Positions 1-64,000 of a DNA stretch of 64,000 bases are shown here, piece by piece. Both the position numbers and the translations under genes were made by a program. This DNA comes from Cloacibacterium normanense (GTDB lineage: Bacteria > Bacteroidota > Bacteroidia > Flavobacteriales > Weeksellaceae). The notes under the pieces were generated by a model that saw only the letters and a list, made by a program, of their open reading frames with translations, made no database searches and was not told where the DNA came from. The stretch lies in assembly GCF_003860565.1 (NCBI RefSeq), contig NZ_CP034157.1, positions 930,001 to 994,000 on the forward strand, in the 5' to 3' direction. Position 1 is the first letter of the stretch; each line of letters starts with the position of its first letter.

Positions 1-1019
1 GAAGACCGGTTATTTTATTTTCACTTTTAGGATTTTCTATTAATTTTTTCATTCAAGCTTGGGCGCCAACTATTTTTTGGCTGTTTGTAGGTCGTATTTT
101 TTCTGGAATTACGGGAGCAAGTATCACTACCGCTTCTGCTTATATAGCAGATATTTCAGATGATAGCAATCGTTCTAAAAACTTTGGAATGATAGGTGCG
201 GCTTTTGGTTTAGGATTTATCATTGGACCTGTAATTGGCGGATTATTAGGACAATTCGGTTCTAGAGTGCCATTTTATGCAGCCGCTGTTTTATGTTTGG
301 TGAATTTCGCTTACGGATATTTTATATTGCCAGAAAGTTTAGGAAAAGAGCATAGAAGACCTTTTGAATGGAAAAGAGCCAATCCAGTGGGTTCATTATT
401 AAAAGTAAGAACACATCCTGAAATTTTAAAACTTTTTGTTGCTTGGTTTTTGGTGTATTTGGCGAGTCATGCGGTACAAACCAATTGGGCGTATTTTACG
501 ATGTACAAATTTGCTTGGGACGAAAAAACAGTAGGAATTTCTCTTGGAGTGATGGGGGCTTTTACCGCTTTTGTTCAAGGTTTTTTAATTAGAAAAGTTC
601 ATCCTAAATTGGGGAGTGAAAGAAGTATTTTATACGGAATTATGTTTTACTGTACCGGAATGTTGCTTTTTGCATTCGCTCAAAAAGAATGGATGATGTA
701 CGCTATTCTAGCCATTTATTGTTTAGGAGGAATTGCTGGGCCAGCTTTACAGTCGGTTATTTCATCTAAAGTTTCACCTAAGGAACAAGGTGATTTGCAA
801 GGTGCTTTAACAAGTGTCATCAGCATTACGTCAATTATTGGACCGCTTCTGATGACTCAGATTTTCTATTTTTTCACTCATCCAGATGCTAAAATTAAAC
901 TTTTAACCTTTGAATTAAAGCCTCCATTTCAGTTTTCTGGAGCGCCATTTTTCCTAGGATTTGTGTTAATGGCAGTGAGTGCTTATTTTGTTTATTACGT
1001 TTTTCACAGAAAAAAGTAA
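1..1019 (+). CDS. MFS transporter, TCR/Tet family (5' truncated)
   Basis: Drug/metabolite-type exporter of the major facilitator superfamily in the inner membrane. The reading frame is open from base 3, before the first in-frame ATG at 189, so the true start lies outside the window. Translation of the upstream part gives GRIFSGITGASITTASAYIA, the conserved region at the end of TM4/start of TM5 in the TetA-like group, followed by glycine-rich TM segments (GLGFIIGPVIGGLLG). About 338 residues are present, so roughly the first 60-80 residues of a normal 400-residue protein are missing. The C-terminal half has the usual six hydrophobic segments. The substrate cannot be read from sequence; no tetracycline-specific regulator is visible. 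tatA follows after 32 bp with its own promoter. Confidence 0.85.
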   Translation, partial: RPVILFSLLGFSINFFIQAWAPTIFWLFVGRIFSGITGASITTASAYIADISDDSNRSKNFGMIGAAFGLGFIIGPVIGGLLGQFGSRVPFYAAAVLCLVNFAYGYFILPESLGKEHRRPFEWKRANPVGSLLKVRTHPEILKLFVAWFLVYLASHAVQTNWAYFTMYKFAWDEKTVGISLGVMGAFTAFVQGFLIRKVHPKLGSERSILYGIMFYCTGMLLFAFAQKEWMMYAILAIYCLGGIAGPALQSVISSKVSPKEQGDLQGALTSVISITSIIGPLLMTQIFYFFTHPDAKIKLLTFELKPPFQFSGAPFFLGFVLMAVSAYFVYYVFHRKK

Positions 1020-1039
1020 ATAATTATTAATTAATAATT

Positions 1040-1047
1040 TAAATTTG
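1040..1047 (+). promoter_or_regulatory. -7 promoter element TAAATTTG, tatA
   Basis: Exact match to the Bacteroidota consensus TAnnTTTG. Only four bases (CAGA) separate it from the tatA ATG at 1052, so transcription would begin at or within a few bases of the start codon, implying a leaderless or nearly leaderless mRNA. Confidence 0.5.
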
Positions 1048-1051
1048 CAGA

Positions 1052-1411
1052 ATGGAACTAAGTTTTGGAGAAATGCTGATGATTGCTTTGGTAATCGTCG
1101 TTTTATTTGGACCTAATAAAATCCCTGAAATTGCAAGAGGATTGGGACAAGGAGTGCGTAAAATGAAAGATGCGATGGAAGATGTAAAATCGGAAATCAT
1201 GAAGGAAACAGATAATCCAGTCTCGGAAATAAAGCGTGAAATAGAAAAAGTAAAAAAAGCAGCTCAAGAATACGATCCTACCGAAAAAATAAAACAAGAA
1301 TTAGATTTAAGAAAACAAATCGAAGGAAAATCTTCTGATGAATTGATTCAAGAATCTAAAGAAGAAATCAATAAATTAAGCGACGAATATCAAGGCCCCG
1401 TTTCAAGATAA
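1052..1411 (+). CDS. tatA: Sec-independent translocase protein TatA/TatE family
   Basis: Pore-forming component of the twin-arginine translocation system, which exports folded proteins across the inner membrane. A short N-terminal TM helix (about residues 7-19) ends in the family signature FGP (residues 19-21), followed by the amphipathic helix KIPEIARGLGQGVRKMKDAM and a long charged, probably disordered C-terminal tail, for 119 residues in total. The tail is longer than the 60-90 residues of many TatA proteins, as is often seen in Bacteroidota. The stop codon overlaps the ATG of the next gene (TAATG), so the two are translationally coupled. TatB versus TatA cannot be strictly separated by sequence alone, but the short helix and FGP favour TatA. 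Confidence 0.88.
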   Translation: MELSFGEMLMIALVIVVLFGPNKIPEIARGLGQGVRKMKDAMEDVKSEIMKETDNPVSEIKREIEKVKKAAQEYDPTEKIKQELDLRKQIEGKSSDELIQESKEEINKLSDEYQGPVSR

Positions 1412-1986
1412 TGGAAGAAATTATTTTAGAAGACAAACAAGCCATGATTTTCCTAAACAATTTAGGAAGTTCTACTTTTGATCCGTTCTGGATTTTGGTT
1501 TCAGAAAAATGGTTCTGGATTCCGCTTTATGTTATTTTTTTATATTTTCTGTATAAAAATTTCAATAAAAAATCTCTGTTCTACATATTGCTTTTTGTAG
1601 CATTAGGAATTACAGCTTCTGACCAAGTCGCCAATATTTTTAAATTTGGTTTTGAGCGATTAAGACCTTGTCATGATCCATCATTAGAAGGTTTATTGAG
1701 AGAAGTAAAATGCGGTGGTAAGTTCGGGTTTTATTCTGCGCACTCATCTAATTCTTTTTTTGTAGCGACTTATCTTACCATACTTTTAGGCAAAAAAATA
1801 AAGCAATTGTCTTACTTTCTATTTGTTTGGGCAGCAATCGTTGCCTATAGTAGAGTATATCTCGGAATGCATTTTCCTGGAGATATTATCATAGGCGCAA
1901 TGATGGGAATTCTTCTGGCTTTATTCTTTGGAACTTTAGCAAAAAAAGTCATCAGAAAATCAGAAGTTAGTACTCATAACTCATAA
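1411..1986 (+). CDS. PAP2-family membrane phosphatase (possible undecaprenyl-diphosphatase)
   Basis: Integral membrane lipid phosphatase of the PAP2 superfamily, 191 residues with about five TM segments. The three catalytic motifs are present: KFGFERLRP (residues 78-86), YSAHSSNS (108-115, containing the PSGH-like histidine) and SRVYLGMHFPGD (147-158). These correspond to the KxxxxxxRP, PSGH and SRxxxxxHxxxD signature. In Flavobacteriia such proteins are candidates for undecaprenyl diphosphate recycling or lipid A/phosphatidylglycerophosphate dephosphorylation; the exact substrate cannot be told. Starts inside the stop of tatA. Convergent with the rlmH remnant, only two bases separating their ends. 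Confidence 0.85.
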   Translation: MEEIILEDKQAMIFLNNLGSSTFDPFWILVSEKWFWIPLYVIFLYFLYKNFNKKSLFYILLFVALGITASDQVANIFKFGFERLRPCHDPSLEGLLREVKCGGKFGFYSAHSSNSFFVATYLTILLGKKIKQLSYFLFVWAAIVAYSRVYLGMHFPGDIIIGAMMGILLALFFGTLAKKVIRKSEVSTHNS

Positions 1987-1988
1987 CT

Positions 1989-2461
1989 TTAATCATTATG
2001 ATACGGCTTTCCTTGTAGGATTTGGTCTGCTCGGTAAATCTGTTCTACAAAGAATAATCGAATCATCTGATGCGTGAAAGTCATTTTAGAAATGGAGATT
2101 TTTTCATTTGCTCTTTGATACATTTCTTCTGAAAAACCATAAGCTCCCCCACTAAAAAACAGATTTTTTTGATGGAATTGTTTTGATAAGAATCTAATTT
2201 TTGGGCAAATTCTCTACTGGTAAATTGTTTTCCTTTTTCGTCTAAAAGTACTACCAAATCTGTGTTTTCTATAATATTGAGAAATAATTTAGCTTCTTCT
2301 TTTTTAAGTAAATCAGGCGTGAGATTTCTGGCATTTTTAACATCTGGAATTTCTGTAATTTCAAAATTCCAATGTCTAGGAAGTCTTGTAAGATAGTAAT
2401 TGATGAGATTTTTAATTTCTTTATCGTCAGTTTTGCCTATGCAGAGTAAATTAATTTTCAT
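1989..2461 (-). pseudogene. rlmH: rlmH, 23S rRNA pseudouridine-1915 N3-methyltransferase, frameshifted
   Basis: RlmH methylates pseudouridine 1915 of 23S rRNA in the ribosome using SAM (SPOUT fold). The N-terminal 100 residues are intact, up to KKICFLVG. There the frame slips at a run of five C (forward strand 2146-2150): as read, the protein ends at 2081 with unrelated residues after VG. Adding one base to the G-run on the coding strand restores GGAYGFSEEMYQRANEKIS and then the SPOUT knot SKMTFTHQMIRLFFVEQIYR, ending in QGKPYHND at a stop at 1989-1991. The repaired length is 157 residues, the family norm. Either a real inactivating or phase-variable deletion, or a homopolymer sequencing error; the otherwise perfect conservation downstream of the slip suggests a very recent change or an error. 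Confidence 0.85.
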
Positions 2462-2465
2462 TCCT

Positions 2466-2473
2466 TATCTTTG
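2466..2473 (+). promoter_or_regulatory. -7 promoter element TATCTTTG, yihY-family gene
   Basis: Perfect TAnnTTTG. It overlaps a possible upstream TTG start at 2471 of the same frame, so that start would lie at or before the transcription start; the TTG at 2495 is therefore preferred. Confidence 0.55.
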
Positions 2474-2494
2474 TACAAATATAAAATAACGATT

Positions 2495-3499
2495 TTGAAA
2501 CTTCCTACTTTCCTTAGAAAAATTCATCGTTTTTTAGATGGCATACATTTGCCCATGTTAGGCATTTCTCTTTGGGAAATGTTTGATATTTATGTAAAAG
2601 GAGTTTTTAAAAACCGATTGATTGCGAAAGCTTCTGCCATTTCGTGGAGTTTCTTTTTAAGTTTATTCCCGTTTTTATTGTTTTTGCTTTCCATTTTACC
2701 TTATTTACCGCATTATGACAAGCTTCAGTTTTATATTTTTGAAGTATTGATGCATAATGTATTTCCTGCGCACATGCATGCAGATGTTACGAATTACATT
2801 ACCAAAAGTATCGTTCCGAATATGAAGAGCATCAGTAATTTCACGATTATTTTTGCTTTGATTTTTGCAACCAACGGAACTTTTTCTCTCATTGATGGAT
2901 TTAATGACCACACCGAAGAAAAACGAACCGATGTTTATGAATATATTTTGTCTTTTTTCATCACGATTGGTTTTATTGCGATTATCTTTTTAGCGCTTTT
3001 CGGCGTGTATTATTCTGAGGTCGTCCTCAAACTTTTTACACCACAATATGATATTTCTTGGTTTGTAGATAATTTATCTAAAATCATTGGTTTTGTTTCC
3101 TTTCCATTGTTTTATTTCTTATTGTTGGCTTTGTTTTATTGGGTGGGAACAGCTAAGATTGCCAGATTTAGACAAGCGCTTCCTGGTGCATTTTTCACCA
3201 CGATAGTATTTGTGATTACTACGTATTTCTTTGCGGTTTATGTAAGTAAATTTGCCAGATACAACGTTTTATATGGTTCTATTGGTTCGATTATTTTATT
3301 AATGGTTTGGGTGAATTTAAATGTGATTTTACTTCTTTTAGGAAATGAATTGAATATCGCCATCAGAAAACTCAGAATTGAGAAAATTTTGGCAGATGAA
3401 ATGAAACATGAAGTAGAAGAATATCACCAAGAAATCGAAAATTTACCCGAAGCAAGTTCTGAACATACCATCAAATTAGATTCTGAGAAAAAATCATAA
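2495..3499 (+). CDS. YihY/virulence factor BrkB family membrane protein
   Basis: Multi-pass inner-membrane protein of the YihY/BrkB (UPF0761) family, formerly misnamed RNase BN. Its role is unknown, possibly transport. 334 residues from the TTG start, with about six TM segments and the family signature region ISWSFFLSLFPFLLFLLSIL, later LYGSIGSIILLMVWVNLNV. The charged C-terminal tail (after about residue 290) is hydrophilic. Start choice: the in-frame TTG at 2471 overlaps the promoter, whereas TTG 2495 gives MKLPTFLRKIHRFLDG. No ATG suitable for a start exists before the first TM segment except one inside LPMLG. Divergent from rlmH with a 33-bp gap. Confidence 0.82.
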   Translation: MKLPTFLRKIHRFLDGIHLPMLGISLWEMFDIYVKGVFKNRLIAKASAISWSFFLSLFPFLLFLLSILPYLPHYDKLQFYIFEVLMHNVFPAHMHADVTNYITKSIVPNMKSISNFTIIFALIFATNGTFSLIDGFNDHTEEKRTDVYEYILSFFITIGFIAIIFLALFGVYYSEVVLKLFTPQYDISWFVDNLSKIIGFVSFPLFYFLLLALFYWVGTAKIARFRQALPGAFFTTIVFVITTYFFAVYVSKFARYNVLYGSIGSIILLMVWVNLNVILLLLGNELNIAIRKLRIEKILADEMKHEVEEYHQEIENLPEASSEHTIKLDSEKKS

Positions 3500-3529
3500 A
3501 AAAAAACTTCAGCAAATAAATTGCTGAAG
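3499..3529 (-). terminator. Rho-independent terminator of the TonB-dependent receptor gene
   Basis: Perfect 9-bp stem CTTCAGCAA/TTGCTGAAG with a 5-base loop. Read on the minus strand it is followed by a run of eight T. It sits 32 bp beyond the receptor stop and directly after the stop of the convergent gene. Confidence 0.75.
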
Positions 3530-3561
3530 CTCGAAACACAAGTGGAATAAAAATTTAATCC

Positions 3562-5478
3562 TTAAAATTTATATTCTACTCCTAAAGTTATATTTCTAGG
3601 TTTTGTGGTAAAACCGATGACATCTGTATAACTGGTATTCAATACGTTTCCTACGTTTAAGTAAGTATCTAGAGATTTGGTGATTTTCTGATTGATATTC
3701 AGGTTAAACAAATGAAACGCTTCTAATTCTACGTTTTTTGTGCTAAAATTACTGCTATCATAGTACGCATCATTTCTTTTTGAGGTAAATTGATAAGAAA
3801 TATTGATTCTGTTATTTTTAATCGGTAAAATTTCTAAAAAAGCATTTGCTCTTTGTTTTGGCGAACGCAATCTTGTTGCAGGATTGTCTTTTTCAGCGAA
3901 AGAGAAATTACCACCTACATTTACTTTTTCATTGAAATGATATTGAACTCCTAATTCTACACCTTTTACTTTATTGCTGTCTACGTTTAAAAATTTCCCA
4001 GCATAAGTGTTGAAATCTACAATATTATACACGAAAACATCTTTTTCTTTTCTGCTGAAAACACTTGCATTCAACACAAAAGTTCTGTCTTTCTTTCCAA
4101 AACTGAAATCCAATTCATGCGAAGCATTGGTTTCTGGTTTTAAATCAAAATTTGGCAAAACATAAGGCAATGAACCGTAAGATTGATAAAGAGTAGGTGC
4201 TATAAATGCAGTAGCATAAGAATAGCCTATTTTTAGGAAATTATCGTCTAAATCTGTTAAAATAAATGGATTTACGCTGTAAACAAAGTGATTGTCGTAC
4301 TTAGAATGATTGTTCAATCGTGCACCTAAATCCAAATGAAAAATTTGATAAGCTAAATTTGCATTGGCAAAAACATCAAAATTACTGATTTCGGTTTCGC
4401 CTAGAGTCAATACATTTTGCATGGAAGTTCCGCCCCAAGGTAAAGATTTAGAACCTAAATTCTGAGTTTCATACTGAATTCCCGCTACTAAATTGATATG
4501 CTCTGAAAATTGAGTCTGATTGTACAATTCTGCAAAAATATTTTGACCTTGATAGCTGTATTGGTCTTGATAGGTATTATTGTTGAGATTTCTCACGATT
4601 CTTTCATTCGCAGAAATTCTAGAATTAAAAGTGATGTTTCCTTTGTCGTATGAATATTGAGCATTGAGTCCGCTGAATTTTTGCGTGTCATTGCCTTTGT
4701 ATTTTCCATCTTCAAAAGCACCATTGTCAAAATCATAATAATGATGTTGATAACCAGCGTTTACAGTTACATTGAAATTTTGAGTGCTGTAACCTACAGT
4801 AGCATTTGCATTTTGCTTTTCAAAACCATCTTTATCGAAATTTTCTCCAAGAGCTGCCGAAATTCCGTCTGATTTTTCATTAGAACCAGAGAATTGATAA
4901 TTCCAATGATTGATTTTTCCTTGAGCGCTGATATTTTGCCCAAAAGTTCCGAAACTGCCAATTCTTGCTCCAATTCTTCCTTCTAAAGCTTGTTGAGAAG
5001 ATTTTTTAGTTTTAATGTTAATCACAGAAACAGTAGCATTAGAACCATATAAAACCGAAGATGCTCCATTCAGAATTTCTATAGATTCTATATTTTCTGA
5101 TGCAAAAAGTCTAAGGTCTGTAGCGGTATAATCATTTCCGGTAACGTCTTTTAACGGAATTCCATCTACTAAAATCAAAACGTTGGCTAGTTTTCCACCT
5201 CTAATTTTTAGAGATTTCGGTTCTGGACCATTGTTGAAGTTTCCAGTGATTTGATAACCAGAGACTTGGTTAAGGATTTCTGCTGCGTTTTGTCCTTTGA
5301 ATTTTTCTAAATCTTTAGAAGTAAGGAGTTGAACATTTTTACCTGTTTTGTGAAGCTGCTGCTTAGCTTTTGTTGCAATGGTAACTTCTGGAATTAGTTT
5401 TTCTTCTTTTTCTTGAGCTGACAATTGTGAAATTCCCGTCACAAAGAGAATTCCTGCGAAGATTAAGTTTTTCTTCAT
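3562..5478 (-). CDS. btuB: TonB-dependent outer-membrane receptor, probable cobalamin/corrinoid uptake (BtuB-like)
   Basis: Energy-coupled outer-membrane transporter of 638 residues. It has a signal peptide ending at about residue 21 (ISQLSAQ), a plug domain at about 50-155 (AAEILNQVSGYQI, KIRGGKLANVLILVDGIPL, IESIEILNGASSVLYGSNA), then a 22-strand barrel ending in a terminal Phe (LGVEYKF). The length fits BtuB-size receptors rather than the 900+ residue SusC type. The assignment to corrinoids rests on the cobalamin riboswitch in its leader; no other B12 gene is adjacent. There is no TonB-box experiment to read; EVTIATKA near residue 30 is the likely TonB box. Alone in its transcription unit. 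Confidence 0.85.
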   Translation of the reverse strand: MKKNLIFAGILFVTGISQLSAQEKEEKLIPEVTIATKAKQQLHKTGKNVQLLTSKDLEKFKGQNAAEILNQVSGYQITGNFNNGPEPKSLKIRGGKLANVLILVDGIPLKDVTGNDYTATDLRLFASENIESIEILNGASSVLYGSNATVSVINIKTKKSSQQALEGRIGARIGSFGTFGQNISAQGKINHWNYQFSGSNEKSDGISAALGENFDKDGFEKQNANATVGYSTQNFNVTVNAGYQHHYYDFDNGAFEDGKYKGNDTQKFSGLNAQYSYDKGNITFNSRISANERIVRNLNNNTYQDQYSYQGQNIFAELYNQTQFSEHINLVAGIQYETQNLGSKSLPWGGTSMQNVLTLGETEISNFDVFANANLAYQIFHLDLGARLNNHSKYDNHFVYSVNPFILTDLDDNFLKIGYSYATAFIAPTLYQSYGSLPYVLPNFDLKPETNASHELDFSFGKKDRTFVLNASVFSRKEKDVFVYNIVDFNTYAGKFLNVDSNKVKGVELGVQYHFNEKVNVGGNFSFAEKDNPATRLRSPKQRANAFLEILPIKNNRINISYQFTSKRNDAYYDSSNFSTKNVELEAFHLFNLNINQKITKSLDTYLNVGNVLNTSYTDVIGFTTKPRNITLGVEYKF

Positions 5479-5607
5479 TGTTAAATTTTAAAGTTAATGA
5501 CTGCTATCAATAACTTTCTGGAAAAGAAATAAAGAAAAACCACAGAAGAACTGCATTTTTTACAGGATTTCTCTACTTTTCCTCCGAAAGTATTGATTAT
5601 GAATGTT

Positions 5608-5785
5608 TTTGGCAGGTCTCCTGACTTTCGCATTTTTTGCACCTTCTCATCTTTTCAAATAAGATAATGGCTTTTTTGCAAAAAATTCCTTCGGTTTTCA
5701 TCGAAGCACGATTTACAGTTGCGGGGACAGTTTCGGATTTTCACCGAATTCCCATTTTAATTCCGACAAACATCGGAAACCAAAA
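5608..5785 (-). promoter_or_regulatory. Cobalamin (adenosylcobalamin-class) riboswitch
   Basis: On the minus strand the leader carries the B12 box AAGTCAGGAGACCTGCC (forward 5611-5627) and the conserved core GGTGAAAATCC with CGGGGACAG on the complement (forward 5721-5753). Between them are paired arms such as GAACCGAAGG-like hairpins, and TTTCCGATGT/CATCGGAA near the 5' end. These are the diagnostic conserved blocks of the cobalamin riboswitch. It lies about 130 nt upstream of the receptor ATG, so bound cobalamin would shut off expression of the receptor, by transcription or translation (expression platform not resolved). Confidence 0.93.
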
Positions 5786-5791
5786 GCATTG

Positions 5792-5799
5792 CAAATGTA
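5792..5799 (-). promoter_or_regulatory. -7 promoter element TACATTTG of the riboswitch-receptor transcript
   Basis: TAnnTTTG match on the minus strand, placed just upstream of the first paired element of the cobalamin riboswitch, as expected for the start of that transcript. Confidence 0.55.
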
Positions 5800-5842
5800 C
5801 GTTTAAACCAGAAATTGTGAAAATTTTTGGTCTATATATTTC

Positions 5843-5876
5843 AAAAAAAATAGAAAACCCTAAGGTTTTCTATTTA
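5843..5876 (-). terminator. Terminator of cytidine deaminase gene
   Basis: Perfect 12-bp stem AAATAGAAAACC/GGTTTTCTATTT with loop CTAA. On the minus strand it is followed by a seven-T run. Starts 4 bp beyond the cdd stop. Confidence 0.75.
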
Positions 5877-5880
5877 GATT

Positions 5881-6360
5881 TTATAAAAAAGAAGCATCAA
5901 ACGAGAACGGAAGTAAATCTTTAATCGAATCACATTTATAAACCGCTCCATCAATTCCAGAAAAATAAATTTCTATCGGCTCATTTTGCTTCGTCTCATA
6001 TTCTAGTAAGCTCTGTCTGCATGCACCACAAGGTGGAGTGGCAGTAGTAAAAGTCTCTTCTCTAGATGGTCCACCAATAACGTATAATTTTTTAATTTTT
6101 ACGTTCGGATAATTGGCACCTATATTAAAAACTGTGACTCTTTCTGCACATAAACCAGAAGGATAAGCTGCGTTTTCTTGGTTGTTACCGGTAACAATTT
6201 CTCCGTTTTCCAGAAGAACAGCGCAACCTACATTGAAATGAGAATAGGGAGCATAAGCGTTTTTTCTAGCATTGATAGCTGCTTCATGAAGGGTTTTCTC
6301 TATGTCTGAAAGTTCGTTTCTTTCTATTTGAGAAAATTTAATTCTTAATTCTTTTTCCAT
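5881..6360 (-). CDS. cdd: Cytidine deaminase
   Basis: Hydrolytic deamination of cytidine/deoxycytidine to uridine/deoxyuridine in pyrimidine salvage. 159 residues from ATG at 6360 (MEKELRIKFSQ). The zinc site is complete: C71-A-E73 (CAERVTVFNI) supplies one Cys and the catalytic Glu, and PCGAC (C111, C114) the other ligands. YAPYSHFNVGCA around residues 36-47 is the substrate-binding segment. An extension to an ATG at 6453 is possible in frame but adds an unconserved basic-hydrophobic stretch and would overlap the region holding the divergent promoter; the shorter form matches family length. Followed by its own terminator. Confidence 0.92.
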   Translation of the reverse strand: MEKELRIKFSQIERNELSDIEKTLHEAAINARKNAYAPYSHFNVGCAVLLENGEIVTGNNQENAAYPSGLCAERVTVFNIGANYPNVKIKKLYVIGGPSREETFTTATPPCGACRQSLLEYETKQNEPIEIYFSGIDGAVYKCDSIKDLLPFSFDASFL

Positions 6361-6438
6361 TTTAAAAAAATCGGAAAGTAAAATTACAAAAATTTTGTGA
6401 AACCAAAGAATTAATCGTGATTTTCTGCGTAAAAATGA

Positions 6439-6446
6439 TAAATTTG
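6439..6446 (+). promoter_or_regulatory. -7 promoter element TAAATTTG, OYE gene
   Basis: TAnnTTTG exact match 22 bp upstream of the ATG at 6469, divergent from cdd. Confidence 0.55.
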
Positions 6447-6468
6447 GGCTCAAATTAATTTTATAAAT

Positions 6469-7521
6469 ATGAAACTTTTTACCCCAATTAAGTTTAGAAA
6501 TTTAGAAATAAAAAACAGAGTAGTCATGGCGCCTATGTGTATGTATTCTGCAGAAAATGGCGTAGTGAATGATTTTCACTTGGTACATTATGCAACTCGC
6601 GCTTTTGGTGGAGTAGGATTAATCATTGCAGAAGCGACTGGTGTAGTTCCAGAAGGTAGAATTACGGATAAATGTGCCGGAATTTGGAATGATGAACAAG
6701 CTGAAGCATGGAAAAAAATCGTAGAATTCATCCATCAAAATACAGAAACCAAAATTGGGATTCAATTAGGTCATGCTGGTAGAAAAGCTTCTACTTGGAA
6801 TGGCAAACAAACTTCTTTAGAAGAAAACGGTTGGATTACAGTTGCTCCTTCAGAAATTCCTTATCTAGAAGGTGAAAGAACACCTCATGCTTTGTCAAAA
6901 TCTGAAATTTCAGAATTGGTAAACGCTTTTAAAGAAGCTGCAGTAAGAAGTGTGAAAGCAGGTTTTGATGTGATTGAAATTCATGCTGCACATGGTTATT
7001 TAATTTCTCAGTTTTTATCTCCTTTAAGTAATGTGAGAACTGACGAATACGGCGGAAGTTTAGAAAACCGAGCGAGAATTTTACTAGAAATTGTAGAGGC
7101 TGTGAATGAAGTTCTCAACGATAATGTTCCTTTGTTTGTAAGAATTTCTGCAACTGAATACGCTGAAAACGGTTGGAATGTAGAAGATTCCGTAGCGCTT
7201 TCTAAAATTTTGAAAGAAAAAGGTGTAGATTTAATTGATGTTTCTAGCGGTGGAAATATTTCTGGTGCTAAAATCAATGTTTTTTCTGGTTATCAAGTTC
7301 CTTTTTCTCATCAAATCAAGAAAGAAGCAGAAGTAAAAACTGGTGCAGTCGGCTTGATTACCAATGCAACTCAAGCCGAAGAAATTTTGCAAAAAGATGA
7401 AGCAGATGTAATTTTGTTAGCAAGAGAACTTCTGAGAAATCCATATTTTGTAGCAAAAAGTTCTTGGGAAAATAATGAAGTAAGTTTCTTCCCACCACAA
7501 TACGAAAGAGGTAAGCCTTAG
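6469..7521 (+). CDS. namA: NADH:flavin oxidoreductase, old yellow enzyme family (NamA/YqjM-like)
   Basis: FMN-dependent ene-reductase with a TIM-barrel fold, reducing activated C=C bonds of enones and nitro compounds with NAD(P)H. 350 residues. Family marks: APMCMYSAENG with C24 and Y28 at the YqjM-class positions (redox-tuning Cys and active-site Tyr), QLGHAGRKAS, the substrate-anion pair H172 and H175 in IEIHAAHGYLISQFLSP, and the FMN-phosphate loop near GLITNATQAEE. The thermophilic-like/YqjM class is indicated by C24 and by total length. Monocistronic, with its own promoter and a strong terminator just after the stop. Physiological substrate unknown; a role in oxidative/xenobiotic detoxification is usual for the family. 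Confidence 0.88.
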   Translation: MKLFTPIKFRNLEIKNRVVMAPMCMYSAENGVVNDFHLVHYATRAFGGVGLIIAEATGVVPEGRITDKCAGIWNDEQAEAWKKIVEFIHQNTETKIGIQLGHAGRKASTWNGKQTSLEENGWITVAPSEIPYLEGERTPHALSKSEISELVNAFKEAAVRSVKAGFDVIEIHAAHGYLISQFLSPLSNVRTDEYGGSLENRARILLEIVEAVNEVLNDNVPLFVRISATEYAENGWNVEDSVALSKILKEKGVDLIDVSSGGNISGAKINVFSGYQVPFSHQIKKEAEVKTGAVGLITNATQAEEILQKDEADVILLARELLRNPYFVAKSSWENNEVSFFPPQYERGKP

Positions 7522-7524
7522 AAC

Positions 7525-7561
7525 AAAAAAGGGGTTCTAAATTTTAGAAACCCTTTTTTAT
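7525..7561. terminator. Bidirectional terminator between OYE gene and nhaA
   Basis: Long stem AAAAAAGGGGTTCTA/TAGAAACCCTTTTTT, T-rich on either strand, located between convergent stops at 7521 and 7564. Confidence 0.8.
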
Positions 7562-7563
7562 GC

Positions 7564-8736
7564 TTAAATATTTTCTTTATAATCAGAAATTGTGACTTTC
7601 TTTTTAGCTAAAAGTTTCAGTAAAAAGTAACCAGAAAATCCAGAAATAGCAGAAGCTACCAAAATCGCAAATTTAGCTTCGTCTTGTATTTCGGTGTGTC
7701 CTTTGTAAGAAAGCAACGCGATGAAAATAGACATGGTAAAACCAATTCCTGCTAATAAACCTGCACCAATCATTTGAGACCAATTGCTTTTTTTAGGTAA
7801 ATCGCTTAGTTTTAATTTGATGGCAATGAAGGAAAAAAGATTGATTCCTACTACCTTTCCTAGAACTAAACCTAGAATAATTCCGTAGCCGAAATTGCTA
7901 AATAATCCCTCTATCATTCCGCTTTTAAACTGAATATTAGTATTCGCTAATGCGAAAATCGGCATGATGAAATAATTAACAGGTAAGTGTAATTTTTCTT
8001 CTAATTTTTCTAAAGGCGAGATTTCTGTAGTGCTTTCATTTGTAGGAATTGTAAATGCCAATAAAACCCCTGCGATAGTAGCATGAATGCCACTGTGATG
8101 CATAAAATGCCATAAAAATAATCCTGGAATGATGTAGAAAATATGTTTTTTAACTTTGAAAAAATTTAAAAGAATTAAAAGAAGTAAAACTGCACCACTC
8201 AAAGCTAAATATGTGAATTCTAATTTCTCTGTATAAAAAATCGCAATCACAACAATTGCTCCCAAATCGTCTACAATAGCTAGAGCAGTAAGGAAAATTT
8301 TAACAGAAGCGGGAACTCTTTTCCCCAGCATTGAAATAATAGCGAGAGAAAAGGCAATATCTGTTGCCATAGGAATTCCCCAACCATTTTGGTATTCTGT
8401 TCCGTAATTAAAAAATACGAAGATTAATGCAGGAACAACCATTCCACCAATTGCTGCAAAAATAGGAAGAGATGCGTTTTTAAGGCTAGAAAGTTCTCCT
8501 TCTATGAGTTCACGTTTAATTTCTAAACCTACCAATAAGAAGAAAATTGCCATTAAACCATCATTAATCCAAAGACTTGTAGAATAAGGTCCAATTGGAT
8601 AATTTAACAGATTTTGAAAATCATCTCCTAAACTAGAGTTGGCAATCATTAATGAAACGATAACACAGATAATCAATAAATTTCCTGAAGATTGTGCTAT
8701 TTGGAAAAATTTTTTAAAATAATTGGTAATCAGCAT
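7564..8736 (-). CDS. nhaA: Na+/H+ antiporter NhaA
   Basis: Electrogenic sodium/proton antiporter of the inner membrane, maintaining pH and Na+ homeostasis. 390 residues, about 12 TM segments. Key residues are visible: adjacent aspartates D156-D157 in LAIVDDLGAI (equivalent to E. coli D163/D164, the ion site) and D126 in MATDIAFSL (equivalent to D133 in the unwound helix). LVGLEIKRELIEGEL is the classic conserved loop. Starts two bases after the stop of rsh, so it is almost certainly co-transcribed and perhaps translationally coupled with the stringent-response enzyme. Ends at a shared bidirectional terminator. Confidence 0.95.
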   Translation of the reverse strand: MLITNYFKKFFQIAQSSGNLLIICVIVSLMIANSSLGDDFQNLLNYPIGPYSTSLWINDGLMAIFFLLVGLEIKRELIEGELSSLKNASLPIFAAIGGMVVPALIFVFFNYGTEYQNGWGIPMATDIAFSLAIISMLGKRVPASVKIFLTALAIVDDLGAIVVIAIFYTEKLEFTYLALSGAVLLLLILLNFFKVKKHIFYIIPGLFLWHFMHHSGIHATIAGVLLAFTIPTNESTTEISPLEKLEEKLHLPVNYFIMPIFALANTNIQFKSGMIEGLFSNFGYGIILGLVLGKVVGINLFSFIAIKLKLSDLPKKSNWSQMIGAGLLAGIGFTMSIFIALLSYKGHTEIQDEAKFAILVASAISGFSGYFLLKLLAKKKVTISDYKENI

Positions 8737-8738
8737 AT

Positions 8739-10943
8739 TTATATTCTTTTTACTTGGGTTACACTCAGTACATTTCTGAGTTGTTTTAGTGTTTCTTCTA
8801 GTTGGCTTTTGTTTTTAACTTCTAGCGTGATGGTTCCTAAGAAAATACCGTCATTACTTTCGATAGAAATACTTTTCATATCAATATTCATGGCATTACT
8901 TATCACTTCAGTAATGTCATTAACCAATCCTTTTCTGTCGATTCCTTCGATTTGTATTCTCACTCTGCTGCTGTAACGTTGTTCATTAACCCATTTTGCA
9001 GGCATAACTCTATAATCGTAATTGGCTCTAAGGTTAATCGCATTAGGACAATTGTCATTATGAACTTTAATTCCGTCTGAAATCGTGATAAATCCAAAAA
9101 TTTTATCCCCTGGAATTACGGTACAACATTTGGCAAAGCTATAATTCAGTTTTTCTTCATCTTTACCGAAAACGATTAAGTCTAAATCTGAGGTTGGACT
9201 TTCTTCGTGAGCAGTATTGATGTTGGATGATTTTCTAAATCTCTGGAAGAAATTTTTCAGAGCACTTTTAGAATCGGCATATTTTTTTAAATCTGTTGTA
9301 TCATAAGTACCATCGTAGAATTTTAAAAATAAATCTTGAGAGGTTTTATGATTAAAAAATTTCTGAATATTATTCACTTCTTCCTCGGAAAAGTTAAGTT
9401 TTGCGTGTCTTAATTTTCTTTGGAAAATTTCTTTTCCTTCTGCAACTTGTCCGTTTTTTTCGGAGTTAAGCGCGGCTTTGATTCTAGATTTTGCTTTAGA
9501 AGTGATAACGATATCTAACCAATCTTGCTTTGGTTTTTGATTTTGAGAAGAAAGAATGTCTATTTGGTCACCGTTTTGCAAAACGTAAGAAATAGGAACC
9601 AGTTTTCCATTGATTTTTGCGCCTAAACATTTCATTCCCAAATCGGTGTGAACCGAAAACGCAAAATCCAGAGCTGTAGAACCCACTGGTAAAATTTTAA
9701 TTTCTCCTTTTGGTGTGAAAACAAAAACTTCTTTGGAATAAAGGTTAAGTTTAATATTATCCAAAAGTTCAGTGGTAGAAAGGTTTTGTTGTTGTTCGAT
9801 GACTTCTCTAATCTGAGAAACCCATTGTTCGAAGTTTCTATCGTCACTGTTTTGTTTGAAACCTTCTTTGTATTTATAATGGGCTGCAACACCTTTTTCA
9901 GCGATTTCGTCCATTCTTTCAGAACGAATTTGAACTTCAATCCATTTTTTGTCAGGACCTAAAACGGTCAAATGTAAACTTTCATAACCTGTAGAACGTG
10001 GATTGGTAATCCAGTCGCGCATTCTTTGTGGATTACTGTGGTATAAATCGGTAACGATGGAATAGATTTTCCAAGCGATGAATTTTTCGTTTTTAGCGTC
10101 TGATTTATAAATAATTCTAATTGCGTAATTGTCAAAAACCTCTTCAAAAGGTACGTTTTGCTTCAGCATTTTTCTATAAATAGAATTGATGGCTTTAGCT
10201 CTTCCTTTGATGGTAAAATTGAGATGCTCTTCTTTAAGTTGCTCCGAAACTTCTTTTTTGAACTCTTCTACATATTTCTCGCGATTATCTTTGGCAAGTT
10301 CTAATTTATTGGCAATGTCGTAATAAACATCTGGATTGTTGTATTTTAAAGATAAATCTTCAAGTTCTGATTTTATGTTATAAAGTCCTAATCTGTGAGC
10401 AAGAGGAGCGTAAATGTAAACCGTTTCTGAGGCGATTTTCTTTTGTTTATCATCTCTCATGCTTTCAAGAGTTCTCATATTGTGCAGTCTGTCTGCAATT
10501 TTGATGAGAATCACGCGGAAATCTTCGGAAAGCGTTAAAAGTAATTTTCTGTAATTTTCAGACTGAACCGAAATGTTTTGATGGTTCATTACCGAAATTT
10601 TAGTCAATCCGTTAACAATATTTGCTATTTTTTGACCAAAAATTTTCTTGATGTCTTCATAAGTATATTCAGAATCTTCAATCACGTCATGAAGCAATGC
10701 GCAAGCAATAGAAGTGGCTCCTAAACCGATTTCATTGGCAACAATTTTTGCCACTTCGATAGGGTGATAGATGTAAGGTTCGCCCGTTTTTCTTCTTTGG
10801 TCTTTGTGAGCGTCTAAAGCAATATCAAATGCTTTCCTGATGAGTTTATTCTGTTCTTCATCAAGAGTTCTGTACGTATTAGAGATTAAATCTTTATAGC
10901 GATACTGAATTTCTTTATTTTCTTTTTCTAAATCATAAACCAT
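8739..10943 (-). CDS. rsh: Bifunctional (p)ppGpp synthetase/hydrolase (RelA/SpoT homologue)
   Basis: Makes and degrades the alarmone (p)ppGpp. 734 residues with the full long-RSH order: HD hydrolase domain (about 30-185, metal-binding H85-D86 in CALLHDVIED), synthetase domain (about 240-350, with GYESLH and EVQIRSERMDEIAEKGVAAH), TGS (about 395-455, FTPKGEIKILPVGSTALDFA), a Cys-containing conserved region (FAKCCTVIPGDKIFGF) and a C-terminal ACT domain (about 660-734). Both catalytic halves look intact, so bifunctional. First gene of a two-gene unit with nhaA. A TATTTTCG sequence at 10965-10972 (minus) is a near-match to the -7 consensus 22 bp before the ATG. Confidence 0.95.
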   Translation of the reverse strand: MVYDLEKENKEIQYRYKDLISNTYRTLDEEQNKLIRKAFDIALDAHKDQRRKTGEPYIYHPIEVAKIVANEIGLGATSIACALLHDVIEDSEYTYEDIKKIFGQKIANIVNGLTKISVMNHQNISVQSENYRKLLLTLSEDFRVILIKIADRLHNMRTLESMRDDKQKKIASETVYIYAPLAHRLGLYNIKSELEDLSLKYNNPDVYYDIANKLELAKDNREKYVEEFKKEVSEQLKEEHLNFTIKGRAKAINSIYRKMLKQNVPFEEVFDNYAIRIIYKSDAKNEKFIAWKIYSIVTDLYHSNPQRMRDWITNPRSTGYESLHLTVLGPDKKWIEVQIRSERMDEIAEKGVAAHYKYKEGFKQNSDDRNFEQWVSQIREVIEQQQNLSTTELLDNIKLNLYSKEVFVFTPKGEIKILPVGSTALDFAFSVHTDLGMKCLGAKINGKLVPISYVLQNGDQIDILSSQNQKPKQDWLDIVITSKAKSRIKAALNSEKNGQVAEGKEIFQRKLRHAKLNFSEEEVNNIQKFFNHKTSQDLFLKFYDGTYDTTDLKKYADSKSALKNFFQRFRKSSNINTAHEESPTSDLDLIVFGKDEEKLNYSFAKCCTVIPGDKIFGFITISDGIKVHNDNCPNAINLRANYDYRVMPAKWVNEQRYSSRVRIQIEGIDRKGLVNDITEVISNAMNIDMKSISIESNDGIFLGTITLEVKNKSQLEETLKQLRNVLSVTQVKRI

Positions 10944-10972
10944 CTTTGAGCCTCTTTAATATTACGAAAATA

Positions 10973-10999
10973 CAAAAAAAAGCTTTAAGATAAAAGCTT
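10973..10999 (-). terminator. Terminator-like hairpin upstream of rsh
   Basis: Minus-strand stem AAGCTTTTA/TTAAAGCTT followed by eight T, lying between the stress-protein gene and rsh; second of two hairpins in this gap. Confidence 0.5.
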
Positions 11000-11015
11000 A
11001 ACTGTAAATCCTAAA

Positions 11016-11041
11016 AAGAAAACCCGAAAATAAATTTCGGG
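11016..11041 (-). terminator. Terminator of the 146-residue stress-protein gene
   Basis: Minus-strand stem CCCGAAA/TTTCGGG with a short loop followed by TTTTC TTTTT, 32 bp after the stop at 11074. Confidence 0.65.
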
Positions 11042-11073
11042 CTTCGTATGAAAAATTAATTTGATATGAAGAA

Positions 11074-11514
11074 TTATGTGTTTGAACTTACTTCAGAATT
11101 TATTCCTGTGCTCATTTCAGAATGAGAAGTTTTAATTTCTGGCATCGCGTAAATAAGCGCTTTTGCTTTTAGGGCAACTACTTTTTTAATGTAATCTAAA
11201 TCTACTGCTTCTGCAAAATCTACTTCGGGTAATTCATAAGTGTTTACTACTTTGTTTTCTCTGAAAGCGTCTTTTGCTAATTGTAATTCAGTGTCATTAT
11301 TAATCGCCACACTAGTTATCAAAGAATCTACAGCGGTAGCTTCTTGGTCTATGTCATCAGTGAATAGTTTGCTCCAAAAAGATTTTTCTACTGGTTTACT
11401 TTGGTTAAGGTAAACAATGTAATCAGAGTCTTTGAAACCTTTTTTTTCTAAACTTTCAGAAACTGCTTTTGCTTGGTCTTGGCTTCCGAAGAGCCCTACA
11501 ATTGTGTATGACAT
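11074..11514 (-). CDS. Hypothetical protein, possibly YflT/general-stress-17M-like
   Basis: 146 residues, acidic, with no signal peptide or TM segment. The N-terminus MSYTIVGLFGSQDQAKAVSE resembles the heat-induced stress protein YflT/general stress protein 17M-type domain (a beta-strand, then a helix that begins with a D/Q-A-x-A-V pattern, often annotated as helping sense or bind membranes). This is a weak, pattern-based resemblance. The C-terminal 40 residues (SEMSTGINSEVSSNT) are low-complexity. A TATATTTA sequence at 11548-11555 (minus) could be its -7 element. Monocistronic between a terminator and an AT-rich divergent region. Confidence 0.55.
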   Translation of the reverse strand: MSYTIVGLFGSQDQAKAVSESLEKKGFKDSDYIVYLNQSKPVEKSFWSKLFTDDIDQEATAVDSLITSVAINNDTELQLAKDAFRENKVVNTYELPEVDFAEAVDLDYIKKVVALKAKALIYAMPEIKTSHSEMSTGINSEVSSNT

Positions 11515-11729
11515 AATTTTAAAAATTTTAGTCGGTTAATTATGATTTAAATATACGCTAAAAAAATGATAATAAAATGTTAAAAAATAAAAATTTAATA
11601 TAAAATTGACAAAAATCATTTTTTATTTTATTAATTAAATAATTGTTTAATAAATTGACATTGCTAATAAATCATTTATTTCTTTGTTTTTTTAATTATT
11701 TAGGAGGAAGTAATCCATTTTATTTTCTT

Positions 11730-11737
11730 TATATTTG
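11730..11737 (+). promoter_or_regulatory. -7 promoter element TATATTTG, dacB
   Basis: TAnnTTTG match covering an in-frame TTG at 11735; excludes that TTG as a start and supports ATG 11756, 18 bp downstream. Confidence 0.55.
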
Positions 11738-11755
11738 AAAAAACAATTATTCTTT

Positions 11756-13105
11756 ATGAAGAAATTTTTTGCCTTTATAACGGTTTTTTGCTTGCAAATA
11801 TTTTATTCACAGTCGGTTACACAGAATTTAGATAAAGCAGTTCAGTCACTTTTGGCGTCTTCTCCTATGTATTCTGGGAATCTTTCTTTTTATGTAGCAA
11901 ATGAAAGCGGAAATTTTGTTTATGGATATCAAGGAAACAAAGGATTGTCTACCGCTTCTACCATGAAAATCTTTACAGCTGCAGCGGCTTTAGAGACTTT
12001 AGGAAAGAATTATCAATACAAAACTCAAATAGCCTTCGATAAAAATCTGTATATTTTTTCAAATGGAGATCCTACTTTGGGAAGTTGGCGATATGATGGT
12101 TATAAACCAGAACATTTTATTTCAAAAATCATAGAAACACTCAAGTCTAGAAATATCAAAGAAATTCCTGGAGATTTGGTTATAGATGATTCGTACTTTG
12201 ATTTTCAAAAAATTCCTGGAGGATGGCCTTATAATGACATTGGGAATTATTACGGAGCTGGAGTTTGGGGCGTAAATTGGAGAGAAAACCAATTTGACAT
12301 CAATACTTTTGGTAAAGATTTTAAAAATTTCAATATCAATTTAGAAGGTGTACATTTTGTGAATGATGCAAAAACAGAAGGAACTTCTGACAGAAGTATC
12401 ATTTTTACGACTCCTTATAATGATGTGGCGCATGTAACGGGCACGCTTCCTGCAAAAAATATAACGATTTCTGGAGCTACACCTAATCCACCAAAACAAT
12501 TGGCGCTAGAAATTGTGGCAGAATTAAATAAACAAAATATTGCTTTTAACGGAAAAATCATCATCAATTCTGAAAGATTAATTGAAGGTCAAAATCCTTT
12601 AGCATTTCCTAAAAATAAAGTGATTTTAGAATATTTGTCGCCTACTTTAGATAAAATGGTCTTTTGGTTTCTGAAAAAAAGCATCAATCTCTACGGGGAA
12701 ACTTTTGTGAAAACTATGGCTAAAGAAAAAACAGGAAATTCATCTTTTGAAATTGGAATGAAATACCTTAAAAATTTCTGGAAACAACGTGGAATAGATG
12801 AGAGAATGATTAATTTTGTAGATGGAAGTGGATTGTCTCCGCAAAATTATGCTTCAACGAGAGCCGAAGTTTTAGCTTTGATTTGGGCAAAAAAACAACC
12901 TTGGTTTTCTGAATATTTTGAAGGATTTCCAGTGCAAGGAAATGGTATGAAAATGAAAAGCGGAAGTATAAAAGATTGCAGAGCTTTTGCAGGTTATCAT
13001 ACTTCTAAATCTGGTCAAAAATATGTTTTTGCAATTATTATGAATAATTATCAAGCCAATGATTTGAGTGATGCGCTGTATAAAGTTTTGAATCACTTGA
13101 AATAA
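11756..13105 (+). CDS. dacB: D-alanyl-D-alanine carboxypeptidase/endopeptidase, PBP4 (DacB) family
   Basis: Periplasmic peptidoglycan-trimming enzyme, MEROPS S13. 449 residues from ATG 11756, with a signal peptide ending about residue 18 (FCLQIFYSQS). Active-site motifs: S68-T-M-K71 (SxxK nucleophile), DGSGLSPQNY (second motif) and KSGS in MKMKSGSIKDCRAFAGY (third, KTG-type). The large insert between motif one and two (residues about 85-300) is characteristic of the PBP4 class. Followed 32 bp later by a histidine kinase on the same strand, possibly one transcription unit, which would link envelope remodelling with signalling; this is inference. Confidence 0.9.
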   Translation: MKKFFAFITVFCLQIFYSQSVTQNLDKAVQSLLASSPMYSGNLSFYVANESGNFVYGYQGNKGLSTASTMKIFTAAAALETLGKNYQYKTQIAFDKNLYIFSNGDPTLGSWRYDGYKPEHFISKIIETLKSRNIKEIPGDLVIDDSYFDFQKIPGGWPYNDIGNYYGAGVWGVNWRENQFDINTFGKDFKNFNINLEGVHFVNDAKTEGTSDRSIIFTTPYNDVAHVTGTLPAKNITISGATPNPPKQLALEIVAELNKQNIAFNGKIIINSERLIEGQNPLAFPKNKVILEYLSPTLDKMVFWFLKKSINLYGETFVKTMAKEKTGNSSFEIGMKYLKNFWKQRGIDERMINFVDGSGLSPQNYASTRAEVLALIWAKKQPWFSEYFEGFPVQGNGMKMKSGSIKDCRAFAGYHTSKSGQKYVFAIIMNNYQANDLSDALYKVLNHLK

Positions 13106-13137
13106 TTCTGAAAAATTAAATTTTAAATTATAAATTC

Positions 13138-14289
13138 TTGAGAAACAACTTTATTTCTAAGATAAACAACTGGTTTGTGTTTGTGCTATTAACGATAATA
13201 GTTGCAGGATTGGCTGTTTCTTCTAATTTCTTAATCAATCATCTTAGGAAAAAAGAAACCGACAGGATAAAATCGCTTGCTACTGCGGTAAAATATCTTC
13301 AAGACAATAATGTAGATTCTCGATTGAATGACTTGTCACTCAATGTTATCGACGAAAATAAAGACATTCCCATCATTATTACCGATAAAAATAGAAATCT
13401 GATTGAAAGTAAAAACATCGACGAAGAAATCTTAAACAATCCCGAAAAACTGAAACAGAAAATAGACGAAATGGATGATAAATATCCTCCATTTGAAATT
13501 CAGTTGCCCAATTTTAATAACCAATTCGTGTTTTACGACAACTCAGATTTACTCAATTATTTGCGTTATTATCCTTATGCATTAGGTTTGTTTATTGGCT
13601 TGTATCTTTTATTTTCTTTTTGGTTTTTGCGCACCATCAAAAAATCAGATGAATCCATGTTGTGGGCTGGTTTAGCTAAAGAAACTGCTCACCAAATCGG
13701 AACTCCGCTTTCTTCTATGATTGGTTGGGTAGAAGTGATGAAACTCGATGCCAATAGAAATGACGATGGTTTACGGGAAATCAATAAAGATATCAATCGT
13801 TTAAAAACCATTTCTGAGCGTTTTTCGAAAATTGGTTCGGTTCCAGAATTGAATGACTTGAATTTAAAGGAAACGGTTCAACAAAACTTTGATTATTTGA
13901 AATCTAGAATTTCCAGAAAAGTGAATTTTGAACTCAAAGTTCCCGCAAGAGAAATATTGATTCCTCACAATAGAATTTTGATGAGTTGGGTGATTGAAAA
14001 CCTTGTGAAAAATGCGGTAGATGCGATGAGAGGAGAGGGAAAACTGGAAATTTCTCTTTATTCTAAAAATAATTACGTTTTAATAGATGTAAAAGATTCT
14101 GGCTCTGGAATGACCAATACGCAAATGAGAAGTGCTTTCAAGCCAGGTTATTCTACTAAAAAAAGAGGTTGGGGTCTCGGTTTGTCTTTGGCAAAACGTG
14201 TCATCAACGAATATCACAATGGTGACATCAAAATAGCAGAATCCGAAGTAGGAAAGGGAACTACTTTTAGAATTGTGCTGAAAGCGTAG
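13138..14289 (+). CDS. Sensor histidine kinase
   Basis: Membrane-bound kinase of 383 residues, TTG start (no in-frame ATG before the first TM). TM1 at about residues 11-33 and TM2 at about 147-166 flank a roughly 110-residue periplasmic sensor. The H-box AKETAHQIGTPLSSMIGW has H185. The ATPase domain has N-box ENLVKNAVDAM, G1 DSGSGM, and G2 GWGLGLSLAKRV. The H-box with HQIGTPL rather than HELRTPL is the form found in many Bacteroidota kinases. No response regulator gene is adjacent, so the partner is encoded elsewhere; the sigma-54 regulator at 16.8 kb is a candidate but not in the same operon. Confidence 0.88.
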   Translation: MRNNFISKINNWFVFVLLTIIVAGLAVSSNFLINHLRKKETDRIKSLATAVKYLQDNNVDSRLNDLSLNVIDENKDIPIIITDKNRNLIESKNIDEEILNNPEKLKQKIDEMDDKYPPFEIQLPNFNNQFVFYDNSDLLNYLRYYPYALGLFIGLYLLFSFWFLRTIKKSDESMLWAGLAKETAHQIGTPLSSMIGWVEVMKLDANRNDDGLREINKDINRLKTISERFSKIGSVPELNDLNLKETVQQNFDYLKSRISRKVNFELKVPAREILIPHNRILMSWVIENLVKNAVDAMRGEGKLEISLYSKNNYVLIDVKDSGSGMTNTQMRSAFKPGYSTKKRGWGLGLSLAKRVINEYHNGDIKIAESEVGKGTTFRIVLKA

Positions 14290-14296
14290 AATTTTT

Positions 14297-14328
14297 GTTT
14301 CAAGTTTCGGGTTTCACGTTCCGAGTTT
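14297..14328 (+). repeat. Heptamer array, consensus GTTTCRN
   Basis: Four and a half 7-bp units beginning right after the histidine kinase stop: GTTTCAA, GTTTCGG, GTTTCAC, GTTCCGA, GTTT. The unit differs in the last two positions, so this is a degenerate tandem array rather than simple slippage. Confidence 0.7.
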
Positions 14329-14343
14329 ATTGTACTAATTTAT

Positions 14344-14415
14344 AATTCCGTAGGAATTGAAGGTTTGTAGAAAATTTGCAAAAAGAAAATAAGTTCGGCT
14401 CCGTTAGGAGCCGAA
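14344..14415. repeat. Two palindromes of the CCGTAGG family
   Basis: First copy AATTCCGTAGGAATT (14344-14358), second copy with 9-bp arms TTCGGCTCC/GGAGCCGAA around GTTA (14394-14415). Both are followed by GAAGGTTT and then TAGAAA, so they are homologous beyond the palindrome while the arms differ but stay complementary. The second copy is also the nearest hairpin 3' of the LRR-like gene on the minus strand, followed there by a T-rich stretch, so it may double as that gene's terminator. Confidence 0.7.
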
Positions 14416-14419
14416 GGTT

Positions 14420-15088
14420 TTAGAAATCATATCTAAAGGTAAAGAAATCATCTTTAAATTCATTAATAATTTTTAAATCAGTTTTCTTTTCATTAAGTAT
14501 TTTTTCTATTTCTTCAGTTTTATGACTATAATGTCTCTTATTTAAAAATCCTACAGATTTAATTTTTTTATGTTTTATTATAGGATTTAAGTCACCGCTT
14601 TTAATATTGGTATTGACAAATCTAAAATCAATTAAATCTGGAAGGTTTTCTAAAAAATCAAGATTTTCTATTTCTCCGCAGTTATTTAATGAAAGTACTT
14701 TTAAATTTTTCAGTTCAATTAGCTCTGTTTTAAATGTAAATTTTTTTGATTGATTTACATGTAAAATTTGAAGACTATTTTTTAATTTAGAAATTCCAAA
14801 ATCTGTTAACAATTTTGTGCAATAGTGTAAATCTAATCTTTTTATTGTTTGAATATTTTGAAATGTTTCAAAATTTTTTAAACTAGATGAATTTAATTCA
14901 AGATATTTAATGTTCTTATAATCTATTAAATCATTTAGATTTTTTTCTTTCATGTACCAAAAAATGAAATATTCGGAATTAAAAGGGTTATCATTGTTAG
15001 ATAAAAGTTGATTTTTTTTATAATCCTTACTAAATAATAGATTATTTTCAATTTTATCAAACCAAATTGTATTGAATCTCCAATCCAT
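14420..15088 (-). CDS. Hypothetical protein with leucine-rich-repeat-like units
   Basis: 222 residues, no signal peptide. Repeated segments of the form NIKYLELNSSSLKNF, TIKRLDLHYCTKLL, NLKVLSLNNCGEIENL, PDLIDFRFVNTNI resemble LRR units (LxxLxLxxCxxL), about five of them between residues 55 and 175. The base composition is more AT-rich and the codon use looser than in flanking genes, as is common in fast-evolving proteins. It begins 11 bp after the M1 peptidase stop on the same strand and may be co-transcribed. Such proteins mediate protein-protein contacts; no function can be assigned. Confidence 0.65.
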   Translation of the reverse strand: MDWRFNTIWFDKIENNLLFSKDYKKNQLLSNNDNPFNSEYFIFWYMKEKNLNDLIDYKNIKYLELNSSSLKNFETFQNIQTIKRLDLHYCTKLLTDFGISKLKNSLQILHVNQSKKFTFKTELIELKNLKVLSLNNCGEIENLDFLENLPDLIDFRFVNTNIKSGDLNPIIKHKKIKSVGFLNKRHYSHKTEEIEKILNEKKTDLKIINEFKDDFFTFRYDF

Positions 15089-15099
15089 GTCAAGTAGTT

Positions 15100-16707
15100 T
15101 TAAATCTTCACAAATTCCACAAAATAATTATCATTAAACTTCACCTCTTTTTTGTCTTTCAGTTTAATAGTTTGCCAATCTTTGGTTGGAGTTAGAGTTG
15201 TATTCTCTATTCTAATAGGCAAGTTGAAACCTTCTACAGTATTCGTCCATCTGTATTTTAACGTTTTTCCGTTTTGAGAAAATTCTAAAGTTGGAATTTG
15301 AGTAGTTCTTAAATATTGGTCAAAAACAGTGGAGAAATTTATTCCAGATTTTTCAGAAATATAATTTTCAATTTGCTGAGTAGTTACTGTTTGATGATAA
15401 AAATCTTTACCAATTCCTCTTAAAATTTGTCTGAATTTTTCATCATTATTTATCGCAGTTCTAATCGTGTGAAGCATGTTTGCACCTTTGTAATACATGT
15501 CACCACTTCCTTCGTTTCTTACACCGTATTTCCCGATAATAGGCTTGTCGTTTTCAATATTTTGTCTGATTCCTTTAATGTACAATTCTGCTTTTTCTAT
15601 GTTCAAATAATTTTGAGTAAAAAGCGTTTCTGAGTAACAAGTAAAACCTTCATGAATCCACATGTCAGCTTGATCTTTTGCGGTGATGTTGTTCGCAAAC
15701 CATTCGTGACCAGATTCATGAATAATGATGAAATCCCAATTTAATCCAACTCCAGTTCCAGATAAATCTCTACCAAGATAACCATTTAAATAATGATTTC
15801 CGTAAGCTACATTAGACTGATGTTCCATTCCTAAATAAGGCGTTTCTACCAATTTATAACCATCTTCATAGAAAGGATAAGCTCCAAACCAATATTCAAA
15901 CGCTTGAAGCATGGGTTTTACCTGAGTAAATTGTTTTTTGGCTTTATCTAAATTGTAAGAAAGTACATAATAATCGCAATCAAGTTTACCTTTTTCGCCA
16001 TCATAAATTTCAGAAAAATGTTCAAATTTCCCAATGGTAGGAACAATGCTGTAAAGATTGATAGGGTTTTTGACTTCCCAAGTGAAAACATTTTTGCCTT
16101 TTTCTACGGTTTGAGAGATTAATTTGCCGTTTCCAACTCCTATTAAATCTTTTGGCGTAATAATTTTCATTTCTATGCCTTCATCTGGCTCATCATTCCA
16201 AATGTCTTTTGAAGGTAACCAAAGGCTGGTTCCGTCTCCTTCTTGCGCTACAGAAATCCAAGGATTTCCTTGTTCATCTTTGGTGAAAACCCAACCACCA
16301 TCCCAAGGTGCGTGTTTTGCGATTCTAGGATTCCCGAAATATTCTAAAATCATGTAATATCTTTCTCCTTTTTTGAAACTTTGTTGAGTTTCTATAAAAA
16401 TGAAATCGTCTTCAGTTTTTACTTGGGTATAATTAAAATTTCCCATGAAATTTTTAGAATTCATAGGCTTTTGAAGGTCTAATTGAAACGTAGGGTTTTC
16501 TACATCTTTGGTAATTTCAAAGAAAATGGTGTTTTTCCCGCTGACTGATTGATCCTGAATATTAGGTTCTACACTGAGTTCATATTTTTTGACGTCCCAA
16601 AAATTTCTAAACGCCGTATCAGAACCTTTTAAAGTATCTTTTTTGGTGAAAGTTTGTGCAAAGCTGATTTGACTAAAAACTAAAAGAAATAAACCGATTT
16701 TTTTCAT
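15100..16707 (-). CDS. M1-family zinc metallopeptidase, secreted
   Basis: Aminopeptidase-N-like metalloprotease. 535 residues from ATG 16707, which opens a signal peptide (MKKIGLFLLVFSQISFAQ); a further in-frame ATG at 16740 would only prefix unconserved residues. Zinc motif HESGHEW at about residues 330-336 with the third ligand Glu about 19 residues on (MWIHEGF), the HExxH-x18-E signature, and the exopeptidase motif GMEHQ in place of GAMEN at about 293. N-terminal beta domain, thermolysin-like catalytic domain, then a short C-terminal region. Shorter than the 850-residue gluzincins; fits the compact Bacteroidota secreted M1 group. Confidence 0.9.
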   Translation of the reverse strand: MKKIGLFLLVFSQISFAQTFTKKDTLKGSDTAFRNFWDVKKYELSVEPNIQDQSVSGKNTIFFEITKDVENPTFQLDLQKPMNSKNFMGNFNYTQVKTEDDFIFIETQQSFKKGERYYMILEYFGNPRIAKHAPWDGGWVFTKDEQGNPWISVAQEGDGTSLWLPSKDIWNDEPDEGIEMKIITPKDLIGVGNGKLISQTVEKGKNVFTWEVKNPINLYSIVPTIGKFEHFSEIYDGEKGKLDCDYYVLSYNLDKAKKQFTQVKPMLQAFEYWFGAYPFYEDGYKLVETPYLGMEHQSNVAYGNHYLNGYLGRDLSGTGVGLNWDFIIIHESGHEWFANNITAKDQADMWIHEGFTCYSETLFTQNYLNIEKAELYIKGIRQNIENDKPIIGKYGVRNEGSGDMYYKGANMLHTIRTAINNDEKFRQILRGIGKDFYHQTVTTQQIENYISEKSGINFSTVFDQYLRTTQIPTLEFSQNGKTLKYRWTNTVEGFNLPIRIENTTLTPTKDWQTIKLKDKKEVKFNDNYFVEFVKI

Positions 16708-16738
16708 GAATAAAATATTTTCAATGTTTAAAAATAAC

Positions 16739-16764
16739 AAAAACCACGCAAAATCGCGTGGTTT
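16739..16764 (-). terminator. Terminator between the sigma-54 regulator and M1 peptidase genes
   Basis: Perfect 9-bp stem AAACCACGC/GCGTGGTTT with loop AAAATC; on the minus strand it continues into a T-rich tract. 52 bp after the regulator's stop. Confidence 0.65.
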
Positions 16765-16816
16765 AGTGTATAAATTTATTAAATTTTTCTAGTGTCTAAG
16801 ATCTAAATCTAACATA

Positions 16817-18001
16817 CTATTTTCTTACAAAAGCAGCTACATCTTCTGCTGTTACAGGATTTCCGCCCAAAATGATTAAACGCTCTACTACGTTTCTCAG
16901 CTCACGAATGTTTCCTGTCCAAGAGAAATTTTGAAGTGCTTTTATCGCTTTATCATCAAATTTTCTAACTGCATTTCCTTGTTCATCTGCAATGATTTGA
17001 GCAAAATGTTCTACCAAAAGCGGAATGTCTTCCTTTCTAGCATCTAATGGTGGTACATAAATTTCTATCACAGAAAGTCTGTGATATAAATCTTCTCTGA
17101 ATTTTCCGTCTTCTATTTCTTTTTGTAGATTTTTATTGGTTGCAGCAACCACTCTTACATCTACTTTTATTTCTTTGTCACTTCCTACTGGTGAAACTCT
17201 GCTTTCCTGAAGCGCACGAAGAACTTTGGCTTGTGCAACCAAACTCATGTCGCCAATTTCGTCAAGGAAAATAGTTCCTCCATTTGCTAATTCAAATTTA
17301 CCTTGTTTGTCTTTTATAGCGCCTGTAAATGAACCTTTTACGTGACCGAAAAGCTCAGATTCTATTAATTCTGATGGAATTGCCGCACAGTTTACCTCAA
17401 TCATTGGTCCTCTGCTTCTTTCACTTTGTGCATGAATAGAATGGGCTACCAGTTCTTTACCAGCACCATTTGGACCCGTAATGAGAACTCTTGCATCTGT
17501 AGCAGCTACTTTTTCAATCATATTTTGAATTTTAGAAAGCGCTTCAGAAGTACCAATCATTTGGTATTTTTTGTTGACTTTTTTCTTGAGTTGAGTATTC
17601 TCTTTTTGAAGAACTTTAGTGGTTTGAACCAAATTTTTACGGTCAAGAGCATTTCTTACGCTTGTAATCAATCTATTAATATCAATAGGTTTTGAAATAA
17701 AATCGTAAGCGCCATCTCTTAAAGAATTTACAGCAGTATCAATATCAGCATGGCCAGAAATCATGACAAAAGTAGTGTCTGGTTTTAATTGAAGTGCTTG
17801 TTTCAAAAGTTCTGTACCAGAAAGTTTTGGCATTTTTATATCTGAAATCACCAATGCAAAATCATCTTTTTCGATGAGTTTGTAGGCTTCTAAACCATCT
17901 TCTGCAACCAAAACTTCGTAATTGGTTAATTCATCTGATAAAATACTGTGCAGTACACCAGAAATTGCTTTTTCGTCTTCTACGATTAATACTTTTTGCA
18001 T
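16817..18001 (-). CDS. Sigma-54-activating response regulator (NtrC family) lacking a DNA-binding domain
   Basis: 394 residues. The receiver domain (1-120) has the acidic cluster E8-D9 and phospho-acceptor D54 in LVISDIKMPKLSG. The AAA+ sigma-54 interaction domain (about 145-385) has Walker A GPNGAGKE, the sigma-54 contact loop GSFTGA, Walker B GGTIFLDEIGD, and an arginine-finger region ending NIRELRNVVERLI. The protein ends 15-20 residues after the AAA+ lid (EDVAAFVRK); the usual Fis-type helix-turn-helix is absent. It must therefore act from solution or be tethered otherwise, as known for FlgR of Helicobacter and CtcC of Chlamydia. Leaderless geometry: TAAATTTG four bases before ATG. Cognate kinase not adjacent. 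Confidence 0.9.
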   Translation of the reverse strand: MQKVLIVEDEKAISGVLHSILSDELTNYEVLVAEDGLEAYKLIEKDDFALVISDIKMPKLSGTELLKQALQLKPDTTFVMISGHADIDTAVNSLRDGAYDFISKPIDINRLITSVRNALDRKNLVQTTKVLQKENTQLKKKVNKKYQMIGTSEALSKIQNMIEKVAATDARVLITGPNGAGKELVAHSIHAQSERSRGPMIEVNCAAIPSELIESELFGHVKGSFTGAIKDKQGKFELANGGTIFLDEIGDMSLVAQAKVLRALQESRVSPVGSDKEIKVDVRVVAATNKNLQKEIEDGKFREDLYHRLSVIEIYVPPLDARKEDIPLLVEHFAQIIADEQGNAVRKFDDKAIKALQNFSWTGNIRELRNVVERLIILGGNPVTAEDVAAFVRK

Positions 18002-18005
18002 AAGG

Positions 18006-18013
18006 CAAATTTA
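18006..18013 (-). promoter_or_regulatory. -7 promoter element TAAATTTG, sigma-54 regulator gene
   Basis: TAnnTTTG on the minus strand with four bases (CCTT) before the ATG at 18001, the same spacing as at tatA, lolD and dnaX. Confidence 0.5.
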
Positions 18014-18078
18014 ACAAATAATATTGGAATTTAATTTTATAGAATTTTACATAAAGATTTCCAAATTTTATACCAAGA

Positions 18079-18732
18079 TTAATAATTTCTCACTCCAAAA
18101 ATGGCAGAACCTATTCTTACAGAAGTAGAACCACATTCTATTGCAAGTGCAAAATCGTCACTCATTCCCATAGAAAGTGTTTCGAGTTTTCTGAAGGTTG
18201 AAAGTTCATCGAATAGAGATTTTAGAACTAAAAACTCTGATTTAACTTGATTTTTGTTGTCTGTGAATGTTGCCATTCCCATCAAACCAAGAATTTCAAT
18301 ATTTGGGTATTGATGTTCTAAATAATTACTGAAAATTTCTTTGGCTTCAGCGATTTCAAGACCATATTTGGTTTCTTCTTCGGCGATTTTTACTTGAAGT
18401 AAAACTTTAATTTTTCTATTGTTTTTTACTGCTTCTTTGTTGATTTCTAATAATATTTTTTCAGAATCTACACTTTGTATGGTATCTATAAAAGGAGCAA
18501 TATATTTTACTTTATTGGTTTGTAAATGACCAATTAAATGCCATTGAATATCAGCAGGAAGTTCGTTTACTTTGGTTAAAAGCTCTTGTACTTTATTTTC
18601 TCCGAAAACTTTTTGTCCGCAATCATAAACTTCTTGTATTTTTTCCACAGGATGAAATTTAGAAACAGCAACTAATTCTACGTTTGCTGGAATTTGGGCT
18701 TTTATTTTATGGTAATTTTCTTGAATAGACAT
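18079..18732 (-). CDS. yggS: YggS/PLPBP-family pyridoxal-phosphate homeostasis protein
   Basis: PLP-binding protein controlling B6 and amino-acid balance. 217 residues from ATG 18732. The Schiff-base lysine is K25 in VAVSKFHP, and FGENKVQEL, WHLIGHLQTNK, LMGMATF and LSMGMSDDF(A)xAIxxGSTSVRIG are the family blocks along the single TIM-barrel domain. A start at 18753 is in frame but would lie in the -7 element TAAATTTG at 18751-18758, so the internal ATG is chosen. Monocistronic and divergent from arsR. Confidence 0.93.
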   Translation of the reverse strand: MSIQENYHKIKAQIPANVELVAVSKFHPVEKIQEVYDCGQKVFGENKVQELLTKVNELPADIQWHLIGHLQTNKVKYIAPFIDTIQSVDSEKILLEINKEAVKNNRKIKVLLQVKIAEEETKYGLEIAEAKEIFSNYLEHQYPNIEILGLMGMATFTDNKNQVKSEFLVLKSLFDELSTFRKLETLSMGMSDDFALAIECGSTSVRIGSAIFGVRNY

Positions 18733-18750
18733 GATTTTGAATTTCTTTTT

Positions 18751-18758
18751 CAAATTTA
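18751..18758 (-). promoter_or_regulatory. -7 promoter element TAAATTTG, yggS
   Basis: TAnnTTTG on the minus strand 18 bp before the chosen ATG; it overlaps the alternative upstream start codon. Confidence 0.5.
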
Positions 18759-18786
18759 TGAAGAAAATTTTGGTTTAGAAAATTAT

Positions 18787-18806
18787 ATATCGTAATATTA
18801 CAATAT
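18787..18806. promoter_or_regulatory. Palindromic operator, probable ArsR binding site
   Basis: Twenty-base near-perfect dyad: perfect inner palindrome GTAATATTAC flanked by ATATC and AATAT (one mismatched pair). It ends 14 bp before the arsR ATG. Dyads of this size upstream of arsR are the usual autorepression sites; no TAnnTTTG match is clear in the same stretch, so the operator may overlap a weaker promoter. Confidence 0.6.
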
Positions 18807-18820
18807 GAAAATATAAAAAT

Positions 18821-19150
18821 ATGGGAATTTCTAAAACTGAGCATTTTACAGAAGAACAAAATGAAGTGGCAAAATTAATGAAAGCGCTTTCTCATCCTGC
18901 TAGAATTGCGATTGTAGAATATTTACTTTCTGTTGATACTTGTATTTGTAATGATATTGTAGACGAGATAAAATTGGCACAACCTACAGTTTCTCAACAT
19001 CTTAAAGAACTGAAAAATGCAGGAATTATACAAGGGGAAATTGATGGAAAAGCGATTTGCTATTGTATTAATCCAGATACATTGAAGAAAATGGAGCATT
19101 TTATTTCTGAAATTTTCAGAAAAATAGAAAAACAGAAATCTTGTTGCTAA
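18821..19150 (+). CDS. arsR: ArsR/SmtB-family metalloid-responsive repressor
   Basis: Winged-helix transcriptional repressor, 109 residues, which leaves DNA on binding As(III)/Sb(III). HTH at about 45-70 (LAQPTVSQHLKELKNAGII). Candidate ligand cysteines: C41 and C43 at the start of helix 3 (DTCICNDIV, the ELCVCDL-type arsenic site), C80 and C82 in the wing (AICYC), and a terminal C108-C109. Directly downstream of the palindromic operator and first gene of the arsenic cluster. The spacing of 172 bp to arsM contains a structured repeat, so the cluster may have internal processing. Confidence 0.9.
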   Translation: MGISKTEHFTEEQNEVAKLMKALSHPARIAIVEYLLSVDTCICNDIVDEIKLAQPTVSQHLKELKNAGIIQGEIDGKAICYCINPDTLKKMEHFISEIFRKIEKQKSCC

Positions 19151-19151
19151 T

Positions 19152-19290
19152 GTTCTTTTGATAACGAAAACGGAACTAGCCCTGATTGAGCGGTATGTTT
19201 GAGCTCTTTTTATTTTTTCAATGTGAGCGGAGTCGAAGAATCTAAAAATAAAAAAGCGAGTAGCGAAAGCAGGAAATAGCTTCAAAAAAA
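19152..19290. repeat. Structured intergenic element, copy 1 (GAGCTC-hairpin-AGCGAGT)
   Basis: Between arsR and arsM. GAGCTC at 19201-19206 opens a hairpin whose arms CTTTTTATTTTT and AAAAATAAAAAAG (19206-19217, 19244-19256) are complementary; AGCGAGT follows at 19255-19261, then AGCGAAAGCAGG. Upstream lies ACTAGCCCTGATTGAGCGG. The hairpin loop carries TGAGCGGAGTCGAAGAATCT. A second copy with unrelated but self-complementary arms occurs at 29140-29225. I suspect the Flavo-1 class of flavobacterial RNA motifs or an intergenic repeat family, but cannot verify the name from sequence alone. Confidence 0.6.
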
Positions 19291-19322
19291 ATATCTAAAA
19301 TTTATCTTTAAAATTTAAAAAA

Positions 19323-20162
19323 ATGAATTCTAACGAAGAAATCAAAGAAATGGTAAAGCAAAAATATGCAGAAATCGCTTTACAAAACCAAGATACTAAC
19401 GCTTCATCTTGTTGTGGAAGCGGTGGTTGCAGTACAGAAGTGTACAATATAATGACGGATGATTATGATCATTTGGAAGGTTATAATCCTGATGCAGACC
19501 TAAAATTAGGTTGCGGTTTGCCAACAGAATTTGCCAAAATTAAAAAAGGCGATTACGTAGTAGATTTAGGAAGTGGAGCAGGAAATGATTGTTTCGTAGC
19601 GCGAGCAGAAACTGGCGAATCTGGAAAAGTGGTGGGAATAGATTTCACTCCTGAAATGATAGAAAAAGCTAGAAATAATGCAGATAAATTAGGTTTCAAT
19701 AATGTAGAATTCCGTTTGGGAGACATTGAGAATATTCCTTTGATGAGCAATGTTGCCGATGTTGTGGTAAGCAATTGCGTGATGAATTTGGTTCCTAATA
19801 AACCAAAAGCTTTTGCAGAAGTTCAAAGAATTTTGAAACCAACTGGTCATTTTTCGATTTCTGATATTGTTTTGGTGGGAGATTTACCCGAAAAAATTAA
19901 AAATGCTGCAGAAATGTATGCTGGTTGTGTTGCTTCGGCAATTCAAATGGAAGATTATTTGAAAATTATCGAAAATTCTGGTTTCAAAAACATTACTTTA
20001 CAGAAGAAAAAACCGATTATCGTTCCAGATGATATTCTAAAAAATTACCTGAACGAAGAAGAAATTCAGCAATATAAAGATTCTACCACCAGAATTTACA
20101 GCATCACTGTTTACGCAGAAAAAGTAGTGGGTTGTTGTACTCCAAATTCGGGTTGTTGTTAA
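19323..20162 (+). CDS. arsM: Arsenite S-adenosylmethionine methyltransferase
   Basis: Methylates As(III) to volatile/less toxic methylarsenicals. 279 residues: N-terminal Cys-rich segment SSCCGSGGC, Rossmann SAM-binding motif VVDLGSGAGND (80-89), and the catalytic cysteines C152 (SNCVMNL) and C202 (YAGCVASA), exactly 50 residues apart as the conserved pair C174/C224 of algal ArsM. The third conserved Cys is likely C64 (KLGCGLP). The tail ends GCCTPNSGCC, a second Cys cluster that may bind or shuttle arsenic. Second gene of the arsenic cluster; 42 bp to the next gene. Confidence 0.93.
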   Translation: MNSNEEIKEMVKQKYAEIALQNQDTNASSCCGSGGCSTEVYNIMTDDYDHLEGYNPDADLKLGCGLPTEFAKIKKGDYVVDLGSGAGNDCFVARAETGESGKVVGIDFTPEMIEKARNNADKLGFNNVEFRLGDIENIPLMSNVADVVVSNCVMNLVPNKPKAFAEVQRILKPTGHFSISDIVLVGDLPEKIKNAAEMYAGCVASAIQMEDYLKIIENSGFKNITLQKKKPIIVPDDILKNYLNEEEIQQYKDSTTRIYSITVYAEKVVGCCTPNSGCC

Positions 20163-20204
20163 ATTATTTTTTTTAAATCCTTGAAGGATTGCTTACTTTA
20201 AACT

Positions 20205-20825
20205 ATGGAAATAAATAAAAAGCAACATTGGGAAAATGTTTTCGCCACCAAAAAAGAAACAGAAGTAAGTTGGTATCAAGAGAAACCTGAAACTTCTCTA
20301 CAATTTTTTGAAAGAAATAACATTCCAAAAACTGCCAAGATTTTAGAAATTGGTGGTGGAGATAGTTATTTGATTGATAATCTATTATTGCAAGATTATG
20401 AAAGTCTTACTTTACTTGATATTTCAGAAAATGCAATAGAAAGAATCAAGAAAAGACTAGGCGAAAAATCAGAAAAAGTACGTTTTGTAGTGTCTGATAT
20501 TTTAGATTTTTCTTCAATAGAAAAGTTTGACGTGATACATGATAGAGCGAGTTTTCATTTTTTGACCAAAGATGAAGATATTCAGAAATATGCTACTTTG
20601 ATGAATGATATTTTAAAAGAAAACGGACTGTATTTTGTGGGAACCTTTTCAGAATCAGGACCTCTAAAATGTAGCGGTTTAGAAATTACACAATACAGCA
20701 AAGAGAAGTTCTTGAAAATTTTCGGAAATGATTTTTCGCTGCTCCATAGTTTTGAAGAAGTTCATAAAACACCTTTTGAAACCACACAAAACTTTATTTT
20801 CTGCGAATTCCAAAAGAAAATGTAA
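20205..20825 (+). CDS. Class I SAM-dependent methyltransferase, thiopurine/tellurite-resistance-like
   Basis: 206 residues. Motif I is ILEIGGGDSYLIDNLL (about 46-61), with acidic LLDIS (motif II) and FDVIHDRASFHFL. The N-terminal QHWENVFATKKETEVSWYQ and the overall layout resemble small TPMT/TehB-like methyltransferases and 'SAM methyltransferase' members often found in metalloid-resistance clusters. The substrate is not deducible; location between arsM and a metal transporter makes an arsenic/selenium/tellurium substrate plausible by inference. Ten bases separate it from the HMA-CDF gene, so they share a transcript. Confidence 0.75.
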   Translation: MEINKKQHWENVFATKKETEVSWYQEKPETSLQFFERNNIPKTAKILEIGGGDSYLIDNLLLQDYESLTLLDISENAIERIKKRLGEKSEKVRFVVSDILDFSSIEKFDVIHDRASFHFLTKDEDIQKYATLMNDILKENGLYFVGTFSESGPLKCSGLEITQYSKEKFLKIFGNDFSLLHSFEEVHKTPFETTQNFIFCEFQKKM

Positions 20826-20834
20826 CTTTATGTA

Positions 20835-21623
20835 ATGAAAAAGTCCAAATTCAAAATCCATAAAATGGATTGCCCTTCAGAAGAGCAAATCATCAGAATG
20901 AAGCTCCAGAATTTCAAATCGATTGAAGCTTTGGATTTTGATATTCCCAATCGGGAATTATTGGTTTTTCATCATGAAAATGAAGAAGAAATTTTCAAAC
21001 AATTAGAAACACTAAATTTTGATACACAGCATATTTCTACAGAATTTACGCAAGAAAAACTCCAAGAACACAAAAATCAAACACAATTGCTTTGGAGTGT
21101 TTTAGGAATCAATTTTTTCTTTTTTTTGCTAGAAATTTTCTATGGTTTTTGGTCTAACTCTATGGGATTAGTTGCCGATAGTCTAGATATGTTGGCAGAT
21201 AGTTTTGTGTATTTATTGGCTTTATTTGCAGTTGGAAAAGCCATTGAAAGAAAGAAAAATGTTGCCAAAATCAGCGGATATTTTCAGTTGATTTTGGCAA
21301 TTTTAGGTTTAACAGAAGTTTTGCGAAGATTTTTTGTAAAAACAGAAGTTCCAGAATTTCAAATGATGATGCTTATTTCGTTTTTAGCATTATTAGGAAA
21401 CGCAGCTTGTCTTTATCTTTTGCAAAAAAGTAAAAGCAAAGAAGCACATATTCAGGCGAGTGTAATCTTTACCAATAATGATGTGATGATCAATCTAGGA
21501 GTGATAATTGCTGGGGTTTTAGTCTATTTTACACATAGCAAAATGCCAGATTTAGCCATTGGAACTCTTATTTTTATCTTGGTGACGAGAGGCGCTTTTT
21601 CGATTTTAAAACTATCAAAATAA
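20835..21623 (+). CDS. Cation diffusion facilitator-like transporter with N-terminal HMA-like domain
   Basis: 262 residues. Residues 1-70 resemble a heavy-metal-associated fold in which the usual MxCxxC is reduced to KMDCPSEEQII with a single Cys (C13). Residues about 85-260 hold around six TM segments with the CDF metal-site pattern SMGLVADSLDMLADSFVYL (Asp residues at SLDMLAD). HASV of the second metal site appears as IQASVIFTNNDVMINLG. The fusion of an HMA-like module to a CDF body in an arsenic cluster suggests a soft-metal or metalloid-thiolate cargo; this is inference. Four bases to the next gene. Confidence 0.75.
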   Translation: MKKSKFKIHKMDCPSEEQIIRMKLQNFKSIEALDFDIPNRELLVFHHENEEEIFKQLETLNFDTQHISTEFTQEKLQEHKNQTQLLWSVLGINFFFFLLEIFYGFWSNSMGLVADSLDMLADSFVYLLALFAVGKAIERKKNVAKISGYFQLILAILGLTEVLRRFFVKTEVPEFQMMMLISFLALLGNAACLYLLQKSKSKEAHIQASVIFTNNDVMINLGVIIAGVLVYFTHSKMPDLAIGTLIFILVTRGAFSILKLSK

Positions 21624-21627
21624 ACAC

Positions 21628-22242
21628 ATGAACATAAAAATTAGAGAAATAATTTCTCAACTTTCCACGGAAAGGATTTCGGAGGAACGAAAAATAATCC
21701 TTCAACCTTTAATTGAATTTATCTCTTCTAAAATATCTAAAAATGAAGAAGTTAGATTAAATTTTATTTGTACTCATAATTCCAGAAGGAGCCATCTTTC
21801 ACAGATTTGGGCACAAACAATGGCGAATTATTATCACATTGAAAATGTTTTTTGTTATTCTGGTGGAACAGAAGCGACAGCCATGTTCCCGAAAGTTGTA
21901 GAAACGCTTACAAATCAAGGTTTTGAAATTTTAAAATTATCAGAAACTGAAAATCCTGTTTATGCAGTAAAATTTGCCGAAAATGAACATGCGGTGATTT
22001 GTTTTTCTAAAAAATATAATGATGATTTTAACCCGAAATCAGCATTTGCCTCCATTCTCACGTGTGATTCTGCAGACGAAAATTGCCCGATTGTTTACGG
22101 TGCAGAAGCTAGAATTCCAATAAAGTACGAAGATCCTAAAAAATCTGATGGAACGCCTGAAATGAATGAAACATATTTCAACAGAAGTTTAGAAATTGCT
22201 ACAGAAATGAAATTTGTCTTTGAAAATTTAAGAAAACCATAA
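21628..22242 (+). CDS. arsC: Arsenate reductase-like low-molecular-weight phosphatase
   Basis: 204 residues. The P-loop CTHNSRRS (C48 nucleophile, R54) is the CX5R signature shared by LMW protein tyrosine phosphatases and thioredoxin-coupled arsenate reductases. The later cysteines C139/C144-like pair in ILTCDSADENCPI provide candidates for the resolving disulfide cascade. In an ars operon this is expected to reduce As(V) to As(III) for Acr3 export and ArsM methylation. The N-terminal 40 residues form a helical extension seen in the Bacteroidota group. 21 bp to acr3. Confidence 0.85.
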   Translation: MNIKIREIISQLSTERISEERKIILQPLIEFISSKISKNEEVRLNFICTHNSRRSHLSQIWAQTMANYYHIENVFCYSGGTEATAMFPKVVETLTNQGFEILKLSETENPVYAVKFAENEHAVICFSKKYNDDFNPKSAFASILTCDSADENCPIVYGAEARIPIKYEDPKKSDGTPEMNETYFNRSLEIATEMKFVFENLRKP

Positions 22243-22263
22243 AACAAACTCATAAAAATTAAC

Positions 22264-23295
22264 ATGAAACCCAAACTAAAATTTCTCGACAGATATTTAA
22301 CATTATGGATTTTTTCAGCAATGATTTTTGGAGTTTTGCTCGGAAAATTTATTCCAGCAATTCCAGAAATCATCAATCAGTTTTCTAGTGGAACGACTAA
22401 TATTCCATTAGCAATTGGTTTGATTTTGATGATGTTTCCACCTTTAGCTAAAGTAGATTATAGTCTTTTGCCTATGGCTTTTAAAGACCGTAAAACGATG
22501 GGAGTTTCTTTGTTGCTCAATTGGATTATTGGTCCGATTTTGATGTTCGTTTTGGCAATTATTTTCCTAAAAGACGAACCCAATTACATGGTTGGATTGA
22601 TTTTGATTGGTTTAGCAAGATGTATTGCAATGGTGATTGTTTGGAATGATTTGGCTTCTGGAAATCGTGAATATGCCGCAATGTTAGTGGCGTTAAATAG
22701 CATTTTTCAAGTGTTTACGTACAGTTTTTACGCTTGGTTGTTTATTAATTTTTTACCTCAATATTTAGGTTTTGGAAATTTTGAAATTTCAGTTCCCATG
22801 AAAGATGTAGCAATAAGTGTTGCCATTTATTTGGGAATTCCTTTTGTTGCAGGTTTTTTGACAAGATATTTCTTGATTGCTCAAAAAGGAAAAGAGTGGT
22901 ACAATAGAGTTTTCGTTCCGAAAATTTCGCCCATTACTTTGTATGCATTGTTGTTTACAATAGTGGTGATGTTCAGTTTAAAAGGCGATAAAATTGTAGA
23001 ATTGCCTTTTGACGTGATTAAAATAGCGATTCCATTGGTGATTTATTTTGTTTTGATGTTTTTCACCAGTTTCTTTATCAATCGTAAATTAGGAATAGAT
23101 TATGATAAAAACGCTTCGGTTTCTTTCACCGCTACTGGAAATAATTTTGAACTCGCGATTGCAGTTGCCATAGCCGTTTTTGGGATTCATTCTAAAGAAG
23201 CTTTTGCAGGAGTAATTGGACCACTCATAGAAGTTCCGGTGCTAATTTTATTGGTAAAAGCAAGTCTTTGGTTAAAGAAAAAATGGTATAAATAA
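22264..23295 (+). CDS. acr3: Arsenite efflux transporter, ACR3 family
   Basis: Inner-membrane carrier expelling As(OH)3/arsenite by proton motive force. 343 residues, about 10 TM segments. The conserved Cys lies in [15 protein letters not shown] (C120), the Acr3 signature in TM4, and the second signature is [25 protein letters not shown]. Last gene of the arsenic operon, followed immediately by a terminator. The cluster order arsR-arsM-MTase-CDF-arsC-acr3 gives reduction, methylation and export from one transcript. Confidence 0.95.
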
Positions 23296-23322
23296 AGCGA
23301 GAATAAATCTCGCTTTTTATTT
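23294..23322 (+). terminator. Terminator of the arsenic operon
   Basis: Stem AAAGCGAGA/TCTCGCTTT with loop ATAAA and trailing T run, beginning in the acr3 stop codon; also overlaps the end of the convergent cobB. Confidence 0.75.
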
Positions 23323-23997
23323 TAATAATCGTTCTCTCAAAATCTTCATTCCTTCTGTAGCAGATGTTTTCAAGAAATTTTCGTGTTTGGTGAACTGGTT
23401 TTCTAAATGAGGATCAATTACATAAATTTCACAATTTTTTGGAACGTAATGAATCAATCCAGCAGCTGGATACACTTGCATAGAAGTTCCTATCACGATG
23501 AAAATATCCGCTTCTGAAGCAATTTCGGCAGCAATTTCCATTTCTGGAACCATTTCGCCAAACCAAACAATATGCGGACGAAGTTGGTTTCCAAATTCAT
23601 CTATATCTCCCAAATTACAGTCATTTTCCCAATCATAAATTTTGGTTTCATCATTTACCGAACGTACTTTTTTAAGTTCACCATGAAGATGTAGCACTTT
23701 TGTAGAACCCGCTCTTTCGTGCAAATCATCTACATTTTGGGTGATGATATGTATATCAAAATATTGTTCTAATTCTGCAAGAATTTCGTGAGCGAGATTG
23801 GGTTTTACTTCTTTCAGTTGTCTTCGTCTCAAATTATAAAAATCTAAAACCAACTGAGGATTTCTGGCAAAACCTTCTGGCGAAGCTACATCTTCTATTC
23901 TGTGATTTTCCCAAAGTCCGTTAGAATCTCTAAACGTAGAAATTCCGCTTTCCGCAGAAATTCCTGCGCCAGATAAAACGACGAGTTTCTTTTTCAT
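23317..23997 (-). CDS. cobB: NAD-dependent protein deacylase, Sir2 family (CobB-like, zinc cysteines missing)
   Basis: 226 residues. NAD-binding motif GAGISAESGISTFR (residues 10-23), TQNVDDLHERAGS and the catalytic His in HLHGEL are intact. The small zinc domain, normally carrying four Cys, has only one Cys (WENDCNLG) between KKVRSV and LRPHIVWFGEM. So structural zinc binding is apparently lost, as in a subset of Bacteroidota sirtuins. Class III lysine deacylase (acetyl/succinyl) is the default function, to be treated with care given the altered domain. Convergent with acr3; divergent from nothing; 66 bp after the copper ATPase unit starts on the same strand. Confidence 0.88.
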   Translation of the reverse strand: MKKKLVVLSGAGISAESGISTFRDSNGLWENHRIEDVASPEGFARNPQLVLDFYNLRRRQLKEVKPNLAHEILAELEQYFDIHIITQNVDDLHERAGSTKVLHLHGELKKVRSVNDETKIYDWENDCNLGDIDEFGNQLRPHIVWFGEMVPEMEIAAEIASEADIFIVIGTSMQVYPAAGLIHYVPKNCEIYVIDPHLENQFTKHENFLKTSATEGMKILRERLLK

Positions 23998-24062
23998 TAA
24001 TTTATAGTTTTGCCACTAATACACGAATTTATGAAATATTTGTGCATTTGTTGCAATTTTAA

Positions 24063-26636
24063 TTAAATTTTCAACTTCACATTATTCAATCTCAGAGAAT
24101 TGGCAATCACCGAAACCGAAGAAAAACTCATAGCAGCAGCGGCAAACATTGGAGACAATAAAACGCCAAAAATAGGATAAAGCAAACCTGCAGCAATCGG
24201 AATTCCGAGGGTGTTGTATGCAAAAGCAAAAAACAAGTTTTCTTTTACATTTTTCATCATTTTTTCGCTCAAAATTTTAGATTTTGCAACACCAGAAATA
24301 TCGCCTTTCAGTAAAGTAATTTCTGCAGAATTCATCGCGATATCGGTTCCTGTTCCCATGGCAATTCCTACATTAGCTTGTGCAAGAGCAGGAGCATCAT
24401 TGATTCCATCGCCAGTCATGGCTACAATTTTTCCTTGAGTTTGGAGGTTTTTAACCTCGTTTATTTTGTCTTGAGGAAGACAATTCGCAAAATATTTTTT
24501 GATGCCCAAATTTTCTGCAACGTGTTTTGCAGTGGCTTCGTTGTCTCCCGTCATCATGATAACTTCAATGCCTTTATTTTTTAAAAATTGGATGGCAGAT
24601 TTTGCATTTTCTTTGATTTTATCTTTAAAGCCAAAAACAGCAACAGCTTTTCCATCAATCGTTAAATATGAAACTGTATTTGCATCGTTTTCTAAAATTT
24701 GGGCTTTTTGAAGTAAATTTTCAGAAATTTCAAAGTTATTTTCTTTGAGATAATGAATATTTCCAAGGAACAATTTTTTACCATCAATTTCTCCTAAAAT
24801 TCCTCTTCCTGAAATATTTTTGAAGTTTTTAACCTCTTTTAAATTGTCATTCTGAGCGGAAGCGAAGAATTTAGCTTTATCTAAAACAGCTTGTGAAAGT
24901 GGATGTTCAGAATTTTTATTGAGAGAAGCCGCAAATTGCATTGCTTCATTTTCCGGAATATTTTCTGTGAAAATTTGTGTCAAAGATGGCTTTCCTTCGG
25001 TTAAAGTTCCTGTTTTATCGGTGATAATTACGTTAACTTTTTCTAAATTTTCTAAAGCTTCTGCATTTTTAATCAAAATTCCGTTTCTCGCACCTTTTCC
25101 AATACCTACCATTACAGACATTGGCGTTGCCAAACCCAAAGTGCAAGGACAAGCCACAATGAGAACCGCCAAAGCATTAACCAAAGCAAAAATTGCCCGA
25201 TTTTCTCCCCCGAAAAAGTACCAGAAAATGAAAGTTAATACTGAAATAGCAATCACAACGGGAACAAAAATTTTAGAAACTTTATCTGTGAGTTTTTGGA
25301 TTGGCGCTTTGCTTCGACTTGCTGAGTTGACCATTTCAATAATTTGAGAAAGTAGCGTGTCTTTACCAATTTTCTCTGTTTTCATGAGGAAAACTTGGTT
25401 TCCGTTGATGGTTCCAGAAGTGACCTTGTCGCCTAATTTTTTTTCTGCAGGAATCGGTTCTCCAGTAATCATGCTTTCGTCAATGGTTGTGTTTCCTTCA
25501 ATGATTTCGCCATCAACAGGGATTTTTTCTCCTGGTTTTACTTTAAGAATATCTCCAATCTTAACTTCTGAAATTGGAATATTTTTTTCTACATTATTCT
25601 GAATAAGATGTGCTTCTTTTGGCGAAAGATTCATCAACTCTTTAATCGCATTTCCTGTTTTTTGATGGGCTTTTGCTTCCAGCATTTGTCCAAAAATCAC
25701 CAAAGTTAAAATCACAGCTACCGCTTCGAAATACAACGGAACTTCGTTATGGTTTTGCATGAATTCGTGAGGAATTAAACTCGGAAAAAATAATGCGAAA
25801 ATGCTGTAAACGAAAGCTGCACTTGCTCCTAAACCAATTAATGAAAACATATTAAGATTCCAAGATTTAAAAGAAATCCAAGCTCTTTTGAATAAAAACC
25901 AACCTGTGAAAAACACAACTGGAAGCGTGAAAATCAATTGTAAAATCCCAGAAACTCTTGAACTAAAAGGAAACTCAAAAAACATTCCGCCCATTGATAA
26001 AATAAAAACGGGAAGCGTAAAAGCAACCGAAATCCAAAATTTCTTTTGCAGATTTTTATAGGTGTCATCTTCAGATTCATCGTCATTTCCTGTGATTTTT
26101 ACCAAATCCATTCCGCAAACTGGGCAACCTACATTTTCGGGATAGGTTTTATCGCCTTCACAAAACATGGGACAATAATATTCACCCAATTTTTCTGAAA
26201 AAGTTTCCACATGATGTTCATGTTTAGTTTCGTGATGCTGCTGATGCATTCCTTTCTTGCGATTTTCTTCTTTTTCTTCAATCGGAACGCAGTACATATT
26301 GCAAACAGGGCAACGTTTTCCTTGCACGAAATAGACTTTATCGCCTTCACATTCCATCGGGCAATAATAAACCGAACTTGGCGAAACTCTATCTTGAGGT
26401 GGAATAAATTCTGTAGATTTTGGTTTTTCTGGGTCTTCTAAAACGTAGTTTCCTGCATTTTTGAGTTCAGAATTAAGTTTTTCTAAGTCAATTTCTTGTT
26501 CAGAAGATATTTCAACAAAATTTCCTGCGAGATTTACATCTGCTTTTATTCCTTCTAAATCATTTAAAGTAGAAGAAATTTTTTTCTGACAACCTTCGCA
26601 AGACATTCCTAGAACATTATATTTTTTGGTATTCAT
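24063..26636 (-). CDS. copA: Copper-translocating P1B-type ATPase
   Basis: 857 residues from ATG 26636. An N-terminal HMA domain (GMSCEGC, C13 and C16), then two Cys-rich heavy-metal-binding modules with YYCPMxCEGDKxY...GCPVCGM pattern (residues about 95-190), then the P-type core: eight TM segments including the CPC motif (VACPCTLGLATP), DKTGTLTEG phosphorylation site, TGEPIP, and GDGINDAPAL hinge. Cu+/Ag+ export from cytosol is expected. An odd feature lies in the nucleotide-binding domain: AKFFASAQNDNLK is a translated copy of a repeat (see 24846). Regulated possibly by the HMA-AraC gene upstream on the same strand. Confidence 0.93.
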   Translation of the reverse strand: MNTKKYNVLGMSCEGCQKKISSTLNDLEGIKADVNLAGNFVEISSEQEIDLEKLNSELKNAGNYVLEDPEKPKSTEFIPPQDRVSPSSVYYCPMECEGDKVYFVQGKRCPVCNMYCVPIEEKEENRKKGMHQQHHETKHEHHVETFSEKLGEYYCPMFCEGDKTYPENVGCPVCGMDLVKITGNDDESEDDTYKNLQKKFWISVAFTLPVFILSMGGMFFEFPFSSRVSGILQLIFTLPVVFFTGWFLFKRAWISFKSWNLNMFSLIGLGASAAFVYSIFALFFPSLIPHEFMQNHNEVPLYFEAVAVILTLVIFGQMLEAKAHQKTGNAIKELMNLSPKEAHLIQNNVEKNIPISEVKIGDILKVKPGEKIPVDGEIIEGNTTIDESMITGEPIPAEKKLGDKVTSGTINGNQVFLMKTEKIGKDTLLSQIIEMVNSASRSKAPIQKLTDKVSKIFVPVVIAISVLTFIFWYFFGGENRAIFALVNALAVLIVACPCTLGLATPMSVMVGIGKGARNGILIKNAEALENLEKVNVIITDKTGTLTEGKPSLTQIFTENIPENEAMQFAASLNKNSEHPLSQAVLDKAKFFASAQNDNLKEVKNFKNISGRGILGEIDGKKLFLGNIHYLKENNFEISENLLQKAQILENDANTVSYLTIDGKAVAVFGFKDKIKENAKSAIQFLKNKGIEVIMMTGDNEATAKHVAENLGIKKYFANCLPQDKINEVKNLQTQGKIVAMTGDGINDAPALAQANVGIAMGTGTDIAMNSAEITLLKGDISGVAKSKILSEKMMKNVKENLFFAFAYNTLGIPIAAGLLYPIFGVLLSPMFAAAAMSFSSVSVIANSLRLNNVKLKI
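24846..24871. repeat. Intergenic-type repeat translated inside copA
   Basis: Forward-strand GTCATTCTGAGCGGAAGCG AAGAAT-type sequence, a dispersed repeat commonly found between genes in Bacteroidota. Here it is in frame on the minus strand and encodes FFASAQND within the N-domain of the copper ATPase, where relatives have a short surface loop. A related sequence (TGAGCGGAGTCGAAGAATCT) sits in the intergenic element at 19222. Confidence 0.65.
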
Positions 26637-26660
26637 CTTTCTTAATTTTGATACAAATTT

Positions 26661-26668
26661 CAAAATTA
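26661..26668 (-). promoter_or_regulatory. -7 promoter element TAATTTTG, copA
   Basis: TAnnTTTG on the minus strand 24 bp upstream of the ATG at 26636; it overlaps the alternative start at 26663, which is therefore rejected. Confidence 0.5.
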
Positions 26669-26725
26669 ATCAAATAAAAACCATTATCAAATCTTGGTAG
26701 AATGTTATGAAATTTAGATTTTAGT

Positions 26726-27031
26726 TTTTAACGCAAAGTCGCAAAGATTTTTTAATAAATTACTGCTTTTAAGTTCGCAAAGGCATTTTACTTCGTGGAA
26801 GTTTCTATTTTATTTCGCAAATTTATAAAGTAAAAACCTGATGTGCATTTGTAAAAAGAATTTAAATAATTGATTATCAATTAAAACGCAAGGGCGCAAA
26901 ATTAAATTATTGGTCTTAAGCTAAATTAAGGTGCAAGAAAATCAAAGATTTTCATTTTTAACAAAGTTAAAAATTTGCGTCTTAAGAGCGTAAAGTTTTA
27001 AATATCAATAATTTGCGACTTTGTGTTAAAA
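26726..27031. repeat. Inverted-repeat element with nested inner element (MITE-like)
   Basis: Fills most of the 437-bp gap between copA and the HMA-AraC gene. Outer ends match as an inverted repeat over 20 bp with one mismatch: TTTTAACGCAAAGTCGCAAA (26726-26745) against the complement of TTTGCGACTTTGTGTTAAAA (27012-27031). Nested inside, 26883-27000 has weaker inverted ends (AAAACGCAAG..GCGCAAAA against TTTGCGTC..GTAAAGTTTT) and is centred on the perfect palindrome GAAAATCAAAGATTTTC at 26937-26953. No open reading frame; CGCAAAG units repeat in both halves. Resembles an intergenic repeat/MITE rather than a gene. Confidence 0.7.
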
Positions 27032-27073
27032 TATTCTCAAAATGTACAACAGGTAGTAAAAATAAATAGTGAA

Positions 27074-27634
27074 CTAAATAAAATCAATCGGAAGTCTCTT
27101 TTTTTCTTTGAGTTCTTGAAATTGTGATGGCGAAAATCCTGTGATTTTTTTGAATTGTTGAGAAAGATGTTGAACCGTTTTATAACCTAATTTATCGGCA
27201 ATCTGAGAAAGGGTAAGTTCGCGATATATCAAAAGTTCCTTTACTTTTTCAATTTTTTGAAGGATAAAATATTGTTCTAAAGTGATGTTTTCTGTTTGTG
27301 AAAAAACCTTAGAAATACTGCTGTATTCTTTGTTGAGTTGCTCGGAAAGGTATTTAGAAAGCAAGAAATCTTCATTAATATCAAGATTCTGAACTTTTTC
27401 TAAAATAAGTTTTTTGATGGTTTCGATTTGTTTCTGTGAAGCATCTTCTAGAATTTCAAAACCAATTTTTTTTAGATTTTCGTTGAGTTTTTCAAACTGA
27501 TTTTTTGAAATTTCTGTAGAAATATCCACCCAACCCAAATTGACCGAAACGAAATCAATTTCAGAATTTCGGAAAACATCTTCTACCGCAGTAATACAGC
27601 GGTTACAAACCATATTTTTAATAAAAATTTGCAT
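27074..27634 (-). CDS. AraC-family regulator fused to an N-terminal HMA metal-binding domain
   Basis: 186 residues. Residues 1-70 form a heavy-metal-associated fold with the MxCxxC motif as MVCNRC (C10, C13). Residues about 95-186 form an AraC-type double helix-turn-helix (LTLSQIADKLGYKTVQHLSQQFKKITGFSPSQFQ). It is a one-component sensor: a copper or other soft metal bound by the N-terminal module would act on DNA binding. It lies on the same strand upstream of copA, separated by the IR element, and directly abuts the thioesterase gene (27635). The obvious target is the copA promoter at 26661; this is inference from proximity. Confidence 0.82.
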   Translation of the reverse strand: MQIFIKNMVCNRCITAVEDVFRNSEIDFVSVNLGWVDISTEISKNQFEKLNENLKKIGFEILEDASQKQIETIKKLILEKVQNLDINEDFLLSKYLSEQLNKEYSSISKVFSQTENITLEQYFILQKIEKVKELLIYRELTLSQIADKLGYKTVQHLSQQFKKITGFSPSQFQELKEKKRLPIDFI

Positions 27635-28033
27635 TTATCCTTTGCCTAATCGGTCTTCCACATATTCCACTTCGGTTTTTCCGTGGGGTTGTGGATTTCC
27701 ATTTTCATCCAAAGATACAAAAACAATTTTGTCAATAGTAATAATAGTTTGGTGTGTCATTTTGTTTCTTACCTCGCAGCTAAGCGTAATAGAAGTTCTC
27801 CCGAAATTGATTACTTCAATCCCGATTTCTATAATATCTCCTTGTTTTGCAGAATTTACGAAATTAATCTCGGAAATATATTTGGTAACGGTTTTGGGAT
27901 TTTCTAATTGAATAATAGAGTAGAGTGCAGCCTCTTCGTCTATCCATTGTAGTAATTTGCCTCCAAAAAGAGTATGGTTGGCGTTTAAGTCTTCTGGTTT
28001 AATCCATTTTCTAGTGTGATAATTCATCTTCAT
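27635..28033 (-). CDS. Hotdog-fold acyl-CoA thioesterase (YciA-like)
   Basis: 132 residues. Typical of the acyl-CoA thioesterase YciA/BACH-type single hotdog: NHTLFGGKLLQWIDEEAALYSII (active-site Asp/Glu region), FVNSAKQGDIIEIGIEV and CEVRNKMTHQTIITIDKIVFVSLD. Hydrolyses acyl-CoA thioesters of medium to long chain length. Start ATG 28033; a second in-frame ATG two codons later is possible. Promoter TAATTTTG at 28048-28055 (minus) precedes it, and its stop directly abuts the HMA-AraC start, so the two form an operon. Confidence 0.82.
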   Translation of the reverse strand: MKMNYHTRKWIKPEDLNANHTLFGGKLLQWIDEEAALYSIIQLENPKTVTKYISEINFVNSAKQGDIIEIGIEVINFGRTSITLSCEVRNKMTHQTIITIDKIVFVSLDENGNPQPHGKTEVEYVEDRLGKG

Positions 28034-28047
28034 TAATTTTCAAAGCA

Positions 28048-28055
28048 CAAAATTA
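28048..28055 (-). promoter_or_regulatory. -7 promoter element TAATTTTG, thioesterase/HMA-AraC operon
   Basis: TAnnTTTG on the minus strand, 14 bp before the ATG at 28033. Confidence 0.5.
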
Positions 28056-28187
28056 TGCTATAAATATGAACTGAGTGTGAATTTAAAATACTTTCTTTTC
28101 ATTAATTGTATTGAGGGAAACTATAATTGTATAGATGTGAAGGTTCTGTTTTTACAAATAATTGCTTAAAAATTGACGAGATAATTT

Positions 28188-28195
28188 TAACTTTG
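28188..28195 (+). promoter_or_regulatory. -7 promoter element TAACTTTG, aldo/keto reductase gene
   Basis: TAnnTTTG, 15 bp before the ATG at 28211; excludes an in-frame upstream TTG-type extension starting at 28127. Confidence 0.5.
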
Positions 28196-28210
28196 ATAAA
28201 AATTAAAATT

Positions 28211-29077
28211 ATGGATTTTTCTAAAATTATTGTAGGGGTAATGCGATGGGGAATTTGGGGCGCTAATCATTCTGAATCTGGGGTTCAAAAACTAATTGAA
28301 ACATCATTAGAAGAAGATTTATATACTTTTGACCATGCAGATATTTATGGAGGTTATACCACCGAAGAATTGTTTGGGAATGCTTTTTCGGAAATGAAAA
28401 TTGACAGAGAAAAAATTCAGTTGATTACCAAATGTGGAATTTGTATGCCTTGTGAAAAGAAGAACTTTCCGTTGAAATACTATAATTATTCTAAAGAATA
28501 TATTCTAAATCAGGTAGATGAGAGTTTGAAAAATCTAAAAACTGATTATATAGATTTGCTATTATTACACAGACCGTCTCCACTCATGAATCCTGAAGAA
28601 ATAGCTGCTGCATTCGGAATTTTGAGAAGTTCTGGAAAAGTAAGAGATTTCGGGGTGAGTAATTTTTCTGTGACTCAGTTTGATTTAATTTCTAAATATT
28701 TTCCGCAATTGGTGACTAATCAAGTAGAAATTTCTTTGACGGAAACCAAAGCTTTTTATGATGGAACGATTGACCAAATGATGATGAAAAAGTTGCAACC
28801 TATGGCTTGGAGTGTGATGGGAAGTTATTTTGCGGAAGATTCTGAAAGAACAGCGAGAATAAAATCTGTTTTGGGTGATTTGTCTAAAAAATATAATGCA
28901 GACGAAGCACAACTATTGGTGGCGTTTCTTCTAAAACATCCTGCTAAAATTTTACCGATTATAGGAACATCTAAAGCGGAAAGCATAAAATCTCTTAGAA
29001 AATCTCTGGATATAAATTTAACAATAGAAGATTGGTTTAGCCTTTTAGAAGCCAGTTTGGGGCATAAAGTGCCTTAG
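28211..29077 (+). CDS. Aldo/keto reductase (YdhF-like)
   Basis: 288 residues from ATG 28211. NADPH-dependent oxidoreductase with an (alpha/beta)8 barrel. Catalytic tetrad region: DHADIYGGYTTEELFG (Asp, Tyr), KTDYIDLLLLHRPSP (His, followed by the YdhF-like RPSPLMNPEE), GKVRDFGVSNFS, and the coenzyme-binding PIIGTSKAESI. Annotated as an oxidoreductase of unknown substrate in related genomes. Monocistronic with its own promoter. Confidence 0.87.
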   Translation: MDFSKIIVGVMRWGIWGANHSESGVQKLIETSLEEDLYTFDHADIYGGYTTEELFGNAFSEMKIDREKIQLITKCGICMPCEKKNFPLKYYNYSKEYILNQVDESLKNLKTDYIDLLLLHRPSPLMNPEEIAAAFGILRSSGKVRDFGVSNFSVTQFDLISKYFPQLVTNQVEISLTETKAFYDGTIDQMMMKKLQPMAWSVMGSYFAEDSERTARIKSVLGDLSKKYNADEAQLLVAFLLKHPAKILPIIGTSKAESIKSLRKSLDINLTIEDWFSLLEASLGHKVP

Positions 29078-29081
29078 AATT

Positions 29082-29115
29082 AGGTAGAGGTAAAGGTAAA
29101 TGTAAAGGTTGAGTA
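29082..29115 (+). repeat. Hexamer array, GGTAAA-type
   Basis: Units GGTAGA, GGTAAA, GGTAAA, TGTAAA, GGTTGA run in series after the aldo/keto reductase stop. An inverted, shorter counterpart (complement GGTAAA, GGTAAA, GGTTGA) occurs at 36691-36713 before radC. Confidence 0.65.
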
Positions 29116-29139
29116 GTTTTTTTGAGGTTGAGTGGTGTT

Positions 29140-29225
29140 TTATAACGTGAGTTTGCGTGAGTGCGAAGCGATTTGTCTGAGCTCTCCCGAAAATTTATTT
29201 TCGGGAAGCGAGTGAGCGTAGAACG
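29140..29225. repeat. Structured intergenic element, copy 2 (GAGCTC-hairpin-AGCGAGT)
   Basis: GAGCTC at 29179-29184, then arms TCCCGAAAA (29185-29193) and TTTTCGGGA (29198-29206), then AGCGAGT at 29207-29213. The frame around the hairpin (GCGATTTGTCTGAGCTCT, AAGCGAGTGAGCG) matches the copy at 19152, while the hairpin sequence is completely different and still complementary. Confidence 0.65.
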
Positions 29226-29411
29226 ACCTATTTCACAGGGGTTTAGGCTTTTGGGAATAGGGCACGCCAAAATAAAAATTGTTTATGTCATTTATTGTTG
29301 TATCTTGCGAAAGATTTCTTATAAATGTTTTTCAAAATAATGTTCATTCGTTTTTTGTCATCTTTTATAATTCAATCATTTAGGACAATTTTAATTTAAT
29401 TTTTTTTAACA

Positions 29412-29759
29412 ATGAACATTTTTGTTTCAAACATCAATTACGTAACTAAAGATTATCAGTTACAAGATTTATTTTCAGAATTTGGCGAAGTTACTTCGTG
29501 CAAAATTATTACAGACAAAGAAACAGGTAGAAGTAGAGGATTCGGATTCGTAGAAATGAGTGATGAAGAAGGTCAACAAGCAGTTGAAGCTCTTAACGGT
29601 AAAGAATTTAACGGAAAAGAACTTAATGTTTCTGAAGCGAAACCAAGAGAAGAAAAACCAAGAAGAAGTTTCGATAACAACAGAGGTGGTGGTTACGGAA
29701 ACAGAGGTGGTTACGGAAATAACAGAGGTGGAAACGATAGAGGTGGAAGCCGTTGGTAA
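29412..29759 (+). CDS. RNA-binding protein, RRM domain with Gly/Arg-rich tail
   Basis: 115 residues. One RRM (residues 1-80) with RNP2 IFVSNIN and RNP1 SRGFGFVEM; the tail is an arginine-glycine region with repeats of NRGGGYGNRGGYGNN. Small Bacteroidota RRM proteins of this form are abundant and often cold-induced. The long AT-rich 5' leader fits that type of regulation, but no cold-box is identified. Monocistronic with a strong terminator. Confidence 0.9.
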   Translation: MNIFVSNINYVTKDYQLQDLFSEFGEVTSCKIITDKETGRSRGFGFVEMSDEEGQQAVEALNGKEFNGKELNVSEAKPREEKPRRSFDNNRGGGYGNRGGYGNNRGGNDRGGSRW

Positions 29760-29785
29760 ACAATCTTTTTTCAAAGAAAAAAATG

Positions 29786-29814
29786 AAGCGACTCAGGAAT
29801 GAGTCGCTTTTTTA
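29786..29814. terminator. Bidirectional terminator after the RRM gene
   Basis: Perfect 10-bp stem AAGCGACTCA/TGAGTCGCTT, loop GGAA, T run on the plus strand and a T-rich stretch on the minus strand; serves the convergent DUF4153 gene as well. Confidence 0.8.
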
Positions 29815-29830
29815 TTGAGGTAAATAGGAA

Positions 29831-31630
29831 TTATTTTTTCTTGACTAAAATGACCATGTCTCTCACAGAAATATTATCTTTTTTGTTGACTTTATTGTTG
29901 ATGATTTCTGAAAAATATACTTTTAAATGATACTGGTGCAAATCAAATTCTGTAGAGATTTCTTCCAATGGAGTACTGAGTTGGTCTGCATTATCTTTTT
30001 CTAATTGTTTTTTGAGAAATGGAGTTAAATCATAAGATTTAGTAACTTTAGTAGGTGATTCTAAATCAATGATATATCCTGAGAAAATATAACCATCTTT
30101 AATTGGTTTTGTCTTTAGCATATAATCGTCTAATTGTTCTTCATTTTGAATATCAATATTGCTGAAAACAATAAGTTTTTCGTAGTTCTGAATATCATAA
30201 TTTCTTTTGTTAGAAAATACACCTTGATAATCGCTTTTGTAAGCATTAACTTCTTTCGATTTAATGATGTTTTGGAAAGAAATTCTTATTTCTGAGTTCA
30301 CCATATATCTTTCTTTTTCTAATATTTTTTTGAATTTAGAAAGATGAGTTTTTGGGATAAAACTCAGTAGAAATGCTTGTTGTTTTCTTTCGTTCAGAAA
30401 TTGAAATTTATTTGCAACTTCAGTTGCTACTGAATCTTGAATCGCTTTTTCAAAATTAATTTTTCCTTTTTCTAAAAGTTGGTTTTTGGTTAGAATCTGT
30501 TGTAATTCTGTTTTTTGACTTCTTTTAGCGGTAGAAAAAGCATTAACATAAGGAAAAATCAATGCAAATACACCGAAGATAAACAGTGAAATCGGTACAA
30601 ATTTAATGGTCGCTTTTTTGTAAAAAATAAAATAAAAAACTACTGTGGTAAGCCAAATTGCCAATAGCAAAACGAAATATCTCGGTTCTGTATAACCATA
30701 TTCTAAAATTCTAGTAAAAATCGCTACAAAAAGTAAAACCAATAATGGAATAAGCGTGTAATAGAAAATTTTGGAGAAAACTTTTACCCAAGATTTTGCA
30801 GATTCTTCTTTCAGAGGATGAACCAAAAGCAATGCTAAAATTCCGACCACTGAATAAATTAAAATAAGATAAGAAACCCAGCCTCGTGGTAATTCCCAGT
30901 TAATCAATATTTTACCAGCGTAAAAATATAAAATGGTTACATAAATTAATAATAGCGGAATAAGAACAAACTGTGTGAAAAATTTCAGAATTTGAGGGTA
31001 GTTTCCGTCTTTTTCGAGTTGAAAAATTCCTTTGTCGTTAAAAATTAGAAAAATGAAAGTGCTTCCTGAAATGGCTAAAAATAGTATGGTTTTAGGGTAA
31101 AGATTGTTGTTAAAATTGAAGTCAAATAATTTGTCAACCGCCAAAATCGCTAAAACAACTCCCAAAACCAAAACGCCTGTGAAAACGGCGGTTAAAAAAA
31201 TGTTAATGAATAAATTTTTATTGAATTGCCAAAAATTAAGTTCTGGTTTTTTATTCAAAAATCCTGAAAATGAAACGAATAAGTGTGATAAAATGACCAG
31301 CGCAAAAATCACGAAGCCATTTACTTCTGTAAATTGCTTTTCGGAGTTTGGTAAATAAAAATAAAACCAAACCAAAAATGCTGCTCCCAAAATTTCTAAA
31401 AGAAAACCTTTGCCAATTCTTTGAGAGAGCATTTTAATACCAAACATTAGCGAAATTCCCAAACATCCGGCAAAAGCTAATTTGGTTACTAAAAATTGAT
31501 TGTCTTGATGGTCAATTTCTATTGCAACAACCGCAGAAATAGCTGCAATAAGCGCTGCGGTAAGAACCATAGGATATCTTAAAATAATATCATCGGTTTT
31601 TCCCCAGATTTCTTTAAATTTTGTAATCAT
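29831..31630 (-). CDS. DUF4153-family membrane protein
   Basis: 599 residues, about 11-12 TM segments in the first 360 residues (for example AALIAAISAVVAIEI, LLEILGAAFLVWFYFYLP), then a hydrophilic C-terminal region of about 230 residues with basic and acidic stretches. The pattern matches the DUF4153 family of Bacteroidota, whose function is not known. No catalytic motif recognised. Transcribed toward the RRM terminator; the BlaI-like gene lies 76 bp upstream on the same strand. Confidence 0.72.
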   Translation of the reverse strand: MITKFKEIWGKTDDIILRYPMVLTAALIAAISAVVAIEIDHQDNQFLVTKLAFAGCLGISLMFGIKMLSQRIGKGFLLEILGAAFLVWFYFYLPNSEKQFTEVNGFVIFALVILSHLFVSFSGFLNKKPELNFWQFNKNLFINIFLTAVFTGVLVLGVVLAILAVDKLFDFNFNNNLYPKTILFLAISGSTFIFLIFNDKGIFQLEKDGNYPQILKFFTQFVLIPLLLIYVTILYFYAGKILINWELPRGWVSYLILIYSVVGILALLLVHPLKEESAKSWVKVFSKIFYYTLIPLLVLLFVAIFTRILEYGYTEPRYFVLLLAIWLTTVVFYFIFYKKATIKFVPISLFIFGVFALIFPYVNAFSTAKRSQKTELQQILTKNQLLEKGKINFEKAIQDSVATEVANKFQFLNERKQQAFLLSFIPKTHLSKFKKILEKERYMVNSEIRISFQNIIKSKEVNAYKSDYQGVFSNKRNYDIQNYEKLIVFSNIDIQNEEQLDDYMLKTKPIKDGYIFSGYIIDLESPTKVTKSYDLTPFLKKQLEKDNADQLSTPLEEISTEFDLHQYHLKVYFSEIINNKVNKKDNISVRDMVILVKKK

Positions 31631-31706
31631 GATGTATGCTTTGAAGTTGGAAAAAGGGTGTTCTATTTCATAAACTTCTCACATTTACATCCATTATCCA
31701 ACAGAA

Positions 31707-32090
31707 TTATTTTTTCTTTTTCTTTTTCTTCTTTTTGTCTTTTTCCTTTTCTTTTTCAGGCATAGATAGTTGAACCATCCCTTCGTTCATTAAGTCCACT
31801 AACAAAGCATTAGGATTATTATCGTAAAAATTTAGAATGAAGTTTTTTAACAGTGTTTTTTTATAATTTTCTTGAGTTACAGAGATTTCATATTTATGAA
31901 TTCTTCCTTCAGAAGCAGGTTTTAGATAGTTTTTGGTAACCAAATTTTTCAAAAAAGTAGAAACGGTGTTTTGGTGTGGTTTTGGCTCTGGAAAAGCTAG
32001 CATAATGTCTTTAAGATAAGTAGGGCCAAGTTTCCAAATGATTTTCATGACTTGTTCTTCGCCAGAAGTCAAGGATTTAAGATTTTCCAT
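31707..32090 (-). CDS. BlaI/MecI/CopY-type repressor with a polylysine tail
   Basis: 127 residues. Winged helix of the penicillinase-repressor family: GEEQVMKIIWKLGPTYLKDIML, PHQNTVSTFLKNLVTKNYLK, then a dimerisation helix. The normal partner, a BlaR1/M56 membrane protease, is not adjacent, so this is an orphan. The C-terminus is a run of nine Lys after KEKEKDKK, encoded by an A-rich (coding strand) tract with imperfect repeats, which could make the tail length variable. Downstream of the PAP2-like gene by 41 bp on the same strand. Confidence 0.85.
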   Translation of the reverse strand: MENLKSLTSGEEQVMKIIWKLGPTYLKDIMLAFPEPKPHQNTVSTFLKNLVTKNYLKPASEGRIHKYEISVTQENYKKTLLKNFILNFYDNNPNALLVDLMNEGMVQLSMPEKEKEKDKKKKKKKKK

Positions 32091-32131
32091 ATTCTTGAAA
32101 TTGAGTTATAAATGTAGTGAAAAATTTAAGT

Positions 32132-32740
32132 TTATAGAAATGTCTGAATATTAAAATATAAGTAAGCTAAAGAAACCACTGTTGCGATAAATGCTCCCAT
32201 TATCACTTCTTTCGGCGTGTGTCTTTTCAGAATAATTCTAGAAATGGCTACAAATGATGTAAGAACGAACCAAATAATGCCCAAAATAGGATTCAAAGAA
32301 AAGAATAGCGCTGTTACAAAAACATTAAAAGCGGTGTGCATAGAACTTTTGATGAAAAAATTACTGATGTGCATAATCAGCATGAGAATGAATAAAAAAA
32401 CAATGATGAAAAGCAAATCTGTTCTTTGCTTTGTGAAATACAAAACCCCTGTATAAATTGCAATGACTATAAAATTAAATAGATAAAGGCCGTTTCTCTG
32501 TTTTCGGTCAGACACATCCATGTTGGTGTAGTTTCCTTTTTTTACATTCCAGCCAATCCATGAAAAAATAGGAATAACTACTAACGCAATCATCAATAAA
32601 ATATTGAATAAAGATTCTTCCCAAGTCATTTTTACGTATGCAAAACAAATAAAGAAGATTAACAGTGAAAAAAGTGGATTGAGTAGGTTAGAAATTACTT
32701 TAGAAAGGAATACAACAGCAGAAAAATTTTTCTTAGACAT
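32132..32740 (-). CDS. PAP2-superfamily-like membrane protein
   Basis: 202 residues with about six TM segments. Motifs resemble a degenerate PAP2 phosphatase: KSSMHTAFNV (PSGH-like with a conserved His) and SRIILKRHTPKEVIMGAF (SRxxxxxHxxxD-like, with Glu in place of Asp), but the first KxxxxxxRP motif is not clear. It may be a lipid phosphatase with altered chemistry or a non-catalytic relative. A different paralogue occurs at 1411. No neighbour suggests a substrate. Confidence 0.6.
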   Translation of the reverse strand: MSKKNFSAVVFLSKVISNLLNPLFSLLIFFICFAYVKMTWEESLFNILLMIALVVIPIFSWIGWNVKKGNYTNMDVSDRKQRNGLYLFNFIVIAIYTGVLYFTKQRTDLLFIIVFLFILMLIMHISNFFIKSSMHTAFNVFVTALFFSLNPILGIIWFVLTSFVAISRIILKRHTPKEVIMGAFIATVVSLAYLYFNIQTFL

Positions 32741-32836
32741 GGATTTATAAATGTTTTTTCAAAAATATAATATTTAAAGAAACAAATATCATCATTATTT
32801 GTGACATAAGTTTTCTTATAAACAAAAGAATTTTAC

Positions 32837-32844
32837 TATTTTTG
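32837..32844 (+). promoter_or_regulatory. -7 promoter element TATTTTTG, pdhA
   Basis: TAnnTTTG with the common following GCA, 70 bp before the pdhA ATG, giving a long 5' leader. Confidence 0.55.
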
Positions 32845-32914
32845 CATATTATTCAGAAAAATGCTCTTTAAAGGCATTTTAAATTTTGAAAAATCAACAA
32901 ATTAAAACTTATCA

Positions 32915-33916
32915 ATGAAAGAGTTTTCTAAAGAAGTTTATTTGCAATGGTATGCAGATATGACAATGTGGAGAAGGTTTGAAGACAAATGCCGTTCTCT
33001 TTATCTAAAACAAAAAATTAGAGGTTTTTTACACTTATACAATGGCCAAGAAGCTATTCCTGCAGGATTTGTACACGCGATGGATCTTACTAAAGATGCT
33101 ATGATTACAGCATACAGATGTCATGTTCATCCTATGGCAATGGGAGTAGACCCTAAGAGAATTATGGCTGAATTGTGCGGTAAAGCTACGGGAACTTCTA
33201 ACGGACTAGGTGGTTCTATGCACATTTTCTCAAAAGAGCATAGATTCTACGGAGGTCACGGAATTGTAGGTGGTCAGATTCCATTAGGAGCTGGTATTGC
33301 ATTTGCAGATAAGTATTTTGAAAGAGGTGGAGTTACCATTTGTTATTTTGGTGATGGAGCTGTAAGACAGGGTGCTTTACACGAAACTTTTAACATGGCA
33401 ATGAACTGGAAACTTCCAGTAGTTTTCGTGGTAGAAAATAACCAATATGCAATGGGAACATCAGTTTCTAGAACTGCAAACCACGAAGATATCTACAAGT
33501 TAGGTTTAGGTTATGAAATGCCTTGTATGCCTGTAGATGCTATGGATCCAGAAAAAGTAGCAGAAGTAGCTTACGAAGCTGTGGAAAGAGCAAGAAGAGG
33601 AGACGGGCCTACTTTCATAGAAGCTAGAACTTACAGATTCAGAGGTCACTCTATGTCAGATGCTGAACCTTATAGAACTAAAGAAGAAGTAGCTCTTAAA
33701 AAAGAAGAAGACCCAATCGTTTTAGTTAAAAACAGAATTTTAGAAAACAAATGGGCTACTGAAGAAGAATTAGCAACTATCGAAGAAAAATCTAAAATGT
33801 TTGTAGAAGAATGTGAAGCTTTTGCAGAAGAATCTCCATATCCAAGTGCAGAAAAAGTTTATGAATATGTTTATTCTGAACCAAACTATCCATTCTTAGA
33901 TAAATTAGAAAATTAA
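32915..33916 (+). CDS. pdhA: Pyruvate dehydrogenase E1 component, alpha subunit
   Basis: Thiamine-diphosphate enzyme subunit converting pyruvate to hydroxyethyl-TDP and passing it to lipoyl-E2. 333 residues. TDP-binding GDGAVRQGALHETFNMAMNW with NN (VVENNQYAMGTS) is the GDG-x(26-28)-NN motif; the phosphorylation-loop-like region is RFRGHSMSDAEPYR. Ends 96 bp before E2 on the same strand, so E1 alpha and E2 form an operon. E1 beta and E3 are not in the window, as is common in Flavobacteriia where pdhB is unlinked. Confidence 0.95.
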   Translation: MKEFSKEVYLQWYADMTMWRRFEDKCRSLYLKQKIRGFLHLYNGQEAIPAGFVHAMDLTKDAMITAYRCHVHPMAMGVDPKRIMAELCGKATGTSNGLGGSMHIFSKEHRFYGGHGIVGGQIPLGAGIAFADKYFERGGVTICYFGDGAVRQGALHETFNMAMNWKLPVVFVVENNQYAMGTSVSRTANHEDIYKLGLGYEMPCMPVDAMDPEKVAEVAYEAVERARRGDGPTFIEARTYRFRGHSMSDAEPYRTKEEVALKKEEDPIVLVKNRILENKWATEEELATIEEKSKMFVEECEAFAEESPYPSAEKVYEYVYSEPNYPFLDKLEN

Positions 33917-33930
33917 TTTTAAATTCATTT

Positions 33931-33957
33931 GAAATTTGAAATTTGAGTTTGAAATTC
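33931..33957 (+). repeat. Heptamer array, GAAATTT type
   Basis: GAAATTT, GAAATTT, GAGTTT (one base short), GAAATTC in series between pdhA and pdhC, 11 bp before the next array. Confidence 0.6.
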
Positions 33958-33968
33958 TTTGAGTTTTA

Positions 33969-34000
33969 AATCTCGAATCTCGAATCTCGAATCTCAAATC
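33969..34000 (+). repeat. Heptamer array, AATCTCG type, before pdhC
   Basis: Three AATCTCG units then AATCTCA and a final AAATCAAT, ending 12 bp before the pdhC ATG. The lolD-upstream array at 35959 ends with the same AAATCAAT. Confidence 0.7.
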
Positions 34001-34012
34001 AATATAAAAATT

Positions 34013-35626
34013 ATGGCTGAAGTAATTACAATGCCCAGACTTTCTGATACAATGACCGAGGGAAAAGTATCAAAATGGCATAAAAAAGTAGGTGATACAG
34101 TAAAAGAAGGCGATGTTTTAGCCGAAATCGAAACAGATAAAGCCGTTCAAGATTTTGAATCAGAATTTAACGGTACTCTTTTATACATTGGTACAGAAGA
34201 AGGAAATAATTCTCCTGTAGATAGCGTTTTAGCAATTATAGGAAATGCCGGAGAAGATATTTCTGGTTTAGTTTCAGGAGGTAATTCTGCTCCTCAAACA
34301 GAAGAAAAGAAAGAAGAAGTTGCAGTTTCTGCACCAGAAGTTTCGGCTGTTTCAGCAGAAATTCCTGCAGGTGTAGAAGTAATTACTATGCCTAGACTTT
34401 CTGATACCATGACTGAAGGAAAAGTAGCTAAATGGCACAAAAATGTAGGAGATGATGTAAAAGAAGGGGATATTCTTGCAGAAATCGAAACAGATAAAGC
34501 GGTTCAAGATTTTGAATCAGAATTTAAAGGAACGCTTCTTTACCAAGGAGTTTCAGAAGGAAACGCAACAAATGTTGATGAAATTTTAGCCATTATTGGC
34601 CCTGCTGGAACAGATGTTTCTGCAATTGTTGCAGGTGGTGGAAAAGTTGCTGCTCCAGTTGCTACAGAAGCTCCAAAAACAGAATCTGTACCAGCAGTAA
34701 ATGCTACAGTTTCTACTACAACTTCTACTGGCGGAAGAATTAATATCTCTCCTTTAGCTAAAAAAATGGCTTCAGAAAAAGGAATTGATATTTCAACCGT
34801 TAAAGGAAGTGGAGACAACGGAAGAATCGTTAAAAAAGATATTGAAAATTATCAACCAAGTGCAGCTCCAGTTCAGCAAACTGCTGCGGTTTCTACAAGT
34901 GTAGCTTCTGCTCCTGCTGCTCAAGTGGCTATGAATTTCGTAGCAGGTGAAACTACAGAAACCGTAAACTCTCAAGTAAGAAATGTAATCGCAAAAAGAC
35001 TTTCTGAAAGTAAATTTACTGCGCCTCACTATTATTTAATGGTAGAAATCAATATGGATAAAGCTATCGAAGCTAGAAAAGAGTTGAATAGTTTACCAGA
35101 TACTAAGGTTTCTTTCAATGATATGGTGATTAAAGCTACTGCTTTAGCATTGAGAAAACACCCACAAGTAAATTCTTCTTGGGCAGGTGATAAAATCATT
35201 CACCACGGAAATATCAACGTAGGTGTAGCAGTTGCAATTCCAGATGGTTTAGTAGTTCCAGTTCTTAAAAATGCAGATTATATGAATTATAATCAAATTT
35301 CTGCATCTGTAAAAGATATGGCTTCTAGAGCTAAATCAAAAGGTCTTAAAGCGAATGAAATGGAAGGTTCTACTTTCTCTATCTCTAACCTTGGTATGTT
35401 TGGAATCGAAACCTTTACTTCGATTATTAACCAACCGAATTCTTGTATTCTTTCAGTAGGTGCAATTATTGAAAAACCAGTGGTTAAAAACGGTCAAATC
35501 GTGGTAGGAAATACTATGAAACTTTCTTTAGCTTGTGACCATAGAGTAGTAGATGGCGCTACAGGTGCACAATTCTTACAAACTCTTAAAACTTATTTAG
35601 AAAGTCCGTTGACTATGTTACTGTAA
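34013..35626 (+). CDS. pdhC: Pyruvate dehydrogenase E2, dihydrolipoamide acetyltransferase
   Basis: 537 residues from ATG 34013 (a TTG 54 bp upstream lies inside the heptamer region and is rejected). Two tandem lipoyl domains with lipoyl-lysines K43 and K162 in ETDKAVQDFESEF, each followed by Ala/Pro-rich linkers, a peripheral subunit-binding domain INISPLAKKMASEKGIDISTVKGSG (about 242-266), and the acetyltransferase core with catalytic His in HRVVDGATGA. The two lipoyl repeats are nearly identical over 80 residues (119-residue period), suggesting gene-internal duplication or conversion. Followed by a terminator. Confidence 0.96.
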   Translation: MAEVITMPRLSDTMTEGKVSKWHKKVGDTVKEGDVLAEIETDKAVQDFESEFNGTLLYIGTEEGNNSPVDSVLAIIGNAGEDISGLVSGGNSAPQTEEKKEEVAVSAPEVSAVSAEIPAGVEVITMPRLSDTMTEGKVAKWHKNVGDDVKEGDILAEIETDKAVQDFESEFKGTLLYQGVSEGNATNVDEILAIIGPAGTDVSAIVAGGGKVAAPVATEAPKTESVPAVNATVSTTTSTGGRINISPLAKKMASEKGIDISTVKGSGDNGRIVKKDIENYQPSAAPVQQTAAVSTSVASAPAAQVAMNFVAGETTETVNSQVRNVIAKRLSESKFTAPHYYLMVEINMDKAIEARKELNSLPDTKVSFNDMVIKATALALRKHPQVNSSWAGDKIIHHGNINVGVAVAIPDGLVVPVLKNADYMNYNQISASVKDMASRAKSKGLKANEMEGSTFSISNLGMFGIETFTSIINQPNSCILSVGAIIEKPVVKNGQIVVGNTMKLSLACDHRVVDGATGAQFLQTLKTYLESPLTMLL

Positions 35627-35648
35627 AATTTTAAAATTTTATATATCT

Positions 35649-35679
35649 AAAATCCTTTCATTTTTGAAAGGATTTTTTT
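35649..35679 (+). terminator. Terminator of the pdhA-pdhC operon
   Basis: Stem AAATCCTTTCA/TGAAAGGATTT with a short T loop and a following T run, 23 bp after the pdhC stop. Confidence 0.75.
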
Positions 35680-35958
35680 ATTTTGGCGTATCTTGTTGTA
35701 AAATCCATTGCAATTCCCAAGTTATTTTATAAAAAGACCGTGCTTTTCGCTGCAAATTAAGGAACGAAATTCGCCAATTCCTTTCAAAATATTAAAAATA
35801 TTATTGGCAATTCCTCATTCATTTACGCTCGCTTCGCTCGCGCCATTTCATTGCGGGATTTAAGCTACAATCACTTACGCGAAAGTATTTTTTTATTAAA
35901 TCTTTCATTTTCATTTCTCTTTGAAATTATAAAAGCATCCATATTTTAAAAATTTTAA
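35680..35958. other. Intergenic stretch with degenerate structured repeat, no gene seen
   Basis: 280 bp. Contains the inverted pair CCAAT..ATTGG (about 35782/35813), a palindromic CGCTCGCTTCGCTCGCG-like segment at 35827-35842, and the phrase GGGATTTAAGCTACAATC (35857) preceded by CCATTTCATTGC; these resemble parts of repeats found between genes in this group but I could not place a family. No open frame longer than a few dozen codons. Confidence 0.5.
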
Positions 35959-35993
35959 AAAATCTAAAATCTAAAATCTAAAATCTAAAATCA
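35959..35993 (+). repeat. Heptamer array, AAAATCT type, upstream of lolD
   Basis: Four and a half AAAATCT units ending AAATCAAT, six bases before the -7 element at 36000. The array therefore lies where the -33 region and spacer would be. Confidence 0.75.
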
Positions 35994-35999
35994 ATTTAC

Positions 36000-36007
36000 T
36001 ATTTTTG
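36000..36007 (+). promoter_or_regulatory. -7 promoter element TATTTTTG, lolD
   Basis: TAnnTTTG with only four bases (AAGT) before the ATG at 36012, a leaderless geometry, directly downstream of the heptamer array. Confidence 0.5.
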
Positions 36008-36011
36008 AAGT

Positions 36012-36677
36012 ATGATTAAAGCGAAAAATATTCACAAATCTTACGGTGATTTAGAAGTTCTAAAAGGAGTGGACTTAGAAATAAAAACAGGCGAAATTGT
36101 TTCCATTGTTGGAGAATCAGGAGCTGGTAAATCTACTTTGCTACACATTCTGGGAACTTTAGATTTGCCTTCTCATATAGATAAATACGGAACTGAATTA
36201 ACAATTGGTGATCAATCATTCCTAAAAATGAATGACAGGGAAATTTCTAAATTTAGAAATGAAAACATAGGATTCGTATTTCAGCATCATCAGTTATTAC
36301 CAGAATTTACAGCTTTAGAAAATGTTTTGATGCCAACGAGAATTTCTGGAAAAAACGAAAAAGAATCTATGGACAAAGCATTTCTTTTGTTCGAGGAATT
36401 ACACATTGCACATAGAATTCAGCATAAACCAAAAGAACTTTCTGGTGGTGAAGCGCAACGTGTAGCTGTAGCCAGAGCTTTAATCAATTCTCCGAAAATT
36501 ATTTTTGCAGACGAACCCACTGGGAATTTAGATTCCAAAAATGCAGATGCACTGCATCAACTTTTTTTTGATTTAAGAGACAGATATAATCAGACTTTTG
36601 TGATTGTAACACACAATAAAGAACTGGCAGAAAGTACCGATAGAAAATTAGTCATGAAAGACGGACTTATTTTATAA
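36012..36677 (+). CDS. lolD: ABC transporter ATP-binding protein, LolD-type
   Basis: 221 residues. Walker A GESGAGKST, signature ELSGGEAQRVAVARALI, Walker B IIFADEPTGNLDS and the His switch VTHN. The MacB/LolD subfamily is indicated by IGFVFQHHQLLPEFTALENVLMP, so it energises an integral-membrane partner (LolCE or MacB-type permease) that is not in the window. In lipoprotein sorting it would release lipoproteins to LolA. Alternative: a FtsE-like or antimicrobial-export ATPase. Start at 36012 fixed by the -7 element four bases upstream. Confidence 0.87.
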   Translation: MIKAKNIHKSYGDLEVLKGVDLEIKTGEIVSIVGESGAGKSTLLHILGTLDLPSHIDKYGTELTIGDQSFLKMNDREISKFRNENIGFVFQHHQLLPEFTALENVLMPTRISGKNEKESMDKAFLLFEELHIAHRIQHKPKELSGGEAQRVAVARALINSPKIIFADEPTGNLDSKNADALHQLFFDLRDRYNQTFVIVTHNKELAESTDRKLVMKDGLIL

Positions 36678-36690
36678 AAAAACAAGTCTT

Positions 36691-36713
36691 AACTCAACCT
36701 TTACCTTTACCTT
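36691..36713 (-). repeat. Hexamer array before radC (inverted relative to 29082)
   Basis: Reads GGTAAA, GGTAAA, GGTTGA on the minus strand; counterpart of the array at 29082. Confidence 0.6.
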
Positions 36714-36718
36714 AAGAA

Positions 36719-37396
36719 ATGTCGATAAAATTCCTTTCTGAAGATGACAGACCAAGAGAAAAATTTCTTTTGAAGGGTAAATCTGCGCTTTCAGATTCAG
36801 AATTACTGGCGATTATTTTAGGAAGTGGAAATACAGAAGAATCTGCGGTAGAACTCGCTCAGAAAATTTTGAAAAGTGTAGATAATAATTGGCAGAATCT
36901 GAGTTTACTTTCCATAAAAGATTTGATGAAATTCAAAGGAATTGGAGAAGCAAAAGCCATTTCTATTGCTACAGCGCTGGAAATTGGCAGAAGAAAAGCA
37001 TCGCAAGAAATTCCTGAAAAATTGATTATCAAAAGTTCGGAACAGGCTTTTAAAATACTTTTGCCACATCTTTCCGACCTCAGAACAGAAGAGTTTTGGG
37101 TAATTTTCTTGAACCAGAAAAATCAAGTGATTAAAAAAACTCAAATTTCAAAAGGCGGAATTTCTGCAACTCATGTAGATGTGAGAGTGCTCTTTAAAGA
37201 AGCTTTAGAAAATTTTTCCACGAATATTATAGTGGCGCATAATCATCCAACAGGTGTTCTAAGACCAAGCGAAGCAGACATTAGAATCACTAAAAATATT
37301 CAAAATGCTGGCGAAATTTTAGATATTAAATTGCTTGACCATATCATCATTGGCGAAAATTCATTTTACAGTTTCGCAGAAGCAGGTTTATTATGA
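36719..37396 (+). CDS. radC: RadC-family JAB/MPN domain protein
   Basis: 225 residues. N-terminal UPF0758 helical domain (LKGKSALSDSELLAIILGSG, FKGIGEAKAISIATALEIGRR, a HhH-like region) and C-terminal JAB metalloprotease-like domain with the zinc motif HVDVRVLFKEAL...NIIVAHNHPTG..RPSEADI (H-x-H-x(n)-D). The molecular role is not settled; the older RadC DNA-repair name is not well supported. Its ATGA stop/start overlaps the next gene, so the two are coupled. Preceded by an inverted GGTAAA array. Confidence 0.88.
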   Translation: MSIKFLSEDDRPREKFLLKGKSALSDSELLAIILGSGNTEESAVELAQKILKSVDNNWQNLSLLSIKDLMKFKGIGEAKAISIATALEIGRRKASQEIPEKLIIKSSEQAFKILLPHLSDLRTEEFWVIFLNQKNQVIKKTQISKGGISATHVDVRVLFKEALENFSTNIIVAHNHPTGVLRPSEADIRITKNIQNAGEILDIKLLDHIIIGENSFYSFAEAGLL

Positions 37397-38289
37397 TAAA
37401 GCGACTGAAATATGAAGAAATAGATTGGCAGAAATATCAAAATTGTTTAGATAATTCTGAACAAAAAATATATTCTGCTGAAAAAAAATTTCTAGATGTT
37501 ACTGCTAAAAATAATTGGGATATGCTCGTTTTTGATGATTATAAGGCGATAATGCCTGTCCCTTTTATTAAAAAATTAGGACTTAAAATAGTGGTAAATC
37601 CTAAGCTTACACAGCAACTTGGTGTTTTTTCTCATAAAGATTCTGTAGATATAAATGAGCTTTTTTTAGATTTTTTACAGAAAAATTATAAAGTCTGGTA
37701 TTATGCTTTTAATGAAAAAAATAGTTTCAAAACTGAACTTAAAAGAAGAAAAAATTTTGTTTTAGAATCTGATTCTTACGAGAATATTAGAGATAAATAC
37801 TCTCCAAAAAGAAAAAGAAAGCTAAGGTTAAATCCTGATGTAGCAGATTTTTCTGAAATTAAAGAAAATGTATATTTTGAAGATGCTAAAAAATTCATTG
37901 AAAATAACTTGCTTGGTGCAGAAAATATAAGAGATAAAAGTAGTTTTTTGGAGATTATTCAAAGATTTTATGAAAATAAGTTGATTGATTTTTATGGCTT
38001 TTATTTTAAAGGAAGATTGATAAATTTAATAGCAATTTATCAAGAAAAATATACATCAGTTTTATTAGGAACTTATAATTTAAAAGAATTAGTCAAATTT
38101 AATGGAGCATCAAATTTAATTGATTATGCTATTAAAAAAAATATAGAATTAAGAAATTTTGATTTTGAAGGAGGAGAATTACCAAACATGGAAGAGTATT
38201 TTAGAGGTTTCAGGGCTGCAGTAAAATCTTATCCTTATATAGAAAACTCTAAGATTCAGTTGCTTAAATCGTATTTTATTAGACAATAA
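37393..38289 (+). CDS. Hypothetical protein with GNAT/FemAB-like acyltransferase features
   Basis: 298 residues. No signal peptide or TM segment. Residues about 195-285 resemble the C-terminal half of a FemAB/GNAT acyltransferase (LIDFYGFYFKGRLINLIAIYQEKYTSVLLGTYNLKE, NGASNLIDYAIKKNIELRNFDFEG), with a repeated Gly-rich strand then a helix. Overlaps radC by four bases (ATGA). More AT-rich than its neighbours. Assignment as an N-acyltransferase is by fold-pattern only; no catalytic residue stands out. Confidence 0.5.
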   Translation: MIKRLKYEEIDWQKYQNCLDNSEQKIYSAEKKFLDVTAKNNWDMLVFDDYKAIMPVPFIKKLGLKIVVNPKLTQQLGVFSHKDSVDINELFLDFLQKNYKVWYYAFNEKNSFKTELKRRKNFVLESDSYENIRDKYSPKRKRKLRLNPDVADFSEIKENVYFEDAKKFIENNLLGAENIRDKSSFLEIIQRFYENKLIDFYGFYFKGRLINLIAIYQEKYTSVLLGTYNLKELVKFNGASNLIDYAIKKNIELRNFDFEGGELPNMEEYFRGFRAAVKSYPYIENSKIQLLKSYFIRQ

Positions 38290-38296
38290 TTATTCC

Positions 38297-38304
38297 TATC
38301 TTTG
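38297..38304 (+). promoter_or_regulatory. -7 promoter element TATCTTTG, DUF7935-type gene
   Basis: TAnnTTTG, 20 bp before the ATG at 38325, followed by the frequent GCA. Confidence 0.55.
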
Positions 38305-38324
38305 CACCCTCAATTTTTCGTAAA

Positions 38325-38834
38325 ATGAATTTTGAAAATATGCTTCCTTATGCTTTTGCATTAATCATTGCGCTCCCAATAATTTTTTTATTGAGACAAT
38401 TTGTTTTTACTTATATCAATCTGAAAAACAAAGAGTTAAAACTTTTGGCGGTAAAAGCAAATGGAGATTTAAAAATGCAAGCCTACGAAAGAATGACGCT
38501 TTTTTTAGAAAGAATAAAACCATCGAATTTGGTGAATAAGTTTGATAAAGACTTAGCGATTCATGAGTTTATTTATCTTTTAGAAAAGAATATTACAGAA
38601 GAATTTGAGTATAACAGTTCTCAGCAATTGTATATTTCTAGAAATTCTTGGGAGAATGTTGTAGCATCTAAGAATAATGTGATTCAGTTGATGAGAAAAA
38701 CTTACGAAAGTCTTAGTAATACTGCAAGTTTACAAGATTTCAAAACCATATTTTTAATGAATTATGTAAATGGCGAAGATTTTATAGCAAACACTATAGA
38801 AGATTTAAGAAGAGATGCCATTTTATTATCTTAA
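38325..38834 (+). CDS. Hypothetical membrane-anchored protein (DUF7935-like)
   Basis: 169 residues: an N-terminal TM helix (residues about 9-28, YAFALIIALPIIFLLRQFVF), then a coiled/helical cytoplasmic-looking domain. The C-terminal part is helix-rich with conserved-looking acidic residues (FVYLLEKNITEEFEYNSSQQLYISRNSW). It resembles the small DUF7935 family found next to pyrophosphatase and other core genes in Flavobacteriia. Function unknown. The next promoter overlaps its stop codon. Confidence 0.55.
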   Translation: MNFENMLPYAFALIIALPIIFLLRQFVFTYINLKNKELKLLAVKANGDLKMQAYERMTLFLERIKPSNLVNKFDKDLAIHEFIYLLEKNITEEFEYNSSQQLYISRNSWENVVASKNNVIQLMRKTYESLSNTASLQDFKTIFLMNYVNGEDFIANTIEDLRRDAILLS

Positions 38835-38839
38835 CTTTG
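38832..38839 (+). promoter_or_regulatory. -7 promoter element TAACTTTG, ppa
   Basis: TAnnTTTG starting in the stop codon of the upstream gene, 24 bp before the ppa ATG. Confidence 0.5.
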
Positions 38840-38863
38840 TAAAAATTAGAAACAAGTATAATT

Positions 38864-39481
38864 ATGATTCCAAATTTTAAAGCACATCCGTGGCATGGAG
38901 TTTCTGCAGGAGATGATGCTCCAAATGTGGTAACTACTTTCATAGAAATAGTTCCAGCAGATACAATTAAGTATGAAGTAGACAAAAAAAGTGGATATTT
39001 AAAAGTAGACAGACCACAGAAATTTTCGAATATTATTCCAGCATTATACGGTTTTATTCCTAGAACGTATTGCCACGAAGAAGTTAAAAAATTAGCGATT
39101 AGAGAAGGAGCAGTAGATGTTTCAGAAGGAGACCACGATCCATTGGATATTTTAGTGTTAAGTTCACACAATATTCATTCTGGAGGTTTATTGATGGATG
39201 CGATTCCAGTTGGCGGTTTTAAAATGATTGACAAAGGTGAAGCAGATGATAAAATCGTAGCAGTAATGGTAGGAGATCAAGTGTATGGTCATATCAGAGA
39301 TATTTCTGAATTACCACAAGCTGAAGTTTTCAGACTAAAACATTACTTCTTAACTTACAAAAATCTTCCTTACGAAGAAGCAACTTGTAGAATAGAAGAA
39401 ATATACGGAGCTGAACATGCTAAAGAAGTAATTGTAGCTTCACAAAAAGACTATTCTGACAAATTTGGGGGAATTATGTAA
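38864..39481 (+). CDS. ppa: Inorganic pyrophosphatase, soluble family I
   Basis: Cleaves PPi to two Pi, driving biosynthesis. 205 residues. Family I active-site residues are visible: E/K clusters in PADTIKYEVDKKSGYLKVDRP, YGFIPRTY, and the signature DHDPLDILVL (D-x-D-P-x-D-x-x) with the downstream DKGEADDKIVAV. Directly precedes the membrane pyrophosphatase hppA, an unusual doubling that gives one soluble and one ion-pumping route to the same reaction. Own promoter, own terminator. Confidence 0.93.
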   Translation: MIPNFKAHPWHGVSAGDDAPNVVTTFIEIVPADTIKYEVDKKSGYLKVDRPQKFSNIIPALYGFIPRTYCHEEVKKLAIREGAVDVSEGDHDPLDILVLSSHNIHSGGLLMDAIPVGGFKMIDKGEADDKIVAVMVGDQVYGHIRDISELPQAEVFRLKHYFLTYKNLPYEEATCRIEEIYGAEHAKEVIVASQKDYSDKFGGIM

Positions 39482-39506
39482 AAACCGAAATTTGAGTAAA
39501 TTTACA

Positions 39507-39537
39507 AAATCTAGCGAATATTCGCTAGATTTTTTTG
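39507..39537 (+). terminator. Terminator of ppa
   Basis: Stem AAATCTAGCGAA/TTCGCTAGATTT with loop TA and a T run after it. Confidence 0.75.
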
Positions 39538-39659
39538 TTTTATTTTCAGTACTTTACGATATAAATCATAACTTAAAAAATCTTAAATCTAAATTTGTTT
39601 TTTGTGTTATTGTTTTTACTATATTAGTCCCATCAATTGTTAACAAAAATTAATATTCT

Positions 39660-41933
39660 ATGAATTTACTATTTTATTTAGTACCTCTTTTTGGTGTCAT
39701 AGCCTTACTTTACACCTTCGTTCAAAGTTCTTGGGTAAGTAAGCAACCAGCAGGTAATGACAGAATGAAAACCATTAGTGGTCATATTGCAGATGGAGCG
39801 ATGGCTTTTCTAAAAGCTGAATATCGTATCCTAACTTATTTTGTAATTGTGGTAGGTATATTATTGGGAATTATGGGATTTAGCAATGCTAATTCTCATT
39901 GGAGTATAGGAATAGCATTTGCTGTAGGAGCTGTTTTTTCGGCTACAGCAGGTTATATAGGAATGAAAATCGCTACGAAATCAAATGTAAGAACTGCAGA
40001 AGCAGCTAAAACTTCATTAGCTCAAGCGCTTAAAGTTTCTTTTACTGGAGGTTCTGTAATGGGAATGGGAGTTGCAGGTCTTGCTGTTTTAGGCTTAGGT
40101 TCTTTATTCTTAATTATTAAACAAATTTTCGCGCCAGAAGCCAGTGTAGACTCTCACGAAATGGAAAGAGCCATCGAAATATTGACTGGTTTTTCTTTGG
40201 GAGCAGAATCTATTGCTTTGTTTGCAAGAGTTGGTGGTGGTATTTATACCAAAGCAGCAGATGTAGGTGCAGATTTAGTAGGAAAAGTAGAAGCAGGTAT
40301 TCCTGAAGATGATCCTAGAAATCCAGCTACCATTGCGGATAATGTAGGAGATAATGTGGGAGATGTTGCAGGAATGGGAGCAGATTTATTTGGCTCTTAT
40401 GTGGCTACTGTTTTAGCAACAATGGTTTTGGGAAGAGAAACTTTATCGGTAGATAATTATGGCGGTTTCGCTCCAATTCTGTTACCAATGCTTATTGCAG
40501 GAACTGGAATTGTATTTTCTATTATAGGAACTTTCTTTGTTAAAATTTCTGACAAAACAGAAGATACTACTGCAAAAGTTCAAAAAGCATTAAACATTGG
40601 GAACTGGGGAAGTATTATTCTAACAGCGGTTGCTTCGTATTTTTTAGTGAATTTCATTCTTCCTGAAAATATGACATTAAGAGGTTTTGAGTTTACCAGA
40701 ATGGGTGTTTTCGGAGCGATTATGGTAGGTTTAGTAGTGGGAACATTGATGTCTATCATTACTGAATATTACACAGCAATGGGAAAAAGACCTGTAACAA
40801 GTATTGTGAAACAATCTTCTACGGGACACGCAACTAATATTATTGGTGGACTTTCTGTAGGAATGGAATCCACATTATTACCTATGATTGTACTTTCTGC
40901 GGGAATTTGGGGTTCTTATCTTTGTGCAGGTTTATATGGAGTAGCTATTGCTGCTGCTGGAATGATGGCAACGACAGCCATGCAATTAGCGATTGATGCT
41001 TTCGGACCAATTGCAGACAATGCAGGTGGAATTGCAGAAATGAGTGAATTGCCAAAAAGTGTAAGAGAAAAAACAGATATTTTAGATGCTGTAGGAAACA
41101 CTACTGCAGCTACTGGAAAAGGATTTGCTATTGCTTCAGCAGCACTTACAGCTTTAGCATTATTTGCAGCATTTGTAGGAATTGCAGGAATTGATGGCAT
41201 CGATATTTATAAAGCAGATGTTCTGTCAGGGCTTTTTATTGGGGCAATGATTCCGTTTATTTTCTCATCATTAGCGATTAACGCAGTAGGAAAAGCGGCT
41301 ATGGCAATGGTAGAAGAAGTAAGAAGACAGTTCAGAGAAATTCCAGGAATTTTAGAAGGAACTGGGCAACCAGAATATGATAAATGTGTTGCTATTTCTA
41401 CGGATGCTTCTATCAAAAAAATGTTATTACCAGGTTCTATTGCTATTGTTACGCCATTATTAGTTGGTTTTATTTGGGGGCCTGAAGTTTTAGGAGGATT
41501 TTTAGCAGGAGCTACTGCAAGTGGAGTTTTACTGGGAATGTTTCAAAATAACGCTGGTGGAGCTTGGGATAATGCGAAAAAATCTTTTGAAAAAGGAGTA
41601 GATGTAAATGGTGAAACATATTACAAAGGTTCTGAAATGCACAAAGCTTCAGTAACAGGAGATACAGTAGGAGATCCGTTCAAAGATACTTCTGGACCTT
41701 CAATGAATATTTTGATTAAGTTAATGTCAATTGTTTCTTTGGTTATTGCACCTACATTAGCATCTATGTTTGCCGAAAAAATAGAAAAAGACAGACAACA
41801 TAAAATTGAAACCATGATTTCAGCCTCTCAAAAGAAATCCGTTTCTATGACTAATTGTAATACAGAATGTATGAAAGAATGTTCCACTCAAGGAAAAAAT
41901 TGTGAAACCGAACATTTCCAATGTTGTAAATAA
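39660..41933 (+). CDS. hppA: Membrane-bound, K+-dependent ion-translocating pyrophosphatase with Cys-rich tail
   Basis: Pumps H+ and/or Na+ with the energy of PPi hydrolysis. 757 residues, about 16 TM segments. Substrate motifs: [41 protein letters not shown] and [29 protein letters not shown] (from residue 479) has Ala at the position that separates K+-dependent (Ala) from K+-independent (Lys) enzymes, so this one should need K+; this is family knowledge. The last 25 residues (733-756) contain six Cys ([27 protein letters not shown]), a metal-binding-type tail I do not know from the family. Terminator follows. Confidence 0.93.
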
Positions 41934-41939
41934 AAATCT

Positions 41940-41970
41940 AACCGTCGTATTTTTTACGGCGGTTTTTTTT
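41940..41970 (+). terminator. Terminator of hppA
   Basis: Stem AACCGTCGTA/TACGGCGGTT (one G-T pair) with TTTTT loop then eight T. Confidence 0.75.
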
Positions 41971-42014
41971 GAAAAACTTTGTCGTTTTAATTTTTAAAAT
42001 TTCATTTATTTCCC

Positions 42015-42022
42015 TATTTTTG
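42015..42022 (+). promoter_or_regulatory. -7 promoter element TATTTTTG, dnaX
   Basis: TAnnTTTG with four bases (ACCA) before the dnaX ATG; leaderless geometry as at tatA. Confidence 0.5.
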
Positions 42023-42026
42023 ACCA

Positions 42027-43112
42027 ATGGAAAATTTTATCGTATCCGCAAGAAAATATCGTCCGCAAGAGTTTGACACTGTTGTAGGGCAATCTCACGT
42101 TACAGATACCTTAGAACACGCCATAGAAAATAGTCAGTTGGCTCAAGCGTTGCTTTTCTGCGGACCTAGAGGTGTAGGAAAGACTACTTGTGCTAGGATT
42201 TTGGCTAGAAAAATCAACGAAAAAGATGGTTCTACCTCAGAAGACGGATTTGCGTATAATATCTTTGAATTAGATGCTGCTTCTAATAACTCAGTAGATG
42301 ATATTAGAGATTTAACAGACCAAGTTCGTTTTGCTCCACAAGTTGGGAAATATAAAATTTATATTATAGACGAGGTTCACATGCTCTCTACAGCGGCATT
42401 TAATGCTTTTCTTAAAACCTTAGAAGAACCACCAGCTCACGCTATTTTTATTTTAGCAACTACCGAAAAACATAAGATTATTCCTACCATTTTATCAAGA
42501 TGTCAGATTTATGATTTCAAAAGAATCACCATCGAAGATATACAGGAACATCTTAGAAAAATTGCCGAAAAAGAAGGCGTAAATTATGAAGATGATGCAT
42601 TGTTCTTAATTGCTCAAAAAGCAGATGGAGCACTGAGAGATGCACTTTCTATCTTTGATAGACTTACCACTTTTACTCAAAAAAATATTACACTTGCTAA
42701 AGCTGCTGAAGTTCTCAATATTCTAGATTACGATCAATATTTGAAAATTGTAGATTTAGCAAAAGAAAATAACATTCCGGGAATTCTTACCGCTTTTAAT
42801 GATATTGTTAAAAAAGGTTTTGACCCACATTTATTTATTGGTGGATTGGGAAGTCATTTCCGTGATTTAATGATGGCTCAGAATGCTTCTACACTTGCTC
42901 TAATAGAAGTAGGTGAGAACACGAAACAGAAGTTTTCTGAACAGAGCAAAAATTGGAGTGCACAGCAACTCATAGATGCTATAGAAATCTGTAATCATGC
43001 AGATATTAATTACAAAAATTCTAAAAATCCAAGATTAACGGTAGAAATCGCTTTGATGCAGTTGGCCAGTCTTACTGCTGCGAAAAGTGATGATAAAAAA
43101 AAAAGTTCTTAA
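42027..43112 (+). CDS. dnaX: DNA polymerase III gamma subunit (dnaX, zero-frame product)
   Basis: 361 residues without slippage. ATPase with Walker A GPRGVGKTT (residues 46-54), Walker B/DExx as IIDEVHML (113-120), sensor-1 LATTEKHKIIPTILSRC (with Arg-finger region), and ends ...ASLTAAKSDDKKKSS at the end of domain III. The stop TAA at 43110 comes five codons after the A run. The product therefore equals domains I-III, the classical gamma size class. Whether gamma is produced in vivo cannot be seen from sequence. Confidence 0.82.
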   Translation: MENFIVSARKYRPQEFDTVVGQSHVTDTLEHAIENSQLAQALLFCGPRGVGKTTCARILARKINEKDGSTSEDGFAYNIFELDAASNNSVDDIRDLTDQVRFAPQVGKYKIYIIDEVHMLSTAAFNAFLKTLEEPPAHAIFILATTEKHKIIPTILSRCQIYDFKRITIEDIQEHLRKIAEKEGVNYEDDALFLIAQKADGALRDALSIFDRLTTFTQKNITLAKAAEVLNILDYDQYLKIVDLAKENNIPGILTAFNDIVKKGFDPHLFIGGLGSHFRDLMMAQNASTLALIEVGENTKQKFSEQSKNWSAQQLIDAIEICNHADINYKNSKNPRLTVEIALMQLASLTAAKSDDKKKSS

Positions 43113-43717
43113 TTCTAGCACCACTTTTTCGTAAAAAGGAAACCGAAAAGCCAAAGGTAGCTCCAGAAAAACCACAAGAAACTTTACCGTCAACTAAAAA
43201 AACAGAAGAATCTGTTCCAAAAACCGTTCAAAAAATTACTGAACCCATTGTTAAGAAAACCATTGTTTCAGAATTTAGTATTCTTGCTACGCTCAATAAA
43301 AAAGAGGAAGAAGAAGTAGTTGTCACTCCTCAGAAAAAAGAAGAAGATTTACCAGACCATCACTTCACCGAAAAAGATTTACAAACAGAATGGCAAATTT
43401 TTCTAAATGATTTATTTATAAAAGACCAAGTCACTTATTTTGCCGTAAATACTGCAAAACTTCATAAAAAGGAAGAAAATGTTGTGGAGATTTTATATCC
43501 TTCAGATTTGGTAAAAACTGAGTTTGAGAAAATTCAAGCACAATTTTTCAATCATTTCAAGAGAAAAGTCAATAACTACAAAATAGAAGTTTCTTACCGA
43601 GAAGACAAAAAACTCATCAAAAAACAAGAAACGAAAAGAGATATTTTCCAGAAATATGTAGAAATTAATCCTGTTTTAAAAGATTTAGATGAATTGATGA
43701 AGTTAGATTTAAGTTAA
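42027..43717 (+). CDS. dnaX: DNA polymerase III tau subunit (dnaX, -1 slippage at A10)
   Basis: Full-length clamp-loader protein, 563 residues if decoding slips one base back at the run of ten A (43095-43104). The slip continues the frame as AKKVLNSS...: after the A run the -1 frame reads KFLILAPLFRKKETEKPKVAPEKPQ and continues to the stop at 43715-43717. It has a Pro/Lys/Glu-rich linker and a C-terminal domain (DELMKLDLS). The C-terminal part also appears as an independent frame starting at 43484. This is the tau architecture: AAA+ domains I-III (from gamma) plus DnaB-binding and alpha-binding domains. The zinc-module cysteines of other DnaX proteins are absent (SEDGFAYNIFELDAASNN takes their place). 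Confidence 0.82.
43095..43104 (+). promoter_or_regulatory. Slippery A10 site in dnaX
   Basis: Ten consecutive A in codons 357-360 (AAA AAA AAA AGT). Repeating one A yields the tau frame. There is a weak AT hairpin (CTTTTT/AAAAAG, 43131-43145) downstream but no strong stimulator, so transcriptional slippage as at Thermus dnaX (A9) is more plausible than ribosomal frameshifting as in E. coli (A AAA AAG). Confidence 0.75.
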
Positions 43718-43729
43718 AAATTCCATATC

Positions 43730-45004
43730 ATGTTTAGACTATTAGATTTACACAAAGGAGAAGAAAACAAACAAAAAGTTTTAGAAAACGTAAAAGATAA
43801 TATTTCTTTTTCTGGTTCTAATTTATGGATTCTAATGGCTGCTATTCTTGTAGCATCTGTAGGTCTTAATGTAAATTCTACAGCAGTGGTGATTGGAGCC
43901 ATGCTTATTTCTCCTTTGATGGGACCTATTGTAGGCGCTGGTTTTGCACTTGGTGTTTTTGATTTTGAATTACTGAAAAAATCATTAAAAAATTTGCTTA
44001 TTGCTACCATTGCGAGTTTATTAGTTTCTACCATCTATTTTTATATTAGTCCTTTCAAAGAAGCTCAATCAGAATTATTAGCCAGAACATCTCCCAATAT
44101 TTATGACGTGCTAATTGCATTTTTTGGAGGTTTAGCTGGTGTTATTGCAATAACTAGAGTGGAAAAAGGAAATCCTATTCCTGGGGTTGCCATTGCTACA
44201 GCTCTTATGCCACCATTATGTACAGCAGGTTTTAGTTTGGCAACAGGTAATTTTAAGTTCTTTTTTGGAGCATTATTTCTTTATACAATTAATTGTGTTT
44301 TTATAGGGATTTCTACATTTTTAATTGTTAAATTTCTTAAATATCCATCGGTTAAATTTGTAGATTTAAAGGAGAGAAAAAGAGTGCAAAATTTGATAAC
44401 TCTACTTTCTTTACTGGTTCTTTTGCCAAGTATTTATTTTGCCTATTCATTATATAAAGAACAGGAATTTAGGATTAAAGCAGACCAGTTTATTGAAAAA
44501 GAATTTATAGAAAAAGGTAATACTTTGGTTTACAAAAAAATAAATTTTTTAAGCAATCCTCGAAAAATAGAATTGGCTTTCTTAAAGAGAAATTTTACTC
44601 AAGATGAAATAAAAAAAATGAACCAAAGTCTTTCAGAAATTGGTCTAAATAATACCGAACTTATTATTAAAGCTAATAATTACCAAAATTTAGAAGTTTT
44701 AAAAGACGATATTCTTAATGAAATCAATAAAAATTCTGAAAGAGATAAAGAATTATTGGCTTTAAAAAGTCAAACTTCATCTTTAGAAGATAATATGCAG
44801 TTGCTTAAAGAAGCTCAAGTTTTGTTTCAAAATATTAATGCGATAAATGTTTCTGAACTCAGTTTTGCACAAGGTGATTCATTGGTTGAAAAACCTGTAC
44901 TAATTTATCAATCATCAGAAAATCTTACAGATGAAGACCAAATAAAACTGAAAAAATGGATTGAGAAAAGACTCAATAAATCAAATGTAGAAGTGTATAA
45001 ATAA
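43730..45004 (+). CDS. DUF389-family membrane protein
   Basis: 424 residues. N-terminal hydrophilic part, then a compact block of about seven TM segments with the DUF389 signature GLNVNSTAVVIGAMLISPLMGPIVGAG and FALGVFD. The C-terminal region (after residue 240) is predicted helical/hydrophilic, containing a repeated LLKEAQ-like helix. Function unknown; often linked to membrane stress or small-molecule transport. Starts 12 bp after dnaX on the same strand and 35 bp before the ClC gene, so may be in the dnaX transcript. Confidence 0.75.
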   Translation: MFRLLDLHKGEENKQKVLENVKDNISFSGSNLWILMAAILVASVGLNVNSTAVVIGAMLISPLMGPIVGAGFALGVFDFELLKKSLKNLLIATIASLLVSTIYFYISPFKEAQSELLARTSPNIYDVLIAFFGGLAGVIAITRVEKGNPIPGVAIATALMPPLCTAGFSLATGNFKFFFGALFLYTINCVFIGISTFLIVKFLKYPSVKFVDLKERKRVQNLITLLSLLVLLPSIYFAYSLYKEQEFRIKADQFIEKEFIEKGNTLVYKKINFLSNPRKIELAFLKRNFTQDEIKKMNQSLSEIGLNNTELIIKANNYQNLEVLKDDILNEINKNSERDKELLALKSQTSSLEDNMQLLKEAQVLFQNINAINVSELSFAQGDSLVEKPVLIYQSSENLTDEDQIKLKKWIEKRLNKSNVEVYK

Positions 45005-45039
45005 ATTTTAAAGCTTCAAATCATGTAAAAAAATATTCA

Positions 45040-46449
45040 ATGAATTTTCATCACAAAAGATTGCTGGTTCCCATTCGGAAAAATTTTATTGTAAGAAATC
45101 TACTTTCTTATTTTAAAAACTTATACCAAAGAACCACTTATGCCAATTCTACCCTCAAAAAGCAGTTTCTACAGTTTTTACCCTTTTTATTGGCTTCTTT
45201 TATTACTGGTTTTGTAGCATTTTTGTACAGTAAAATATTCACTTTTTCAGAAAAATGGTCTCACGAAATTTTTCATCAGAATAAATTATATATTTTCATC
45301 ATCACGCCTTTGAGTTTTTTCATTTCTTGGTTTTTTGTCAGAACTTTTGCTAAATATTCAGCAGGAAGCGGAATTCCGCAAGTCATGGCTTCAGTAGAAT
45401 TGTCAAAACCAAATACACATCATCTTGTTAAAAGATTTTTGAGTTTAAGAATAATCATCATCAAAATTTTAGCAAGTGCCGTAAAAGTTTTTGGTGGAGG
45501 AATTGCAGGAAGAGAAGGTCCAACCATACAAATTGCGGGTTCTATTTTTGTGGAAATTCATAAAAGATTGCCAAAATGGTGGGTTCCAATTTCCGAAAAA
45601 AATGTAATGATTGCAGGAGCTGCTTCTGGTTTAGCCGCAGCTTTTAACACACCACTTGGCGGAATTATTTTTGCGATTGAAGAATTAGCCAAAACTCATA
45701 TTAAGTATATTAAATCTCCACTTTTTGTAGCAGTTATCATCGCTGGTCTTACTGCGCAAGGTTTTGGTGGCAGTTACTTGTATCTAGGTTATCCTAAAAC
45801 CAATTACTCTGGTTGGCTGGTTTTTGTAGGAATTTTTATTACGGCTATTGTCGCTGGATATTTTGGAAGTAAAATGTGTAGCATTATCATTGCAGTGATG
45901 AGTTTTTTTGAGAGATTTAAGAAAAACTATCAACAAGTTTTTATTGTTTTTTTCTGTGGATTTTTTGTGGCAACTTTCATCTATTTTTTCGGAACCGAAG
46001 TTATGGGTTCTGGGAAAGAATTAATGGAAAGACTGCTTTTCACCTCAGATAAATCGGTAGAATGGTATTTACCTTTTTTGAGAATGAATGGTTTAATTGC
46101 TACTTTCAGTTTTGGTGGAGCAGGAGGCGTTTTTGCCCCTTCATTAAGTTCTGGAGCAAGTTTTGGAGCGTTAATTGCTCAGTTGTTACAATTAACAGGA
46201 GATAATGCTAATTTATTGATTTTAATTGGGATGACTGCTTTTCTTACAGGAGTAACCAGAGCGCCATTTACCTCTGCAATTATTATTTTTGAAATGACAG
46301 ACAGACATAGTATCATCTTTTTTCTACTGTTAGGAGCAGTTCTCGCTTCTTTGGTTTGTAATTTTGTAACCAAGAGAGCTTTTTATGATGTTCTGAAAGA
46401 AAAATACATCGAAAAGGTTCTAAATCAAGAAAATATTGAAAAAAAATAA
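45040..46449 (+). CDS. ClC-family chloride channel/H+-Cl- exchanger
   Basis: 469 residues, about 16-18 helices. All three selectivity motifs: GSGIPQVM (selectivity Ser), GREGPTIQIAG (gating Glu) and GGAGGVFAPSLSSGA. The proton glutamate equivalent to E. coli E203 is present in IIFAIEELAKTH, so it should be an exchanger rather than a passive channel. The N-terminal 30 residues are basic. No C-terminal CBS pair; total length fits bacterial short ClC. Monocistronic or in the dnaX-DUF389 unit. Confidence 0.92.
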   Translation: MNFHHKRLLVPIRKNFIVRNLLSYFKNLYQRTTYANSTLKKQFLQFLPFLLASFITGFVAFLYSKIFTFSEKWSHEIFHQNKLYIFIITPLSFFISWFFVRTFAKYSAGSGIPQVMASVELSKPNTHHLVKRFLSLRIIIIKILASAVKVFGGGIAGREGPTIQIAGSIFVEIHKRLPKWWVPISEKNVMIAGAASGLAAAFNTPLGGIIFAIEELAKTHIKYIKSPLFVAVIIAGLTAQGFGGSYLYLGYPKTNYSGWLVFVGIFITAIVAGYFGSKMCSIIIAVMSFFERFKKNYQQVFIVFFCGFFVATFIYFFGTEVMGSGKELMERLLFTSDKSVEWYLPFLRMNGLIATFSFGGAGGVFAPSLSSGASFGALIAQLLQLTGDNANLLILIGMTAFLTGVTRAPFTSAIIIFEMTDRHSIIFFLLLGAVLASLVCNFVTKRAFYDVLKEKYIEKVLNQENIEKK

Positions 46450-46470
46450 TAACAAATAGTCGTAATTTTC

Positions 46471-46478
46471 TATATTTG
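46471..46478 (+). promoter_or_regulatory. -7 promoter element TATATTTG, aroG/pheA leader
   Basis: TAnnTTTG, 81 bp before the ATG at 46560, giving a leader that contains the hairpin at 46506. Confidence 0.5.
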
Positions 46479-46505
46479 AAAAATATTTCAAAAAAGAACA
46501 TAATT

Positions 46506-46526
46506 GAACACGCTTTTTGCGTGTTC
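46506..46526 (+). terminator. Hairpin in the DAHP-synthase leader (possible terminator or attenuator)
   Basis: Perfect 8-bp stem GAACACGC/GCGTGTTC with TTTTT loop, but followed by only a weak T stretch (TGTATTTTAT). It may end the upstream ClC transcript, or act in the leader of the promoter at 46471. The same arm sequence (AACACGC/GCGTGTT) recurs in the terminator at 47644. Confidence 0.45.
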
Positions 46527-46559
46527 TGTATTTTATAAAAGTTGTAAGAATCACGAAGT

Positions 46560-47639
46560 ATGAATTTAAAAGATTTACAAAACGATTGGATTAATGAGTT
46601 CTCGAAACCATTAATTATAGCAGGACCTTGTAGTGCAGAATCAGAAGCACAAATGATGGAAACTGCACAAAGATTGAAAGATAGTGGCGCAGAAGTTCCC
46701 GTTTTTAGAGCAGGAATTTGGAAGCCAAGAACCAAACCAAATGGTTTCGAAGGAGTAGGAGTTATCGGTCTTAATTGGCTTAAAAAAGTAAAAGACGAGT
46801 TTGGTTTCAAAACAGCAACCGAAGTTGCTAATGCTCATCACGTTTATGCAGCTCTAGAAGCAGATGTAGATATTCTTTGGATTGGAGCGCGTTCTACGGT
46901 AAATCCTTTTACCGTTCAAGAAATTGCTGTTGCGTTAAAAGGAACCAATAAACCTGTTTTGGTTAAAAATCCGGTAAATCCAGATTTAGCACTTTGGATT
47001 GGTGCTTTAGAAAGACTTTTAGGTCAAGATGTGAAAAACTTAGGCGTTATTCACAGAGGATTTTCATCTTATCAAAAAACAAAATATAGAAATTTACCCA
47101 ACTGGCAAATCGCATTAGATTTTAAACACCAATTTCCGAATATCCCAATGTTTGTAGACCCTTCTCACATTTGTGGTAGAAGAGATTTGCTTTCAGATGT
47201 TACTCAGGAAGCATTTAACGTAGGTTACGAAGGAGCGATGATAGAATCTCACTGCAATCCAGATGCAGCTTGGAGTGATGCCGCTCAACAAATTACGCCA
47301 GAAGTTTTGGCAGAAATGTTAGGAAATCTACAAATCAGAAACTCTGATATTTCTGGATTTGATGAAGAAATGGGCAAACACAGAGCTTTAATTTCTGATA
47401 TTGACTTTCAATTAATAGAATTATTATCAAACAGAATGAAAATTTCTGAAAAAATTGGAGCGTTGAAGAAAGAGAATAATATCGCTATTTTCCAGCCAGA
47501 CCGTTGGAAAGTGATTGCAGAATATGCCTCTGCAAGAGCCGAAGAATCTGGAATGGGCAAAGATTTTATAGAAAAAGTTTTCAAAGCGATTCATGAAGAA
47601 TCCATTGAAGTTCAAAACAATATCATGATTGATAAATAA
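46560..47639 (+). CDS. aroG: Bifunctional DAHP synthase (type I-beta)/chorismate mutase (type II)
   Basis: First step of aromatic amino acid biosynthesis (phosphoenolpyruvate + erythrose-4-phosphate to DAHP), joined to chorismate mutase. 359 residues: DAHP synthase I-beta domain (about 1-255) with AGPCSAESEAQMMETA, RAGIWKPRTKPNGFEG, MFVDPSHICGRR and the metal-site DPSH motif; then an AroQ-type helical chorismate mutase (about 270-359, MGKHRALISDIDFQLIELLSNRMKISEKIGALKKEN). The fusion is typical of Bacteroidota/Firmicutes. Leader contains a hairpin and possibly a small peptide frame. Confidence 0.93.
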   Translation: MNLKDLQNDWINEFSKPLIIAGPCSAESEAQMMETAQRLKDSGAEVPVFRAGIWKPRTKPNGFEGVGVIGLNWLKKVKDEFGFKTATEVANAHHVYAALEADVDILWIGARSTVNPFTVQEIAVALKGTNKPVLVKNPVNPDLALWIGALERLLGQDVKNLGVIHRGFSSYQKTKYRNLPNWQIALDFKHQFPNIPMFVDPSHICGRRDLLSDVTQEAFNVGYEGAMIESHCNPDAAWSDAAQQITPEVLAEMLGNLQIRNSDISGFDEEMGKHRALISDIDFQLIELLSNRMKISEKIGALKKENNIAIFQPDRWKVIAEYASARAEESGMGKDFIEKVFKAIHEESIEVQNNIMIDK

Positions 47640-47643
47640 CAAG

Positions 47644-47671
47644 AAAACACGCCGAAAAGCGTGTTTTTTTA
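47644..47671 (+). terminator. Terminator of aroG/pheA gene
   Basis: Stem AAAACACGC/GCGTGTTTT with a CGAAAA loop and T run, four bases after the stop. Confidence 0.75.
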
Positions 47672-47711
47672 TTGTGAGAAGATTTCGTAAATTGCACAAA
47701 AGAAATTCGTT

Positions 47712-48638
47712 TTGAAAGGACTCATCACAAAATCTACAGGAAGTTGGTATCAAGTTTTAGATTTGGAAACTAGGCAAGTTTTCGAGGCGAGAATTCGTGG
47801 GAAATTTAAACTCATAAAAACCAGACTCACCAATCCTTTGGCTGTGGGTGATTTTGTAGAATTTCAATTGGAGAAAGATGATATTGCGTGGATTACCAAA
47901 ATAGAACCTCGAAAAAATTATCTCATCAGAAAATCCGTGAATTTATCTAAAGAAGCACACATTATTGCGAGTAATCTCGATTTGGCGTGTATTATTTTCA
48001 CCTTGCAATCTCCAGAAACGTCTTTAGGATTTTTAGACCGATTTTTAGCGTGTTGCGAAGCGTATAATATTCCAGTTCTCATCCTTTTTAACAAAATTGA
48101 TTTATTGAATTTCGAAGAAGTGGAATTGGTTGAGGAATTACAAACCATGTACGAAAATTTAGGTTATCAAACGTTGCAAGTTTCTTCTGCTGAAAAACTG
48201 AATTTAGATAAACTTCAAGAAATTTTAAAAGATAAAACTTGCGTTTTCTTTGGTCATTCTGGAGCTGGAAAATCTACTTTGGCAAATGCACTTCAACCTG
48301 ATTTGAAATTGAAAACCAACGAAATTTCTGAAACGCACAACAAAGGAAAGCACACTACTACTTTTGCTCAAATGCATTTTTGGCATTTTGGAGGTGCTGT
48401 AATAGACACACCTGGAGTTCGAGAATTTGCAATGATAGACGTAGAAAAAGAAGAAATTCAACATTATTTTCCGGAAATTTTTGAGAAAGGAAGAGAGTGT
48501 AAATTTCATAATTGTAAACACATCAACGAGCCAAAATGTGCTGTTTTAGAGGCTTTAGAAACGGGTGGAATTCTAGAAAGCAGATATATCACTTATCTTA
48601 AGTTGATGGAAGAAGCGGAGGAACAAAATCAAATGTAA
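47712..48638 (+). CDS. rsgA: Ribosome small-subunit-dependent GTPase A (RsgA)
   Basis: Circularly permuted GTPase that helps mature the 30S subunit. 308 residues, TTG start at 47712. N-terminal OB fold (residues 1-70), then permuted G motifs: NKIDLL (G4), SSAEKLNL (G5-like), Walker A GHSGAGKST (G1), and DTPGVREFAM (G3). C-terminal zinc knuckle CKFHNCKHINEPKC. TTG is chosen because it is the first codon of the conserved start and no upstream in-frame ATG exists. Two CCGTAGG-family palindromes follow it. Confidence 0.94.
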   Translation: MKGLITKSTGSWYQVLDLETRQVFEARIRGKFKLIKTRLTNPLAVGDFVEFQLEKDDIAWITKIEPRKNYLIRKSVNLSKEAHIIASNLDLACIIFTLQSPETSLGFLDRFLACCEAYNIPVLILFNKIDLLNFEEVELVEELQTMYENLGYQTLQVSSAEKLNLDKLQEILKDKTCVFFGHSGAGKSTLANALQPDLKLKTNEISETHNKGKHTTTFAQMHFWHFGGAVIDTPGVREFAMIDVEKEEIQHYFPEIFEKGRECKFHNCKHINEPKCAVLEALETGGILESRYITYLKLMEEAEEQNQM

Positions 48639-48651
48639 AATTTGATGTTAC

Positions 48652-48720
48652 CGTTCCATAGGAACGAAATGTGTGTAAAAAGTTGATTACAAATTTTTAG
48701 CGTTCCGTATGAACGAAATG
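48652..48720. repeat. Two CCGTAGG-family palindromes, GAAATG flank
   Basis: CGTTCCATAGGAACG (48652-48666) and CGTTCCGTATGAACG (48701-48715), each followed by AAATG, 49 bp apart and between convergent-free genes. Same design as the copies at 14344 and 14394: a short palindrome with a central (C)CRTARG and a conserved 3' flank. Confidence 0.7.
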
Positions 48721-48814
48721 TTTTTTATAATGAGTTTTCAATTAAATGTTTTCAGAAAATTTGGCCTGAAATTTGTTGAAAATCAGTATATTTATATAGA
48801 AAAAGTTTTTTTAT

Positions 48815-48822
48815 TATCTTTG
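48815..48822 (+). promoter_or_regulatory. -7 promoter element TATCTTTG, GHMP kinase gene
   Basis: TAnnTTTG followed by GCA, 24 bp upstream of the ATG. Confidence 0.55.
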
Positions 48823-48846
48823 CAACACCAAACATAGAATAGATTA

Positions 48847-49773
48847 ATGACCAACCCATTATTTTACGCTAAAATATTGCTTTTCGGAGAGTACGGAATC
48901 ATAGAAGATTCTCAAGGATTAACCTTACCGTACAGTTTCTACAAAGGCACACTTAAATTCTCTGAAAATCAAACTGATTTCGAAAAAAAATCAAATGAAT
49001 CTCTATCTAAATACGCTCAATATTTATCTGAATTAAATCTTCCAGAAGCTTTTAAAATTAATGTGGAAGCCTTCAAAAAAGATATCAAAAAAGGATTATT
49101 TTTTGATTCTAATATTCCGCAAGGTTATGGAGTAGGAAGTTCTGGAGCTTTAGTAGCAGCTATTTTCGAAAAATATTCTTTCATTAAATACAATCCTGAA
49201 GAAATTTCTAAAAATCAGTTAAAAGATTTGAAAAAAGTTTTCGGAGAATTAGAGTCTTATTTTCATGGTAAATCTTCGGGAATTGACCCATTGATTTGTT
49301 ACATGAACCTTCCGATTCTCATTGAAAACAAAGAAAGTGTAGACAAAGTTTCTATTCCAAAAGAAGAAGCTGGAAAAGGTGCAATTTTCTTAATAGATTC
49401 TGGTTCTGTAGGCGAAACTGGACCGATGGTTCAAATTTTCTTCGAAAAATTGAAAAATGAAGGTTTCAGAAAAACTTTGAAAGAAGAATTCATTAAGTAC
49501 AATAATGCTTGTATTGATACTTTCTTGAACAAAGAAATGACGCCGTTTTTCAAACACTTGAAAGACCTTTCTAAATGGGCTTATGTTCATTTTAAACCGA
49601 TGATTCCTACCAATCTTTACAATGCTTGGAAAAAAGGTCTTGATACCAATGCTTATTACTTGAAACTCTGCGGAAGTGGAGGAGGAGGTTATATTCTTGG
49701 TTTTGCCAAAGATTACGAAAAAGCAGACAAAATGCTAGAAGGCTTCAATAAAGAAGTGATTTATAGATTTTAG
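48847..49773 (+). CDS. GHMP-family kinase (mevalonate-kinase-like)
   Basis: 308 residues. GHMP ATP-binding motif PQGYGVGSSGALVAA at residues 91-105; N-terminal KILLFGEYGII and C-terminal GSGGGGYILGFA (motif 3). Followed 100 bp later by a UbiA-type prenyltransferase, so a role in isoprenoid/prenyl-phosphate supply is plausible (mevalonate kinase or a related phosphorylating enzyme). The mevalonate pathway genes are not otherwise in the window, so the exact substrate is unproven. Confidence 0.8.
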   Translation: MTNPLFYAKILLFGEYGIIEDSQGLTLPYSFYKGTLKFSENQTDFEKKSNESLSKYAQYLSELNLPEAFKINVEAFKKDIKKGLFFDSNIPQGYGVGSSGALVAAIFEKYSFIKYNPEEISKNQLKDLKKVFGELESYFHGKSSGIDPLICYMNLPILIENKESVDKVSIPKEEAGKGAIFLIDSGSVGETGPMVQIFFEKLKNEGFRKTLKEEFIKYNNACIDTFLNKEMTPFFKHLKDLSKWAYVHFKPMIPTNLYNAWKKGLDTNAYYLKLCGSGGGGYILGFAKDYEKADKMLEGFNKEVIYRF

Positions 49774-49779
49774 TTTTTG

Positions 49780-49866
49780 TAAAGTTGATGATTTGTAAAG
49801 TCGTTTAAAAAATTCTTTATAGACTATAATTCTACGACTTACAAATTAACGACTTCACGACTTTAC
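49780..49866. repeat. Imperfect inverted repeat between GHMP kinase and UbiA genes
   Basis: Left arm TGTAAAGTTGATGATTTGT AAAGTCGT, right arm the complement of ACGACTTACAAATTAACGACTTCACGACTTTACA; arms share TGTAAAGT and TTTGTAA(A)GTCGT. The array of GTAAAGTCGT/ACGACTTAC units looks like a degenerate hairpin element; it fills the whole 99-bp gap. Confidence 0.6.
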
Positions 49867-49872
49867 ATTAAA

Positions 49873-50766
49873 ATGAGTAACAATCCCATTCTTCATCGTT
49901 TATCTCAATTGGTGAGTTTGCTTTTAGGAGCAAGGATTTTTGTATTGGCATTGTTTACATTTACGTTGTATGTTTCTACCTTTTTTCTTTTTAACCAAGA
50001 AGAAAGTCTCAGAAAATTTGTTTTCGATTATAAAGTTCATGGAATTATTTTCTGTGCGATGCTGAGTATTGCAGCAGGCGGAATTATCAACCGCTTTTAT
50101 GACAAAGAAAAAGATGAAGTAGAAAAGCCATTTAGAAGCAGATTACAAAGTTTTTTAAAGGAAAAATATTTCTTGTACAGTTATGTTATTCTCAATGTTT
50201 TTTCATTGGGGATTTCTGCGGTTCTTTCTTGGAGAATTTTTATATTTTTCTTGATTTATCAGTTTATCATTTGGTTTTACAGTCATAAACTGAGCAAAAT
50301 GCTCATTATTAATAATCTTACTTTTGTGAGTTTAACATTGTATCCTTTTTTTGGATTATTGGTGTATTACAAGCATTTTTCGTACAAATTATTTTTAATG
50401 GCAGCGTTTTTATTTTTAATTATGTTGACCATTGATTTGATTAAAGATGTCTTGACGAGTAATGTAGATAGAGTTTTTGGCTATAATACAATTGCTAATG
50501 TTTTTGGGAAAAAAGTAAGTTATATCGTTATAGGATTTGTGATTTTTGCAAATGTTTTGGTGTCTATTCTGTTGCTTTTCTTCATCCCGAAAACCAATTA
50601 TATGTTAGGTTACTTTTCATTAAGTATTCTTTTTTTCGTAATGATGAGTTTTCCTATTCTTACGTATCAAAAATCTAAATTATTCTGGGTGATTAATTTC
50701 TTTAGAATTTGGGTTTTTGTTGGCGTAATTTTCATGTTGATCAATGGCATTTTTGAAAGGTTTTAA
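49873..50766 (+). CDS. UbiA-superfamily prenyltransferase (possibly geranylgeranylglyceryl-phosphate synthase-like)
   Basis: 297 residues, about eight TM segments. The two Asp-rich prenyl-diphosphate/Mg2+ motifs are NRFYDKEKD (N73-x3-D77-x3-D81) and DLIKDVLTSNVDR. In Flavobacteriia this gene type lies next to a GHMP kinase and is annotated as a geranylgeranylglycerol-phosphate geranylgeranyltransferase, but substrate cannot be confirmed; menaquinone or another prenylation is the alternative. Ends four bases into the convergent GH53 gene. Confidence 0.82.
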   Translation: MSNNPILHRLSQLVSLLLGARIFVLALFTFTLYVSTFFLFNQEESLRKFVFDYKVHGIIFCAMLSIAAGGIINRFYDKEKDEVEKPFRSRLQSFLKEKYFLYSYVILNVFSLGISAVLSWRIFIFFLIYQFIIWFYSHKLSKMLIINNLTFVSLTLYPFFGLLVYYKHFSYKLFLMAAFLFLIMLTIDLIKDVLTSNVDRVFGYNTIANVFGKKVSYIVIGFVIFANVLVSILLLFFIPKTNYMLGYFSLSILFFVMMSFPILTYQKSKLFWVINFFRIWVFVGVIFMLINGIFERF

Positions 50767-51845
50767 TCTTTATTAAATGCTTGAATTGCTTCTAAAGCGT
50801 TATTATTGAAATCCCAAAGTGCTTGATTTTCCCAAGTAGAGCCGTTAGTTGCTTGATTTCCTTTGAAGGCAACCCATTCTCCTCCCCAATAACAGAATCC
50901 AGAACCATTCGGAACTGATTTTACCAATGATTTGATGGCGAGAATATAATTTTTTTGACCAGAAGCAGTAGCGTCATAATCTGCAACCAATTGATTGCTT
51001 TGTCCCACCACATTATTGGTCCAATCATTCCAACTTAGTGTAAAAGGATAAGAGGTTTCTGCCAAAATGATTTTTTTGTTATACGTTTGGCTTAGTGTAG
51101 TGAGCTTGGTTTTTAAATCAGTTAAAGACGTTCCATGATATACAGGATAATAAGAAATGCCTATATAATCATAATTTAGATTTTTAACTTTATTAAAATA
51201 CCAATCTGCTGAATTAGAAATTCCTGCAAAATGCAACATGATTTTAGTAGCACTATTGGCTGTTTTCACGCTTGAAATAGCAGTATTTGTTAATTCTAAA
51301 TATTGTGTTTCATTGGTAGAAAGTTTTCCTTCTGGCCAAAGAAATCCATCATTGGTTTCATTTCCTATTTGTATAATTTCGGGTTTTATTTCGGTAACTA
51401 CTTGTGTAGTGTAAACGCTTACCGCTGATTTTAAATCAGAAAAATTTAAATTTTGCCAAGCTACAGGTTTCGTTTGATTGCCTGGATCTGCCCAAGTATC
51501 AGAATAATGAACGGTGAGCCAAACTTTCATTCCGTGGGTTCTAACTTTAGTTGCCAGTTGTTTTACTTCAGATAAATTAGAGTGTCCGTTACTAGGATTA
51601 TTCCAAAGACGAATTCTAATATAATTTACTCCAGCATTTTTTAAAGTAAGTAATGGCTCTTGCACAGTATTATTGTACTTAAAAGAAACTCCTGCTGCTT
51701 CTATTTCTGGTAAAAATGATAAATCTGCAGCTCTTATAAAACTATCTTCTGTAGGAATTGGAGTAGGAGTAGGTTCTGGATTATCGCCGCCAGAACTACA
51801 AGAAATAAGTGCTAATGTTAAAAAACAGAAAATTAACTTTTTCAT
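50763..51845 (-). CDS. ganB: Secreted lipoprotein arabinogalactan endo-beta-1,4-galactanase (GH53)
   Basis: Hydrolyses beta-1,4-galactan. 360 residues. Lipoprotein signal with lipobox LISC (C16), a short linker rich in Thr/Pro, then a GH53 TIM barrel: FIRAADLSFLPEIEAAG, RIRLWNNP, acid/base Glu163 in IGNETNDGFLW and nucleophile Glu263 in IILAETSYPF. Directly upstream of galM on the same strand (3-bp gap), giving a galactan-degrading pair. Overlaps the convergent UbiA gene by four bases. Confidence 0.93.
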   Translation of the reverse strand: MKKLIFCFLTLALISCSSGGDNPEPTPTPIPTEDSFIRAADLSFLPEIEAAGVSFKYNNTVQEPLLTLKNAGVNYIRIRLWNNPSNGHSNLSEVKQLATKVRTHGMKVWLTVHYSDTWADPGNQTKPVAWQNLNFSDLKSAVSVYTTQVVTEIKPEIIQIGNETNDGFLWPEGKLSTNETQYLELTNTAISSVKTANSATKIMLHFAGISNSADWYFNKVKNLNYDYIGISYYPVYHGTSLTDLKTKLTTLSQTYNKKIILAETSYPFTLSWNDWTNNVVGQSNQLVADYDATASGQKNYILAIKSLVKSVPNGSGFCYWGGEWVAFKGNQATNGSTWENQALWDFNNNALEAIQAFNKD

Positions 51846-51848
51846 TTT

Positions 51849-52859
51849 CTATGAAATTATAAATTGGAAGGTTGTATTTTGTTGGTATGTTTCGCCTTTT
51901 CTTAAAATAGCATTCGGGAAATCTTCGTGATTAGGAGCATCTGGAAAGACTTGAGTTTCAAAACAAATTCCGCTTTCTGTGTGATATTTTACCGATTCTT
52001 TATTTTGAAGTTCATCAGAAGTTTTTCCGCCTACGTAAATCTGTACCGCAGGTTGGTCTGTGTAAACCTTCATGGTTACACCATTTTTCACACTTTCTAA
52101 AATAGCTGCAGGTTCTGTATTGTTCTTTAAAACAAAACAATGGTCTATTCCAGCCACTACATTTTTAGAACTTCTGAAATCAAAAGCGTGGTTTTCCATA
52201 GGAATAAAATTTCCTGTAGGAATATTTTCTGCATCTAATTCTAAGAATTTTTCAGCGTTGATTTGTAATTTTTGATCAAGGGTATTTCCTGAAATTCCAT
52301 CAAGGTTAAAATAAGCGTGATTGGTAAGGTTTAGAAGCGTGTCTTCTGTAGTAGTTGCTTTATATTTTATATTTAATTCGTTTTCGTCTGTTAAAGTATA
52401 GGCTACTTCTATGGTAACATCTCCAGGATAAAATTCGTTGGCTTTACTTACATAAGAGAAGGTAAGTGTATTGGTTTCTTCGTTGTAGTTTTCAAAATTC
52501 CAAGCGACGTTACTTAATTGGTATTTTCCGCCGTGTAAATGGTGTTTCCCGTGATTTTGGTCTAATTGAATGGTTTTTCCGTTCAGTTGAAATTGAGCGT
52601 TTTTAATTCTTCCTGCAAATCTTCCTACCACTGCATTAAAATATGGAGAAGCTCCCATTTCGAATGCTTTAATATATTCATCAATCGAATGAAATCCTAA
52701 AACCACGTCTATTTTACCATTTTTGGTAGGAACGTAGAGCGAAAGTAGTGTTGCACCATAATTAGTGAGGTATGCTTCTACACCATTTTTATTGGTAATT
52801 TTGTATAGTGATATATTATTTTTGACTGGTGTAATAATTACATTATTTTTAGAATGCAT
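51849..52859 (-). CDS. galM: Aldose 1-epimerase (galactose mutarotase)
   Basis: 336 residues. Interconverts alpha and beta galactose/glucose. Active-site blocks: NHGKHHLHGG (catalytic His region), GNTLDQKLQI..HAYFNL (YFNLDG), and a Glu-containing C-terminal motif SGICFETQVFPDAPNHEDFP. No signal peptide, so cytosolic. Encoded first in the pair with the GH53 lipoprotein; promoter TAATTTTG at 52877-52884 (minus) drives both. Fits uptake and use of galactose from galactan. Confidence 0.9.
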   Translation of the reverse strand: MHSKNNVIITPVKNNISLYKITNKNGVEAYLTNYGATLLSLYVPTKNGKIDVVLGFHSIDEYIKAFEMGASPYFNAVVGRFAGRIKNAQFQLNGKTIQLDQNHGKHHLHGGKYQLSNVAWNFENYNEETNTLTFSYVSKANEFYPGDVTIEVAYTLTDENELNIKYKATTTEDTLLNLTNHAYFNLDGISGNTLDQKLQINAEKFLELDAENIPTGNFIPMENHAFDFRSSKNVVAGIDHCFVLKNNTEPAAILESVKNGVTMKVYTDQPAVQIYVGGKTSDELQNKESVKYHTESGICFETQVFPDAPNHEDFPNAILRKGETYQQNTTFQFIIS

Positions 52860-52876
52860 AGATATTTTTAAGATTT

Positions 52877-52884
52877 CAAAATTA
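52877..52884 (-). promoter_or_regulatory. -7 promoter element TAATTTTG, galM-GH53 operon
   Basis: TAnnTTTG on the minus strand, 17 bp before the galM ATG at 52859. Confidence 0.5.
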
Positions 52885-52962
52885 AGTATTAGTTTGATTA
52901 AATTCTTTTTTTTGGTGAAAAATCATAATGATTTATGACAAAAATGTTAAAACTTATTTTTG

Positions 52963-52970
52963 TACCTTTG
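52963..52970 (+). promoter_or_regulatory. -7 promoter element TACCTTTG, pseudouridine synthase gene
   Basis: TAnnTTTG followed by GCA, 16 bp before the ATG at 52987; rules out an in-frame upstream start at 52960. Confidence 0.55.
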
Positions 52971-52986
52971 CAAAAATTTATTATTT

Positions 52987-53979
52987 ATGAGCAGAGAAAG
53001 AAATTCAGGGAAAAGTAACAATAGAAATTCTGAGAGGAGACCTTCCTCACCTAAAAGCTCAAAACCTTCATTTGATAAACCAAAGAGAACCAGAGGAACT
53101 GACACTCCAAAAAGAGGTGGCGAGAAAACTTTTGATTCTAGAGAAAAATATGTAAAAGGTGATTTGAAATTAAGCAAAAAGCCTTTCAAAAAATTCGAAA
53201 AAGACGAAGACAAAGCAAAATCTTTCGTTCAAAAAAGACGTCTAGAAAAACTAGCGAAATCTGAGAACAAAGAAACCATTCGTTTAAATAAATACATTGC
53301 CAATTCTGGAATTTGTAGCAGAAGAGAAGCAGATGAATTAATTACTCAAGGTTTGGTAGAAGTTAATGGTAAAGTAATCACAGAATTAGGTTACCAAGTA
53401 CAGAAAACAGATAGAGTAGTTTTTGACGGACAAGGAATTACACCAGAAAAACCAGTGTATGTTTTGTTAAATAAACCAAAAGGTTATATTTCTACAACCA
53501 AGGACGAAAAAATGCGCAAAACCGTAATGGATTTAGTGGCAAATGCTTCGCCATATCGTTTATTCCCTGTTGGTAGATTAGACAGAAGTACTACTGGAGT
53601 TATTCTATTGACGAATGATGGACACATGACTAAAAAATTGACGCATCCATCATTTAACATGAAAAAAATCTATCACGTAACGCTTGATAGAAAAATCTCT
53701 AAGGAAGATATGCAAGCTATTGCAGACGGAATTAGATTAGAGGAAGGGGTAGCAGAAGTAGATGCGATTTCTTACATCGATGGAAAACCTAAAAATGAGG
53801 TGGGAATAGAAATCCACATTGGTTGGAATAGAGTGGTTCGTAGAATTTTTCAGAAAATGGGCTACGAAGTAGAAGCGCTAGACAGAGTAATGTTTGCGGG
53901 ACTTACCAAGAAAAATGTAAAACGAGGCTACTGGCGAATTCTTACAGATTTAGAAGTCAACAACCTGAAAATGTTGTAA
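52987..53979 (+). CDS. rluB: 23S rRNA pseudouridine synthase, RluB/RsuA family
   Basis: 330 residues from ATG 52987. A 90-residue N-terminal basic, Ser/Lys-rich disordered extension (RERNSGKSNNRNSERRPSSP) precedes an S4 domain (about 105-150) and the RsuA-type catalytic domain with the Asp in LFPVGRLDRSTTG. It modifies a uridine in the 2600s region of 23S rRNA (RluB) or is a paralogue; the exact site cannot be deduced. Extended N-termini are common in Bacteroidota homologues. Terminator follows. Confidence 0.88.
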   Translation: MSRERNSGKSNNRNSERRPSSPKSSKPSFDKPKRTRGTDTPKRGGEKTFDSREKYVKGDLKLSKKPFKKFEKDEDKAKSFVQKRRLEKLAKSENKETIRLNKYIANSGICSRREADELITQGLVEVNGKVITELGYQVQKTDRVVFDGQGITPEKPVYVLLNKPKGYISTTKDEKMRKTVMDLVANASPYRLFPVGRLDRSTTGVILLTNDGHMTKKLTHPSFNMKKIYHVTLDRKISKEDMQAIADGIRLEEGVAEVDAISYIDGKPKNEVGIEIHIGWNRVVRRIFQKMGYEVEALDRVMFAGLTKKNVKRGYWRILTDLEVNNLKML

Positions 53980-53996
53980 GAAAATAAAGAAATTAT

Positions 53997-54022
53997 AGAG
54001 CGTTTTATAACGCTCTTTTTTA
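53997..54022 (+). terminator. Terminator of rluB
   Basis: Stem AGAGCGTT/AACGCTCT with TTAT loop and following T run. Confidence 0.75.
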
Positions 54023-54040
54023 TTTTTTTGCGTTAAAAAA

Positions 54041-54499
54041 GTGAGAAAATCTTTACACAATCTTTCAGACGTAAACGAAATTATCAATAGAATACATCTT
54101 CTACATGAGAATTCTCCTAGAAAATGGGGAAGCATGACTGTTTCTCAAATGATGGTGCATTGTGCTAAAATTCTAGAAGTTCCCAATAAAAATTTACAAC
54201 TGAGACATCCCCATTTTTTGATTCGGCTTATTGGTGTAGCAACCAAGTATGAACTCAGAATTTTCAATAACGGAATTCCTCATAATATGCCCACTTTCAA
54301 AGAAGTGATAGTGAACGAAACCTGTGATTTTTTAGAAAGTAAAAGATATTTATTGGCAACTTTAGATGAATATGTTTGGAATGCATCACAAAATAATTTA
54401 CCCAAAACTCACCAATTATTCGGGAAAATGACGAAATTTGACTGGGGATTTTTAGAGTATAAACATCTTCATCATCATTTAAAACAATTTAATGTATGA
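54041..54499 (+). CDS. DUF1569/DinB-like metal-dependent protein
   Basis: 152 residues, GTG start. Four-helix-bundle pattern of the DinB/YfiT superfamily with metal-type histidines in SQMMVHCAKI (residues about 35-44) and the C-terminal EYKHLHHHLKQF (about 142-152). DUF1569 proteins include thiol-transferases related to bacillithiol S-transferases. Its stop overlaps the start of ytxJ (ATGA), a coupling that supports a bacillithiol link by inference. Confidence 0.72.
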   Translation: MRKSLHNLSDVNEIINRIHLLHENSPRKWGSMTVSQMMVHCAKILEVPNKNLQLRHPHFLIRLIGVATKYELRIFNNGIPHNMPTFKEVIVNETCDFLESKRYLLATLDEYVWNASQNNLPKTHQLFGKMTKFDWGFLEYKHLHHHLKQFNV

Positions 54500-54882
54500 G
54501 TATTTTTAACAATATATTTGGCGGAAATTCTAATGGCTCTTCTCTGAAAGAGTTTTGGAACGAAATACAGTCTTCAGAAGATTTAGAAGCCGCAGTAGAA
54601 GCATCAAAACTAGGAAAAGTAGTGATTTTCAAACATTCTACCAGATGCATGATTAGCAAAACAGTTCTTAGAAATTTTGAAAGACAAATAGAGTCAGAAT
54701 CTGTTGACTTGCTAAAATTTTATTATTTAGATTTATTAAATCATCGAGATATTTCTAATGAAATTGCCCAAAAATTTTCGGTGGTTCATCAGAGTCCACA
54801 AATTGTAGTCATAGAAAACAGTCAAGTTATTCATCATGCTTCTCATGATAATATTGATTTAAGTCTTATCTTAGCATTATAA
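54496..54882 (+). CDS. ytxJ: Bacillithiol-system redox protein YtxJ
   Basis: 128 residues. Thioredoxin-like monothiol protein with conserved HSTRCMIS (residues 50-57) giving the single Cys that de-bacillithiolates proteins in the YtxJ family. Implies the organism uses bacillithiol, as several Flavobacteriia do. Translationally coupled with the DinB-like gene upstream. 11 bp to the Crp-family gene, likely one transcript. Confidence 0.82.
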   Translation: MSIFNNIFGGNSNGSSLKEFWNEIQSSEDLEAAVEASKLGKVVIFKHSTRCMISKTVLRNFERQIESESVDLLKFYYLDLLNHRDISNEIAQKFSVVHQSPQIVVIENSQVIHHASHDNIDLSLILAL

Positions 54883-54893
54883 AACAAAAACAA

Positions 54894-55472
54894 TTGGAAA
54901 ATTTTCAATTTCAAATTTCTAGATTACTTGATGCTCCTATAGAAGTTGTACAGTTTTGTAGTGAGAAAATCAAAGTTAAAAATGTGCAAAAAGGCGAGTT
55001 TTTCTTACAACCCGGCGAAGTATGTAATGATACATTTTTTGTGAATAAAGGCTTACTAAGAATGTACAGTATTGACAAAAACGGAAAAGAACATATCTTG
55101 CATTTTGCTCCCGAAAACTGGATTTTAGTAGACCGAAGTAGTCTTTATCTTAATCAACCTTCAGATTATTACATAGATGCGGTAGAACCTTCAGAAGTTT
55201 TGGTGCTTTCGCCAGAATATTTTGATTTTTTAGCGGAAAATCAACCTTCAGTTATTGCAAAACAGAATGTTCTATTGCACAAACATGTAAGCAGTCTGCA
55301 GAGAAGGATTACCCAATTATTGGGAGCCACTGCAGAAGAAAGATATGTAGATTTTTTGAAGACTTATCCTAATATTTTTGAAAGAGTTCCGCAATGGATG
55401 GTGGCGTCTTACCTAGGGATTACCCCAGAAAGTTTGAGCCGTGTGAGAAAAGAATTGGTTCGGAAAAAATAA
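54894..55472 (+). CDS. Crp/Fnr-family transcriptional regulator
   Basis: 192 residues, TTG start. N-terminal cNMP-binding fold with GEFFLQPGEVCNDTFFVNKGLLRMYS, then the HTH SYLGITPESLSRVRKEL near the end. Lacks Fnr-type N-terminal Cys cluster; the effector is unknown. Its position in the unit with ytxJ and the DinB-like protein suggests control of thiol or redox metabolism, by inference. Ends 27 bp before a small GNAT gene. Confidence 0.87.
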   Translation: MENFQFQISRLLDAPIEVVQFCSEKIKVKNVQKGEFFLQPGEVCNDTFFVNKGLLRMYSIDKNGKEHILHFAPENWILVDRSSLYLNQPSDYYIDAVEPSEVLVLSPEYFDFLAENQPSVIAKQNVLLHKHVSSLQRRITQLLGATAEERYVDFLKTYPNIFERVPQWMVASYLGITPESLSRVRKELVRKK

Positions 55473-55499
55473 TTTTCTATATTTATCAAAAAAACACAA

Positions 55500-55763
55500 A
55501 TGGAATTTAGTAAATTGGTCAAAGGATTCGAAGTCTCTGAAGAAGGGCATAAAATCGGACATATCGAGTTTAATATTGTAAATGGAGTGATGAAAATTAC
55601 TCATACAGAAGTAGATAAAGAACATTCTGGTAAGGGAATTGCCACAGAATTGGTGAAAATTGCTGTAGAATATGCAAGGCATAAAAACCTAAAAGTGAAA
55701 CCACTTTGTTCTCTTGCTTCGCATGTATTGAAAAAGGATGATTACTCAGATATTTTAGAATAA
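55500..55763 (+). CDS. Small GNAT-type N-acetyltransferase (YjdJ-like)
   Basis: 87 residues. Short single-domain form of the GNAT-like YjdJ family: GHIEFNIVNGVMKITHTEVDKEHSGKGIATELVKIAVEYARHKNLKVKPLCSLA, with the acetyl-CoA loop EHSGKGIA (Q/RxxGxG/A-type). Acts likely on a small amine or peptide. Last gene of the cluster; strong bidirectional terminator follows. Confidence 0.82.
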   Translation: MEFSKLVKGFEVSEEGHKIGHIEFNIVNGVMKITHTEVDKEHSGKGIATELVKIAVEYARHKNLKVKPLCSLASHVLKKDDYSDILE

Positions 55764-55797
55764 AAAAAGGAACTTCAATTGAAGTTCCTTTAGTTTT
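55764..55797. terminator. Bidirectional terminator between GNAT and scoB genes
   Basis: Stem AAAGGAACTTC/GAAGTTCCTTT with AATT loop, T run on plus strand and T-rich flank on minus. Confidence 0.75.
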
Positions 55798-55806
55798 TGA
55801 TTATTT

Positions 55807-56463
55807 TTAGAAAACCATTTCAGGTACATTATCATCAATGATTAATTTTCCAGCAGTTGCTTTTTTAATATCGTCTACAGAAACTCCAGGAGCTCTTTCT
55901 AAGCAATGAAATGCGCCATCTTTAACTTCGTAAACGCCTAATTCTGTTACGATTTTTTTAATACATTTCACTCCAGTTAAAGGCAAAGTACATTCTGGTA
56001 AAAGTTTGCTTTCGCCATGTTTGTTCACTTGTTGCATGGCTACGATGATATTTTTCGCCGAAGCAACTAAATCCATTGCACCACCCATTCCTTTCACCAT
56101 TTTTCCAGGAATTTTCCAATTGGCAATGTCTCCATTTTCAGAAACTTCCATTGCGCCAAGAATTGTTAAATCTACTTTTTGAGCTCTAATCATCCCAAAA
56201 CTTGTTGCGCCATCAAAAATAGATGCACCTTTTAATAAAGTAACGGTTTGTTTTCCTGCATTAATAAGGTCTGCATCTTCTTCACCTTCATAGGGAAAAG
56301 GCCCCATTCCTAGAATTCCGTTTTCAGATTGTAACACTACATTAAAACCTTCAGGAATATAATTAGCCACCAAAGTTGGTATCCCAATTCCAAGATTTAC
56401 ATACGTGTTGTTTTTTATTTCTCTTGCAATTCTCATTGCAATTTGTTCTTTTGTTAAAGCCAT
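55807..56463 (-). CDS. scoB: Succinyl-CoA:3-ketoacid CoA-transferase, subunit B
   Basis: Transfers CoA between succinyl-CoA and acetoacetate in ketone body/ short-chain acid use. 218 residues. Catalytic Glu in SENGILGMG (residues about 44-52), and family blocks NLGIGIPTLVANYIPEG and GGAMDLVASAKNIIVAM. Pair of scoA lies upstream on the same strand, 153 bp away with an inverted-repeat element between them; the two halves form the alpha2beta2 enzyme. Confidence 0.93.
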   Translation of the reverse strand: MALTKEQIAMRIAREIKNNTYVNLGIGIPTLVANYIPEGFNVVLQSENGILGMGPFPYEGEEDADLINAGKQTVTLLKGASIFDGATSFGMIRAQKVDLTILGAMEVSENGDIANWKIPGKMVKGMGGAMDLVASAKNIIVAMQQVNKHGESKLLPECTLPLTGVKCIKKIVTELGVYEVKDGAFHCLERAPGVSVDDIKKATAGKLIIDDNVPEMVF

Positions 56464-56476
56464 ATTTTAATATTTT

Positions 56477-56614
56477 AACACATGAGTCACATTATATTAT
56501 AGATAAAATTGATGAAAACTAGAACATATAAGGTTTTGAAAATTAAAGATTTTCAACTAATGTATTCTTTAAAAATTCTTATTAGTTTTCAATTTTTTTA
56601 AAATCTAATGTGTT
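56477..56614. repeat. Inverted-repeat element between scoA and scoB
   Basis: Ends AACACATGAG (56477) and the complement of CTAATGTGTT (56605-56614), near inverted repeat. It is centred on GAAAATTAAAGATTTTC (56538-56554), which matches the centre of the 26937 element. Interior arms share AAATTG and GAAAACTA. The central hairpin is within one base of the element's midpoint. No ORF. Same family as 26726, so it lies between the two subunits of one enzyme, an odd position for an operon. Confidence 0.65.
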
Positions 56615-56616
56615 TA

Positions 56617-57318
56617 TTATTTTTTTGGTCTTACAGTTCTCTGCTCAATTCGTTTTTCATAATTTTCGCCTTGGAAAATTCTATGAACATAAATTCCTGG
56701 AGTGTGAATTTGGTCTGGGTCTAGTTCGCCAGCTTCTACCAATTCTTCTACTTCGGCAATGGTAATTTTACCAGCCATCGCCATCATTGGATTAAAATTT
56801 CTAGCGGTAGAACGATAAATGAGATTTCCTGCAGTATCGCCTTTCCAAGCTTTTACAATAGCGAAATCTGCATCAAAAGCATATTCTAACAAATAATCTT
56901 TTCCATTAAAATTCCACACTTCTTTTCCTTCGGCAACTTCTGTTCCTACACCAGCTGGAGTAAAAATTGCGGGCATTCCGTAACCTGCTGCCATACAACG
57001 AGTTGCTAAAGTTCCTTGAGGAATCAACTCAACTTCTAATTCTCCAGAAAGCAATTGACGCTCAAATTCAGCATTTTCGCCAACGTAAGAAGAAATCATT
57101 TTCTTAATTTGCTTTTTTTGCAACAATAAACCCAATCCGAAATCATCTACACCAGCATTGTTAGAAATACAAGTAAGGTTTTTAACTCCTTTTTTTACGA
57201 GTTCGGCGATAGAATTTTCAGGAATTCCGCATAAACCGAAACCACCGAGCATAATGGTAGCGCCGTCTTGAATATCAGCACAAGCTTCTGTTACGTTTTT
57301 TACTGTTTTGTTAATCAT
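56617..57318 (-). CDS. scoA: Succinyl-CoA:3-ketoacid CoA-transferase, subunit A
   Basis: 233 residues. Family I CoA-transferase alpha subunit, with [23 protein letters not shown] (CoA-binding glycine-rich region), [10 protein letters not shown] and [14 protein letters not shown]. No catalytic Glu (that is in subunit B). Encoded upstream of scoB on the same strand, transcribed after a terminator for the M42 peptidase gene. Confidence 0.93.
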
Positions 57319-57360
57319 TTGATTTTTCGTTTGCTCTAAAATACAAATTTTTTGAAATCT

Positions 57361-57401
57361 AAAATAAAAAACGCTTCCAAGTTCTAATCCCTTGAAAGCG
57401 T
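57361..57401 (-). terminator. Terminator of the M42 peptidase gene
   Basis: Minus-strand stem ACGCTTTCAAG/CTTGGAAGCGT with a 9-base loop, followed by TTTTTATTTT, 21 bp after the stop at 57422. Confidence 0.75.
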
Positions 57402-57421
57402 GATTTTATCATGAATTTTGG

Positions 57422-58498
57422 TTAAAAATATTTTAAACTCATGTTTGGTTTTATTTGAAGCAAAGTTTCATAAATGAGTTTAATAACATTGGCTACATCT
57501 TCTTTGGCAACCATTTCTACTGTAGTGTGCATGTATCTTAATGGTAGAGAAATCAGTGCAGAAGGAACACCTCCGTTAGAAAATGCGAAAGAATCTGTAT
57601 CGGTTCCTGTTGCTCTGCTCAAAGCATTTCTCTGGAATGGAATTTTCTTTTTCTTAGCGGTATTTGTGATTAAATCTCTGATGATGTGATGAACAGAAGG
57701 AGCATACGCAATTACAGGTCCGTCTCCACATTTCATGTGACCTTCTTTTTTCTTCTCGATATGTGGAGTAGTGGTATCATGAGTAACGTCTGTAACGATA
57801 GCGATATTTGGTTTTATAGTTTGTGCAATCATCGTTGCTCCATATAAACCAACTTCTTCTTGCACAGAATTGGTGATGTATAATCCGAAAGGTAATTTCT
57901 TTTTGTTTTCTTTTAAAAGTCTAGCTACTTCTGCAATCATAAATCCGCCCATTCTGTTGTCTAGCGCTCTACAAACGAAATATCGGTCGTTGAGTTCAAA
58001 AAATTCATCTGGATAAGTAATCATGCAACCTACATAAATTCCTAATTTTTCTACTTCTTCTTTAGATATACAGCCGCAATCGATGAAAATATTTTCAATT
58101 TTCGGAACTGGTTCATGAGGATTTGCGCTTCTGGTGTGAATCGCTGGCCAACCGAAAACACCTTTTACAATGCCTTTTTCTCCGTGGATGTGTACCGTTT
58201 TAGAAGGCGCAATCATTTGGTCAGAACCTCCGTTTCTGATTACGTAAATCATTCCGTCATCAGAAATGTAATTTACGTACCAAGAAATTTCGTCGGCATG
58301 AGCTTCTATCACTACTTTGAATTCCGCTTCTGGATTGATGATTCCGTAGCAAGTTCCATAGTGGTCTACTCTTATTTCGTCTACATAAGGCTTGATATAA
58401 TCTGCCCAAATTTTCTGTCCGTTCTGCTCAAAACCAGTTGGAGAAGCAGTGTTCAAATATTTTTCTAAAAATTTTAAAGATTTATTTTCAAATTTCAT
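57422..58498 (-). CDS. M42-family metallopeptidase (glutamyl/ deblocking aminopeptidase)
   Basis: 358 residues. Peptidase M42 signature: HADEISWYVNYIS, DCGCISKEE, RALDNRMGGFMIAEVARLL, and EEVGLYGATMIAQ (general base/zinc ligands). Binuclear metal aminopeptidase of the tetrahedral TET type, cytosolic. Ends followed by a terminator; not linked to its neighbours by function. Confidence 0.92.
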   Translation of the reverse strand: MKFENKSLKFLEKYLNTASPTGFEQNGQKIWADYIKPYVDEIRVDHYGTCYGIINPEAEFKVVIEAHADEISWYVNYISDDGMIYVIRNGGSDQMIAPSKTVHIHGEKGIVKGVFGWPAIHTRSANPHEPVPKIENIFIDCGCISKEEVEKLGIYVGCMITYPDEFFELNDRYFVCRALDNRMGGFMIAEVARLLKENKKKLPFGLYITNSVQEEVGLYGATMIAQTIKPNIAIVTDVTHDTTTPHIEKKKEGHMKCGDGPVIAYAPSVHHIIRDLITNTAKKKKIPFQRNALSRATGTDTDSFAFSNGGVPSALISLPLRYMHTTVEMVAKEDVANVIKLIYETLLQIKPNMSLKYF

Positions 58499-58553
58499 AT
58501 AAAGGAACGATTTTTGTGATACTTAAAATTAAATTTTAATTCAGGTAAAAATA

Positions 58554-59264
58554 ATGAAATTTCAGAACATTTTCACCATATTTCTTTTGTTGTTTAGCTT
58601 ATCATTTCAGGCTCAACAAGATACTATAAAAATAGAATTGAAGGCACTAAAAGATGTTCCAAAAGAAAAACTTCAAAAAGATGATTTTGGGAATGTTTTT
58701 TATTACGACGAAAAGCAAAAAGCTAGAATTTACGAAATCAACGGAGAAAAAGTAGTGGTGATGGATGAGTTGCTTCTCATGCAGAGGCCGCATTTTAATA
58801 ATCAACTTGACCGTAATTTCTATTATTTCCTCAATAAAAAATTGAATAGAGTTTATCCTTACTTTATTACTGCTCTAGAGCAATACAGAGATATACAAGA
58901 CGAACTTTCTAAAATAGATGATGAGAAAAAAAGAGCTTACATCAGAAAAAGGCAAGAAGGGCTCGCCAATCAATATGAAACCCAATTAAGGGATTTGACC
59001 ACTACAGAAGGTAGGATTTTTGCCAAATTAATGCACAGAGCTACTGGAAAAACTGTGTACGAAATCATAAAAGAATTACGTGGAAACTGGAGTGCTTTTT
59101 GGTGGAATGTAAAAGGAAATATTGCAGATGTAGACATTAAAGAACCTTATGATCCGCATGCTAATAGACAAGATGCTTTTGTAGAATCTCTTTTGTACTC
59201 TAACTGGAATTTAGGATATTTGCAGCCTTATGAAGGATACAGGGATTTTAAAATCAAAAAATAA
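58554..59264 (+). CDS. DUF4294-family secreted protein
   Basis: 236 residues with a signal peptide ending near residue 20 (SLSFQAQ). The mature part is helical and charged and includes repeated LNRVYPYFITALEQYRDI-type segments with NWSAFWWNVKGNIADVDIKEPYDP. Matches DUF4294, a Bacteroidota-specific family of unknown function. One base separates it from the S1/P1 nuclease gene. Confidence 0.82.
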   Translation: MKFQNIFTIFLLLFSLSFQAQQDTIKIELKALKDVPKEKLQKDDFGNVFYYDEKQKARIYEINGEKVVVMDELLLMQRPHFNNQLDRNFYYFLNKKLNRVYPYFITALEQYRDIQDELSKIDDEKKRAYIRKRQEGLANQYETQLRDLTTTEGRIFAKLMHRATGKTVYEIIKELRGNWSAFWWNVKGNIADVDIKEPYDPHANRQDAFVESLLYSNWNLGYLQPYEGYRDFKIKK

Positions 59265-59265
59265 C

Positions 59266-60057
59266 ATGAAATTTTTATTCAAACTATTATTTACGGTAAG
59301 TATTTTATATTCAGCAGAAGCTTACTCATGGGGAATTATTGGGCATAGAACCATCGCAGAAATTGCAGAAAATCATATTTCAAATAAATCTAAGCGTAAG
59401 CTTAAAAAGATTATAGGAAAACAAAATCTAGCTTATATTGCTAATTGGCCAGATTTCGTAAAATCTGATACGCTGAATACTTATAAAGAAACAGAAGTTT
59501 GGCATTATGTGAATGTAAAACCCAACCAGAATTTTACAGAATTTGAGAAATCTTTAAAAGAACTTAATACTCCCAATCTTTACAATCAAATTATTAAGCA
59601 AAAAGAAATTATCGCCAATAAAAATTCATCAAAAGAAGAAAAAATTGTAGCGCTTAAGTTTTTGGTTCATTTAATGGGAGATTTACACCAACCTATGCAC
59701 GTAGGAAGAGCGGAAGATTTAGGAGGGAATTTAATCCAGTTAACTTTCAATAGAGACCAAACGAATTTACACAGTTTATGGGATACAAAATTGGTAGATT
59801 ATCAAAGATATTCATATAAAGAGTTTGCTAAAGTGCTAGATTATAAATCTAAAGAGGAAATCCAAAAAATACAAAGCGGAACTCTTGAAAATTGGTTGTA
59901 TGACAGTTACACGAAAGCCAATAAAATCTACACGCAGACTAAACCAAATGGTGTTTACAGTTATGATTATAATTATAAATTTTCAGGATTGTTAGAAGAA
60001 CAATTATTAACAGGTGGATTAAGACTAGCTAAAGTTTTAGACGAAATCTTACAATAA
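59266..60057 (+). CDS. Secreted S1/P1-type zinc nuclease
   Basis: 263 residues from ATG 59266, with signal peptide (FKLLFTVSILYSAEAYS) followed by mature Trp. The N-terminal WGIIGHRTIAEIAE supplies the Trp/His zinc ligands. Further ligands are in DFVKSD, HYVNV, HLMGDLHQPMHVG and NLHSLWDTK. Cleaves single-stranded nucleic acid; the trinuclear zinc site looks intact. Ends within the convergent NUDIX gene (nine-base overlap). Confidence 0.87.
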   Translation: MKFLFKLLFTVSILYSAEAYSWGIIGHRTIAEIAENHISNKSKRKLKKIIGKQNLAYIANWPDFVKSDTLNTYKETEVWHYVNVKPNQNFTEFEKSLKELNTPNLYNQIIKQKEIIANKNSSKEEKIVALKFLVHLMGDLHQPMHVGRAEDLGGNLIQLTFNRDQTNLHSLWDTKLVDYQRYSYKEFAKVLDYKSKEEIQKIQSGTLENWLYDSYTKANKIYTQTKPNGVYSYDYNYKFSGLLEEQLLTGGLRLAKVLDEILQ

Positions 60058-60465
60058 TTTTTCTTTCAGTTTCTGAAATACGATTTGATCAATAGGCAAT
60101 TCTAATGGGTTTTCTTCATGTAAGGAAATCCATTTTATTTTTTCAATACTTTCATCTAAAATCTGCAATTCGTCTAGATTTAAAATATCTACCTTATAAT
60201 ATATAGTTAGCAATTGCTCGTTTTCTCTAAATCTAGAAACCAAAAAATCTTCTTGAGTGTAAAAATGTTCTACAACATTTATTTTTAGGTTAAGTTCTTC
60301 TGCAAATTCTCTGTGAAGGCATTCTAAGGTTCCTTCGCCAAATTCTAAACCGCCACCTGGTAATTTTATCAATTTTTGTCCGGCATAACCTTCATCTAGA
60401 GCCATTATTTCTTGATTTTCATTAATGTAAATGGCGTAAACTCTTATGTTGATTTTATCTATCAT
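60049..60465 (-). CDS. NUDIX hydrolase
   Basis: 138 residues. Nudix box GGGLEFGEGTLECLHREFAEELNL (residues about 41-64) fits G(X5)E(X7)REUXEE(X)GU. No specificity loop recognised, so substrate (NDP-sugar, dinucleotide or RNA cap) unknown. Convergent overlap of nine bases with the S1/P1 gene. Followed on the same strand by mnmD with its own promoter. Confidence 0.85.
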   Translation of the reverse strand: MIDKINIRVYAIYINENQEIMALDEGYAGQKLIKLPGGGLEFGEGTLECLHREFAEELNLKINVVEHFYTQEDFLVSRFRENEQLLTIYYKVDILNLDELQILDESIEKIKWISLHEENPLELPIDQIVFQKLKEKLL

Positions 60466-60503
60466 GTTTTATTTTTTTTTAATTTAATTGGCTCTTTTTA
60501 CTT

Positions 60504-61187
60504 TTAACTTGGTTCTTTCAAAACGGCATTAATCATTTCGCGTTTTCCTTTTGGGCCTTCTAATTTAGTGACTTCAAAATTAAGTTCCTTCAGAATTCTT
60601 CTCACACTTCCTTTTGAAGAATAAGTAGTGAGTAGTCCACCATCTTTCATTTTGCTTTTTACGATTTCAAATAGCGGTTTTTCCCATAAGTCTGGCTGAA
60701 CTTTTGCACCGAAACAATCATAATACACCAGGTTAATTGCAGGTAAATTTATCTCTTTTATCTTGAAAAAGTCCAAATTGTATTTAGTAAAGAAGAAGTT
60801 TGGCAAAATTTCATGTGTTTTATTCCAATCTAATTCATGGATTTTTTGATAAATTTCTTGTGCATTTTCGAAAGTAAAATGCTTTGCATAGTTCAATTCT
60901 ACGATTTCTTCATTATTTACGGGATATTTTTCGAATGTGAAATAGTGAAAAACATGATTTTTATCATTTTTCAAATATTCATTAATTGTGACTAAAGCAT
61001 TAAGACCTGTACCAAAACCCATCTCTAAAATGTTTATTTCGTAATCATAAACATTTTTTAATCCGTTTTTTATAAATACATGTTCTGCTTCTTGGATGGC
61101 TCCATTGTGAGAATGATAGCATTCATTTAAATCATTGATATACAATGTTTTGCTTCCATCTAACGTGGTTTTTATTTCTCTTTTCAA
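60504..61187 (-). CDS. mnmD: tRNA U34 5-(methylaminomethyl)-2-thiouridine methyltransferase domain protein (MnmD)
   Basis: Class I methyltransferase that completes wobble-uridine modification (mnm5s2U). 227 residues from TTG 61187. SAM motif LEMGFGTGLNALVTI and the MnmC/D block YYDCFGAKVQPDLWE, CKPSKGKREMINAVLK-like C-terminus (LEGPKGKREMINAVLKEPS). The upstream TTG at 61202 coincides with the -7 element, so the internal TTG is chosen (MKREIKTTLDGSKTLYI). The FAD oxidase half of MnmC is not here. Confidence 0.87.
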   Translation of the reverse strand: MKREIKTTLDGSKTLYINDLNECYHSHNGAIQEAEHVFIKNGLKNVYDYEINILEMGFGTGLNALVTINEYLKNDKNHVFHYFTFEKYPVNNEEIVELNYAKHFTFENAQEIYQKIHELDWNKTHEILPNFFFTKYNLDFFKIKEINLPAINLVYYDCFGAKVQPDLWEKPLFEIVKSKMKDGGLLTTYSSKGSVRRILKELNFEVTKLEGPKGKREMINAVLKEPS

Positions 61188-61199
61188 AGTATTTTTTGT

Positions 61200-61207
61200 C
61201 AAAAATA
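61200..61207 (-). promoter_or_regulatory. -7 promoter element TATTTTTG, mnmD
   Basis: TAnnTTTG on the minus strand covering the upstream TTG; sets the start at 61187. Confidence 0.5.
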
Positions 61208-61238
61208 AATTAAAATTTTGATATTTAAAAAATTATAT

Positions 61239-61246
61239 TAAATTTG
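61239..61246 (+). promoter_or_regulatory. -7 promoter element TAAATTTG, ilvE
   Basis: TAnnTTTG, 25 bp before the ATG, divergent from mnmD. Confidence 0.55.
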
Positions 61247-61271
61247 TAGAAACTCAATTAAAATTTTTAAA

Positions 61272-62345
61272 ATGATAATTCAAAAAACTTCAAACTCAAG
61301 AATTGGGGAATTTGACCCAGAAAACATTGGATTTGGTACAGCATTTATAGATCATATGATTGTATGTGAGTACGAAAATGGAAAATGGGGTGAAGTAAGG
61401 CTTATGCCATATGGTCCGCTACCTTTTACACCAGCAATGATGGGCGTAAATTATGGGCAAGCTTGTTTTGAAGGAATGAAGGCTTATAAAGATAAAGATG
61501 GTGAAGTGTATCTTTTCCGTCCTGAGAAAAATTTCGAAAGAATTAATAAGTCAGCAAAGCGTCTTGCAATGCCAGAAATCACCGAAGAAATGTTTATCGG
61601 TGGTCTTAAAGCATTAGTAGATATGGATAGAAATTGGATTCCTTATGGAGAAGGAAAATCACTATATATTAGACCTCTAATTTTTGCAACGGAAGAAGCT
61701 TTAAAAGCAAGAATTGCTAATAAATATATGTTTGCCATTGTTGCAACTCCAGTGCAAAGTTATTACACAGAGCCAGTTTCTGTTAAGATTTCTGATTTTT
61801 ATTCTAGAGCTGCAAGTGGTGGTGTAGGTTCTGCTAAAGCTGCAGGAAATTACGCTGCTTCATTTTATCCTACAAAATTAGCTGCTGAAGAAGGTTATGA
61901 GCAAATCATCTGGACAGATGATGCTACTCACAAATATTTTGAAGAAAGTGGTACAATGAACGTTTTCGTAAGAATAAACGATACAATTTATACTCCACCA
62001 ACTTCAGAGAAAATTCTAGATGGAGTTACTAGAGATAGTTTCCTTCAACTAGCAAAACATAGAGGAATTGACGTAAAAGTAGAGCCGGTAGAAGTAGCTA
62101 AAGTTCTAGAAGCGCATTCAAAAGAAGAGTTAATTGAAGTTTGGGGAGTAGGAACTGCTGTAGTAACTAGCGTTTTCAAAGCGATTGGTTACAAAGACCA
62201 AAAATTAACTTTACCAGAACTTTCAGAAGAAGAAAGTTTCGCTTTAACTCTTAAAAAAGCATTGGTGGATATTCAAACCAATAAAGCTGAAGATCCTTTT
62301 GGATGGAGAGTGAAAGTAGAAAAGCATATTTTAGAAACTGCTTAG
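61272..62345 (+). CDS. ilvE: Branched-chain amino acid aminotransferase
   Basis: Fold-type IV PLP enzyme that transaminates valine, leucine and isoleucine. 357 residues. The PLP-lysine lies in GSAKAAGNYAAS (residue about 191), with the preceding SRAASGGVG loop, plus GVTRDSFLQLA and VVTSVFKAIGY. The large-type II form (357 residues) is consistent with eukaryote/Bacteroidota-like BCATs. Own promoter and terminator. Confidence 0.92.
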   Translation: MIIQKTSNSRIGEFDPENIGFGTAFIDHMIVCEYENGKWGEVRLMPYGPLPFTPAMMGVNYGQACFEGMKAYKDKDGEVYLFRPEKNFERINKSAKRLAMPEITEEMFIGGLKALVDMDRNWIPYGEGKSLYIRPLIFATEEALKARIANKYMFAIVATPVQSYYTEPVSVKISDFYSRAASGGVGSAKAAGNYAASFYPTKLAAEEGYEQIIWTDDATHKYFEESGTMNVFVRINDTIYTPPTSEKILDGVTRDSFLQLAKHRGIDVKVEPVEVAKVLEAHSKEELIEVWGVGTAVVTSVFKAIGYKDQKLTLPELSEEESFALTLKKALVDIQTNKAEDPFGWRVKVEKHILETA

Positions 62346-62367
62346 AAATAAGACTTTAAATATTTTA

Positions 62368-62395
62368 AACCGAGGAAATCTTTTCTCGGTTTTTT
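62368..62395 (+). terminator. Terminator of ilvE
   Basis: Stem AACCGAG/CTCGGTT with A/T-rich loop and T run. Confidence 0.7.
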
Positions 62396-62435
62396 CGTTG
62401 TTATTTATTGAGTAATTAGTATTTTCGCAGTCAAT

Positions 62436-62945
62436 ATGAAAAAGGTAGTTTTCATTTCATTATTATCACTTTTGTCTTGTGTTAAAAATTCACCAGCTCA
62501 TCCTCCAGTTGGTGGTGTTTTGTCACAAGAAGACTTAAATGTATCTAAAAATAGAGCAAAAAATCTCAATTTATTAGAAAGAAAACAAATTCAAGATTGG
62601 ATAAATCAACAAGATAAAAAATTCTATTCTACAGGACTAAATTATTGGACGGATATTAGTGATTCTGAATCTAGAACTAAGAAAAAAGATGGTGAATTGG
62701 TTTCGTATGAATATGATTTGTATGATTTTAACCAAGAAAAATTATATGAAAAGCCTAACCAAAATATAGATGCTCCATTAGGAAAATTCGAAGAATTAAA
62801 AGCGGTAGAAGATGCGGTGCGTTATATGAAAAAAGGAGAACAAGCTACACTTTTAGTACCTTCAGTTCTGGCTTTTGGAACTTATGGCGATGATGAAAAA
62901 ATTCCAAATGACATGCCATTAATCATTAAAATTAAAATTTTATAA
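62436..62945 (+). CDS. gldI: GldI-type FKBP peptidyl-prolyl isomerase lipoprotein
   Basis: 169 residues. Lipobox SLLSC (C15), then a charged spacer and an FKBP-like fold (EDAVRYMKKGEQATLLVPSVLAFGTYG). Resembles GldI, needed for gliding in Flavobacterium johnsoniae; here gliding machinery is not otherwise present in the window, so role in envelope protein folding is the safe statement. Nine bases from the next prolyl isomerase gene, so a two-gene unit. Confidence 0.75.
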   Translation: MKKVVFISLLSLLSCVKNSPAHPPVGGVLSQEDLNVSKNRAKNLNLLERKQIQDWINQQDKKFYSTGLNYWTDISDSESRTKKKDGELVSYEYDLYDFNQEKLYEKPNQNIDAPLGKFEELKAVEDAVRYMKKGEQATLLVPSVLAFGTYGDDEKIPNDMPLIIKIKIL

Positions 62946-62954
62946 ATCCATAAA

Positions 62955-64000
62955 ATGAAAAAAATATTTTTATTAACTATTGCAATTATTACTTTAATTA
63001 ATTGTACTCCAATTTATAAAAAAATGAATATAGACAAAGATTTTTACAACGGTCTTCAAGACGGTGTGTATGCTAAAATGGAAACTTCTAAAGGCGAATT
63101 GATTATCCAATTTTTTGATCAAGATGCGCCAGTTACAGTAGCTAATTTCGTAGGTCTTGCACAAGGAACTATTGAAAATAAAGCAAAAGCAAAAGGAGTT
63201 CCTTATTATGATGGAATTGTTTTTCACAGAGTAATAAAAAACTTTATGATTCAAGGAGGTGATCCTCAAGGAACAGGAATGGGAGATCCTGGTTATAAGT
63301 TTGATGATGAGAAAAACGACCTAAAACACGAAGGAAAAGGTTATCTTTCTATGGCAAATTCTGGACCTAACACAAATGGTTCTCAGTTTTTTATCACAGA
63401 AGTTCCTACGCCTTGGTTAGACGGAAGACATACTATTTTTGGTAAAGTAATTAAAGGAGAAGATGTAATTGATACGATTGCTAATTCTGAAACCGGTGCT
63501 CAAGATAGACCAAAAGAAGAAATTAAAATTGTAAAAGTGACTGTTTTCACTAAAGGTGATGCTTACGAAAAATATGATGCTGCTAAAATCTTCAATGAAG
63601 GGAAAGCGAAAATCCAAGAAAACAACAAAGCTTACATCGCTAAACAAGAAGCAGAAGCTGCTAAAAAATTAGAAGATTTAAAAGCTGGAATGACTAAAAC
63701 TGCTTCTGGTTTACTATATAAAATCACAAAAACTAATCCAGAAGGTAAAGCTCCAAAAGCTGGAGACATGGTTTCTGTACACTACGCTGGTAAATTAACA
63801 AACGGACAAGAATTTGATAATTCTTTCAAAAGAGGTGAGCCAATTGAGATTCCAATCGGTGTTGGTCAAGTAATCAAAGGTTGGGATGAAGGAATCCAAC
63901 TTCTAAAAGAAGGAGAAGCGGCTACTTTATTGATTCCATCTGAATTAGGTTACGGAACAAGAGGAGCAGGAGGTGTAATTCCACCAAATGCTTGGCTAAT
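62955..64000 (+). CDS. Lipoprotein with cyclophilin and FKBP prolyl-isomerase domains (3' truncated)
   Basis: At least 348 residues; the window ends before any stop. Lipobox LINC (C17), then a cyclophilin domain (about 38-195: FHRVIKNFMIQGGDPQGTG, MANSGPNTNGSQFFIT), a Lys/Glu/Ala-rich helix and an FKBP domain (about 255-348: VSVHYAGKLTNGQEFDNSFKRG, VIKGWDEGIQLLKEGE, GYGTRGAG). Both isomerase classes in one periplasmic lipoprotein would give strong foldase activity. Starts nine bases after gldI, same strand. Confidence 0.88.
   Translation, partial: MKKIFLLTIAIITLINCTPIYKKMNIDKDFYNGLQDGVYAKMETSKGELIIQFFDQDAPVTVANFVGLAQGTIENKAKAKGVPYYDGIVFHRVIKNFMIQGGDPQGTGMGDPGYKFDDEKNDLKHEGKGYLSMANSGPNTNGSQFFITEVPTPWLDGRHTIFGKVIKGEDVIDTIANSETGAQDRPKEEIKIVKVTVFTKGDAYEKYDAAKIFNEGKAKIQENNKAYIAKQEAEAAKKLEDLKAGMTKTASGLLYKITKTNPEGKAPKAGDMVSVHYAGKLTNGQEFDNSFKRGEPIEIPIGVGQVIKGWDEGIQLLKEGEAATLLIPSELGYGTRGAGGVIPPNAWL

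Follow-up and report, generated by a model that had tools for sequence, protein, structure and literature searches.

Background

The dnaX gene of Escherichia coli gives two products by a -1 ribosomal frameshift at A_AAA_AAG, where a Shine-Dalgarno-like (SD-like) word and a hairpin are present. Tau, one of the two, is considered a requirement for coupled replication in this organism. For dnaX of Thermus thermophilus, passages of PMC1088944 and PMC5009743 describe transcriptional slippage at a run of nine A. The former, a survey from 2005, calls the detection of slippage difficult and, in the part cited here, also treats mxiE of Shigella, where slippage is needed for the longer product. A further gene type was put forward by Antonov and coworkers in 2013: as stated in an excerpt of PMC3711429, there are 17 two-frame dnaX genes from 12 genera, nine of them with A10, and transcriptional slippage was proposed for them. 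Two split genes of Chlorobium have only A8 and A7, and none of the 17 had been annotated with a frameshift (same excerpt). A portion of a review from 2016 (PMC5009743) repeats this reversed layout and mentions Chlorobium with signals resembling those of E. coli.

Here, we analyse a dnaX gene of this type from the flavobacterium Cloacibacterium normanense together with its relatives throughout the phylum. The gene type has been known since 2013; what is new is an A9–A12 run that most of the relatives read from the phylum retain, whichever frame encodes tau. In the literature searched we found no report of the run in dnaX genes of the phylum with an uninterrupted tau or of its phylum-wide spread, nor of an interchange of phase, of the closing of a third frame by codon choice, or of a lineage with a ribosomal-type signal as described below for family f37.

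Results and Discussion

A dnaX gene split at ten A residues

The window, that is, the whole stretch of 64,000 nt of DNA that was analysed, comes from an assembly that consists of a single contig of 2.76 Mb. An earlier note, made from the letters of this stretch, had placed a switch of dnaX from gamma to tau at an A10 tract, a reading now supported by the conservation of the tract, by a coding tail and by the match of this tail to DnaX. The features are the following, all on the forward strand.

42027–43112, +: zero-frame ORF of dnaX, gamma-type product of 361 aa with domains I–III (PF13177, PF22608, PF12169; TIGR02397)
43095–43104, +: putative A10 slippage tract (read from the sequence)
43097–43103, +: in-phase heptamer A_AAA_AAA within the tract, at which ribosomes, too, could shift by -1 (sequence)
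43110–43112, +: zero-frame TAA ending gamma, two codons past the tract (sequence)
43132–43134, +: first stop of the third (+1) frame, a TAA nine codons past the tract (sequence)
43103–43717, +: tail in the -1 frame, 204 codons and TAA, which would complete a tau of 563 aa (NF011531 positions 426–613; third-position bias)
43361–43615, +: predicted folded core within the tail, spanning its residues 87–171 (AlphaFold2 model)

The gamma ORF bears the Pfam models for the DnaX ATPase, the lid and domain III and matches TIGR02397 with 395.5 bits at a cut-off of 250. Across the run the zero frame reads AAA AAA AAA AGT TCT TAA, hence it ends five codons from the first A and two codons from the end of the run, where the note had counted five codons after the ten A residues. 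The claimed position of this end at the boundary of domain III agrees with PF12169, which ends at residue 352, the run starting at codon 357. Slipping back by one base gives the continuous frame of 563 codons that had been described, with its TAA at 43715–43717. The tract is the single A10 of the window, which besides it has one A9 and one T9. Between an upstream ORF of 757 aa and dnaX, an inverted repeat followed by a T run (41940–41970) resembles an intrinsic terminator by eye.

With the end of its zero frame at poly-A, its tau part in -1 and its A10, the gene belongs to the two-ORF kind of 2013, from which no essential difference was found: gamma is in the zero frame, tau is reached by -1 and, in nine of the genes given in that part of PMC3711429, the run is A10, too. 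With Thermus thermophilus it shares a pure A run at the gamma/tau boundary and stops near the run in the non-tau frames (here 2 and 9 codons past it). However, tau is templated and gamma slipped in Thermus, whereas gamma is templated and tau slipped in the window gene, so that the comparison drawn in the earlier note stands for the mechanism but not for the layout, and a plain copy of the Thermus arrangement is ruled out on the latter ground. A templated tau like that of Thermus does exist in 110 run-bearing relatives.

The likeness to E. coli dnaX consists of one gene with two products, a -1 shift at an A-rich site and, as in E. coli-type frameshifting, a tRNA-Lys with UUU only. The window gene differs in having A_AAA_AAA in phase and no A_AAA_AAG, in the reversed roles of the frames and in lacking a hairpin; moreover, none of the SD-like words scanned for was seen by eye in the bases before the run, where E. 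coli dnaX has one. In mxiE, as here, the longer protein needs an inserted base, but there the run is of U and the gene is an unrelated regulator.

The tail as part of tau

The earlier note had called the part behind the run obviously coding, and two properties agree with this. The tail matches positions 426–613 of NF011531 (DnaX, 614 positions) with an E-value of 1.7e-10 and 40 bits; the cut-off of 685, which applies to a complete protein, lies far above this. Furthermore, when the tail is read in the -1 frame, its differences from eight relatives cluster at codon position three (for instance 54/43/95 and 53/38/101 over the three positions; p from 1.8e-4 to 3.0e-8). Among the 338 tails of the sample described below, 161 match that of the window at E 1e-3, itself counted (132 with tau in -1, 26 in 0 and three in +1). 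Judged from the NF011531 match, the third-position bias and the matches among the tails, the tail is under purifying selection and is a real, constrained part of tau. No Pfam match to it was found.

An AlphaFold2 model based on 46 tails has a confident core at about residues 87–171 (means of ten-residue blocks 84–95), preceded by a loose linker. A Foldseek search with this model gave no match under E 0.001. Its first matches include a DnaB-DciA complex and DnaA domain I, and 5fku_E, a chain of an E. coli polymerase complex which we take to be tau, came at rank 22 as a weak match (E 0.37, prob 0.66). With VIA-align the best Z was 7.7, for SirA/DnaA domain I and DnaB/DciA entries, a level that is common by chance. 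The predicted fold is no more than compatible with domain V of tau and, since no Foldseek match fell under E 0.001, the identity of the tail rests on its sequence.

The run is conserved whichever frame encodes tau

In total, 348 loci were read, one per genome, among them 80 named loci that are the best of at least 594. After the duplicates (L301, L333) and the unresolved loci (L044, L064, L072, L075, L227, L296, L306, L309) had been dropped, 338 distinct resolved genes were kept. The genomes read make up 117 of the 320 of the family, 110 of the 146 matched in the phylum sample (91 of these with the run) and 44 of the 94 matched genomes newly drawn by the order sample. All 320 family genomes match the dnaX query at E 0.001 or better, although in a few of them (G009, G249, G229) the match is too weak for an intact gene. 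The open frame spans 360–398 codons among the family matches listed, and the closest named loci among the matches listed are those of Halpernia humi and Chryseobacterium lathyri, with 88% identity; the latter species is placed in Weeksellaceae.

A pure run of A9–A12 is found at the junction in 308 of the 338 genes (A10 in 220, A11 in 51, A9 in 33 and A12 in four), in 31 of 42 coded families and at a GC content of the gamma part of up to 0.65. Several distant families have A9. The frame that encodes tau is -1 in 190 of the run-bearing genes, 0 in 110 and +1 in eight; because fetching leaned to genes with short open frames, the numbers for -1 and 0 should not be read as frequencies. The earlier note had named relatives with one uninterrupted frame and another run length as a refutation of its reading, and this is borne out only by half: many relatives are uninterrupted indeed, yet most of them have a run of equal length in the corresponding position.

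Within the family, the run (A10–A12) is present in 117 of 117 genes read, and tau is in -1 in 114 of the 116 distinct ones, in 0 in one (L154) and in +1 in another (L345). In all seven genomes of the genus dnaX is split, with A10 or A11. Among the 30 run-less genes are loci with Bacteroidaceae or Bacteroides in their titles (L036, L052, L071, L074) as well as genes from several distant families such as f10, f11, f16 and f22. In L040, one of those counted as run-less, an A10 stands at codon 453, beyond the scanned region, and the label -1 of three GC-rich run-less loci (L393, L395, L400) is due to chance, this frame being open longer than a long zero frame. In two reduced genomes of about 0.6 Mb from family f46 (L307, L308), dnaX keeps A11, its tau lies in +1 and its tail is short, at about 130 codons; their sibling L326 has one open dnaX frame and A8.

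Elsewhere in the 338 genes, A9 or longer occurs only 15 times in 589,637 bases. Given the protein and the codon usage of each gene, 127.8 genes would be expected to have the run as against 308 seen, which is a contrast and not a test because the 308 (of 338) were picked for having it. In family f15, AAG makes up a share of 0.66 of the lysine codons and the synonymous chance of the run is 0.09; it is present in 28 of 28 resolved genes.

Both non-tau frames are closed early

For a null model by synonymous recoding, the protein of the tail and the codon usage were held fixed and the stops within six codons were counted. In genes with tau in frame 0, frame -1 is closed within this distance in 107 of 110 (63.0 expected) and frame +1 in 89 of 110 (42.0 expected). 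In genes with tau in -1, the same holds for frame 0 in 188 of 190 (105.7 expected), which by definition has to close at some point, and for the third frame, which need not close, in 88 of 190 (46.2 expected). In the tau +1 genes the -1 frame is closed in six of eight, with 2.1 expected. The medians by family are lower than this null in 15 of 19 families (frame -1) and 17 of 19 (frame +1) where tau is in 0, and in 15 of 15 for frame 0 as well as for the third frame where it is in -1. A plain null for the distance to the stop, taken from the rest of the tail, points in the same direction by the mean (5.9 vs 12.0). It gives no excess for the third frame of the -1 genes (median 8 vs 7; 88 of 190 vs a null share of 0.46), and in the tau +1 group the -1 frame is closed no sooner (p 0.52).

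Codon choice brings stops into both non-tau frames earlier than the protein alone would call for. The stops as a by-product of the conserved start of the tail were considered and found insufficient under synonymous recoding. The closing of the third frame favours slippage, or a sliding of ribosomes (see below), since a -1 ribosomal shift gives no reason for it. The purity of a conserved run together with the closing of both other frames can thereby reveal slippage even where its product is shortened.

Interchange of the tau phase

On a FastTree phylogeny of domains I–III, at least 36 changes of the tau frame are needed among the run-bearing genes (mean of 97.9 with shuffled labels) and at least 26 among the 220 genes with exactly A10 (66.3 when shuffled); tree error and homopolymer miscalls can inflate such counts, against which the restriction to A10 guards in part. 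As the changes are fewer than with shuffled labels, the phase partly follows descent. Close relatives, too, can differ in phase: A10 is common to Aquimarina mytili (tau 0) and Aquimarina sp. RZ0 (tau -1), in one genus code G406 (tau +1, A10) stands beside G347 (tau 0, A11), and in another G478 (tau +1, A10) beside G465 (tau -1, A11).

Because slippage would supply all frames, the templated phase may be in near-neutral drift. For the phylum as a whole we see even chances for a scenario in which slippage on A10 fills all frames, so that the encoded one would matter little, and tau drifts back and forth between templated and slipped, while selection keeps the run and the stops in the two other frames. 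The homopolymer would then be the conserved unit, and in a few lineages it would have been lost or have given way to an E. coli-type ribosomal signal. Tau would depend on a copying error in a considerable part of one phylum.

Polymerase or ribosome

For the window gene we consider it probable that RNA polymerase stutters at the A10 tract during transcription of dnaX, faithful copies leading to gamma and slipped copies to tau. Transcripts with the faithful A10 would be translated into gamma of 361 aa. One extra A (also four more or two fewer; A11, A14 or A8) would bring the ribosome into the tail frame and yield tau of 563 aa, and one A fewer or two more (A9, A12) would yield a gamma variant of 368 aa ending at 43132. 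Gamma and tau would then assemble into clamp loaders. We infer that slippage occurs in this organism, and at a rate by which both gamma and tau would be made from this dnaX gene and used.

The main alternative is an E. coli-type -1 ribosomal frameshift on A_AAA_AAA that would make tau without any slippage of the polymerase. The earlier note had found no strong downstream stimulator, and the numbers agree: beside the A10 of the window no hairpin was detected, with z from 0.57 to -0.30 for 40–100 bases. The median z for the 60 bases downstream is -0.41 in the tau -1 genes (190), -0.10 in the tau 0 genes (110) and -0.33 in the run-less ones (28). In addition, the shifted genes read have a run of 9–12 or A6G, never of 7–8; this speaks against a ribosomal shift, whereas the split Chlorobium genes with A7 and A8 (excerpt of PMC3711429) would be in its favour. 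The eight genes with tau in +1 speak for slippage, since a -1 ribosomal shift cannot make a +1 tau, although they are few and vulnerable to homopolymer miscalls.

Other observations fit a ribosomal shift. The direction is -1 in 190 of the 198 shifted run-bearing genes, which counts against slippage. Nevertheless, this excess is not decisive because slippage biased to insertion predicts -1, too. According to parts of PMC6260861, T runs provoke more slippage by RNA polymerase of E. coli than A runs do, and insertion prevails over deletion both at active runs and at A7–A11 in lacZ, overall indel rates being near-equal; the usual shifted phase fits this insertion bias of a bacterial RNA polymerase. 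The heptamer A_AAA_AAA is present, and of 39 tRNA genes found in the genome, for which 150 of 240 first-look candidates were scored, two are for tRNA-Lys, both with UUU and none with CUU. A passage of PMC5009743 ties slippage in Thermus to a second tRNA-Lys that disfavours ribosomal shifting, an argument that is inapplicable here since only the UUU type was found. SD-like words, finally, are more frequent just before the run than in the sequence lying 60 bases farther upstream (29 vs 1 of the 190 tau -1 genes, 18 vs 5 of the 110 tau 0 genes, 47 of 300 vs 6 of 300 overall; none in the eight tau +1 genes), and they count against slippage because a ribosomal shift could use them.

How a ribosomal signal may look in this phylum is illustrated by family f37. 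In the genomes G479, G497 and G564 (the last 70% complete), which fall under two genus codes, the dnaX genes (L298/L445, L305, L446) have A_AAA_AAG with tau in -1, an immediate stop of the zero frame and then a hairpin, the stretch of which has an MFE of -28.0, -20.8 and -21.6 kcal/mol in the three genomes. Over 60 bases z is -4.5 for L298, but only -1.5 for L305. Going by these sequence signals, tau of f37 looks like a product of E. coli-type ribosomal frameshifting with the frame roles reversed. Such a design appears to occur in the phylum, which lends the ribosomal explanation some weight, and it looks different from the A10 genes. Lineages with A_AAA_AAG and a hairpin beside A10 relatives offer a natural experiment on the swapping of transcriptional for ribosomal recoding.

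Weighing these points, we regard a ribosomal frameshift at the A10 of the window as unlikely. The conservation of the run, the variety of tau frames, the closed frames, the missing hairpin and the contrast to f37 together favour slippage of RNA polymerase, with the templated phase free to drift. The preference of the earlier note for a transcriptional over an E. coli-type mechanism is upheld by the same hairpin-free site, the runs of 9–12 in the shifted genes (except A6G), the closing of both frames and the occasional tau in +1.

Much less probable still is a sliding of ribosomes on the poly-A message, which is not a programmed -1 shift and from which they would leave in all frames. In E. coli extracts, according to a section of PMC4363877, such sliding is robust on A11, and A9 and A10 with three lysines give little product. 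It would also explain why both non-tau frames are closed. However, A10 is the commonest length here (220 of 308) and A9 that of several distant families, just the lengths with little product in that work.

It is hardly credible that the frame break arose by a slip in sequencing or by a recent mutation, with the gene intact or giving gamma only. A10 runs are error-prone to sequence, but the break recurs in every one of the genus's seven genomes and in 114 of the 116 distinct genes read from the family; together with the purifying selection seen on the tail, this rules out a slip of this kind as well as a pseudogene.

Other long A runs in the genome

In the list for the genome there are 28 distinct runs of A10 or longer, of which 23 were examined. 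Six of these touch an open stretch of at least 120 codons, two of them right where it begins and one on the opposite strand. The three others lie in sense with more than 100 codons ahead, in dnaX, in a csgE-like gene and in a type I methylase gene.

The csgE-like gene (G000:C1:1432813; L178, L447) is split at A10: past the run, the -1 frame matches PF10627 (CsgE, curli assembly), and the upstream frame of 141 codons closes immediately behind it. The same break is present in the sister species (L448, G001). A match in G003 lacks this A10, and none was found in the four other genomes of the genus. Slippage, phase variation and decay are all possible for this gene. At G000:C1:2388234 (L191), A11 lies inside a long open frame with a type I methylase and a specificity domain, which could be a phase-variable restriction-modification gene.
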